From a virus: DNA of 35,149 nucleotides. A program made the position numbers and the translations under genes. Shown here in pieces: positions 1 to 35,149 of the stretch. The notes below the pieces were generated by a model that had not been told where the DNA came from, ran no database searches, and saw nothing but the letters and a program-made list of their open reading frames with translations. The stretch lies in the IMG/VR virus record IMGVR_UViG_3300025929_000035, positions 1 through 35,149 of that record; one strand, given 5' to 3'. Numbering within the stretch: position 1 is the stretch's first letter; each line of letters opens with the position of its first letter.

Positions 1-12
1 AAATCTTTAGTA

Positions 13-57
13 TGTCATTTCCTGCGATAACTCTCCGCAGTTCCGAGATAACTTGGG
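13..57 (+). other. Left transposition end (attL) with two transposase-binding-like sites
   Basis: The end begins with TGTCATTTCCTGCGATAACT (13-32). The reverse complement of the right end begins TGTCGTTTCTTACTGTAACT, matching at 15 of 20 positions. A second site with GAGATAACTT lies at 45-54; its GATAACT core is exactly 21 bp from the core of the first (26-32 and 47-53). Terminal 5'-TG...CA-3' and arrays of transposase sites are known for Mu-family elements. That this is the true recombined end is inferred. Positions 1-12 would then be flanking DNA. Confidence 0.75.
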
Positions 58-95
58 GTAGCGCTTTTTTCTTTTTGGCGACTTTTTCTTTTTTA
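58..95. other. Phased oligo-T tracts between attL and the tape measure gene
   Basis: This 38-bp gap holds four T runs, two in each of two imperfect 17-bp copies starting with GCG (61-77 and 78-94). On the gene-sense strand it is purine-rich. It may be bent DNA near the transposition end or part of the tape measure mRNA 3' end. No function can be assigned. Confidence 0.35.
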
Positions 96-3000
96 TCAGG
101 CTGGGATGAGTCGCTCGTTTTGCTGCGAAATTCGCTCTCGGGTGAGGCCGGTTACGAGCGTTCTACCCTGCAATTTGGTCTGGCCCGATAGCTGGACTTG
201 GAGTCTGCCATTTTGTCCAACCGCTACCGGCTGCCGGCCGGATATTGCTCGTTCCGTCGCCTGCGCGGTTTGCGTGGCGAGTTGCGATGCGAACTGACTA
301 AAATCCTTCACCGGGCCGAACACTTCCGGCCCATTCTCGCCGGTGATGCCTAAACCACCATGCTCGAAGCCGAGTGCCCCTTTGATATTGCCCCATTCGG
401 CGATAATCCCTGCCACGGCGACGGCGCCAAGCCCAACGCCCACCAGCGGAACGGCCGATACCCACTGTGCGAACGCCGTGGCGGCCGCGCTGACGATCTG
501 GGCTGCTGCCGTGGCGATCGTCGCGATCTTCTCAGCCAGGAGCGAGATAATGCGTTCCGCGGTGCCTTCATTCGTTGCGACGGTCTTCGTTTCCTCGCCT
601 AAAATGTGCGCGGCAACCTCCGCAGCCTTGCCCGCTATGAATTCGGCCAGATAATTCTCGATCGCCTTCTTACCCGCCTCGTAAACATCGTTAAAGCCCT
701 TCGCCAGGCGCGTATTCACGTCGTCATTTTGCGAGGCTTCGAAATTCGTCCGCTGTTGGGTCAGATCGGCGAGCTTTACATTGTATTCGGTCGCGGAAAT
801 CAGCCCGCGCGCAAATTGCGATCGAAGATCGTTCTCCGTTTTGTCGAATCCAAGCTGCTTTACGTTCGCCGCCGTCGCGTCGAGCGCCGTAGTCTTCGCC
901 GTCAGGTCGTTCCAGATCGTCAGGATGCCGTCGTGTATCGCTTGCGTGACATCCAACTGATTCTTCTTGAAGAGATCGGCATATTTCGTGCGGATGCCAT
1001 AGATTTTACCCTGAAGATCGCTCTCGGCCGTCGTCACTTGCGCTTGCTCGGAAGGTGTTAGCGTAAATCCGGCCGCTTGCTTGGCGTCCAGCGCGGCGAG
1101 GAGTGCCTGCGCGGCTTGCGTGGCCGCATCGATCTCCTTTTGCTCCGCATCCTTCATGATGGCGAGCTTTTGATCGGCGCTTTCTTTGAAAATTAACTTC
1201 CCATTCTCATCGATGGCCGTCAGGTTCGAAAGTTCCAGCGCGGCCTGACTGTTGAGCAAGGCAATCTTCGCATCGGCCGAGTCTTTCGCGTCAGCCAGTT
1301 CGTTATCGTGTTCCGTTTTTTGCAGCGAGAGGATTTTCTCCGATAACTGTGCCCGTTGTGCCAACGCATCGGCCGCCGCAGTGGGGTCGGTCAGCGGAAT
1401 TCGTATCCTATCGAATTGCTCCTGCAATATCGCGATCTGATCTTCGACATTGGCATTGTCCTCGATCTTCGGATGGAGGAAGAAATCCGATTGCGTCTGC
1501 GCGATCGTAAGCATCGCCGATCGCAGATCGTCCTCGGCTTTGGCTCGATCGACCGTGATCTTAAATTGCAGGTTACCGATGTTCGTCGTGAAGTCCCGGT
1601 TGATCTGCGCGAGGTTCCGCGAAATCTCCTGTGCCTTGATCGGGTCGATGGCCTGGAAGGCTTTGATCTGCGCCTGGATGTTCTGCACGCCGTTGGCCTG
1701 GTGAAGGAACGATTGATACGTCTTCTCCGCAATATCCAACTCCTCCTGCGAGGTCAGCGTGCGGTGTTGCGCGTCGGCTGTCAGTTGCAGGCTGGCGCGT
1801 AATCGGTTGCCATCGGCCGTCGCCGTGGCTTGCGCCTTCGAAAGGTTATCGGCAGCATTCGCGCCGGTCAGGTCCCCAAGCGTTTTCTGTGCATCGGTCG
1901 CGCGGCGCGACTGCTGTTCCCATAGTGAGAGGATGTCCAAGTTCTTCTGCACGCCCTGCGCCATCGCCAGCACGCTGCCGGTCCAGTCCTTGAACCCGGC
2001 CGCGGCCTCCTGCCGGAATTGCTGGAGCGATACCGAGGGCTTCCCAATGTCATTCGCGATCTGTTGAAGATCGGCTTGCACCGACGCCTGGATGCCCTTG
2101 ATGTTATCCGTCGACTGCTGCGCCTGCGTCTGCTGATGTCCTTCCAGGGCCTTGGCCGAGGCGAGGAACTTGTTATCGGCATCGGCCCACGCTTTGGCTG
2201 CGGTCTCGGCAGCCGTCTCGCTTTCACTGCCGACCTTCTTCATCGTGCCGGCCAACTCTGCCGCCGCCGATGCCGCGCCAGTGATCGGCGCGGTCACACC
2301 TTCCTGAATGCCTTTGCCGATCTGTTTCGCGCCGTCTTTGACTTTTGTAAAATCGCCGGTAACAATTCCATCGATCACTTCGAAGAGGCCGCCGAACCCA
2401 TCGATCAGCGCATGGATCGCCGCCATGAAATCGCCCTCGATAAACGCCCAGCCGACCTTCAGCACGTCCCAGATCGAATCCATGATATTGCGCGCGGCCT
2501 CGCTATGGTCGTAAAGCTGTATCAGCCCTTCGACCAACAGGAAAATGACGCCAATGATAAGCCCGATCGGGTTTGCTTCTTCGGCTTCGTTCAGCCCTTC
2601 CTGCGCGACCTTCGCTCCCTCGGTCGCGGCGATGCCGGCCGTCTCGGCCGCCTTCTTGGCAAAGAGTCCTGGGATGAGATGTTCCAAGATTTCCTTCCCA
2701 AGCTTGGTCGCCTCGCCGGTAAGTTCCTCTAACTCCTTCGACATGCCGCCCGCTTCTTCGACCGCGAAGTTTGCCTTCAGGAGTATCCAGGCACCCGCCG
2801 CCGTTTCGACGGCCGTCTTATTCTCTTCGAGGAACTTTGTGGTGTCTTCGATGCCCGTAGCCAATTCGGTCAGCACCGGAAGCACCGGGTCGATCGCGGC
2901 GACCAAGGCGCCGCCTAACGCGCCCTCGGTCTCCTGCAAGTCCTTCTGGAACTGCAATAGCCCCGCCTGTGGCGAATCCCCGATCTTCTGCGCGAACCCG

Positions 3001-3902
3001 CCAAACTTCGCCTCGGTCGCCGCCAGGAATTTATCGACGTTCCCTTCCACATCGCCGGGGTTGAAGTCGATATGAAGTTCCCGCACGGTACCGCCGGAGG
3101 AAAGCTTATTCGAAATGTCGGCGCTGACTTCATCCAGCGACCGGTTCGTGCGCGCCGCGAAATCTTCCATGCGCGCCGAAAACTCTTCCAGCTTGGCCGT
3201 GTCCTTCAACTGCCCGAGCGACGCGCCCAGCGCGATCGTGTTCTCGATCGACGCCTTGGTGAATTGCGTCGTATGGTCCTGCACCTCGGCAAATTGCGTC
3301 AGCGTGGCGATCGCCTCTTTGCCGCTATTGGGAAGTTCATTGAGCGCGATCGAGAGGCCCTGCGCGGCCCGCTGTTGGTCCTCGAACTGCGTGACCGAGC
3401 CAATGAGCGTCGAAATGCCGCCCTGCACGCCGGCCACGCCCGCGCCCAGCGTCAGCGCCTTCTTAATCTCCGATCCGAACGACGAAGCCGAATTTTTGAC
3501 CGAATCGAATTCGGCCGGTATCCGCGCGACCTCGGAACGAAAGTTCGTGACCGCCTGCGCATTGAACCCTTCCTTCACCGGCGTTTGCAGCGCCTTGATC
3601 TGCTCGGTCGCCGTGGCAATCTGCGCGTTCAACGCATTGATCTTCGTCGGGTCTTCCGCCGCGTCCCGCGCCGTTTTCAGGTCGGCGAGGTTCTTCTTCC
3701 AGGTGTCGATCGATTGCACCTGCTGCAATACTTTCGAATTCAGCGCATCGAGGGTCGTCGTCGTGGCCGCCGCGTCCACGCCCAGCGTAATGCCCGATCC
3801 CTTCGCGATCGAGGTAAGCTGATCCTGCACGCCATTCAGGATGCTATCCGTGTTACCCTTGTCGAAGGTAAGCTTCGCCAGTACGTCGAAGACCTGTGCC
3901 AT
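96..3902 (-). CDS. Tail tape measure protein
   Basis: The protein sets tail length and lies in the tail lumen before DNA ejection. It has 1268 residues and is the longest gene here. It is rich in Ala, Gln, Glu and Lys with long predicted coiled-coil stretches (roughly 40-130, 580-760 and 790-1000). It has a hydrophobic helix near residues 444-463 and a second hydrophobic region about 100-150 residues before the C-terminus. The stretch FEHGGLGITGENGPEVFGP near the C-terminus is the Gly-rich motif common at tape measure C-termini. It lies downstream of the chaperone pair, as usual, but a 715-aa gene intervenes. It is the last gene before the left end, so no distal tail genes follow. The ATG start is preceded by a copy of the 15-bp leader element. 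The size would suit a long non-contractile tail; no sheath gene is seen. Confidence 0.9.
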   Translation of the reverse strand: MAQVFDVLAKLTFDKGNTDSILNGVQDQLTSIAKGSGITLGVDAAATTTTLDALNSKVLQQVQSIDTWKKNLADLKTARDAAEDPTKINALNAQIATATEQIKALQTPVKEGFNAQAVTNFRSEVARIPAEFDSVKNSASSFGSEIKKALTLGAGVAGVQGGISTLIGSVTQFEDQQRAAQGLSIALNELPNSGKEAIATLTQFAEVQDHTTQFTKASIENTIALGASLGQLKDTAKLEEFSARMEDFAARTNRSLDEVSADISNKLSSGGTVRELHIDFNPGDVEGNVDKFLAATEAKFGGFAQKIGDSPQAGLLQFQKDLQETEGALGGALVAAIDPVLPVLTELATGIEDTTKFLEENKTAVETAAGAWILLKANFAVEEAGGMSKELEELTGEATKLGKEILEHLIPGLFAKKAAETAGIAATEGAKVAQEGLNEAEEANPIGLIIGVIFLLVEGLIQLYDHSEAARNIMDSIWDVLKVGWAFIEGDFMAAIHALIDGFGGLFEVIDGIVTGDFTKVKDGAKQIGKGIQEGVTAPITGAASAAAELAGTMKKVGSESETAAETAAKAWADADNKFLASAKALEGHQQTQAQQSTDNIKGIQASVQADLQQIANDIGKPSVSLQQFRQEAAAGFKDWTGSVLAMAQGVQKNLDILSLWEQQSRRATDAQKTLGDLTGANAADNLSKAQATATADGNRLRASLQLTADAQHRTLTSQEELDIAEKTYQSFLHQANGVQNIQAQIKAFQAIDPIKAQEISRNLAQINRDFTTNIGNLQFKITVDRAKAEDDLRSAMLTIAQTQSDFFLHPKIEDNANVEDQIAILQEQFDRIRIPLTDPTAAADALAQRAQLSEKILSLQKTEHDNELADAKDSADAKIALLNSQAALELSNLTAIDENGKLIFKESADQKLAIMKDAEQKEIDAATQAAQALLAALDAKQAAGFTLTPSEQAQVTTAESDLQGKIYGIRTKYADLFKKNQLDVTQAIHDGILTIWNDLTAKTTALDATAANVKQLGFDKTENDLRSQFARGLISATEYNVKLADLTQQRTNFEASQNDDVNTRLAKGFNDVYEAGKKAIENYLAEFIAGKAAEVAAHILGEETKTVATNEGTAERIISLLAEKIATIATAAAQIVSAAATAFAQWVSAVPLVGVGLGAVAVAGIIAEWGNIKGALGFEHGGLGITGENGPEVFGPVKDFSQFASQLATQTAQATERAISGRQPVAVGQNGRLQVQLSGQTKLQGRTLVTGLTRERISQQNERLIPA

Positions 3903-3908
3903 TATAGT

Positions 3909-3923
3909 GGATCAGCGATGATG
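3909..3923 (-). repeat. 15-bp leader element, copy 1 (before tape measure start)
   Basis: On the minus strand this reads CATCATCGCTGATCC and lies 6 nt upstream of the tape measure ATG, filling most of the gap after the preceding stop codon (3928-3930). The same 15 bases occur before the genes starting at 8018 and 21670, always in the sense direction. Confidence 0.8.
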
Positions 3924-3927
3924 AACG

Positions 3928-6075
3928 TTAATTCCTTACGGTAATTGTTAAGGTTGCGACGCCGGCATTGCCGTGCAGATCGTAGGCAAGGATCGTGAGA
4001 ACGTGCGTCACCGGCGATGCGACGCTTCCCGTAAGCTTCGTCGTATCGAGCGAAAGGTCCCACTCGGTATTCGCGGCGTCGCCCATGTTTGGTGTCGTTA
4101 CGCGCGTCTGGAATAAAATTCCGTCGATCGCCATCGTCACCTGCGACACGCCCGATTGATTGCTCGTTACTACTTTCACCGCGACGGTTCCCGAAATCGG
4201 CGCGCCGGTCGGATTGGTGATGGTGACGCCAGGCACATCCCTCGATCCCGAGGAACCCGCCGCCGTGCTTGGGCCATTCACCGGCGGAAGCGTGAAGGAG
4301 GAGGGAGGTATCTCGATGAGTTTCCATTCGATGCCGGCGCCGGGCGTGCGCGTGCAGCCGATCGCCGTAAAGAGCCGAGCGGTCGAAACGCCGTTCGCTT
4401 CGAGCACGTCATCGTTCACCGTGGAGAAAATTCCAGGCTCGATCGTAATTTTGCGGTGAAGCGGGAAATAAGCCCAGTCCCATAGCAGGAAGGTCTTTTG
4501 CGGCGCGGCGATGCCGGCGGGCAAGTCGGCGCCGAACGGCGCAATGCCAACGCCCGCGCCCTGGATGGTACAGACCGCGCGCGGCATCCCCCAGCGCGTG
4601 TATCGCTTCACCGCGTGCAGCGTTGTCCAATCGGTGTAGGGCAGCCCGCCACTGCCGGGCACGCCGCCTTGCGAAATAAGGTCCCAGCCTTTGCGGACCG
4701 GGATGTAATCGGTGTTGGCGTCGTTGCGAACATATAATTCCCATCCGCGCGGGCTGTCCACCGATGCGCCTCCAACAACGCTCGATCCCATGAATCGAAA
4801 GAGTGTCGTGTACGATTGGTCCGATCCGCCCTTCATCGGCGAAGCGATCGTGCTATAAGGAGGTTGCGGGAAGAGATCGGTGGTCGAAGGTTCGGTGATC
4901 TTGTAATTCGAAGCATAGGCGGCCGCAGGGTTCATATCGATCCCGTCCTGGTTCTCATCGATGTACGCATTCAGCACGGCCGCTTCGAGCGGCATAATGA
5001 GAAAACGCGCCCATTCGTCGTAGTCAACGCCTGCGCCATTGGACCAGGTGTTCGGAAGTTCGCCCTGTAACGTTAGGAATAATTCCCGGCACATCTCCGC
5101 AATCCCTTGCGCGATCGTCGTCCAGCGATAGAAGGAGGTCTGGTCCGCCGCCGCCGGTGGTACCGGCTTGAAGAGCAAACCTCCCAGCACGCCGCCCACG
5201 AAGGGAATCTTGATATAAATATCCCAGAGGTTCGAGAACCATAGGGCCTCGCTGCCATTGAGCGCAATTTCCAACTGGCCCCACGCTTCGCGATGGCCCG
5301 TTAGTTCGACCCCTTGCACGATCGGGACCAAACGATGATCGGCCAAATATTTGAACAGCGTGGGCGAAAACGCATTGATAAGTTCCAACATCACCTGCCC
5401 CAGCGAGAGATAACCTCCGCCTGGCACGATGCCGGCCAACTCGTCGAGCGATGTAATTACTTCATCGTCCCCGTGGGCCTTCATCCATGCGATAAATTCC
5501 ATATCGAGCGCGCCGATATGGTTTTTGTCCATTCGCACGATCGCGTTCGTAACGCCCGCCGTCGGCCGGCCGACGCGCGCATGTGGCACGAAGCGCTGGA
5601 TCGAGGGTTTGTCGTGCAGCGAAGAGGCGTTTAGAATGCCCCAGAAGACGTGGTGCCGCTTGGCCGGCCATAAGAACGAGGACGCTCCGATGCTCACTCT
5701 GGCGTCCAACACGGGCTGTTCTAACGCCAGCAGTGCCCACACCTCCCACTCGGTCGAACGCGCGGCTTCCACCAGCGGAACAAGTTCTGGCCGCGACGCC
5801 AATGAGACCTTCAGCGTTTGAACGCTCGGTACCGACTGCTCGTATTCGCTCTCCGTGGCAATGGCGATCGGGCCAAGGCTGTCGAGCATCGATGGCGCAA
5901 GGACCGTGGGAGCAATGGGAGTGGCAGGAAGAGGGAAGTGGCTATTATCGTTGATCGCCGAATAATGATACTCCAACTGCTTTTTCGTTCCATACGGCAC
6001 CGAATAAAGATGAAGGGTATAGATCCCTTCATCTTTCTTCTGCGCGATCGTAAAATGAAACGGTAATAAGCTCAT
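3928..6075 (-). CDS. Virion structural protein with C-terminal Ig-like domain (tail tip candidate)
   Basis: This 715-aa protein was not matched to a named family. Residues about 605-715 look like a bacterial Ig-like domain: a DVPGVTITNP start, alternating beta-strand pattern, the LTILAYDLHGNAG segment and a TLTITVRN end. The rest is mixed alpha/beta with many aromatic residues and no signal peptide. It lies between the tail assembly chaperones and the tape measure gene, so it is probably a tail component. As no separate distal tail, hub or baseplate gene is recognisable, it may fill that role; Ig-like domains on tail proteins often bind surface glycans. The start ATG at 6075 follows CATCATCG, a partial match to the leader element. 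Function is inferred from position and the Ig-like end. Confidence 0.6.
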   Translation of the reverse strand: MSLLPFHFTIAQKKDEGIYTLHLYSVPYGTKKQLEYHYSAINDNSHFPLPATPIAPTVLAPSMLDSLGPIAIATESEYEQSVPSVQTLKVSLASRPELVPLVEAARSTEWEVWALLALEQPVLDARVSIGASSFLWPAKRHHVFWGILNASSLHDKPSIQRFVPHARVGRPTAGVTNAIVRMDKNHIGALDMEFIAWMKAHGDDEVITSLDELAGIVPGGGYLSLGQVMLELINAFSPTLFKYLADHRLVPIVQGVELTGHREAWGQLEIALNGSEALWFSNLWDIYIKIPFVGGVLGGLLFKPVPPAAADQTSFYRWTTIAQGIAEMCRELFLTLQGELPNTWSNGAGVDYDEWARFLIMPLEAAVLNAYIDENQDGIDMNPAAAYASNYKITEPSTTDLFPQPPYSTIASPMKGGSDQSYTTLFRFMGSSVVGGASVDSPRGWELYVRNDANTDYIPVRKGWDLISQGGVPGSGGLPYTDWTTLHAVKRYTRWGMPRAVCTIQGAGVGIAPFGADLPAGIAAPQKTFLLWDWAYFPLHRKITIEPGIFSTVNDDVLEANGVSTARLFTAIGCTRTPGAGIEWKLIEIPPSSFTLPPVNGPSTAAGSSGSRDVPGVTITNPTGAPISGTVAVKVVTSNQSGVSQVTMAIDGILFQTRVTTPNMGDAANTEWDLSLDTTKLTGSVASPVTHVLTILAYDLHGNAGVATLTITVRN

Positions 6076-6090
6076 CGATGATGGGTCTCG

Positions 6091-6447
6091 CTATTTCGGT
6101 CTCGGCTCGTCGTCCAGATAATGTTTCGTCCGTTCCATCCAGTAGCACTCCATCAGGTCGAAGCGGTCGTGCCGGCGGATAAAATGGAAGTAGTCATTCA
6201 GGCTGCCGTTCGTCGCGCGGTTAAGTTGGTACGCTAAGAACTTCACCAGCGCGTATTCCGGCAATTGCTGGTGTGGGAACCGCCTCTGGAGCGCTTTGGC
6301 GGCAAGGTCCTCGCCGCCCAAGTATTCGATCGCGGCTCGGAATTCCTCATCGCGCTCGTGCTCCTCATCGGTCCCCACCCACCGCGCAATCAGCCATTCT
6401 CGCCGCCGCTCTCCGCAGCGGGCGGAGATGGCAGCTTCCCGTTCAGA
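6091..6447 (-). CDS. Frameshift-encoded C-terminal extension of the tail assembly chaperone (GT-like T part)
   Basis: This frame is -1 relative to the upstream gene ending at 6390. Starting from the slip site at 6447 it gives 118 residues, so the fused product would have 255 residues (137 + 118). An in-frame ATG at 6495 would give a stand-alone 134-aa protein, but it lies inside the upstream gene with no obvious translation signal. The part after the slip is charged at first (SEREAAISARCGERR), then helical and aromatic (YLGGEDLAAKALQRRF, DYFHFIRRHDRFDLMECYWMER). In lambda, gpG and the frameshifted gpGT load the tape measure protein during tail assembly. Assignment rests on the frame relation, slippery site and position upstream of the tape measure gene. 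Confidence 0.7.
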   Translation of the reverse strand, partial: SEREAAISARCGERRREWLIARWVGTDEEHERDEEFRAAIEYLGGEDLAAKALQRRFPHQQLPEYALVKFLAYQLNRATNGSLNDYFHFIRRHDRFDLMECYWMERTKHYLDDEPRPK

Positions 6448-6857
6448 AAAAAATTGAGGGCCTCCGCGATCGTCTGCGATTTGGTCTTCTTCCAATCGAC
6501 TTCCGGAACTTCCTTCGCATCGCCTTTGGAAATAGTGACGATATGCTTCAGTTCTGCAAGCGTCGATTCGAGGATAGCCGCGTCCTTTTTGCCGACCAGC
6601 TTCTGGATCGCATCGCGCCGTTTTGACGCGGTCTCGTAACGGTCCTTGTTCGCTACCGGGTCGATCGTAAATTCAATTTCGACTTCGGCAAATTCTTTGT
6701 TCGCCTCGGCCAGCTTGTCGAAGATAGCGCCGCGCTCTTCGCGCAACGTCTTCAGGCGCATGGCCTCCTCCTGCACTTTGGACGATACGTCGATGGAATT
6801 GTGCTTTACCGTCGCTTTGATCTCATTGCCCTGCTTGTCGTAGAGTGTGATTTGCAT
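6390..6857 (-). CDS. Tail assembly chaperone (gpG-like)
   Basis: This is a 155-aa, mostly helical acidic protein (residues 25-110 charged and coiled, with TASKRRDAIQKLVGKKDA and LAELKHIVTISKGDAKEV). It ends in a Pro/Gly/Ser-rich tail (LPSPPAAESGGENG) that is replaced when the ribosome slips back at codons 136-137 (both TTT). Size, position between tail tube and tape measure genes, and the overlapping -1 frame all match the lambda G/GT arrangement. The beginning is beta-like (MQITLYDKQGNEIKATVKH), as in several siphophage chaperones. Sequence similarity to a known chaperone could not be tested. Confidence 0.72.
   Translation of the reverse strand: MQITLYDKQGNEIKATVKHNSIDVSSKVQEEAMRLKTLREERGAIFDKLAEANKEFAEVEIEFTIDPVANKDRYETASKRRDAIQKLVGKKDAAILESTLAELKHIVTISKGDAKEVPEVDWKKTKSQTIAEALNFFLNGKLPSPPAAESGGENG
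6410..6428 (-). promoter_or_regulatory. Stem-loop downstream of the slip site
   Basis: On the minus strand TCTCCGC (6428-6422) pairs with GCGGAGA (6416-6410) around a 5-nt loop, giving a perfect 7-bp GC-rich stem. It begins 18 nt after the heptamer. Typical stimulatory structures start 5-9 nt downstream, so it may be a stimulator in a longer fold or incidental. Confidence 0.4.
6447..6453 (-). promoter_or_regulatory. -1 ribosomal frameshift site T TTT TTT
   Basis: On the minus strand the codons are AAT TTT TTT CTG (Asn-Phe-Phe-Leu). The last T of AAT plus two TTT codons forms a perfect X XXY YYZ heptamer in the zero frame. Slipping back one base gives TCT GAA CGG (Ser-Glu-Arg) and enters the open frame that ends at 6091. 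The frame shift direction and overlap agree exactly. Confidence 0.78.
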
Positions 6858-6869
6858 TGTAAAAATGGA

Positions 6870-7439
6870 TTATAAATAACTGGATAGAAAGGCCGATGTC
6901 GAATCGACCAGTTGCCCGAAGTCGTCCGATTTAATATCGAGCGCGGTACCCGCCGTCTGCGTGGCGTCGAGCCTTCGGTAGTAATCGAAACCGACGTGCG
7001 CGGTCGCATTCAAATCGGTTGCGGAAAAAATGTTCAGGATGCCATTGTTCTCCCAAAACGCATAGGGCGTCGGCGATCCCGAAAGGAGAATCTCTCCCCA
7101 CGTCATGCGCGGTACCTGGTCGAATTCCGTCGTGGAGAATTCGACCAGAATCGAATCGCCAGCGACCTTATACGCGCCGGCGGGAAGCGCCACCTGGTAG
7201 ATCAGCCCCTTGCCCGTTACCGTAATGACGGCCGCGCCAATCGCGATCGGAGCGAGGAAGGTGTCGCCGCGAATAAAAATATCGTCCGAGCCGCGCAGGC
7301 TGCCGGCGTATTCGGCCAGCGCCTTGCGGTATGCGCGGTTGCGGAGCGTCGCGTAATCGGAACGATTCGTATAGCGCGCATCGTCCGCTTTGATTTCGGC
7401 ATCCAGATCGTCGATCGTGTACGTAATGTAAGTTGACAT
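6870..7439 (-). CDS. Hypothetical structural protein, adaptor-like
   Basis: This 189-aa protein starts at ATG 7439 after an AC-rich leader. The N-terminal third is helical (YTIDDLDAEIKADDARYTNRSDYATLRNRAYRKALAEYAG). The remainder is beta-rich, with GLIYQVALPAGAYKV and AHVGFDYYRRLDATQTA. A helical start followed by an FDYYRRL strand recalls head-tail adaptor proteins, but its position between tail tube and chaperone genes would suit a tail component better. The role is unresolved. Confidence 0.55.
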   Translation of the reverse strand: MSTYITYTIDDLDAEIKADDARYTNRSDYATLRNRAYRKALAEYAGSLRGSDDIFIRGDTFLAPIAIGAAVITVTGKGLIYQVALPAGAYKVAGDSILVEFSTTEFDQVPRMTWGEILLSGSPTPYAFWENNGILNIFSATDLNATAHVGFDYYRRLDATQTAGTALDIKSDDFGQLVDSTSAFLSSYL

Positions 7440-7448
7440 AAGAGTGTG

Positions 7449-8018
7449 TTATAGTTCTTTGGAACCGAGCGTCGATTTAATACCGATCGGCGGTCCTTCC
7501 AGAATGTCGAACGTCAGTTTGTTATTGAGGAGCTTGATGCCCCCGACCGTGTAGCGCTCGAAGTTCGGCACCCATCCGGTCGTTGCCATCTGCGCCTTGT
7601 CCCGCGAGGAATCGTAATGGTCGTCGGTCACTAAATAGATACGGTTGTCCGCCCACTGGCCGGAACCTAAATACGCGATCCGAAACGCGCGGAGTAATTT
7701 GCGCGTACCGGCGCCGGTGACGACCACGACGTTGCGTTTGCCATTCAGGACGCCATCGTAAAATTGATAGTCCTGGAAGGTGTTTTGCGCCGGCTCGATC
7801 GCGAATTCGATCATGTAGCCCGCGCCGCCCTGGTTACCGCCATCGCCATTTTTTTCGACGACCTGCCGCGCCTGGAACGTGACCCCTTTTATCATGTGGG
7901 TCATTTCGTACCACATCTCCCGTCCCTGTATTTTCTGCGTGTGCGTGCCGATGAACATCCGGTCGATCGGCTCATGCCGGCGAATGCGATCGATACTTTT
8001 TCCACCAAGGGTAGACAT
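7449..8018 (-). CDS. Hypothetical tail-region protein
   Basis: A 189-aa protein with a basic N-terminus (GGKSIDRIRRHEPIDRM), a beta-rich middle (RNVVVVTGAGTRKLLRAFRIAYLG) and no signal peptide or membrane segment. Family not recognised. Its ATG is directly preceded by the second exact copy of the 15-bp leader element, which fills the whole gap from the previous stop codon. The location in a run of tail genes suggests a structural or tail assembly role. Confidence 0.6.
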   Translation of the reverse strand: MSTLGGKSIDRIRRHEPIDRMFIGTHTQKIQGREMWYEMTHMIKGVTFQARQVVEKNGDGGNQGGAGYMIEFAIEPAQNTFQDYQFYDGVLNGKRNVVVVTGAGTRKLLRAFRIAYLGSGQWADNRIYLVTDDHYDSSRDKAQMATTGWVPNFERYTVGGIKLLNNKLTFDILEGPPIGIKSTLGSKEL

Positions 8019-8033
8019 GGATCAGCGATGATG
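8019..8033 (-). repeat. 15-bp leader element, copy 2
   Basis: CATCATCGCTGATCC on the minus strand, identical to copies at 3909-3923 and 21652-21666. Here it is the entire intergenic spacer: the upstream stop codon begins the neighbouring bases (8034-8036) and the ATG of the next gene follows immediately (8018-8016). Confidence 0.8.
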
Positions 8034-8525
8034 TTAGGAATTTTCGAAATCGTCGATCGAGGCTTCGAACTCGGTGTACCAGACAGGGAACGATTGCATG
8101 AATTTCAATTGATAGCTTCGCAGCCGGTCCACGTCCTCGGGGTGCGCGGGATCGGGAAGCCCGTCCACATCGTATTCGACCCACGTTAACTGCCCCGCGA
8201 CGGTCTTCAGCAGTTCCACTTTATGCGCCATCGCAAGGCGAAGAAAGTTCTTAAACTGCGTGTCCTCGAGGAGAAGGCCAGCCGGAATCTTGATGTTCAG
8301 GACATCGCCGATGTTGAACGGCCGGCGCCGCGCGCGGCCTTCGCCATCGTTGCCCGTCTCGCGCGCTTGCGTGTACGAACGCGGCTTCAGGAGCGGAGTG
8401 AACGACCAAACGGTCTGCATCTCCGCGCCATCCTTCCACGTCGATAAGCGCAATTTGATCGGGTCCATAAGATCGGCAACGATGGAATCGCTGCGTAAAA
8501 AAAGGGGCCGGTCCCCGCGATACAT
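8034..8525 (-). CDS. Hypothetical tail-region protein
   Basis: A 163-aa protein of unrecognised family. From residue 20 on it reads MDPIKLRLSTWKDGAEMQTVWSF, so a start at 8468 (144 aa) is also plausible; neither ATG has a Shine-Dalgarno sequence. Features include a basic Gly/Arg stretch (ETGNDGEGRARRRPFNIGD), a helical section (NFLRLAMAHKVELLKTVAG) and an acidic end with several Phe and Trp residues. It lies just downstream of the tail tube candidate and upstream of the chaperones, so a small structural or tail completion role is possible. Confidence 0.55.
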   Translation of the reverse strand: MYRGDRPLFLRSDSIVADLMDPIKLRLSTWKDGAEMQTVWSFTPLLKPRSYTQARETGNDGEGRARRRPFNIGDVLNIKIPAGLLLEDTQFKNFLRLAMAHKVELLKTVAGQLTWVEYDVDGLPDPAHPEDVDRLRSYQLKFMQSFPVWYTEFEASIDDFENS

Positions 8526-8573
8526 TCCGAATTGGAATGTGCCCCTATCGCGAAGACCAGGCCTTTGCCCAAA

Positions 8574-9206
8574 TTAGGTTCCTTGCACCCAGATGCCCTG
8601 CGCCTTGGCGCCCGTAAGCGTCGGCGGCGCGACGGCATCGACCCACGAATCCGGTCCGCTGGCCGCCGGCACCGTGCAGACGTAGCCATTGGCGTCTATC
8701 GTCGAGAACGAGACCTTCGGCTTCGTGAAGCTGCCGGATTTCGTCGTGCCCGGTCCGCCCGCGCGCTGCAATTGCGCCACGCAGAAGAACGCGACCTCGT
8801 GCCCCGAAACCGGCGTGCCCCTGTAGATAATCTCCCACACCGGCAGCGTCGAATCGAACGTCGCGGCGGTGGAACTTTCTATAACGGTGCCATCTTCCAA
8901 GTCCAGTTCTTCCGGCTTGGCCGTCGAGGAAGCGGAATAGGGCGCGGCGTTAATCAGGAGATTGCGCCGGTCGGTATCCCACTCGATGAGTGTTGGCGTC
9001 AGCGTGTGCGTGCCGTCCGCCGCGCGCGGAATGTCGAACGTTTCGATCGACCCGAATTCATGCCAGACGCCGGCCGTCGCGCCCAAGCAATCGGTGCCCG
9101 TCATTGCTGTGAAGCCGCCCGAGCCGTTCGACTGGATTTGCTTCCCGATGATCTTCGCGCCGCCGCCCTTCAGCGCCGCCGCGGTGTTTCGAAGTAATTG
9201 TGCCAT
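8574..9206 (-). CDS. Major tail tube protein candidate
   Basis: This 210-aa protein has a Gly/Ala-rich, beta-rich composition with long strand-like segments (TLTPTLIEWDTDRRNLLINAA, LPVWEIIYRGTPVSGHEVAFFCVAQLQR) and a Thr/Lys-rich strand near residue 165, typical of tail tube subunits. Size (about 200 aa) and position upstream of chaperone and tape measure genes agree. The leader before its ATG (9207-9224) closely resembles that before the major capsid gene, which suggests both are strongly expressed structural genes. No contractile sheath gene lies nearby. The identification is by pattern and context. Confidence 0.6.
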   Translation of the reverse strand: MAQLLRNTAAALKGGGAKIIGKQIQSNGSGGFTAMTGTDCLGATAGVWHEFGSIETFDIPRAADGTHTLTPTLIEWDTDRRNLLINAAPYSASSTAKPEELDLEDGTVIESSTAATFDSTLPVWEIIYRGTPVSGHEVAFFCVAQLQRAGGPGTTKSGSFTKPKVSFSTIDANGYVCTVPAASGPDSWVDAVAPPTLTGAKAQGIWVQGT

Positions 9207-9224
9207 GGTGTGTTAGTTGGTTAG
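9207..9224 (-). promoter_or_regulatory. AC-rich leader before the tail tube candidate
   Basis: On the minus strand the leader is CTAACCAACTAACACACC immediately before ATG. It overlaps the last codons and stop of the glycosyltransferase gene. It resembles the capsid gene leader at 16698-16720 (CTAAtCAACC...AACACAtCC). No Shine-Dalgarno sequence is present, so such leaders may promote initiation by being unstructured. Confidence 0.5.
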
Positions 9225-10304
9225 TGCTGTGCTGGCCTTGTGGGCTGGCATGTGTTTCGTGAAATTTTCAGAGGCGAGGTTCGCGATCGTCCGCTCCTTC
9301 GCGTCCTTTGGCAGGATCGGGCAGTGCAGCACGGCTTCGAACGCGCCGCGTGCATAGTCGATAAAGCCCATGTAATAGGCGGCGATCGCGTATTCTTCCA
9401 ATAGCCGCCATCCGGCGTTCGGATCGACAAAGCAGATGTCCGGCGTCATCGAGGGTACGGCCTCGCGCGCCAGGGCGTACATGTCGGCATAGCGCTCTTG
9501 CTCGCGCAAAATCATCATCAGGTCCACGCGCGCTTCGCAGCGGCTGGGGCGGTACCGGCACGCTTCGCGGAAATCCTCTTCCCGGTTCGTCATCCGCGCG
9601 ATCTGCCACAGCGAGAGATAGACTTCCTCCTCCCAACCGCCCATCGCAACGCGTTCGCGGTATTTCGCAATCGCTTCGTCGGTCCGCTTCAAATCGCGGA
9701 GCGTGTTCGCATGATAAAAAACGTTCCGAGAGGTCTTCTCCGCCGTTTCGAAGAGTTCCAAATGCCCTAAGAACTTATTGCCGCTGACCGATTGATGCCC
9801 GCCGGGCTTCGGGACGATACAGCAGGAGGTGATCTTACCCGCGCGGGTATTGGCAGAATGCGGGCCTTCGCGGTACGGGTGCTCGTGGCACACACCTTTG
9901 TAGCGCCAGGTACCATCGTTGCGGAAAACGCGCACGGACCAAAATTCGCAGTCCTCATGGACAATCTTGATCGAATACGAATCGAACGGCTTGCCGTCCT
10001 TCGCCAGGGGAAGGACGAGCGGACCTTCGAGTGTTTCGTCGGCGTCCAAAATAAAAATCCAGTCGCCGGAAGCGGAAGCGATCGCAAGGTTGCGGTTCGT
10101 CGAAAAATCGACCCATTTATCCGAACGCAGGGTTCCCGGTACCCGCCGGAACATTTTCGAAATGATCGCCTTCGTGTCGTCCGTCGAGCCGGTGTCCGAA
10201 ATCGAGAACGAATCGATCTTGCCGCGCACGCTCTTCAAAGCGCGCCCGATCACCGGCGCTTCATTGCGCACGATCATCGTGAGGCAAATGGTCTCTTTCT
10301 TCAT
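9213..10304 (-). CDS. Family 2 glycosyltransferase with C-terminal TPR-like repeats
   Basis: The 363-aa protein begins with the GT-A fold signature of family 2: LTMIVRNEAPVIGRALKSV at residues 8-26, DTGSTDDT at 37-44, and FILDADETLEG at 84-94, where Asp87-x-Asp89 is the metal/nucleotide-sugar motif. WRYKGVCHEHPY near residue 137 matches the acceptor-side region of this subfamily. Residues about 190-350 are helical repeats (AIAKYRERVAMGGWEEEVYLSLW, RYADMYALAREAV), as in SPOT/TPR-fused glycosyltransferases. It is cytoplasmic, with no membrane segment. It overlaps the end of the collagen-like fibre gene by one base at the shared stop/start region, so it is translationally coupled to it. It probably glycosylates that fibre; alternatively it could alter host surface glycans, though its place in the late tail operon argues against that. 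Confidence 0.88.
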   Translation of the reverse strand: MKKETICLTMIVRNEAPVIGRALKSVRGKIDSFSISDTGSTDDTKAIISKMFRRVPGTLRSDKWVDFSTNRNLAIASASGDWIFILDADETLEGPLVLPLAKDGKPFDSYSIKIVHEDCEFWSVRVFRNDGTWRYKGVCHEHPYREGPHSANTRAGKITSCCIVPKPGGHQSVSGNKFLGHLELFETAEKTSRNVFYHANTLRDLKRTDEAIAKYRERVAMGGWEEEVYLSLWQIARMTNREEDFREACRYRPSRCEARVDLMMILREQERYADMYALAREAVPSMTPDICFVDPNAGWRLLEEYAIAAYYMGFIDYARGAFEAVLHCPILPKDAKERTIANLASENFTKHMPAHKASTALTN

Positions 10305-13300
10305 CAGCTTATCTTCTTCCAGGCCGATCCGTTATAAATAAATTGCGATGCCGTAGCCGCCGCGACGACAAGGCCGGTTGTGGCGGCCGTAGAATCCTTA
10401 TTCTCCACGACGATCATTTGCCCCGTCACGCCCGAGGGCGCTGTCACAGCCACGGCCACGCCGCCGTTCGAGGGAACAATATAATAGAGATGATTGCCAT
10501 CGAGCGTCGTAGCATTCGTTGCAACGGTTGCCGTCACGCTCGAAAGCGTCATTGCGCCATTCGAGAAGGTGATGATCGTGGCGAGGGTTTGCGCCGTCGA
10601 ACCGGTGCCGATCGCGGGCGCGGATTGAAGAGCAATAGAGCCACTGGCCGCGGTGCCCGTGCCGATTCCACCGGCGATCGTCACATTGCCGCCAGCCAGG
10701 TTCGTTCCGTTTGCGCCGGAGCCGTGCCACGTAACGTTTGCACCCGCATGGCCACTTGCTGATTTGTTGCCCGAGCCTCCTAAGTAAACATCGGTGATAT
10801 GCCCATTGCCGGAAGAGTCGTCCGATCCAGTGATGAACGTATTGCTCATCCCGACGGCGGCATTGATTCCCGCATTCCAGCCGATCGCGACGTTGTAATT
10901 ACCTGTTAAGGCAATGTCCAACGCGTGATTTCCGACCATCACGTTCTGACTGCCGGTTTGTAGCGTGCTTCCGGCGTACATGCCGACCGCCGTATTCTCA
11001 TTTCCCGACGTAAGCGCATGAAGCGCATTCGTTCCGAACGCAGAATTGTATGCGGAAGAGGAGTTTGCGGAACCAAAAGTACCGTACCCAATGCCCGTCT
11101 GATAGGAACCCATGCCCGTTTTACCGGCCAAAGCTCCGATGATCGTATTCTCTACATGTCCGAAGCATGAAAAAACGACATTCGCACTGGAGTTAAAAAG
11201 ATAGAATGGGTCGAGGAAAATCTGCCCCGCCGCGAAAGTGGCAGAAAGATTGCCAATCGTCACAAGTCCGGTCTGGTCAATGGTGAGGGCCGTATTCGTA
11301 ATCCCGGTCGCATAAGAATTACTCGTTCCCAAAAAGAGAGAGGAGCCAGAGCCTGCGCCCACCATGCCGATACGCGCCTCCGCCTTACCGGGGACATTAT
11401 CCGAACTGAAGTCGATAGAGCGATAAACGCTATAGGTCGATGCGTGAATATCCAGACTACCCGCGTGCGCATTATCGGTGAGTGATGTAATGCCGGACCC
11501 GCTGTTAATCGCAAAGCTTTTGGTATACGATCCCGCATTAATCGAGTTCGAAAAAACGAGATTCGATGTGGGGTTGGCCGCTCCCTGCACGGGTTGCGTT
11601 TCCATAATCCAATCTGTCGACTGGCTTGCGGCCGTCGCATTGGTCTTCCAACCCGTGCCTGTTAATCGCAGGCGCGGCGAGAACATCTGGTTTCCCGATG
11701 TTGCCGCATTCGAATTGTAGAGCTGAAGGCCATCGGCAGAAGTATTCGCCGCGATCGCCTGTGGAACATTGGCAGGTAGCGAGAATACACCACCTGGGCC
11801 GGTTGCGCCCGTCGCGCCGGTTGCGCCGGTTGGGCCGGTTGGGCCCGTTGCACCCACGGCACCATTGGAACCGTTCGAACCCGCCGCTCCGGTTGCACCC
11901 GTCGCACCGGTCGGCCCCGTTGGACCCACAGCGCCAGCCGCACCCGTGGGACCGGTTGGCCCCGTGGCACCAACTGCGCCATTCGAGCCGGTTGCACCGG
12001 TTGCACCCGTCGCACCGGTCGGCCCCGTTGGACCCACAGCGCCAGCCGCACCCGTAGGGCCGGTCGGCCCGGTTCCACCTACTGCACCATTCGAACCTGC
12101 TGCGCCGGTTGGTCCCGTCGCACCGGTTGCCCCGGTTGCACCGGTCGGCCCCGTTGGACCCACAGCGCCAGCCGCACCCGTAGGGCCGGTCGGCCCAGTT
12201 GCACCAGCTGCGCCATTCGAACCTGCTGCGCCGGTTGGTCCCGTCGCACCGGTTGCCCCGGTCGGCCCCGTTGGACCCACGGCACCGGCTGCGCCCGTGG
12301 GACCGGTTGGCCCCGCTACGCCCGTCGCGCCGGTAGGCCCGGCATTTCCTTGCGGTCCCTGGCCTCCGGCAACCTCGACAGCCGTTAGTGTGACATCCGT
12401 AATGCTTGCCGTGTGGACTTGCGCGGATAGGGCAATGTCGAACCAATAGGGCGTTCCGGCCGTCGCGCCGGCAACTATTCCATTGGTAATAAATTCGGAA
12501 GGATTGCCGGTATAGACAAGCGCATTCGTTCCGAGTATGGTACCCGTGAGTGCCGCGCCATTGATGGGCGGCGTTCCGGTACCATAACGCAAGTAGAGGT
12601 TCCGTGCGTCCTTGTTCGCCAAGCCCCGCGCGCTGAAGAGAAGCGTGCCGCCCGTGATCGGTGTAATCGATCCGGCGAGGCCCATCATCACGCCGGTGCT
12701 GTTCGCGGTCGATGCGGGGTTCGCGGGCAGCGATTGATAATGCGCAAGCGTGTTCGGTCCGCCGGCAGGTCCAGTCGCGCCGGCGGGACCCGTCGGACCC
12801 TGCGGGCCGCTTGGCCCCGGCACGGTCGACGCTGCGCCGGTCGGTCCCGTTGGTCCGGTAGGGCCTTGCGCTCCGGCTGGGCCAATTAAACCTTGAATGC
12901 CTTGCGGCCCTGGCGCGCCTTCCAACACAAGCAAGCCCCAATTCGCAGTGTGCGAGGGATCGACGCCGGTGCATCCGACAATATTGACATAGCCCGATCC
13001 GGCGTAGGTAACTAAATCATTCGTGACGTAAGCCGTCCCGGCATTGTAGGCACCTTTGTATTCCAAGCCACTGATGCCATCGGCACCGGCAACGCCTTGA
13101 ATGCCCTGGATGCCTTGCGCGCCCGCGGGACCGGTATCGCCTTGCGCGCCTTGCGGTCCTGTGGGACCGGTATTGCCTTGCGGCCCCGTCGCGCCCGTTG
13201 CACCGCCGGCGCCGGTAGGTCCGGTCGGTCCCGTCGGACCGGTCGCGCCATCGGCGCCGTCCACGCCCGCCGGCCCGATCGGGCCTGGCAGCCCCTGCGC

Positions 13301-13396
13301 GTTCTCGATCGTCGCGATGATATTATCTTCAACGGCAATCGCGGCCTCGATCGAGTCCGTAAGATTGATTGACGCCTGGATAATTTCATCAGCCAT
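10304..13396 (-). CDS. Collagen-like tail fibre protein
   Basis: A 1030-aa protein. An ATG at 13396 is used as start because GGTGAG lies upstream; a TTG four codons earlier is less likely. Order: a 30-residue N-terminal helix; collagen Gly-X-Y (about 35-110); a small aromatic domain ([19 protein letters not shown]...W) resembling carbohydrate-binding modules on fibres; short Gly-X-Y; a globular domain (about 230-345); a long Gly-Pro-Thr/Gly-Ala-Thr collagen stretch (about 345-545); a globular section; YadA-head-like repeats ([26 protein letters not shown]-type); and a beta-rich C-terminus. Collagen triple helices suggest a trimeric host-binding fibre. Pro is absent from many Y positions, where Thr or Ala occur; Thr in Y is a known glycosylation position in bacterial collagens. 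The downstream glycosyltransferase fits. The antisense strand has a long proline-rich open frame that is only a shadow. Confidence 0.88.
11796..12360 (-). repeat. Collagen-coding tandem repeat array
   Basis: The DNA consists of degenerate 9-bp units grouped into longer near-identical blocks. The landmark CCATT(C/G)GA recurs at 11862, 11979, 12087 and 12213, giving steps of 117, 108 and 126 bp, all multiples of 9, so the frame is kept. Such arrays change length by recombination or slippage without breaking the protein. Confidence 0.8.
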
Positions 13397-13418
13397 GGAT
13401 CTCACCAATGATTCGCGA

Positions 13419-13775
13419 CTATGCGCGTGTAACGGTTCCCTTCACGACGAAGCGGCCCTTGATGACGTACCGCTCCCATTCATTGCAAAAAATGTCGTAG
13501 GCGTAGGCGCCTTCCGGAAGCGCGGCCACATCGGAGGAACTTAAATTTAAGATTCCATCCGTGGCCGGCGCGTTCGTTGTAATCGTAATCGCGGCGCGGA
13601 GCGCGCTGCGCGAACTGGTGTCCTCGCGCACCTGGGAGACAAAGGTCAGCCCGCTAAGATCGACGGCCATGCCGGAAGATTTCTGCGTCAGCGTAATACT
13701 CGTGTTGGCGATCGACGCTCCGCGGTCGATCGCCAAATCCACCGAGCCAGCCTGGGCGAGGTTTACTTCCGTCAT
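13419..13775 (-). CDS. BppU-N-like Ig-fold tail/fibre-associated protein
   Basis: A 118-aa all-beta protein. The pattern [14 protein letters not shown] (residues 39-52), ending in [15 protein letters not shown] and [16 protein letters not shown], resembles the N-terminal domain of phage baseplate/upper fibre proteins of the BppU type, which attach fibres to the tail. It sits directly upstream of the large collagen-like fibre and downstream of a small collagen-like gene, so it may be an adaptor or base of the fibre. Detection is by motif pattern only. The start at 13775 (ATG) lies 12 nt after the previous stop. Confidence 0.55.
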
Positions 13776-13787
13776 GGCTCACGTTGG

Positions 13788-14117
13788 TTACCAGGTCGCC
13801 GTTGTTGCTCGCACCCAGGTGTTCGTTGCGATGCAGACGTAAATATGCGTCGCGTCGTAAGCGATCTCGCCCGCGGTGCCGGCCGCCGTCGCGCCGGTCG
13901 GTGCCGTGCCGCTGGCCGCGCCTTGCGGTCCGGTTGGCCCCGTCGGTCCCGTAGGACCGGTTGGCCCCGTTGGCCCGGCCGGTACGTCGAACGTTTCGGC
14001 GGAATTGGCGTGAGCCGTTAGAATATTACCTTCGGTGTCTTCGCCGGTAATAATTTGCTTGCGGTCCTTGCGAATTTGGTGACGCTTGTTCGCGCGTTCC
14101 TGAATGATGGAAGGCAT
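13788..14117 (-). CDS. Small collagen-like virion protein
   Basis: A 109-aa protein with a basic N-terminus (ERANKRHQIRKDRKQI), six consecutive Gly-Pro-Thr/Gln triplets near residues 48-65, and a C-terminal section (GTAGEIAYDATHIYVCIATNTWVRA) of a type common at ends of phage tail fibres and appendages. It could be a head fibre or a fibre accessory. The ATG at 14117 lies 4 nt after the upstream stop codon. Its triplets resemble those in the large fibre gene, suggesting exchange between the two genes. Confidence 0.65.
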   Translation of the reverse strand: MPSIIQERANKRHQIRKDRKQIITGEDTEGNILTAHANSAETFDVPAGPTGPTGPTGPTGPTGPQGAASGTAPTGATAAGTAGEIAYDATHIYVCIATNTWVRATTATW

Positions 14118-14121
14118 AATG

Positions 14122-14649
14122 TTATATTGCTAAAAAAGAAAATTCCCCGTCTTCACTTTCGACTCCGGTATCGTCCGGGTTTTCCATGCACGAAAGATCG
14201 TTCGTGTCGTCCGTCGTCTCGGTACGGATAAGATAATCGGCGATTGCTTCATACGCTAATTGCGTCCACACTTTTGCCGACGCGTCCGCTTCGGCCTGCA
14301 TCGCGAACTGTATCGTTCCCTGCCCCACGGCCGCCTGCGTCGGAATGCCGTTCTGCCCGATCTGCTGAAGCTTCGCGATCTGCGGCAAGGCCGCCAGCGC
14401 GAAGTACGCCTCGCCGATCGCGAAGGCATCCTGCTTATCGGCGTTCGCCGGGACCGTTAGGTCGTCGGTCGAAAAATCGCGGACCGCCACGTAGACATCC
14501 GAGCCGACCGCCTTCTTCAACTTCCGCTGCCCGATCGCGATCGCGGCCTCGACCATCGCGGCCGTCGCGCTGCCCGTACTCTCGTCGGAACTTAATCCTC
14601 CGGCAGTACGGACCTGCGCAACGTCGGTGATGGATGAGAGCGCTGGCAT
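14122..14649 (-). CDS. Head-tail connector / head completion candidate (gp36-like)
   Basis: A 175-aa mostly helical acidic protein: helix AAMVEAAIAIGQRKLKKAVG (residues about 30-50), DKQDAFAIGEAYFALAALPQIAKLQ (71-95), and a helical section near VWTQLAYEAIADYLIR. It ends in an acidic tail (DDTNDLSCMENPDDTGVESEDGEF). Size, helical character and position soon after the capsid gene suit a connector such as the Mu gp36 or HK97 gp6 type. The fit is by shape, not by matched motifs. Confidence 0.5.
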   Translation of the reverse strand: MPALSSITDVAQVRTAGGLSSDESTGSATAAMVEAAIAIGQRKLKKAVGSDVYVAVRDFSTDDLTVPANADKQDAFAIGEAYFALAALPQIAKLQQIGQNGIPTQAAVGQGTIQFAMQAEADASAKVWTQLAYEAIADYLIRTETTDDTNDLSCMENPDDTGVESEDGEFSFLAI

Positions 14650-14680
14650 CAGGTGTCAGTCTTTTGAATGTATTGCTTCT

Positions 14681-14935
14681 TCAAACAATCGGTGTGTCGC
14701 CAGCCGCAGGAGCGGGTTGATCGCCCACGATGGGCGCGTTGTCGCTATAGGGCGCGGCTACCTGCACTACCTGCGCCTCTTTCGTGGTCTTCTCGAAGAG
14801 CAGACCTTCGAGATGCCCTACATACGCTTCGATTTCCTGAAGCGTCTTATTGCGCCGGATATAGTTCCAATCCTCTTTTACCTTCGCAACCGCTTTGTCA
14901 TAATCGGCCTTGAGGGTGGTTATTAGATTTGCCAT
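14681..14935 (-). CDS. Small coiled-coil virion-region protein
   Basis: An 84-aa protein starting at ATG 14935. Residues 1-55 are helical and charged (MANLITTLKADYDKAVAKVK, RRNKTLQEIEAYVGHLEGLL); the last 25 are Pro/Ala-rich (GDQPAPAAGDTPIV). A longer reading to 15004 adds an arginine-rich segment from the upstream spacer and is unlikely. It lies between capsid and connector genes. Function unknown. Confidence 0.55.
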   Translation of the reverse strand: MANLITTLKADYDKAVAKVKEDWNYIRRNKTLQEIEAYVGHLEGLLFEKTTKEAQVVQVAAPYSDNAPIVGDQPAPAAGDTPIV

Positions 14936-15050
14936 TTGATAGCTTGTTCCCGAATGCCGGCGGGTGGATGATCGCTCATCCCTGCAACCCCGCCGGCGTT
15001 TCAAGAGCCTCTTGCAGGAGGCGTTCGTTGATGGTTGGGTGTATTTTCTA

Positions 15051-16697
15051 TTACGCCTGGCTAATCACCATCGCGTTGTTATCGATGATGTGGTAGGCCA
15101 CTCCAAGCGAGACCTGGATTTGCATACCCTTCGTGCGGCGCGACCGATCGACGCGAAGGCCCTGGTTCGGCGCATTCACGTAGCCGAAGACCAAGTTCTT
15201 CGGGTCGGTAAAGATGATCTGGTTCGTCGTCGCAAAATCGCTCACGACAATGTTATAGCCCTTGTACATCGTCGGCGCATTCGTAAGCAGCACGTTGCCG
15301 CCCGCGGCCAGGATCGCATTCAACTCGTCCGCGAAGGCAGAGTGATCGGCCTTACTCATGACGAAGTTGAACGTGCTTACCAATTTCTCCGGCTTGTTGG
15401 TCACCATCGCAGTAATCATCGCGTCCATCGTGCCCATGACGGTCGTAATGGAATTGCTCGACTGGTCGATCAGCGTCCAGTTGTTGGCCGCCGTCGCGCC
15501 GGCAAAGGTCACCTGCTGCGCATACCAGCCTTTGCGGATGGTAAGGAAGGTCCCGGAATAGGTGTCCGTGGTACCGTTCAGCCCAAGGTCCTCCGGCTCG
15601 GTGGCAATGGCGGAGGTGAAGGCATCCGTGATCGTCGTTTCGAGTCCCGGAAGGTTCCCCTGGTACTGCAAGCCTACTTTATCGCTAATAAGCATCGTCC
15701 AATCCATATCGGCGGCGTCCATGATGGTACCGGAGCCGAGGAAATTGGTCTGCTGTCCCGCCGTCGGCAAATCGCCCACGGTAAGCTGTAAGGACGTTCG
15801 GCGGTTTTTGCCGAGCACGAGCACTTCCTGATGATAGCTCGTCATCACCACCGTTCGCACGAGGTTCAACAGCTTCATCTGCGGCGCGGCCAGCGCGAAG
15901 AGTTCGGTTCCCAGCGTCGGGTTATTCGTTCCCCCCGGCGAGAAGTCGGTCTCGACAACGATACCCGTCTTCATCAGTTGCGAGTTTTCGCCATCTTTCA
16001 ATCCAAGGATCGAGGAGCCGACCGCGCGGGCCTTCTCCAGTTTAATATCGCCCTCGGATTTCTGGATGATCGCGCCCTCGGGTACGGTCCGCACCTGCCG
16101 CGATTTCAGAAGTTCCACGTTCAGCGCCTTCGCGTCCTCGGGCGAAATGCTCTTCGCAATGCGCGAGAAGAGTTGTTCGCCTTCGGCACTCTTGCCCACG
16201 GCCGAAGCGCCGCTATTCCCAAGCCCCGCGCTCGATGCGGCGGCCGCGCCACTCTGTTTGTTGGCATTCGTGGCGGCACCGGCGGCGTCCGAAGGGGTCT
16301 CCGCATCGGTAGGATTATACGAATTGATAACCTTTGCCGCGAAATCGACCGGCTTCACGCCGGCCGCTTTTGCGACGACGGCGATTACATCGGGCGTTAC
16401 GTCTAATTTTACCGCGCCCGTTTCAAATTCCGAATAGGTCTTTACATCTTCCGGCTTGGTTGGATCGAGGCCGAATGCCTTCATAAAAACACCTTCGGCG
16501 ACCTGCGCGGCCATTCTCGTTTCGCGGAAGACGGCCCCTGCGTCCTTCTGAAGCGAGACATAGACGTGCGAGTTGTCGTTGGCCGTTTTTTCTAACAGCT
16601 GATGCTGGATGGCGTTGAATTCGTTGGGGGCACCGATGCTCTTATGCACGACGGCTCCCATCGCCATCAGGAATACAAGGAGTGGAGTGAGTCTCAT
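15051..16697 (-). CDS. Major capsid protein with long N-terminal region
   Basis: Using ATG 16697 gives 548 aa; this start is favoured by the AC-rich leader. The HK97-fold core spans about residues 241-548: LMKTGIVVETDFSPGGTNN, LFALAAPQMKLLNLVRTVVM, a P-loop/E-loop-like stretch, VMSKADHSAFADELNAILAAGG, YKGYNIVVSDF, then the end with LRVDRSRRTKGMQIQVSLGVAYHIIDNNAMV. The N-terminal 240 residues hold a hydrophobic start (residues 5-20), helices and an Ala/Ser/Gly linker (138-170). No separate scaffold gene is seen, and a prohead protease gene lies directly upstream, so the N-terminal part may act as a removable scaffold (inferred). Confidence 0.82.
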   Translation of the reverse strand: MRLTPLLVFLMAMGAVVHKSIGAPNEFNAIQHQLLEKTANDNSHVYVSLQKDAGAVFRETRMAAQVAEGVFMKAFGLDPTKPEDVKTYSEFETGAVKLDVTPDVIAVVAKAAGVKPVDFAAKVINSYNPTDAETPSDAAGAATNANKQSGAAAASSAGLGNSGASAVGKSAEGEQLFSRIAKSISPEDAKALNVELLKSRQVRTVPEGAIIQKSEGDIKLEKARAVGSSILGLKDGENSQLMKTGIVVETDFSPGGTNNPTLGTELFALAAPQMKLLNLVRTVVMTSYHQEVLVLGKNRRTSLQLTVGDLPTAGQQTNFLGSGTIMDAADMDWTMLISDKVGLQYQGNLPGLETTITDAFTSAIATEPEDLGLNGTTDTYSGTFLTIRKGWYAQQVTFAGATAANNWTLIDQSSNSITTVMGTMDAMITAMVTNKPEKLVSTFNFVMSKADHSAFADELNAILAAGGNVLLTNAPTMYKGYNIVVSDFATTNQIIFTDPKNLVFGYVNAPNQGLRVDRSRRTKGMQIQVSLGVAYHIIDNNAMVISQA

Positions 16698-16720
16698 GGA
16701 TGTGTTGGTTGGTTGATTAG
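16698..16720 (-). promoter_or_regulatory. AC-rich leader before the capsid gene
   Basis: The 23 nt before the capsid ATG are almost free of G on the coding strand and contain CAACCAACCAACACATCC. The tail tube candidate has a near copy (9207-9224). The match supports 16697 as the start rather than an upstream TTG at 16736. Confidence 0.5.
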
Positions 16721-16725
16721 TGTAC

Positions 16726-17298
16726 TTAGTTGGCAATTCGGCAGGCGAGATGCCCCGGATTGATTCTACATTTTAAGATAAAATCCTCTTCGGATTTCTT
16801 TTTGGGAATGAAACCCGCGAAGCTTATCCCGTGGACATTCGAGACGACCGATTTCCCAAGTTCGGAGAGTTCAATAACCCCGCACCAGGAATCTTTCGAT
16901 ACGTTCGGGAACATGGGGTCCTCGCCGCGCTTAATAAAGTTCTCGACCAGCGTTCCATACCTCGAATCGTGATTATGCTCGAAGTCGATGTTATTCTGGC
17001 GTCCCGACTTCAAGAAGTCGTGGCACCAATATTCCAGCGTCTCGGCATTCGCAAAGTCGTTTTGGCTATCGACGACATTCGGTTCATAATTCGTGACGTA
17101 GATAAGCCCCTTCGGCTCATCGTATTTCATCAGGAACCCGTCATAGGCGAAGTCGTCCGAGTCGCCCTTCATAATGATCCCTTTCCGATTGGCCGGTTTT
17201 CCGACCAACGAAAGATGGGTTATGATGGCCGTCTTCTGAAGCTCGCGTTTTTTTTCGAGAATGATTTGCTCTTCGGGTGTCATATATTCGTTACGCAT
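16726..17298 (-). CDS. XkdF-like prohead protease
   Basis: From ATG 17298 the protein has 190 aa. An alternative ATG at 17283 (MTPEEQ) is possible, because the predicted promoter would start transcription within a few bases of 17298. Motifs follow the XkdF/S78-type pattern: IITHLSLVGKPANRKGIIMK near the start, LIYVTNYEPNVVDSQNDFAN, LEYWCHDFLKSG, the NIDFEHNHDSRYGTLVENF stretch holding a likely catalytic His, and VVSNVHGISFAGF, where the Ser follows Gly-Ile. Such proteases cut scaffold and capsid N-termini during head maturation. It is the first gene of the leftward late operon and is followed by the capsid gene. Confidence 0.75.
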   Translation of the reverse strand: MRNEYMTPEEQIILEKKRELQKTAIITHLSLVGKPANRKGIIMKGDSDDFAYDGFLMKYDEPKGLIYVTNYEPNVVDSQNDFANAETLEYWCHDFLKSGRQNNIDFEHNHDSRYGTLVENFIKRGEDPMFPNVSKDSWCGVIELSELGKSVVSNVHGISFAGFIPKKKSEEDFILKCRINPGHLACRIAN

Positions 17299-17299
17299 A

Positions 17300-17330
17300 C
17301 AAAAATGGCTTTCGCTGGCGCGAAAGTCAA
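17300..17330 (-). promoter_or_regulatory. Leftward late promoter with palindrome
   Basis: On the minus strand TTGACTTT (17330-17323) is followed, 23 nt from its first base, by CATTTTTG (17307-17300), a one-mismatch match to the Bacteroidota -7 box TAnnTTTG. The spacer holds a perfect inverted repeat CTTTCGC-(4 nt)-GCGAAAG (17326-17309). The early promoter has the same 23-nt spacing and also a spacer palindrome. Transcription would begin at or very near the protease start codon, giving an almost leaderless mRNA. Confidence 0.58.
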
Positions 17331-17408
17331 GCTCCGTCGTGCCATAGGCGGGCATATTTGCGTAGATGTACCGGTGATTGCCGGTGATACTATTTAGCAT
17401 GGAGAGGC

Positions 17409-17439
17409 TTGCTTTTTGCCTTACCAACCCACATTTTTG
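17409..17439 (+). promoter_or_regulatory. Rightward late promoter
   Basis: TTGCTTTTT at 17409-17417 is followed, 23 nt from its first base, by CATTTTTG (17432-17439), the same -7 box as in the leftward promoter. CTTGC at 17408 and GCAAG at 17438 flank it as inverted arms. It would drive the gp10-like gene at 17473 and the following lysis, portal and terminase genes. Confidence 0.55.
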
Positions 17440-17472
17440 CAAGCACAAAATGTCAGTAACCTATCCACGGCG

Positions 17473-18063
17473 ATGAGCGCACAACCGATCGAGACGTTCG
17501 GCTTCGATGTATCGCGCTCCATTATGGACACGGTGCAAGTCCGCATTGGGCGGTTGATGGTGCTCCTGACGCAACTGATGCGCTCGGAATATGTGGCGGC
17601 CTTCAAAGTTAACAATGCCGACGGCGCGGCCAGCGCGCTTACGTTCGAGATCGACCGGACCGAAGGCCTCATTTCGGCCGTGATCGGCGCAGGGCGGCCG
17701 AATAGTTACTTGCGTTATTTGGAATATGGCGTGGCCGGAACGAAATCCACGCCGCCGGGCGGCGCTTTATACAGCCGCACCCTTGCCCCGCCCTTTGCGA
17801 ACATCTTCACCTGGGTACGCCAGGCGGCCATCCCGATCCCCGAATGGATGATAACGCGCGCCGGCGAGAATACCCTGCGGAAGGAGAAGGGCGAATGGCT
17901 CGATCCGAAACGGCCCTGGCTGACCGAGACCGACCCGCTCCGAATGCTGACCTACTGGACGATGATCCGCATTAAACAACACGGAACGAAAGCACTACAC
18001 ATCATCGAGCGCGTCCTGACGCAACAGCGAGACGTGATCGAACGAATGCTCGCTACGGGATAA
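17473..18063 (+). CDS. HK97 gp10-like tail completion protein
   Basis: From ATG 17473 the protein has 196 aa; a TTG at 17416 would add 19 residues read from the promoter. Hallmarks of the gp10/neck family: a helical N-terminus, a central strand LRYLEYGVAGTKSTPPGG, then WVRQAAIP, and a C-terminal helix after HGTKALHIIERVLTQQ. In that family a conserved 'E-x-G-T' segment and a terminal helix close the head-tail joint or tail end. It is the first gene of the rightward late operon, away from the other tail genes, which lie on the opposite strand. Confidence 0.62.
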   Translation: MSAQPIETFGFDVSRSIMDTVQVRIGRLMVLLTQLMRSEYVAAFKVNNADGAASALTFEIDRTEGLISAVIGAGRPNSYLRYLEYGVAGTKSTPPGGALYSRTLAPPFANIFTWVRQAAIPIPEWMITRAGENTLRKEKGEWLDPKRPWLTETDPLRMLTYWTMIRIKQHGTKALHIIERVLTQQRDVIERMLATG

Positions 18064-18086
18064 ATTTTTAGGACCATGATATTCCA

Positions 18087-18173
18087 ATGACCATCACTTT
18101 CAACCTCAACCCCTGGTATGCCATCGGCGCGGCGTTCGTGCTCGGATTGCTTGCGGGGCATTTCATCCTATGA
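18087..18173 (+). CDS. 28-aa single-pass membrane peptide (holin-like candidate)
   Basis: ATG 18087 gives MTITFNLNPWYAIGAAFVLG then LLAGHFIL. Residues 10-28 form one transmembrane segment. Its stop overlaps the next gene start as ATGA, so it is coupled to the transglycosylase gene. A tiny membrane protein directly before a secreted muralytic enzyme suggests a lysis role (holin or antiholin), but it is shorter than typical holins. Not seen by length-limited gene callers. Confidence 0.5.
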   Translation: MTITFNLNPWYAIGAAFVLGLLAGHFIL

Positions 18174-19201
18174 AACGATTTCTCTTTTTAGCACTCCTGC
18201 TCTTTGAAGCCTGTGGAACGCAGGCCGCCTTCGCGCAGTCCGATGTGAAGGATAGCGTCGCGCAGACCGAACGGCTGGACTCGCTCGAAGCCTCTTCGAA
18301 CATCATGGTCCCCTTCCGCCCGGAGTTGCTTCGCGCCGCGCACCGGCATAGCGTCCCGCCCGCGCTCCTGGCCGGCGTGATCCAGGAAGAATCCGATTTC
18401 AAGAAATATGCCGAGCGTACCGAGCCGGCCTACCAACGCAACCGCAAGGTGCGCGCCGCCGCCAAAGCATGGAGCCAAGCGCATGGCGGCATTCCGACCG
18501 TCGAAACAGAACTTCAGGACCGCGCGCGTTCGATGGGGCTTGCCCAGGTGATGGGCGAACGGGCACGAGAGCAAGGCTTCGACTCGACCTTTCTCTCCGC
18601 GCTCTTCGACCCGGACGCCGCGATCGACCAGGGAGCGACACTACTCCACCAGCTTTTTACAAAATATGGCCGGGATACCCTGGCCGTTATCAGCGCCTAC
18701 AATCAGGGAAACGCCAGGAAGGTACGCGGGACGTTCGCCAATGCGCGCTACGTCTATCGCGTGAACGTCGCATGGCAGCACTACGACCGCGTATTACACT
18801 ATGCAAGTAACAATCACGAAAGCCACCCTTTACAAATCGCTCGGAGTAGTGTCAGCACTCCTCACGATAGCAGTGGCACTGCAAAGCCTGCAATGCAACC
18901 ACGCGCCGACACCGGCAACCTCGCTCACAAAAGTAACGCGCCACGCGGAGGCAGTCCAGCGGACCGATACGATCGTAGTCCACGACACGATCCGGTGGGC
19001 CATCTATCTCCGCGCGAAAGCGAACCGGGCCGTGGATACGCTGCTGGTGTCCTCTGGGGATTCGCAGCGTGTATCGCTTGCGTGCTTGGACTCGCTCTTC
19101 TGGTCGAACGATACGAGCGCCGCCGGACCGGATACGCTCTCCATCTGCCACGACGAGCAGGCAAATCAATTTTTCCTCGATCTTCGCCTCGCCGTTCGTA
19201 A
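18170..19201 (+). CDS. Secreted lytic transglycosylase (endolysin)
   Basis: A 343-aa protein with a signal peptide (KRFLFLALLLFEACGTQAAFA, cleavage after about residue 22). The SLT domain spans about residues 50-200: PPALLAGVIQEESDF with probable catalytic Glu74, MGLAQVM (122-128), and AYNQGNARKV (176-185). It would cut glycan strands in the periplasm to release progeny. From residue about 211 the frame overlaps the next gene by 401 nt. The overlapped tail is Arg/Ser/Pro-rich with unusual codons and one hydrophobic segment (GVLWGFAACIACVLGLALLV), so it may be a by-product of overprinting rather than an enzyme domain, or a membrane anchor. Confidence 0.8.
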   Translation: MKRFLFLALLLFEACGTQAAFAQSDVKDSVAQTERLDSLEASSNIMVPFRPELLRAAHRHSVPPALLAGVIQEESDFKKYAERTEPAYQRNRKVRAAAKAWSQAHGGIPTVETELQDRARSMGLAQVMGERAREQGFDSTFLSALFDPDAAIDQGATLLHQLFTKYGRDTLAVISAYNQGNARKVRGTFANARYVYRVNVAWQHYDRVLHYASNNHESHPLQIARSSVSTPHDSSGTAKPAMQPRADTGNLAHKSNAPRGGSPADRYDRSPRHDPVGHLSPRESEPGRGYAAGVLWGFAACIACVLGLALLVERYERRRTGYALHLPRRAGKSIFPRSSPRRS

Positions 19202-19367
19202 TCGAACGATCGCGGCACCCTTTACACACACCGACAGCCTGATTTACGAAAATGCGTCCACCACGATAACCACGCAACCGACTTTATGGGACAAAATACT
19301 TTCGGGACTCCAATTTCTGGGCGCGGCGGCCATCGGCTTCCTTGTGGGCATAGTGACCCATCTGTAG
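18801..19367 (+). CDS. Two-membrane-segment protein, spanin-like candidate
   Basis: A 188-aa protein with an N-terminal hydrophobic segment (YKSLGVVSALLTIAVALQSLQC, followed at once by a Cys) and a C-terminal one (LQFLGAAAIGFLVGIV). The periplasmic-type middle has TDTIVVHDTIRW and a Cys pair. This layout recalls unimolecular spanins, which are outer-membrane lipoproteins with a C-terminal membrane anchor, but the residues before the Cys (LQ) do not make a good lipobox. It overlaps the transglycosylase gene by 401 nt in another frame; codon choice in this frame looks like that of the neighbours. Position after the muralytic gene supports a lysis role. Confidence 0.55.
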   Translation: MQVTITKATLYKSLGVVSALLTIAVALQSLQCNHAPTPATSLTKVTRHAEAVQRTDTIVVHDTIRWAIYLRAKANRAVDTLLVSSGDSQRVSLACLDSLFWSNDTSAAGPDTLSICHDEQANQFFLDLRLAVRNRTIAAPFTHTDSLIYENASTTITTQPTLWDKILSGLQFLGAAAIGFLVGIVTHL

Positions 19368-19452
19368 GAAGCATGACCGATCATCCACATTGCCCCAGAA
19401 TAGGGCAGAACTCGTTTAATTTCGTTTAACGACCCCGACCCCCACCATTTCC

Positions 19453-19845
19453 ATGTTCGAAGTAAAAAAAGAACTGAAGGCGGCTTTTGCGGAGATCGAC
19501 GGAGTGAACGTCGTCTCCTCCTCCTGGCGCATGACGAAAACGCAGCAATCGTTGCCGGCTATCATCGTCGATTACGACGCCACAACGCCCGTGGACGTGG
19601 CCGAGGATGGCACGGTGGTCTCGAAGCAATATTCGTTTCCCGTTACGGCCGTCGTTTCGCTGCAAAACCGTACGGACCAGGACGCCGAAGACGCGCTCGA
19701 AGCACTATGCGATTCCATTGAAGAAAAATTGACGGACGTGATCGGCAATAGCAACTACGTCATTCAAAACTTTTTCCCGACGAGCGGACAGTACGCAAAA
19801 ATCGAAGTGCTCTCCGCTTCCTTCCAATTACTCATCACCCTCTAA
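19453..19845 (+). CDS. Tail terminator / tail completion candidate
   Basis: A 130-aa alpha/beta protein. It has an N-terminal helix (FEVKKELKAAFAEID), strand LPAIIVDYDA, strand SFPVTAVVSLQNR followed by acidic helix DAEDALEALCDSIEEKLTD, and a C-terminal strand IEVLSASFQLLITL. This order is that of the gpU/gp17-type tail terminators, which stop tail growth and join head to tail. Directly upstream of portal. The 85 nt before it (19368-19452) show no gene or clear promoter. Confidence 0.55.
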   Translation: MFEVKKELKAAFAEIDGVNVVSSSWRMTKTQQSLPAIIVDYDATTPVDVAEDGTVVSKQYSFPVTAVVSLQNRTDQDAEDALEALCDSIEEKLTDVIGNSNYVIQNFFPTSGQYAKIEVLSASFQLLITL

Positions 19846-19862
19846 CTACTCTTCACGCTCTC

Positions 19863-21191
19863 ATGCGATTCAAATTCAATTGGACCCGGCGCGAATCGAT
19901 GGAGCGGGACGACGAGATGTTCTCCGCCGCCATTCCGCATGACGAGCAATGGGCGGACCGCGTGATGAAAAGTTACACGGGCATTCAAGGTTCGCTCAGT
20001 TCGCTCTATACCGCGCCGCCGCCGTTCGACCCCTTCGCACTATGGACCTATGCCAGCAAGCGCAATGGTTACCATTCGGCGTGCCTGCACCTGAAAAAAA
20101 ATATGATCGTGGGCGGCGGCTTCACCGGCGATCCGCAGCTTCTCGCATGGCTCGATAACATCGAGACCGAAGCGGGCCTTGCCTCGCTCTTCTTAGAGAC
20201 CGCGCTCGATATGGAGACCTTCGGCTATGCGCCGCTCGAAGTCATCCAGGCCATTCCGACGGCGGACGGCCCGCAATGGGCGCTCTATCGCATGGCGGCC
20301 GTTGCCACGCGCGCGGTGCCGCCGCGTTACGATATGACGGGCAAGCAGATCACGCCGATGCAGTATTTGCAGTTTTCGTATATCTCGCGCAACACCGGAG
20401 TCCTCGACCGGTTCTGGCCGACCTATTTCGATCCGTTCCTTCCGGGCGTGCAGCACGGCGCGTATATGCTAAAGCTTCCCTCGATCACGGGCAACTATTG
20501 GTATGGCGAACCGGAATACACCTCGACGCTCGAACTCTTGGCGATGAACGTCTCGGTCGTCGATTACGCGAAGAAGATATTCAGCCAGGGCATGATGGCC
20601 GATGGCGTGTTTATCGGCGTGGGAACACAACTCTCGCCCAAAAAACGGAACGAATTAAAGCGGTATCTCTCGTCGAATTTCAAAGGCCTGGAAAACGCGC
20701 ACCGCATCGGCTTTATCCAGATCGGCGAAGGCGAGACCATGACGTGGGTCCCGATGAATGCCACGATGGACGCGAATTACTCCAAGCTGCGCTTGGACAA
20801 TCGCGATGAGATTATTATGTCGCATCTTCTTCCGCCGCGCATCGTCGGCGTGCTGGCCTCGGGTTCCCTTGGCGGCACGGGTGAAGTCGAGGGGCAACTG
20901 AAGATCGTGAAGCTTTCCCTTATCGATCCGAAACAAATTTTGTACGAATCGCAGTGGAAGAACCTCTTCCGCATGATGGGCGCGCCCATGTGGCAGACGT
21001 TCTCCTTCAAGGAATTGGATGTCTCGGCCGGCTCGACCGACGCCGCGCAGCTTTCCTCTGGCGTATCCGCCGGATGGCTGCCCGCGCAGACCGCGCTCGA
21101 CGAGTGGAACACCGAGAAATCGGCGGAGAGGAATGCCACATCGACCATCGCTTATTTGAAAAAGCTACGCGAGGAACTAAATAATGGGTAG
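19863..21191 (+). CDS. Phage portal protein (PBSX/P2 Q-like family)
   Basis: A 442-aa protein that would form the dodecameric DNA gate at the head vertex. Recognisable family features: PPPFDPFALWTYASKRNGYH near residues 50-70, HLKKNMIVGGGFTGDP, LFLETALDMETFGYAPLEVI, ISRNTGVLDRFWPTYFDPFLP, NYWYGEPEYTSTLELLAMNVSV with the Tyr-Tyr-Gly-x-Pro-x-Tyr type motif, and the strongly typical end ATMDANYSKLRLDNRDEIIMSHLLPPRIVGV. A C-terminal helical region ends in KKLREELNNG. Its stop overlaps the next gene start by 8 bp. The order portal, small terminase, large terminase is the reverse of Mu (27-28-29). Confidence 0.85.
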   Translation: MRFKFNWTRRESMERDDEMFSAAIPHDEQWADRVMKSYTGIQGSLSSLYTAPPPFDPFALWTYASKRNGYHSACLHLKKNMIVGGGFTGDPQLLAWLDNIETEAGLASLFLETALDMETFGYAPLEVIQAIPTADGPQWALYRMAAVATRAVPPRYDMTGKQITPMQYLQFSYISRNTGVLDRFWPTYFDPFLPGVQHGAYMLKLPSITGNYWYGEPEYTSTLELLAMNVSVVDYAKKIFSQGMMADGVFIGVGTQLSPKKRNELKRYLSSNFKGLENAHRIGFIQIGEGETMTWVPMNATMDANYSKLRLDNRDEIIMSHLLPPRIVGVLASGSLGGTGEVEGQLKIVKLSLIDPKQILYESQWKNLFRMMGAPMWQTFSFKELDVSAGSTDAAQLSSGVSAGWLPAQTALDEWNTEKSAERNATSTIAYLKKLREELNNG

Positions 21192-21651
21192 GCCCAAAGC
21201 AATCGAAGTCATCCAGAAGGCCGAACGCAAGTTCGTAAACGATGGCCTTACGTCGCTCACGCAGCTTGCCCAGGCAACCGGCGTGACGCGCAAAACGCTG
21301 GGCACCTGGCGCGCGAAATACGAGTGGGACCGCAAGCGCGCCGAAATAACCGCGCAGCCGGAAGAGATCGGCGACCGGATCAAACGGTCGCTGCACCTCA
21401 TCATGGACGATCTCGAAGAAGCGATCCGCGGCAAGAATACCGCGATCATCAAACTGAAGGTGAGCGATCTGGAAAAGATCGTCCGAAGCCTTGCGAAGAT
21501 CGATGCGCTCTTCGACAATAAGGGCGCGCTCATCAAGTTCTGCTACTCCTTCGTGGATTTCGTGGCAACGCTTCCGAAGGAACGTTCCCTCCTGGTGCAT
21601 CTCAAGCGAGTGCTGCCGCTCTACATCGAACACGTCGAGAATAACGGATAG
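21184..21651 (+). CDS. Terminase small subunit candidate
   Basis: A 155-aa protein. Residues 1-50 contain a DNA-binding HTH (SLTQLAQATGVTRKTLGTWRAKYEWDRKR) typical of small terminases. The remaining helical part (EEAIRGKNTAIIKLKVSDLEKIVRSLAKIDALF) would form the oligomer. It overlaps the portal gene by 8 bp and precedes the large terminase directly. Mu gp27-like proteins have a similar build. It would recognise the packaging start, probably near a phage end. Confidence 0.72.
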   Translation: MGRPKAIEVIQKAERKFVNDGLTSLTQLAQATGVTRKTLGTWRAKYEWDRKRAEITAQPEEIGDRIKRSLHLIMDDLEEAIRGKNTAIIKLKVSDLEKIVRSLAKIDALFDNKGALIKFCYSFVDFVATLPKERSLLVHLKRVLPLYIEHVENNG

Positions 21652-21666
21652 CATCATCGCTGATCC
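21652..21666 (+). repeat. 15-bp leader element, copy 3 (before large terminase)
   Basis: CATCATCGCTGATCC on the plus strand, right after the TAG stop of the small terminase gene and 3 nt before the large terminase ATG. Same orientation relative to the gene as the two copies on the minus strand. Confidence 0.8.
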
Positions 21667-21669
21667 ATC

Positions 21670-23247
21670 ATGCAACTCCGCCGCAAACCGTCACGCCTGA
21701 ACGATCGCGCCTACCAGGCCGCGAAAGACGAGCTATTAAAAAAGCTCGAAGCCGTCGCGCAGTTTGCCGATACCGACGCGAAGAAGGAAGATCGGATTGC
21801 GAAAGGACTGGACGATGCGTTTTATTTTGCGCGCACGTATCTGCCGCATTACTTCTCCACTACGGCTCATGATCGATCATCCGCACAGGCCGAATATCAC
21901 CCGGACCTTGTCGAAGCGTGCGAGATAGAAGAGACGCCGGTCACGATCACCGGCCCGCGCGGCGGCGCGAAAAGCACGATCGTCAGTTTTTTGGAAGTGA
22001 TACGGGACGCGTGTTACCAGCGCGAGGACTTCATCGTCATCAACATGAAGTCCTACGACCGGGCGGAACTATACACGCTCCGCATCCTCACGGAACTTCA
22101 GCATAATCCGCGCATCATCGAGGACTTTGGCCGTTTGGTCTCCAAGGCCGCAGGCGCTGGGAATTTCGCCACGCGAAGGACCCCCACGCGCGAGCGTTCG
22201 ACGCGCATCATGGCGTGGGGCGATGGAATGTCCATGCGCGGCCTGGTCTCCGAATATTCGCGGCCGACGAAGATCATCTGCGAGGATTTGCAAGACCGCG
22301 AAGCGGCGGAAAATCCGAAACGCACTTCCAAGCTGCTCGAAAAAATAAAGACCGACTGGCTACAAGCGACGGCGGCAAAGCATTGGAAGTTTATCGTTCT
22401 CGGCAATGTGATTTGTACCGGCTCGATCATCGACCGGCTTCAGAAGGAAGAGAAAGCGTGGAAGCATTATAAGTTCCTCGCCGAACGTCGCGATGCGGTT
22501 GGCAATCGCGTCGCAACCTGGCCGGAGCAATTCCCGCTCGAACGGCTCGACAAGATCATCCTTCAGATCGGGCATGTGTCCTATGCGGCCGAATATCTTT
22601 GCGAACCGACCGAAGTCAATCCCGCCGTCGATCCCGAAAAAATACGCCATTGGGAGAAGCTTCCAAAGTTCAAAGGCCGCGTGTATTTGGTGCTCGATCC
22701 ATCCGTCTCTGAATTCGGGGATAACAAGGCGCTCTTCGCGATGGTCCTTTGGAAGCGCCGCGTTAAAGATGAGGATTACATGACGCTTCGCGATGCGCGC
22801 GGCAAACTCTACGAGGCCGGTCTTTACAATCTGGTGCTCCGATGCTGGAACCGGCAAGCGACGACCGACGAAATGTTCGAGGAGCTTTATAAATATGACG
22901 GCTTCTATAATCGCCCCACGGTCCTCTACGACGGGACGTTCGGGCAGAAGCGAATTATGCGAAAGCTTGCCGCGCCCTGGGCGATTAAGATGGGCCGAAG
23001 GCTGCGGCTTCTGCATTATATTTTGAACCGGCCAAAGCCGCTACGGATCGCGGAACTTGCGCAGGACATCCAGGCGGGGTTCGTCCTCTTTCCACTTGCC
23101 GCCGGCGAACAGGAGCGCGATGTGAAAGAGACCATCATGCAGCTGGTGCGCTATGGCAAGCCGAACGTGAAAGACGATGGCCCCGATGCACTGGCCGCCG
23201 GCGTCGAGAAGGCAAACAAAATTTCCAATCCGGCTTCGGTCGGGTAA
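21670..23247 (+). CDS. Terminase large subunit
   Basis: A 525-aa packaging motor ATPase and nuclease. Walker A is GPRGGAKST (residues 95-103), Walker B KIICEDLQ (201-208; acidic pair Glu206-Asp207). The nuclease domain begins near VYLVLDPSVSEFGDN (338-351, Asp343), includes a second acidic region near residue 415, and ends in DDGPDALAAG (502-511, Asp506). It would cut concatemeric or integrated DNA and pump it into the head. Transposable phages package integrated copies together with some flanking host DNA, so a headful mode is expected. Adjacent to the small terminase and portal genes. Confidence 0.88.
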   Translation: MQLRRKPSRLNDRAYQAAKDELLKKLEAVAQFADTDAKKEDRIAKGLDDAFYFARTYLPHYFSTTAHDRSSAQAEYHPDLVEACEIEETPVTITGPRGGAKSTIVSFLEVIRDACYQREDFIVINMKSYDRAELYTLRILTELQHNPRIIEDFGRLVSKAAGAGNFATRRTPTRERSTRIMAWGDGMSMRGLVSEYSRPTKIICEDLQDREAAENPKRTSKLLEKIKTDWLQATAAKHWKFIVLGNVICTGSIIDRLQKEEKAWKHYKFLAERRDAVGNRVATWPEQFPLERLDKIILQIGHVSYAAEYLCEPTEVNPAVDPEKIRHWEKLPKFKGRVYLVLDPSVSEFGDNKALFAMVLWKRRVKDEDYMTLRDARGKLYEAGLYNLVLRCWNRQATTDEMFEELYKYDGFYNRPTVLYDGTFGQKRIMRKLAAPWAIKMGRRLRLLHYILNRPKPLRIAELAQDIQAGFVLFPLAAGEQERDVKETIMQLVRYGKPNVKDDGPDALAAGVEKANKISNPASVG

Positions 23248-23270
23248 CTATTTACTTAATAAAAACCATC

Positions 23271-23528
23271 ATGCACTACAGAAACGGAAGACAAGCACAT
23301 AATGGTGACCGAGTCATTAAGATTGGCTACGATCCCAACCAAAACGATTCTATTATCGCAGTAGGAATACTGCACAGCGCCGTCGCAGGAAATGACTACT
23401 GCAATGGGGCGATCGCACCCATTCAGCCGACGAACGAAGGAGCCTGCATCGTTGACATGCTGCACGTCGATGACGTGATGGATATTATCCGCGAAAAGGG
23501 TTTGGGCAAAAGGCCAGAGGGGAAATAA
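23271..23528 (+). CDS. Hypothetical small protein
   Basis: An 85-aa protein. It begins MHYRNGRQAHNGDRVIKIGY, followed by a beta-rich section and a helical end (DVMDIIREKGLGKRPEGK). The start 'RNGRQAHNGD-V' form recalls short SH3-like or KOW-like phage proteins of unknown role. Preceded by an A-rich leader (AATAAAAACCATC). Function unknown. Confidence 0.6.
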   Translation: MHYRNGRQAHNGDRVIKIGYDPNQNDSIIAVGILHSAVAGNDYCNGAIAPIQPTNEGACIVDMLHVDDVMDIIREKGLGKRPEGK

Positions 23529-23545
23529 CTTCCAGCAAGTATCGG

Positions 23546-23725
23546 ATGAAGGAGCGGACCTATATCACGTTGGTGGACTGCCCGATTTGCGGCGGCACGC
23601 ACGATCGCCTTCGCATTTCGCCCCTTCCCGAAAAAGAAGAAAGTTACACGCACGCCGCGGCGTGCCCAAAGGACGGGACCATTATCTACGTGAGGTTTGA
23701 CGATGCCGAGGCTCGGCTACGATGA
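23546..23725 (+). CDS. Small zinc-ribbon-like protein
   Basis: A 59-aa protein: KERTYITLVDCPICGGTHDR at residues 2-21, with a Cys-Pro-x-Cys pair, and ACPKDG near residue 40. Three Cys plus His19 or His36 could bind one metal. Its TGA stop overlaps the next ATG (ATGA). It follows the 85-aa gene after 17 nt. Possibly a small regulator or an adaptor; role unknown. Confidence 0.6.
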   Translation: MKERTYITLVDCPICGGTHDRLRISPLPEKEESYTHAAACPKDGTIIYVRFDDAEARLR

Positions 23726-24027
23726 GCTTCCCCAAACTCACGGTCCACGCGCATAGGCGCGCGCACGAGCGGTATGGCATTTCGTTCGCGGAACTGAAAA
23801 AGTTCTCACTCGAAATTGCGCGTGGCGAGGCGACGTTCATTCGCGGCCGCGGGCAAAAGGAAATATGGATCGTGACGTCCGGCGACCGGGAATTTCCCGT
23901 CGTCTGGGACCCGCGCGACAAAACGATTGTGACCGTGCTGCCCAAATCGGCGCTGCACGATCTTCATAGACAAATAAAACGGACCGGGCGCATCGGCGAC
24001 GATGCGAATGGTTCGGAACGACAATGA
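23722..24027 (+). CDS. Hypothetical protein, phage-type small alpha/beta
   Basis: A 101-aa protein. The pattern VHAHRRAHERYGISFAELKK, central strand EIWIVTSGDREFPVVWDPRD, and TIVTVLP matches a widespread phage hypothetical family (a His-Arg-x-x-x-Arg-Tyr start with a late TVLP strand) that resembles RelE-like or DUF4258-like folds. No toxin role can be claimed. Overlaps the preceding and following genes by ATGA junctions. Confidence 0.6.
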   Translation: MSFPKLTVHAHRRAHERYGISFAELKKFSLEIARGEATFIRGRGQKEIWIVTSGDREFPVVWDPRDKTIVTVLPKSALHDLHRQIKRTGRIGDDANGSERQ

Positions 24028-24317
24028 AAAACAGGATACCGTTTTTCTTCAAGGCGCTCTTCCATTCGTTACAGGAAGAGTTCCATTTTATTCACATCAA
24101 ACTAAACCAAATCATGGCTTCTCAAGCTGATTTAGACGCAGTAGTAGCAAAGGTACAGCCCGCGATCGATAAGGTCGCGGCCGACGTGGACGCCCTCATC
24201 GCAAAGGCCAACGCTTCCGGCGTGGACCTGACCGCCGAGACGACCTCGCTTCAAGCAAGCGTGGACGCCCTCACCGCGATCGATACGAAGGTGAACCCGG
24301 CACCGGTTGCTGTGTAA
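24024..24317 (+). CDS. Small coiled-coil protein
   Basis: 97 aa from the ATGA-coupled ATG at 24024. Residues 1-30 are Phe/His-rich (NRIPFFFKALFHSLQEEFHF), and residues 31-97 from an internal ATG at 24114 (MASQADLDAVVAKVQPAIDK...) form a heptad coil of the type common in small phage proteins. Either start may be used. It is the last gene before the strong terminator. Function unknown. Confidence 0.55.
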   Translation: MKNRIPFFFKALFHSLQEEFHFIHIKLNQIMASQADLDAVVAKVQPAIDKVAADVDALIAKANASGVDLTAETTSLQASVDALTAIDTKVNPAPVAV

Positions 24318-24321
24318 TGCG

Positions 24322-24355
24322 ATGGGCCTGCCGGAATTCGTTCCGGCAGGCCCAT
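24322..24355. terminator. Strong, probably bidirectional terminator
   Basis: ATGGGCCTGCCGGAA (24322-24336) and TTCCGGCAGGCCCAT (24341-24355) form a perfect 15-bp stem closed by a TTCG tetraloop, followed by TTCGTTCTTT on the plus strand. It lies between the end of the rightward late operon and the end of the leftward repressor operon, so it separates convergent transcripts. Confidence 0.88.
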
Positions 24356-24397
24356 TTCGTTCTTTGACAATTCATCGCCGTCCCGGAGCGGGCGGCA

Positions 24398-24859
24398 TTA
24401 ACGCTTTGAAGCCTGTTCCGAGAGCATTATCCCCGAGCCTTTTCCAAGAGGATTGAGTGTCACTGAAAGGAGTGCGTCTCCCTTAGTCCACATCGCCATT
24501 TTGGAATCGAAAACAGAATGATCGTCTCTGTAAAAATCCGCATCTCCAGCGTGAGGTTTAACGAGGGCCTCAAAATCATCCTCATTAAAACCTTTCCCTT
24601 GCCAGACGACGGAGGTCGATTTGTTGGATGAAGAAACGAAAGTAATAGATTCAGTTCCCGATACTCCAAATAGATAGATAGGTGAGAGCGTGATCGTGAT
24701 ACGAGGATCCACGATTCCAGAAGAAGAGCTATCCACCTTAAGAAGGGGATTGGCCTTAATCGAATCCGCGAGAATGTCTCGCGTAATACCATAATGGTAA
24801 ACTTGCCCGAATGCCAGCGAAGGAACCAGCACCAATGCGATAACGAAGAATTTTTTCAT
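24398..24859 (-). CDS. Secreted protein in the repressor operon (moron candidate)
   Basis: A 153-aa protein with a clear signal peptide (KKFFVIALVLVPSLAFG, cleavage before QVYHYG). The mature part is beta-rich with Ser-rich loops (SSSSGIV, SSSNKST) and no Cys. Family not recognised. It overlaps the 67-aa upstream gene by ATGA and follows the repressor by less than 20 nt plus that gene, with no promoter in between, so it would be expressed from the lysogen. A role at the host envelope, such as superinfection exclusion, is possible but unproven. Confidence 0.62.
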   Translation of the reverse strand: MKKFFVIALVLVPSLAFGQVYHYGITRDILADSIKANPLLKVDSSSSGIVDPRITITLSPIYLFGVSGTESITFVSSSNKSTSVVWQGKGFNEDDFEALVKPHAGDADFYRDDHSVFDSKMAMWTKGDALLSVTLNPLGKGSGIMLSEQASKR

Positions 24860-25059
24860 TTGCGATGCGGCGGTCTGCGCCAGTATTGGTGAACGTGTTT
24901 CCCCTTCCTCGTAGCGTAAGATCGGACATGCACAGTCTTCTGCCGATGCGACGCAACGTGATGCGACGCGGAGGCGAGGGAATGTCCGCCTTTGGCTTGC
25001 GCCTGGGAAACTGAAAGCGCAAGGACGATAATAAACGCGAATCGTAAAAATAGTTTCAT
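24856..25059 (-). CDS. Small secreted basic His-rich protein (moron candidate)
   Basis: A 67-aa protein from ATG 25059; a longer reading upstream runs into the repressor gene and is unlikely. Signal peptide KLFLRFAFIIVLALSVSQAQA, then a His/Arg-rich part: GGHSLASASHHVASHRQK, VRSYATRKGKHVHQYWRRPP. The YxxRKGxxVxxYxRxPP end is a motif seen in short proteins of many bacteria and phages. Starts 13 nt after the repressor stop and is coupled to the 153-aa gene. Confidence 0.62.
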   Translation of the reverse strand: MKLFLRFAFIIVLALSVSQAQAKGGHSLASASHHVASHRQKTVHVRSYATRKGKHVHQYWRRPPHRK

Positions 25060-25072
25060 TGTGAGATGGTTT

Positions 25073-25705
25073 TCATTGAAGGTTTCGCCGCACTTCGACG
25101 ACGCGGACGAGCCGAAGGATTTCATTTTCGGGAATGTAGAGTGTCGGGAATTCTTTGTTGGTCGGAAGCAAGGCATACGCCTTCGCTTTCTCATCGCGGC
25201 GCACGCGCTTTAACGAGTGCTCTCCTTTCGTAGTGACGGTCGCATAAATCTTTCCATTCACGAAGGGTTCCAACGGCGAAACAATGACGACATCGCCCTC
25301 CTGAATTTCCGGTGACATCGAAAAGCCCGAGACGATCAGCGCGAAGGCCTTCGGATCGCGAACCTCGCTTCGGATATAGCCTAAGATTCCATATTCTCCA
25401 AAGCCCATCGTGATAGGACCGGCGGGAATATGATCCAACACGGGAATATCCACCTCCAAGGGTTCACCATGCGGGCTGGCCTCTTCTCCGGAGAGAAGGT
25501 AATATAGCGAGACGTTCCGATTGATCGCATAGCGTTCCAAGGCCTCAATGCCAGGAGAGGACTCGCCCCTCTCATAATCATACCACGTTCGGGCGCTAAC
25601 GCCAGCGATGGCAGCCGCTTCGGCTTGACTTAATTTCGGCGGTTTTCCGCGAAGCTCTCGCAGCCGTTTGCCGATCTCCACAGGGCTTCTTGGTTGTGTT
25701 TCCAT
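25073..25705 (-). CDS. Lysogeny repressor (HTH plus S24 peptidase)
   Basis: A 210-aa protein. Residues 10-72 are an XRE-type HTH (LSQAEAAAIAGVSARTWYDYERGESSP). Residues 85-205 are the S24 LexA/CI fold: HIPAGPI with probable self-cleavage at Ala95-Gly96, GFSMSPEIQEGD with nucleophile Ser129, and SLKRV with Lys166. It should keep lytic genes off and be inactivated after DNA damage. It is transcribed leftward, divergent from the early genes; the 122-bp gap (25706-25827) holds the operator/promoter. Mu's own c repressor lacks such a domain, so this resembles B3/D3112-type or lambda-like control. Confidence 0.9.
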   Translation of the reverse strand: METQPRSPVEIGKRLRELRGKPPKLSQAEAAAIAGVSARTWYDYERGESSPGIEALERYAINRNVSLYYLLSGEEASPHGEPLEVDIPVLDHIPAGPITMGFGEYGILGYIRSEVRDPKAFALIVSGFSMSPEIQEGDVVIVSPLEPFVNGKIYATVTTKGEHSLKRVRRDEKAKAYALLPTNKEFPTLYIPENEILRLVRVVEVRRNLQ

Positions 25706-25744
25706 TCGAATGCTATTTTGTTAGCAAAAATCTCGCATTACCTC

Positions 25745-25775
25745 TTGACTTTTCGCAATTAATTGCGTAAGTTTG
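25745..25775 (+). promoter_or_regulatory. Early lytic promoter
   Basis: TTGACTTTT at 25745 is followed, 23 nt from its first base, by TAAGTTTG (25768-25775), a perfect TAnnTTTG Bacteroidota -7 box. It faces the Ner-like gene and the transposition operon. The spacer contains the operator palindrome. Confidence 0.65.
25754..25767. promoter_or_regulatory. Operator palindrome CGCAATTAATTGCG
   Basis: A perfect 14-bp palindrome lies between the -33 and -7 elements of the early promoter, where a bound repressor would block polymerase. A weaker inverted repeat TTTTGTTAGCAAAA-like sequence lies nearer the repressor start (about 25718-25731) and could serve autoregulation. Likely ligands are the repressor and/or the Ner-like protein. 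Confidence 0.6.
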
Positions 25776-25827
25776 CAGTTACAAGTACGTCGCAATACGA
25801 AGTTCATCCACAAAGATACGAAATATT

Positions 25828-26091
25828 TTGCAGGACAGCAAAAAAAAATGGGAGCCTACGGACGAAGAGCGTGCGCATTACTTGAAACTGATGCACACCA
25901 TTCGGCGCAGTGCCAATGATATTGCAAGAATGTGTGGCATCAGCGGGACGACCGTCCGGGACGTGCTGAATAACGATAGGAAGCACTTTGCGTCGGCCGA
26001 GACGGTGCGGAGAATATTCGCGAAGATCGATAGCGAGGCAACGGCCCTGGGAGAGGCCATTAACCGGCTTTCCGGCCATAATTTGAATTAA
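25828..26091 (+). CDS. Ner/Cro-like small DNA-binding protein
   Basis: 87 aa if started at TTG 25828; the only in-frame ATG (25891) would give 66 aa and still keep the HTH. The HTH is SANDIARMCGISGTTVRDVLNN (residues about 28-49), followed by helix SAETVRRIFAKI. Position as first gene opposite the repressor matches Ner of Mu or Cro of lambda, which shut down early transcription. The start choice is uncertain. Confidence 0.68.
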   Translation: MQDSKKKWEPTDEERAHYLKLMHTIRRSANDIARMCGISGTTVRDVLNNDRKHFASAETVRRIFAKIDSEATALGEAINRLSGHNLN

Positions 26092-26106
26092 TTTTTTAGT
26101 TACCAA

Positions 26107-26126
26107 ACGTTGGCATATGCCAACGT
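26107..26126. promoter_or_regulatory. 20-bp perfect palindrome upstream of the 306-aa gene
   Basis: ACGTTGGCATATGCCAACGT is perfectly self-complementary. The half site TGCCAA occurs again at 26128-26133. It lies 17 nt before the next ATG and just after the Ner-like gene, so it may be an operator for autoregulation or for a second regulator. It has no loop or T-run of a terminator. Confidence 0.55.
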
Positions 26127-26142
26127 CTGCCAAGCATTTCTA

Positions 26143-27063
26143 ATGGCAAACATCATTCAATCCAACGCATCAAAAGAGAACATTGAAGTGCGCGTAGATG
26201 GGCACTCCATCCTTCAAAAATCGAAAGCAATGATGGCAACATCCGTCGCTTTCGGTTTCAAAAAGTTCATGTATTTTGGGTCTGCGCTTTACAACATCAA
26301 GCAATTCGATCTGCACAAGATCGATGGCTTCAAAACGTGGAAGGAATATGAGGACGCGATAGGACTCGATCACGGCGAAGCGCACCGCTACGTCGGCATC
26401 GGCGCTTCGATCCATGCGCGGCTGATCGACGAAGGGAAATTGAAGGACGGCGATCCACTGCTACAAAAAGACGTGCAGGCCCTGGCCGATGAGAACTTGG
26501 AAAAGTTGAAGGACTTCGGGTTCCGGGAATTGGTCGCGCTTTCGAAGCGGGTCGATATTTTCGACTCCGCAATGAACGGCGCGGAATTGCAGAAATTACT
26601 TCCCGGCAAACGGGAACCAACGGACGTAGAGCAAGGCAATGCGCTCCGTGCCAAAAGCGGCGCGGACGATTACGCGCATCACATGCGCCAGATCGCCGAA
26701 GAATACGGCTGGAAGTACGATGCGAAGGCCGATACTTTCGCGCATGAGGATGGCACGCCGCTCTCGGACGAGGAATACGGGCAGATCATTCCACCCTCGG
26801 CCGCAATGCACGTCTTCGAGAGTGTGGACCGCAAAGCGACGGCCGCCCTTGCGACCGTGATGGATGAGATCGTGGATGGGATGAAGGGCTACATCAAATA
26901 TAACAAGGCGATCCATAACGAGCGCATCCGCAAGCAAGCCTGGGACATCCGTAACGATTTGCAGAATAAATTCCAGGTCGTGATCGGGATGCTGGACGAA
27001 GTGATCGAGGGCAATGAGAAGCGGGTGAAGGAACTTCACAAGCACGGATTGGAGGAACTCTGA
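26143..27063 (+). CDS. Early protein of unknown function, helical
   Basis: A 306-aa protein from ATG 26143. It has an N-terminal alpha/beta section (ATSVAFGFKKFMYFGSALYN), then a section with the look of a DNA-binding or replication protein (FKTWKEYEDAIGLDHGEAHRYVGIGASI), a helical acidic middle, and a C-terminal coiled coil (IRNDLQNKFQVVIGMLDEVIEGNEKRVKELHKHGLEEL). The pattern 'W-x-x-Y-x-x-x-x-G-x-x...A-x-R-Y-x' recalls DUF3102-type proteins. First large gene of the transposition operon. Its end overlaps the next gene start (TGATG). Function unknown. Confidence 0.65.
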   Translation: MANIIQSNASKENIEVRVDGHSILQKSKAMMATSVAFGFKKFMYFGSALYNIKQFDLHKIDGFKTWKEYEDAIGLDHGEAHRYVGIGASIHARLIDEGKLKDGDPLLQKDVQALADENLEKLKDFGFRELVALSKRVDIFDSAMNGAELQKLLPGKREPTDVEQGNALRAKSGADDYAHHMRQIAEEYGWKYDAKADTFAHEDGTPLSDEEYGQIIPPSAAMHVFESVDRKATAALATVMDEIVDGMKGYIKYNKAIHNERIRKQAWDIRNDLQNKFQVVIGMLDEVIEGNEKRVKELHKHGLEEL

Positions 27064-27176
27064 TGTGGATCACCTTCGAAGATTCGCGGCCTTTTTTTAT
27101 CGCCCCCAATGCAAACCTCCGCATAAGGAGGGACGGGGTTATAATTGTCGAATATCCCAAGGAGAAGAAAGCCTGA
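27063..27176 (+). CDS. 37-aa coupled small protein
   Basis: ATG 27063 overlaps the stop of the 306-aa gene as TGATG, and its own stop overlaps the next ATG the same way. The 37 residues begin MWITFEDSRPFFIAPNANLR and end in a Lys/Glu-rich tail. One beta-hairpin-like unit; no function known. The two tight overlaps are the main evidence that it is translated. Confidence 0.5.
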   Translation: MWITFEDSRPFFIAPNANLRIRRDGVIIVEYPKEKKA

Positions 27177-27448
27177 TGGAAGAACTTTTGAAATTGGCGC
27201 ATCAACTTCGCGCCGCGTTTTACGTCGCGGCGCTCCTCGCGCTGTGCGCATGGCTGGCTTCGTGTGCCGCGCCCATACGCACCGAGGGCGATGTGCGGCG
27301 CATCTATGGCGCGCCGACCGCGATTCCCGCGCAGGGGTTCCAGGACGGCAAGGAAGCCTGGGCGCTTTGGTATTATCACGCCGCCGATGGCTCAACCGAT
27401 TATTTCACGTTCTCGTATGGAAAGGTTACCGGACATGCTGGAGAGTAA
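27176..27448 (+). CDS. Small lipoprotein
   Basis: A 90-aa protein from ATG 27176. The N-terminus has a membrane segment (FYVAALLALCAWLASCAAP) with a lipobox-like LASC, giving a Cys near residue 31. The mature part (RIYGAPTAIPAQGFQDGKEA, YFTFSYGKVT) resembles the small SmpA/OmlA-like fold where a G-x-P start and FxxGK strands occur. An envelope lipoprotein inside an early operon is unusual and could alter the surface of the infected cell. A longer upstream reading is rejected. Confidence 0.6.
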   Translation: MEELLKLAHQLRAAFYVAALLALCAWLASCAAPIRTEGDVRRIYGAPTAIPAQGFQDGKEAWALWYYHAADGSTDYFTFSYGKVTGHAGE

Positions 27449-27677
27449 AACTCAAACGATCGACATCCACGCCGCGCGTGAACGCGCCCGCGAGGAACTT
27501 TCGCTCCACATTGAAAGTGCGGCGCAAACGATGCACCGCCTGAACCTCCTTAATTATTCCGATCAGCCTGACGCGAAGAAAATGATGGGCGAGGCACGAC
27601 ATCTTTGCGACACGGCAAAGAGCATCGAGATTCGCGCGTGGAAGCTTCAAATTTTGAATGGAGAATTTCCGGCGTGA
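27435..27677 (+). CDS. Hypothetical helical protein
   Basis: An 80-aa protein from ATG 27435, overlapping the lipoprotein gene end by 14 bp. It is almost all helix (IHAARERAREELSLHIESAA, MMGEARHLCDTAKSIEIRAW). No family recognised. Its stop overlaps the next GTG start (GTGA). Confidence 0.55.
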   Translation: MLESKTQTIDIHAARERAREELSLHIESAAQTMHRLNLLNYSDQPDAKKMMGEARHLCDTAKSIEIRAWKLQILNGEFPA

Positions 27678-27892
27678 AAAATTACATCCTTCGCGTCTAT
27701 TCGCTGAAAGGAACCATTTATAACGCGGAAGTTGCCGCCAAATCGATGGTGACAGCCATCCGCCTTGCGACGGAAGCCATCGCGCGAAAAGAGCGGTGCC
27801 GCCCCTCGCAATTGGATGTGTATCTGACCTACGCCGATCACAGCGCTTCGAAGCGAACGACCTCGGAGCGCGTCATTCGAATCATTCCGTAA
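27674..27892 (+). CDS. Hypothetical small protein, GTG start
   Basis: A 72-aa protein (start GTG 27674, overlapping the previous TGA). Strand KNYILRVYSLKGTIYNAEVA then helix MVTAIRLATEAIARKE, ending in strands (DVYLTYADHS, ERVIRII). This small alpha/beta form is common in phage early regions. Function unknown. Confidence 0.55.
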   Translation: MKNYILRVYSLKGTIYNAEVAAKSMVTAIRLATEAIARKERCRPSQLDVYLTYADHSASKRTTSERVIRIIP

Positions 27893-27903
27893 CATCACTG
27901 TAC

Positions 27904-28692
27904 ATGCTGACCAAAACACAAATCGAAAGTTTCCGCGATGCCGGCGAGGCCTTGCAGGAGCGAAAGCCGGTTTTACTGACCGGCAATTCGAACGGGAAGA
28001 CGACGATCCTTCACTCCGCGCTCGAAGTGCTGGGACAGCGCGACGAGAAGACCGGATTTTATTCGACCAATCCGCGGCATCCCGAGGACCGAACGATCGA
28101 CTTCTACCGCGTTTATTTGGGATATAATTCCCACCTTCCGCAAGTGATGAAAATGGTCCTTGCTTTTTCGGGCCGCAAGCCGAAGCGCTTCGCCGCGGAC
28201 GCGGTGATGCAATACGACGATTTCATGCGCGAGATGTCGCAGAAGGGCCGCGCGGTCTGCCTGGCGGTCGATAATGCGGAATTGTTACCGGCCCGTGCCT
28301 ACACGGTCCTCAAAGCGCTGAACGAATATCACGATCCCTTAACGCGCAAGTCGATCGGCGCCGGGCTTCTCATCGCGGGCAATATTACGAAGCTGAAGAA
28401 GATGCCGGCCAGCTTTATGCTCCGCGCGAAAGAAATTTTGGTGGGAAGGATTGGCGTCGATGAAATTACGGGCCTCATCGAGGCTTTGTATCCGCATGAG
28501 ATACGCTGGTTCGGCGCCGACGCGATGAAGCGAATCGCGGTCTGTAACACGACGCTCCAAATGAAATCGGTGATCGAGCGGTGCGTCGCGGACCGGAAGC
28601 GCTACCGCCTGACCGAGATCGGCCGCGACATGGTGGAAGAGAAGATGAGCGACCTTCCCAACGATGGATATAAATTAGCACAAGCCGCATGA
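27904..28692 (+). CDS. MuB/IstB-like AAA ATPase, transposition activator
   Basis: A 262-aa protein from ATG 27904. Walker A is GNSNGKTT (residues 27-34) and Walker B VCLAVDNAE (118-126). Gene position next to the DDE transposase and size agree with the MuB/TniB/IstB group, which binds target DNA and directs transposase. Mu's B gene encodes an N-terminal HTH domain of about 60 residues before the ATPase; here the ATPase begins within 25 residues of the start, so that domain is missing (see 33182-33475). C-terminal residues form a helical lid (MKSVIERCVADRKRYRLTEI). Order ATPase-before-transposase is opposite to Mu. Confidence 0.82.
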   Translation: MLTKTQIESFRDAGEALQERKPVLLTGNSNGKTTILHSALEVLGQRDEKTGFYSTNPRHPEDRTIDFYRVYLGYNSHLPQVMKMVLAFSGRKPKRFAADAVMQYDDFMREMSQKGRAVCLAVDNAELLPARAYTVLKALNEYHDPLTRKSIGAGLLIAGNITKLKKMPASFMLRAKEILVGRIGVDEITGLIEALYPHEIRWFGADAMKRIAVCNTTLQMKSVIERCVADRKRYRLTEIGRDMVEEKMSDLPNDGYKLAQAA

Positions 28693-28814
28693 GGGGATTT
28701 ATCCATGACGCGAGAATCGCCATCGAGGTGGCATTCGAAATTGGTTACCCGACCTTAGCTTGGAAGATTTTCAAATTTTATCGCGACGCGAGGCAAACGT
28801 TCGATCATGTGTGA
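28689..28814 (+). CDS. 41-aa coupled small protein
   Basis: ATG 28689 overlaps the ATPase stop (ATGA) and the frame ends at 28814, 8 bp inside the transposase gene. The sequence starts MRGFIHDARIAIEVAFEIGY and ends in a basic, aromatic helix (LAWKIFKFYRDARQTF). It would couple translation of the ATPase and the transposase. Function unknown. Confidence 0.48.
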   Translation: MRGFIHDARIAIEVAFEIGYPTLAWKIFKFYRDARQTFDHV

Positions 28815-30402
28815 CTTTAACGAATTGTTTTTGGAAGAGACGAGGCAGGAGTACGGCCGGCGTTACGCGCAGAAGCCGTATGACGCCGCGGCGTATCTTC
28901 GTGACGTTGCGCAACGAAAGGGCGTTTCGACCGCCACGCTCCACCGGCATTTGAAGCTCGACGTGCGCAAGAGGCGCGAAGTGCCGATCGCCACGCAGGC
29001 GCGGCAAGCCGAAATCGATTCCTACACGCGCATGATCTGGGAATTTTCCATTGCGCATTCGTTCGACCTCAATAAGATCAGCGTGCAGTTGGCCTGGGAG
29101 CATTTGATGCGCGAGGACCGCCTTCCGAAGACGCTGACGACGAAGCAAGTCTATGCCTCGATGCGCCGCCAGCGTTTACGCAATAATTCCGCGACGACGT
29201 GGAAGAAAATTCCCGAACGCAGGAAGCCGATGGACACCTGGCAGATGGACTTTTCCAAATCGCGATATTTCAAGCACCACATCTCCGCCGATGGCGAAAT
29301 CGAATGCGTCGCGCCGGTCACGACAAAGCGGCAGGACGACGGACGTTCGCTCTGGTTTGGCGTGGCCGTCGATATGGCGACGCGCGTGCTCTACGTCAAA
29401 TATTTCATCTCTCCGGGCGAGTCGGCCGAGAGCGTGATTGAATTTACGCTGGACGCTTTCGACGCCAAGCCCGGCATGTTCCTGTTGCAAGGGGTTCCCT
29501 CGTCGGCGTATGTCGATAATGGTTCCGGCTGGCTCGATGGCCGCATGGCGAACGGGCTGAAGAAGATCGGCGTGAAGGAAATTCTCGGTGGGTACCAGAA
29601 GGACGTTCACGGCCGCGCCTTGCCGAAGCGTAACAAGCAGGGACGCGGGCAGGTGGAGCGGTCGGTTAATACGATCAAGAACCGCATGGAAGCGGCGCTC
29701 TATCTTCGCATGGGCAAAGGGCGGAAACTGTATTTGAAAGACCTGAACGAGGCGGTGCAGGAATGGCTCGAAGAATGGAACCAGGGGCCGCACCCGATGG
29801 ACCGCACGGCGTCGAAGATGAACCTCTTCCTCGAACATGCGGGTAACCATTTCGAGCATTTGATCTATCCGCCGGAAGATGCGCGGGCACTCTTCAGCCG
29901 GTCGGTGATGAAGACCGTCGCGCGGCGCAAAATTTCGGTGGCGAAGAACACCTACGCCTTCGCGCCGGCCTTCGTCGATGATGGCGAATCGGTCGAGATC
30001 GTGAAGAACCAGATGGGCTATTTCCTTTTCAAGGGCGGCGAAATGCACGCGCTCCAAATCGAGAGCGAGAGTGCCGCCACGGTCGCCGCGCCACGGAGTA
30101 CCATCGTGCGCGAATTGAAGGACGCGAAGCTTTCGGACCTGGCACTACGCAAGCGCTTCGACGAGGAACTTCTTCGCGAGACGGGGAAGACGATCGGCCG
30201 CATGGCCGACGACGATTGGAACGATATTGCGCCGTTCTTCGAAGCGCCGCGCTCGGTGAAGGAGATCGAGGAGAAGGTCGCCTGGATGAAGATGCAGTCC
30301 GAGATTGCCTCGCACCCGCCGGTCGCCATGCCATCGAACATTATTCGAATGCCCGCGGAAAGTTTTATTGGGATAAATCATCCCGGAAAGGAACGATTAT
30401 GA
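28807..30402 (+). CDS. DDE transposase (MuA-like)
   Basis: A 531-aa protein. Residues 1-55 look like an HTH (AAYLRDVAQRKGVSTATLHRHL). The RNase H-like rve core carries Asp148 (TWQMDFS), Asp237 (AYVDNGSGW) and Glu284 (GQVERSVNTIKN), the DDE triad. A Mu-type C-terminal beta barrel follows (KISVAKNTYAFAPAFVDDGE), then a helical end that may contact the ATPase. It would cut and join the 21-bp-spaced repeats at the genome ends. Shorter than MuA (663 aa), mostly at the N-terminal DNA-binding part. Its stop overlaps the next ATG (ATGA). Confidence 0.9.
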   Translation: MCDFNELFLEETRQEYGRRYAQKPYDAAAYLRDVAQRKGVSTATLHRHLKLDVRKRREVPIATQARQAEIDSYTRMIWEFSIAHSFDLNKISVQLAWEHLMREDRLPKTLTTKQVYASMRRQRLRNNSATTWKKIPERRKPMDTWQMDFSKSRYFKHHISADGEIECVAPVTTKRQDDGRSLWFGVAVDMATRVLYVKYFISPGESAESVIEFTLDAFDAKPGMFLLQGVPSSAYVDNGSGWLDGRMANGLKKIGVKEILGGYQKDVHGRALPKRNKQGRGQVERSVNTIKNRMEAALYLRMGKGRKLYLKDLNEAVQEWLEEWNQGPHPMDRTASKMNLFLEHAGNHFEHLIYPPEDARALFSRSVMKTVARRKISVAKNTYAFAPAFVDDGESVEIVKNQMGYFLFKGGEMHALQIESESAATVAAPRSTIVRELKDAKLSDLALRKRFDEELLRETGKTIGRMADDDWNDIAPFFEAPRSVKEIEEKVAWMKMQSEIASHPPVAMPSNIIRMPAESFIGINHPGKERL

Positions 30403-30632
30403 TAACGGCAAAGCCTCATGCCGCGCATCGCGAAAAATTTTGCGATAACTGCGGAGTGCTTCTAATCAATCTCGCGGAATGCCCGGAGTGCGCCCCGTGG
30501 CTCCGCTTGAAAGAGGACACGGCAAAACAAATCCGAATGCTGATGGAGCGGCGCGAGGAGACGCGTGCCAAACTCGTTTCCATCAAGGCGCTTCGCGAGA
30601 AAGCCTTCCAACGTGCGATCCAGATAAATTAA
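30399..30632 (+). CDS. Small zinc-ribbon protein
   Basis: A 77-aa protein. CDNC at residues 15-18 and CPEC at 29-32 form a probable zinc ribbon, followed by a helical, basic C-terminus (MERREETRAKLVSIKALREKA). Starts in the ATGA overlap with the transposase. Possible nucleic-acid or protein adaptor; role unknown. Confidence 0.6.
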   Translation: MITAKPHAAHREKFCDNCGVLLINLAECPECAPWLRLKEDTAKQIRMLMERREETRAKLVSIKALREKAFQRAIQIN

Positions 30633-30633
30633 G

Positions 30634-30870
30634 ATGGGATTCATTCGGGACGAAATCGATGCGCGCAAAGCGCAGCCAGGAGAGGCCCATTTCTCCTGCA
30701 CGTTCCGGTTGCCCTTTATTTATTGCCTCGTGCCGGCAGGCCGCGAAACGTCGCTCTGCGGCCGCATTAAAGATGGCGGCGGCGTGCCCTGGAAGGCAAT
30801 CCCCCAAGGCGGGACCCTGTGCGCCGATTGCGACGACATCCTGCGCGCGAACGAGGAGGAAGCGCCATGA
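30634..30870 (+). CDS. Hypothetical Cys-rich small protein
   Basis: A 78-aa protein with FSCTFRLPFIYCLV, SLCGRI and LCADCDDI, i.e. five Cys including a Cys-x-x-Cys near the end, which suggests metal binding. Starts 1 nt after the previous stop and overlaps the next ATG (ATGA). Function unknown. Confidence 0.58.
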   Translation: MGFIRDEIDARKAQPGEAHFSCTFRLPFIYCLVPAGRETSLCGRIKDGGGVPWKAIPQGGTLCADCDDILRANEEEAP

Positions 30871-31043
30871 AACAATTCCCCACGATCGAACGCGCACTCG
30901 AAGCCATCGATCAGGCCGCGAAGGAACTGAAAGAAGCGATGGACGGCGGTGCCGACGTGAATTATATGTCGCTCTATGCCTTCGTTTCCGACACCAATGC
31001 CCTACGCGAATCCTTCAAAACCCTTGTCATCAGTAGAAAGTAG
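30867..31043 (+). CDS. 58-aa helical protein
   Basis: ATG 30867 in the ATGA overlap. A helix-turn-helix-sized unit (IERALEAIDQAAKELKEAM, then ALRESFKTLVISRK), acidic first half and basic end. No family recognised. Confidence 0.5.
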   Translation: MKQFPTIERALEAIDQAAKELKEAMDGGADVNYMSLYAFVSDTNALRESFKTLVISRK

Positions 31044-31051
31044 ATAGTTTC

Positions 31052-31612
31052 ATGCCAGCACTCTCCGATCTGACGAACGAGCAAGCCAAGCAATATTTAG
31101 AGATCGAAGAGATCGTGCGCGCGCGCCGCGGACATTGCTCCGGCTTCGACCGCGTAAAGCTTTTGGAACTCTATAAGCTGCATGGCGGCGTGAAATTACT
31201 CTTCGTGATCGATCAGTCGATGATGAACGATTGGCTCTTGCCGGGCCGCTGGATCGAGTTTATGGACGTCGTGAATAAATATGGGATCGACCGGGTGCTC
31301 TTTGCAACGAAGGCGCTGAACCGGTTGGAAAATCACTCCATCGCGATGGTCGAGAATATTTGCAAGGACCCGAAGCTTGCCGAACGCAAGCGGCCGGGAA
31401 TGAAAGACGAAGCGCCGCGGCCCATCAGCCCCACGCAACAACGCGCACTGATCTATCCGACGAAGGAAGGCGTCCACACCGAAACGACGGCGGCCAAATG
31501 GCTTCGCGAACAGGAAAAGGGCGTCGAAGCATGGCCCGAATTTTTTGACAAAGCCGGTTCCGACGAGGTGACCGGATGGAGATTGTACCAACTAAAACCA
31601 GAATACCGATGA
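31052..31612 (+). CDS. Hypothetical early/middle protein
   Basis: A 186-aa protein with helical N-terminus (LTNEQAKQYLEIEEIVRARR), central helical section (FDRVKLLELYKLHGGVKLLF) and a mixed C-terminus. No signal, membrane or metal motif. It precedes the Gam-like gene with a 4-bp overlap. Unrecognised; may be a regulator in the place of Mu's semi-essential early genes. Confidence 0.58.
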   Translation: MPALSDLTNEQAKQYLEIEEIVRARRGHCSGFDRVKLLELYKLHGGVKLLFVIDQSMMNDWLLPGRWIEFMDVVNKYGIDRVLFATKALNRLENHSIAMVENICKDPKLAERKRPGMKDEAPRPISPTQQRALIYPTKEGVHTETTAAKWLREQEKGVEAWPEFFDKAGSDEVTGWRLYQLKPEYR

Positions 31613-32139
31613 AGAAAATACTCGTATCACTCGCCGATGTGGAGTCGGCGTTAAACGAACTCCAGACCGTCGAAGCGGAAATCGAAGCCGAGTCGGCCGA
31701 AGCAAACAAAGTCATCGCGCAGGCGCGGACGCAGATCGTTCCAACGATCGCGGAGAACGAAGGGCTTGCCAAACGCCTGCGGACCGCGATCGAGAATTGG
31801 GCCGAGGAGCACCGCAACGACGAGGAATTATTCCCGGCCGGACGTAAGACCCTCGAATTGCGCGCCGGGACCATCGCATTCCGTCAGTCCGCGCCATCGC
31901 TGGTGCTAATGCCAGGCTGGAAGACCGAGGACGTTGTCGCGGAACTTAAAGATGCCGACGCCGCGGTGAAGAAGGCCGGTATCAAGACGCCCGATCCGAC
32001 GCTCGACAAAACGGCTATTAAAAAGCTGTACGACCAGGGGAAGATCGACGCGAAGGGACTCAAGGCCCTCGGCCTCGAAATCCAAACGACCGAGAGCCTT
32101 TCGATCACGACCAAAACGCTGGAAGCCTACGAGGTATAA
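31609..32139 (+). CDS. gam: Gam-like host-nuclease inhibitor (DNA end-binding)
   Basis: A 176-aa protein from ATG 31609, which overlaps the preceding stop. Residues 1-75 form a long coiled coil (ADVESALNELQTVEAEIEAE, ANKVIAQARTQIVPTIAENE); the middle carries GRKTLELRAGTIAFRQSAPSL and the end KTAIKKLYDQGKIDAKGLKALGLEI. This is the Mu Gam family plan; Mu Gam is a Ku-like dimer that protects phage DNA ends from exonucleases. Position after the transposase genes agrees with Mu. Confidence 0.8.
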   Translation: MKKILVSLADVESALNELQTVEAEIEAESAEANKVIAQARTQIVPTIAENEGLAKRLRTAIENWAEEHRNDEELFPAGRKTLELRAGTIAFRQSAPSLVLMPGWKTEDVVAELKDADAAVKKAGIKTPDPTLDKTAIKKLYDQGKIDAKGLKALGLEIQTTESLSITTKTLEAYEV

Positions 32140-32142
32140 CGA

Positions 32143-32349
32143 ATGCTCTACATCATCGAAACAACTAACGGCGCAGTCGTTACGAGTGCGAGGGATGAAA
32201 AGAATGCGCGCAAAAATGCGGACCATTATTGTTCCGACGAACCCGCACGGGTTATACTCGTCGCGGACGATTCGTTCCTGATTGAAAAGCCCTACCGGCT
32301 TCAAATCGACAAGTCCGAAATCGACGGTGAAATAACAATCAGCGCATAA
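32143..32349 (+). CDS. Hypothetical small protein
   Basis: A 68-aa protein with a beta-strand start (LYIIETTNGAVVTSARD), a helix (KNARKNADHY) and strands (ARVILVADDSFLIE). One Cys only. No family recognised. Begins 3 nt after the Gam stop. Confidence 0.5.
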   Translation: MLYIIETTNGAVVTSARDEKNARKNADHYCSDEPARVILVADDSFLIEKPYRLQIDKSEIDGEITISA

Positions 32350-32350
32350 G

Positions 32351-32746
32351 ATGCACGCGCAGGAACGGCCGAACCGGAGTTTTCGCCACGCCGTGGCGAT
32401 GAACCCGCTCGTCGCGACGCCGCTCTTCGAGAGTGCGGTCGAAGCGAGGGGCGAGAAGGTTCCGGCCGCGCCGCCCAGGCTTCTCAAACGCCCATCGGCT
32501 ACGCAGATGGAATCGTTCGAGAAGCTTTTGGGATCGGTGTCGATGAAGCAACATGCGGTCCTCGACGCACTCCGCGCGATCGGGCGGCCGGCGACGACGA
32601 ACGAAATCGCGGAACACTTGCACTGGACCATCAATCTTGTCTCGGGCCGCATCGCGGAACTTACAGAGATGGGCTATGTGCGGGAACATTCAACCATTTG
32701 GAACGAAGCGACCAGGAGGAGAAGGTCACTATGGGAACAAACGTAA
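32351..32746 (+). CDS. Winged-helix DNA-binding protein
   Basis: A 131-aa protein. A disordered basic start is followed by a winged helix (residues about 65-115: KQHAVLDALRAIGRPATTNE, NLVSGRIAELTEMGYVREH). Such small wHTH proteins often act as middle or late regulators. Its stop is directly followed by the next ATG. Confidence 0.65.
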   Translation: MHAQERPNRSFRHAVAMNPLVATPLFESAVEARGEKVPAAPPRLLKRPSATQMESFEKLLGSVSMKQHAVLDALRAIGRPATTNEIAEHLHWTINLVSGRIAELTEMGYVREHSTIWNEATRRRRSLWEQT

Positions 32747-33151
32747 ATGCCAAAACCTAAAAAAGTCATCGCGCAGCCAGAAATTACCTGCAATCGATGT
32801 GCGCACCCTGGCGCATGTTGTATGCAAATCGTTCTTTCTGGCGGAATCGATGTATTTCGTTACCCGCTCGATGCGACAATCGAACAGGTGCAGGCCGATC
32901 TTGATAAAGTATGGCTACCCTTTAAGCCGCTTCGTCCAGACCTTGTGCACTACAATGGAGAAGAAAAAATTCCGTGGCTTTACACCTGCCCTCGTTTGGG
33001 CGATGACGGACGCTGCACTATCTATCACAACCGGCCAGGATTATGCCGCACGTTCGAACCGGGATCGGATGCTCTTTGTGTCCATTTCCGTAAGGAGGAC
33101 GGGAACCCAATTATTCCATTATTGCCCCCAGCCAAGCAGATTAAACCATAA
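32747..33151 (+). CDS. YkgJ-like metal-cluster protein
   Basis: A 134-aa protein with the YkgJ signature: TCNRCAHPGACC near residues 14-25 (Cys-x2-Cys-x5-Cys-Cys) and a later group YTCPRLGDDGRCTIYHNRPG with Cys, plus LCRTF and LCVHF. These proteins bind zinc or an Fe-S cluster. The role in phages is unknown. Starts in direct contact with the wHTH gene; its stop (33149-33151) is followed by a 30-nt gap before the next ATG. Confidence 0.72.
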   Translation: MPKPKKVIAQPEITCNRCAHPGACCMQIVLSGGIDVFRYPLDATIEQVQADLDKVWLPFKPLRPDLVHYNGEEKIPWLYTCPRLGDDGRCTIYHNRPGLCRTFEPGSDALCVHFRKEDGNPIIPLLPPAKQIKP

Positions 33152-33181
33152 TGAACTCTTTCGCCCCCTTATCGCCACACA

Positions 33182-33475
33182 ATGGAAAGTCTTCAAGTCC
33201 GCGCGGCCGCGTTGGTCCAAGCGGGGATGCTGAAATGGATCGACCTGGCGCGCGAGTGCCACATATCGACGGCCGTCATCTCGCTATGGAAGGCGGCCAA
33301 GTACACCGGCAACGTGCGATCGCTCGAACGGAAAATAGAAATCATCGTGCGCCGGTTCGAAGCGGTGCCGGTGCGCCTGACGCCCAAGGACCAGACCACG
33401 CTAACGAGACTCTTACAATTACTCGATGAATCCGACGACCGCACCGCCATCCTCGCAACCCTCGCTCGGTTCTAA
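33182..33475 (+). CDS. MuB N-domain-like HTH protein
   Basis: A 97-aa protein. Residues 9-60 read LVQAGMLKWIDLARECHIST then AVISLWKAAKYTGNVRSLER and KIEIIVRRF. This has the order of the MuB N-terminal HTH: a helix, an 'A-R-x-x-x-I/V-S-x-x-x-I/L-S' helix pair, a 'K-Y-x-G-x' turn and a last helix. The 262-aa ATPase lacks this domain. The gene overlaps the next one by 50 bp. It could be the DNA-binding part of a split MuB or an independent Cro-like regulator. Confidence 0.65.
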   Translation: MESLQVRAAALVQAGMLKWIDLARECHISTAVISLWKAAKYTGNVRSLERKIEIIVRRFEAVPVRLTPKDQTTLTRLLQLLDESDDRTAILATLARF

Positions 33476-33833
33476 GAGCATCGTGGGCGATGCGGGGCAG
33501 CCCTCGCTCGGCACCGATTTCGAACCGAAGTCGATGGACCAGTTGATCGCAGAAACGATCGACGCGATGTTCGAGCGCGGCGAATCTTCGGAGGCGATCG
33601 CGATAGAGGTCTCAAGGATCACGAAGGAATTCGCGAAGGAAGCGCCGCTCCTCGAACGCGCGGCGCAATGCCCGAAATGCAGGGAGCGGACCGGCTTTCG
33701 CACGATCCGTTCGACGTGGCTCGACATGGGCAAGTCGCGCGAACGGGTGTGCCGGAACCAATCCTGCGGCTACTTTTTTCGGACGTTCGAACCATTTCCA
33801 AAATATGAAGAGCAGACGGCAGGACGGCGTTAG
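33426..33833 (+). CDS. Ogr/Delta-like zinc-ribbon protein, late activator candidate
   Basis: A 135-aa protein. The first half is acidic and partly disordered; the C-terminal 55 residues hold CPKCRERTGFRTIRSTWLD, CRNQSCGYFFRTFEPF, i.e. Cys-x2-Cys ... Cys-x4-Cys with the 'RT-x-R-S' and 'FFRTFE' segments found in P2 Ogr/P4 Delta zinc fingers that switch on late genes. NrdR-type ribbons look similar, so the family is likely but not certain. Position near the end of the middle region fits a late activator. Confidence 0.6.
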   Translation: MNPTTAPPSSQPSLGSKSIVGDAGQPSLGTDFEPKSMDQLIAETIDAMFERGESSEAIAIEVSRITKEFAKEAPLLERAAQCPKCRERTGFRTIRSTWLDMGKSRERVCRNQSCGYFFRTFEPFPKYEEQTAGRR

Positions 33834-34023
33834 GATCGAAGAGATAGATGATCCCATTAAAGCTTCGGCCTGGCACTTTGCCGACGTTGCTGGCGATGTA
33901 CAATTTATGCTTAATTGCGATCCTCCTCTTGTTCTCGAAATGGATGCCGAAGAACGAAAAGCCTATTGTGACGCGCTTAATCATTTATCCACTCTTCAAT
34001 CCCTGCTTTGGAAATACGCATGA
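33805..34023 (+). CDS. Hypothetical small acidic protein
   Basis: A 72-aa protein, overlapping the zinc-ribbon gene by 29 bp. An acidic helical end (EERKAYCDALNHLSTLQSLL) and VLEMDAEE in the middle. No family recognised. Its stop overlaps the start of the gpF-like gene. Confidence 0.5.
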   Translation: MKSRRQDGVRIEEIDDPIKASAWHFADVAGDVQFMLNCDPPLVLEMDAEERKAYCDALNHLSTLQSLLWKYA

Positions 34024-34946
34024 CAACACTGACCCGCATTGCCTTGCGCGATGAAGTGGACGCGACGCTCGAAGCGCTCATCGAGAAGGGGCACCCTTAC
34101 GATGCGTTCGCATCGAAGCCCGAAGAGCAGCAGGTCCGCGCGGCGCTATACGATCGGTGGACGATGGGCGTCACGCGATCGCTTGCGATGGTGCGCGGGC
34201 AGGTGGGACTGACGAAGGAGAACGTCGAGTATATCTTCAATACCAACTTGGGTTATGGCGCAATGACGCGTGGCCTGGCATCCCAAATTTCAACGCCGGT
34301 ATGGACCGCGTTCAATAACGGGCGCGCGGCGTCCAGCGCGCTCTTTACGAAGCAAACGGGACGGGACCCGATGCAGAAGGATATGGTCGGCTTCGGCGCG
34401 ATCTTTGGACTGACCGAAGACCATGCGCTGCAAGCGATGCTCGATCAGATAACGATCGCCGCGGGCGGGTTTTGGGACCAGCAATTATCGGACTCGATCA
34501 AAGCACAATTGGAAGCGTATTTCGCTGGCGAAATGACGCGCGAGGAACTTGTATTGAAGATCGAAGAGATGGTAAATGCGCGGCTGGCGATCGGGGGACA
34601 ATCGTCGCTGCCATCGTCGTATTTCGATAACCTTGCCGTGCATCAGATCACCAGGGCGCGGAACGTCGGAGCCTATTATCGCGCGAAGTCGTTGGGGGCC
34701 GTGCATTACCGGATTATGAACCCGCACGATCGGCGGACGTGCCCGATCTGCAAGCCGGTCACGCAGGGGCAGCTTTACACGATGTCGGGCGCGGAGGCAG
34801 CGATCTCTGGGATACTCACGGCGCGATCGACGGAGGACCTGAAAGCGGCCTCGCCCTGGCTGAAGGTGGGGGATGATCCGGCGAATCCGGTACCACCGCT
34901 TCATTGGGCACAATGCCGGTGCTGGATGGAATTTGTATTTGAGTGA
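34020..34946 (+). CDS. Mu gpF-like head morphogenesis protein
   Basis: A 308-aa protein from ATG 34020 (ATGA overlap). A long helical part is followed by the SPP1 gp7/Mu gpF C-terminal domain: VHYRIMNPHDRRTCPICKPV with Cys-x-x-Cys and TQGQLY, then PPLHWAQCRCWMEFVF with Cys-x-Cys at the end, a zinc-binding set. Such proteins are minor head proteins attached to the portal. Here it lies 11 kb from the portal and terminase genes, at the end of the early/middle operon, which is unusual. Confidence 0.85.
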   Translation: MTTLTRIALRDEVDATLEALIEKGHPYDAFASKPEEQQVRAALYDRWTMGVTRSLAMVRGQVGLTKENVEYIFNTNLGYGAMTRGLASQISTPVWTAFNNGRAASSALFTKQTGRDPMQKDMVGFGAIFGLTEDHALQAMLDQITIAAGGFWDQQLSDSIKAQLEAYFAGEMTREELVLKIEEMVNARLAIGGQSSLPSSYFDNLAVHQITRARNVGAYYRAKSLGAVHYRIMNPHDRRTCPICKPVTQGQLYTMSGAEAAISGILTARSTEDLKAASPWLKVGDDPANPVPPLHWAQCRCWMEFVFE

Positions 34947-34958
34947 GCGAGGCATGAC

Positions 34959-35032
34959 AAATTGGCAAAACCGCACCGATTGAGGCCGCGGACCATGGCC
35001 GACCGCGCAATTTTGTGAGCGCCAATTTTTAT
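34959..35032 (+). terminator. Possible terminator at the right end
   Basis: AAATTGGC (34959-34966) pairs with GCCAATTT (35021-35028), followed by a T-run and ATT (35029-35032). The arms are far apart (54 nt), and only partial pairing is seen between them, so this is a weak call. It would end the rightward operon. No gene is visible from 34947 to 35146. Confidence 0.35.
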
Positions 35033-35050
35033 TAGGGTAAGGATGAGGAT

Positions 35051-35146
35051 ATTATCTCAAAGCTTTTGTTACCCATCCCGTGAAGTATCGAGTCCTAACG
35101 AGTAAAGTTATCTCAAGAAAATAAGGAGTTACAGTAAGAAACGACA
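35051..35146 (-). other. Right transposition end (attR) with three sites
   Basis: On the minus strand, starting at 35146, the end reads TGTCGTTTCTTACTGTAACT. The second site has GAGATAACTT (35114-35105), with its core exactly 21 bp from that of the first. A third, weaker site GAGATAAT (35058-35051) lies 56 bp further inward. The first two mirror attL sites L1 and L2 in sequence, direction and spacing. The three bases after 35146 (TCG) would be flanking DNA. Confidence 0.75.
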
Positions 35147-35149
35147 TCG

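Follow-up and report, generated by a model that had tools for sequence, protein, structure and literature searches.

An open reading frame on the minus strand of a Mu-like phage is overlapped by a -1 frame that continues past its stop codon, and the question raised by this locus is how, if at all, the second frame is expressed. The source contig, IMG/VR record IMGVR_UViG_3300025929_000035, was analysed over its whole length of 35,149 bases (the window) and represents an isolated Mu-like transposable phage, with a MuA-type transposase at 28807-30402, a large terminase at 21670-23247, and a portal gene at 19863-21191. The minus strand carries a protease gene, a putative major capsid protein (MCP) gene, assigned from PHROG 1623 (virion structural protein) and from relatives, and then a tail cluster whose last gene encodes the tape measure protein (1268 amino acids; 96-3902, minus strand; PHROG 1535, tail length tape measure, E = 1.8e-4; PHROG 971, E = 1.3e-11). 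The contig stops right behind this gene, so later tail genes are absent from it. The tail cluster also contains a family 2 glycosyltransferase gene (9213-10304) and a long collagen-like fibre gene (10304-13408).

Reading frames and coding signal

The 0-frame product, a G-like protein of 155 amino acids, is encoded at 6390-6857 on the minus strand (ATG at 6857, TGA at 6392-6390), with a codon-bias score of 0.391 in its own frame. The initial annotation of this DNA had described an in-frame T_TTT_TTT heptamer, an open -1 frame leading to a 255-residue fusion, and a stem 18 nt past the heptamer, and all three were borne out. The heptamer occupies positions 6453-6447 (minus strand), in phase with the codons of G (AAT TTT TTT CTG at 6455-6444). 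The open part of the -1 frame starts at 6672, which gives it a 283-nt overlap with G, and the run of seven T residues is the sole in-phase XXXYYYZ heptamer within the 94 overlap codons. A -1 slip at the heptamer would join G residues 1-137 to a T-like segment of 118 amino acids (6091-6447, minus strand), which begins with SER and ends at a TAG stop codon (6093-6091); the resulting 255-residue fusion would have its junction at Phe137-Ser138 (..NFF-SER..). The tryptic junction peptide of the fusion is SQTIAEALNFFSER, and its G-specific counterpart is SQTIAEALNFFLNGK.

The site had also been placed upstream of the tape measure gene. The tape measure does lie downstream, but a 715-residue open reading frame (3928-6075, minus strand) separates it from T. 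The location of this gene, between the putative chaperone pair and the tape measure, is unusual, and the C-terminal part of its product matches an Ig-like domain (Pfam Big_7, E = 2.4e-5). A strong inverted repeat at 5997-6045 (21-nt arms, 86% complementary, 7-nt loop) is found within the first codons of the 715-residue gene, directly after T.

Chance alone would place an in-phase canonical heptamer in 15% of overlaps of this kind if codons are random and in 26% under synonymous resampling of G, and an off-frame stretch of 99 codons inside a gene is open in 8% of cases. The use of AAT TTT TTT for Asn-Phe-Phe has a probability of 0.036, the phage preferring TTC over TTT 177:72, and in-phase heptamers are present in further genes of the phage, so that the one at 6453-6447 is not unique. 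By themselves, the heptamer and the open frame are weak evidence; the case for a frameshift is carried by codon bias, by location, and by what is found in relatives. Read in the -1 frame, the 98 T-only codons (6387-6094) have a codon-bias score of +0.224; true genes score 0.293 +/- 0.105 and wrong frames -0.30 +/- 0.25 (95th percentile 0.106). The GC content of the T-only codons by codon position is 0.64/0.36/0.78, with a GC3 like that of real genes. Because the codon bias of the T-only codons is gene-like, we conclude that the T segment is probably translated.

Candidate stimulators and gene starts

Seven nucleotides 5' of the heptamer, at 6461-6465 (minus strand), there is a Shine-Dalgarno-like GGAGG sequence, a candidate upstream stimulator. 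Shine-Dalgarno cores as strong as this one were found in 1.4% of 14-nt coding windows. The spacing is short relative to the distance of 9-14 nt before the shift site published for Shine-Dalgarno-like stimulators of -1 shifts of the dnaX type (PMC5009743), and identical spacing is kept in the family of relatives represented by L029 (see below). The downstream stem-loop at 6410-6428 (minus strand) has 7 bp, formed by TCTCCGC and GCGGAGA around CCGCT, and is doubtful as a stimulator: its spacer of 18 nt is long, and the folding z-scores of stretches around it varied from 0.07 to -2.3 with the window folded, so that the stem is not clearly above shuffled sequence. A comparable stem lies about 15 nt downstream of the heptamer in the relative L204 (z -2.7), while no notable downstream stem was found in the relatives L170, L145, and L029. 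The initial annotation remarked, in view of the long spacer, that the stimulator may differ; GGAGG, which it overlooked, is the better candidate.

The presence of GGAGG is odd here, since the phage avoids Shine-Dalgarno sequences at its gene starts. A 4-base match was found in only one of 30 genes, versus 11 of 14 starts in L029, and because gene starts lack such sites, a Bacteroidota-like host is suggested. The ribosomes of such hosts sequester the anti-Shine-Dalgarno sequence, and Bacteroidia ignore Shine-Dalgarno sequences at initiation (PMC9976891). That GGAGG works as an internal Shine-Dalgarno stimulator in a phage that avoids Shine-Dalgarno starts is a speculative and rather unlikely proposal. 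If it were true, ribosomes that ignore Shine-Dalgarno sequences at initiation could still use them in elongation, and the site is a natural case for asking if an anti-Shine-Dalgarno sequence unused at initiation is available during elongation.

A different sequence is associated with gene starts of this phage. Exactly three copies of CATCATCGCTGATCC are present, at 3909-3923 (minus strand), 8019-8033 (minus strand), and 21652-21666 (plus strand), all in the sense direction and each immediately 5' of a start codon, those of the tape measure, a tail protein, and the terminase, respectively; a partial copy precedes the 715-residue gene. CATCATCGCTGATCC may be a leader element, in a phage that lacks Shine-Dalgarno sites.

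Homology searches and the site in relatives

No homologue of G or T was detected with profiles (Pfam, PHROGs, NCBIfam), no relative by tblastn against phage genomes or by pattern scans, and no match in structure searches of PDB and BFVD folds or in an Rfam search. Single-sequence AlphaFold models (pLDDT 61 and 46) contained only a generic helical hairpin and were set aside as too poor, as were fold-search matches, which were coiled coils at E > 0.01. Since known G/GT pairs are often mutually unalignable, a missing homologue lowers the proof of descent, not of function. Of the lambda G/GT reading proposed in the initial annotation, the -1 frameshift holds as the best explanation, while the chaperone identity rests only on position and on the layout of the gene pair.

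Single-protein scans revealed no relatives of G, MCP, terminase, or a tail protein encoded nearby, and no phage match was obtained by tblastn with G, MCP, or three neighbouring tail proteins. Terminase alignments yielded relatives that are only about 22-33% identical, and a portal alignment yielded phages whose portal, protease, and capsid genes are related but whose tails differ. A closer tail was found neither among 63 and 82 genomes, which cover the host class and the host phylum of L127, respectively, nor in 395 genomes from the phylum to which L149 belongs; L149 is a Chitinophagaceae bin and hence Bacteroidota.

The heptamer and its position recur in several of these distant phages. In L170, a head-gene relative, the small protein that precedes the tape measure has the sequence ..NAVFF where its gene contains nine consecutive T residues with an in-phase T_TTT_TTT, and the -1 frame stays open as far as the tape measure. 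In L204, a Bacteroidota prophage (G161) with related portal, protease, and MCP genes, the corresponding protein reads ..VDFF at a run of eight T residues, and the -1 reading frame ends at the tape measure start. The terminase relatives L145 and L029 read ..EDFF and ..TDFF, respectively, at T_TTT_TTT in the same layout. Across the ten loci of the L029 family (L210-L219; L029 and nine near-copies), AAGGAGG, the 7-nt length of the spacer, and T_TTT_TTT are invariant; two spacer bases differ in single loci, and many sites elsewhere vary. The L029-family site is itself a candidate for a naturally conserved, Shine-Dalgarno-stimulated chaperone frameshift site. Further relatives contain other heptamers, A_AAA_AAA in L138 and C_CCT_TTN in L134, L140, and L072. 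Conservation of the heptamer, which the initial annotation had proposed as a check, could be followed only in distant, unalignable relatives (14-19% identity), with T_TTT_TTT in several of them and other heptamers in others. Judging from these genomes, the frameshift device appears to be general in the neighbourhood of the phage, in proteins that cannot be aligned.

Neither an apparent overlapping pair in L202 nor an overlap with a glycosyltransferase-like reading frame in L204 was accepted as a chaperone frameshift site, and an alignment of L208 and L209 comprised two near-identical loci only and was uninformative on conservation. In Methanobacterium virus Drs3 (NC_062738; L196, 13620-13795), an open -1 frame runs from within gp30 into the gap between gp30 and a gene annotated as prominin, which is a likely tape measure; the frame is possibly an unannotated T segment, and a canonical in-phase heptamer was not seen there by eye.

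Mechanism and comparison with known systems

Because the T frame is coding and has no convincing start, and because relatives have the same heptamer at the same position, a -1 frameshift is the best explanation of the locus. We consider it highly likely that G and T form a pair of the lambda G/GT type, in which low-rate ribosomal -1 slippage at the run of seven T residues yields both G and a G-T fusion. The majority of ribosomes would produce the 155-residue G-like protein, and a minority would slip back by one base, with Phe tRNAs on U_UUU_UUU, and produce the 255-residue fusion. By analogy with lambda, the tape measure would become covered with many copies of G and few of G-T; the tail tube protein would be brought in through the T part, after which G and G-T would leave. 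The reading frames, the heptamer, the gene-like codon bias of T, the tape measure nearby, and the matching layout in distant relatives are observed; the slippage itself, its ribosomal nature, its rate, and the chaperone role are what we infer. Lambda-type shifting needs a rate of only a few percent. Against this reading, U_UUU_UUU shifts less readily in E. coli than A_AAA_AAG (PMC5009743).

A fusion could also arise through RNA polymerase rather than through the ribosome, if polymerase added one U or dropped two at the run of T residues, so that part of the mRNA would encode the fusion in a single frame. The site is a seven-base homopolymer, and the T runs of L204 and L170 are longer. Polymerase slippage, however, usually requires about nine or more A/T residues, a need relative to which seven is short; the in-phase T_TTT_TTT register and the preceding GGAGG fit ribosomal slippage, and the ten loci of the L029 family hold exactly seven T residues. 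For bacterial genes with a frameshift, slippage during transcription is accepted as an alternative (PMC5009743), and we judge it very unlikely here. The peptide crossing Phe137-Ser138, suggested in the initial annotation for detection by mass spectrometry, does not by itself prove ribosomal slippage, because one added U gives the same ..NFF-SER.. product.

Two separate proteins would result if translation of G stopped at 6390 and a T' protein were reinitiated on its own, for example at the GTG codon at 6378 (95 amino acids). This codon, the earliest possible start in the T frame past the G stop, is about 11 nt from that stop, and its lack of a ribosome site is not decisive, since genes of this phage start without Shine-Dalgarno sequences. 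Later starts are weak, though, and the T frame has no ATG until 6153; it is also open across 283 nt of G, and the T segments of relatives are likewise reached by a -1 slip. We therefore give an independent T' even less weight than polymerase slippage. Least credible of all is an accidental co-occurrence of the T run and the open -1 frame, the T frame then being a decayed or unused gene: the chance frequencies given above (15-26% and 8%) are not small, but the T-only codons score like true genes, beyond the 95th percentile of wrong frames, and this reading would leave 300 non-coding nucleotides in a compact late operon.

The proposed ribosomal -1 frameshift can be compared with several known systems. 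The G/GT tail-assembly chaperones of phage lambda, whose heptamer is G_GGA_AAG, are reportedly the subject of work by Xu, Hendrix and Duda from 2004; they are reviewed in PMC5009743. The locus resembles lambda G/GT in having a small reading frame before the tape measure, a putative -1 slip on a heptamer near the end of this frame, and a T segment without a good start; the fusion predicted from the phage sequence is here likened to the low-level G-T fusion of lambda. It differs in the lack of sequence similarity, in its T_TTT_TTT heptamer, in the extra 715-residue gene, and in the upstream GGAGG. Long-tailed phages widely retain the -1 G/T frameshift even though their sequences share little similarity, and in lambda the ratio of G to G-T, about 30:1, is important for tail assembly (PMC5009743). 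A T_TTT_TTC heptamer was reported in the Mu-like Pseudomonas phage PaMx73 (PMC4378225). ORFs 35/36 of D3112/PaMx73 share with our pair the transposable phage setting, the -1 frame, and a T-run heptamer in a putative tail-assembly pair (PMC4378225), but they belong to a different tail module, and the proteins are unalignable by tblastn. L204 is similar in its T_TTT_TTT, -1 reading frame, related portal, protease, and MCP, and downstream stem; its G protein, however, is 17% identical, its tape measure directly follows T, and its site lacks GGAGG. The L029 family has the same GGAGG, 7-nt spacing, and T_TTT_TTT, and a -1 reading frame that runs to the tape measure, but the L029 phage has ordinary Shine-Dalgarno starts and different proteins. 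The T reading frame gains a probable product that standard annotation would overlook or list as a gene of its own, and the pair is very probably an ordinary new example of a frameshift device known in many tailed phages.
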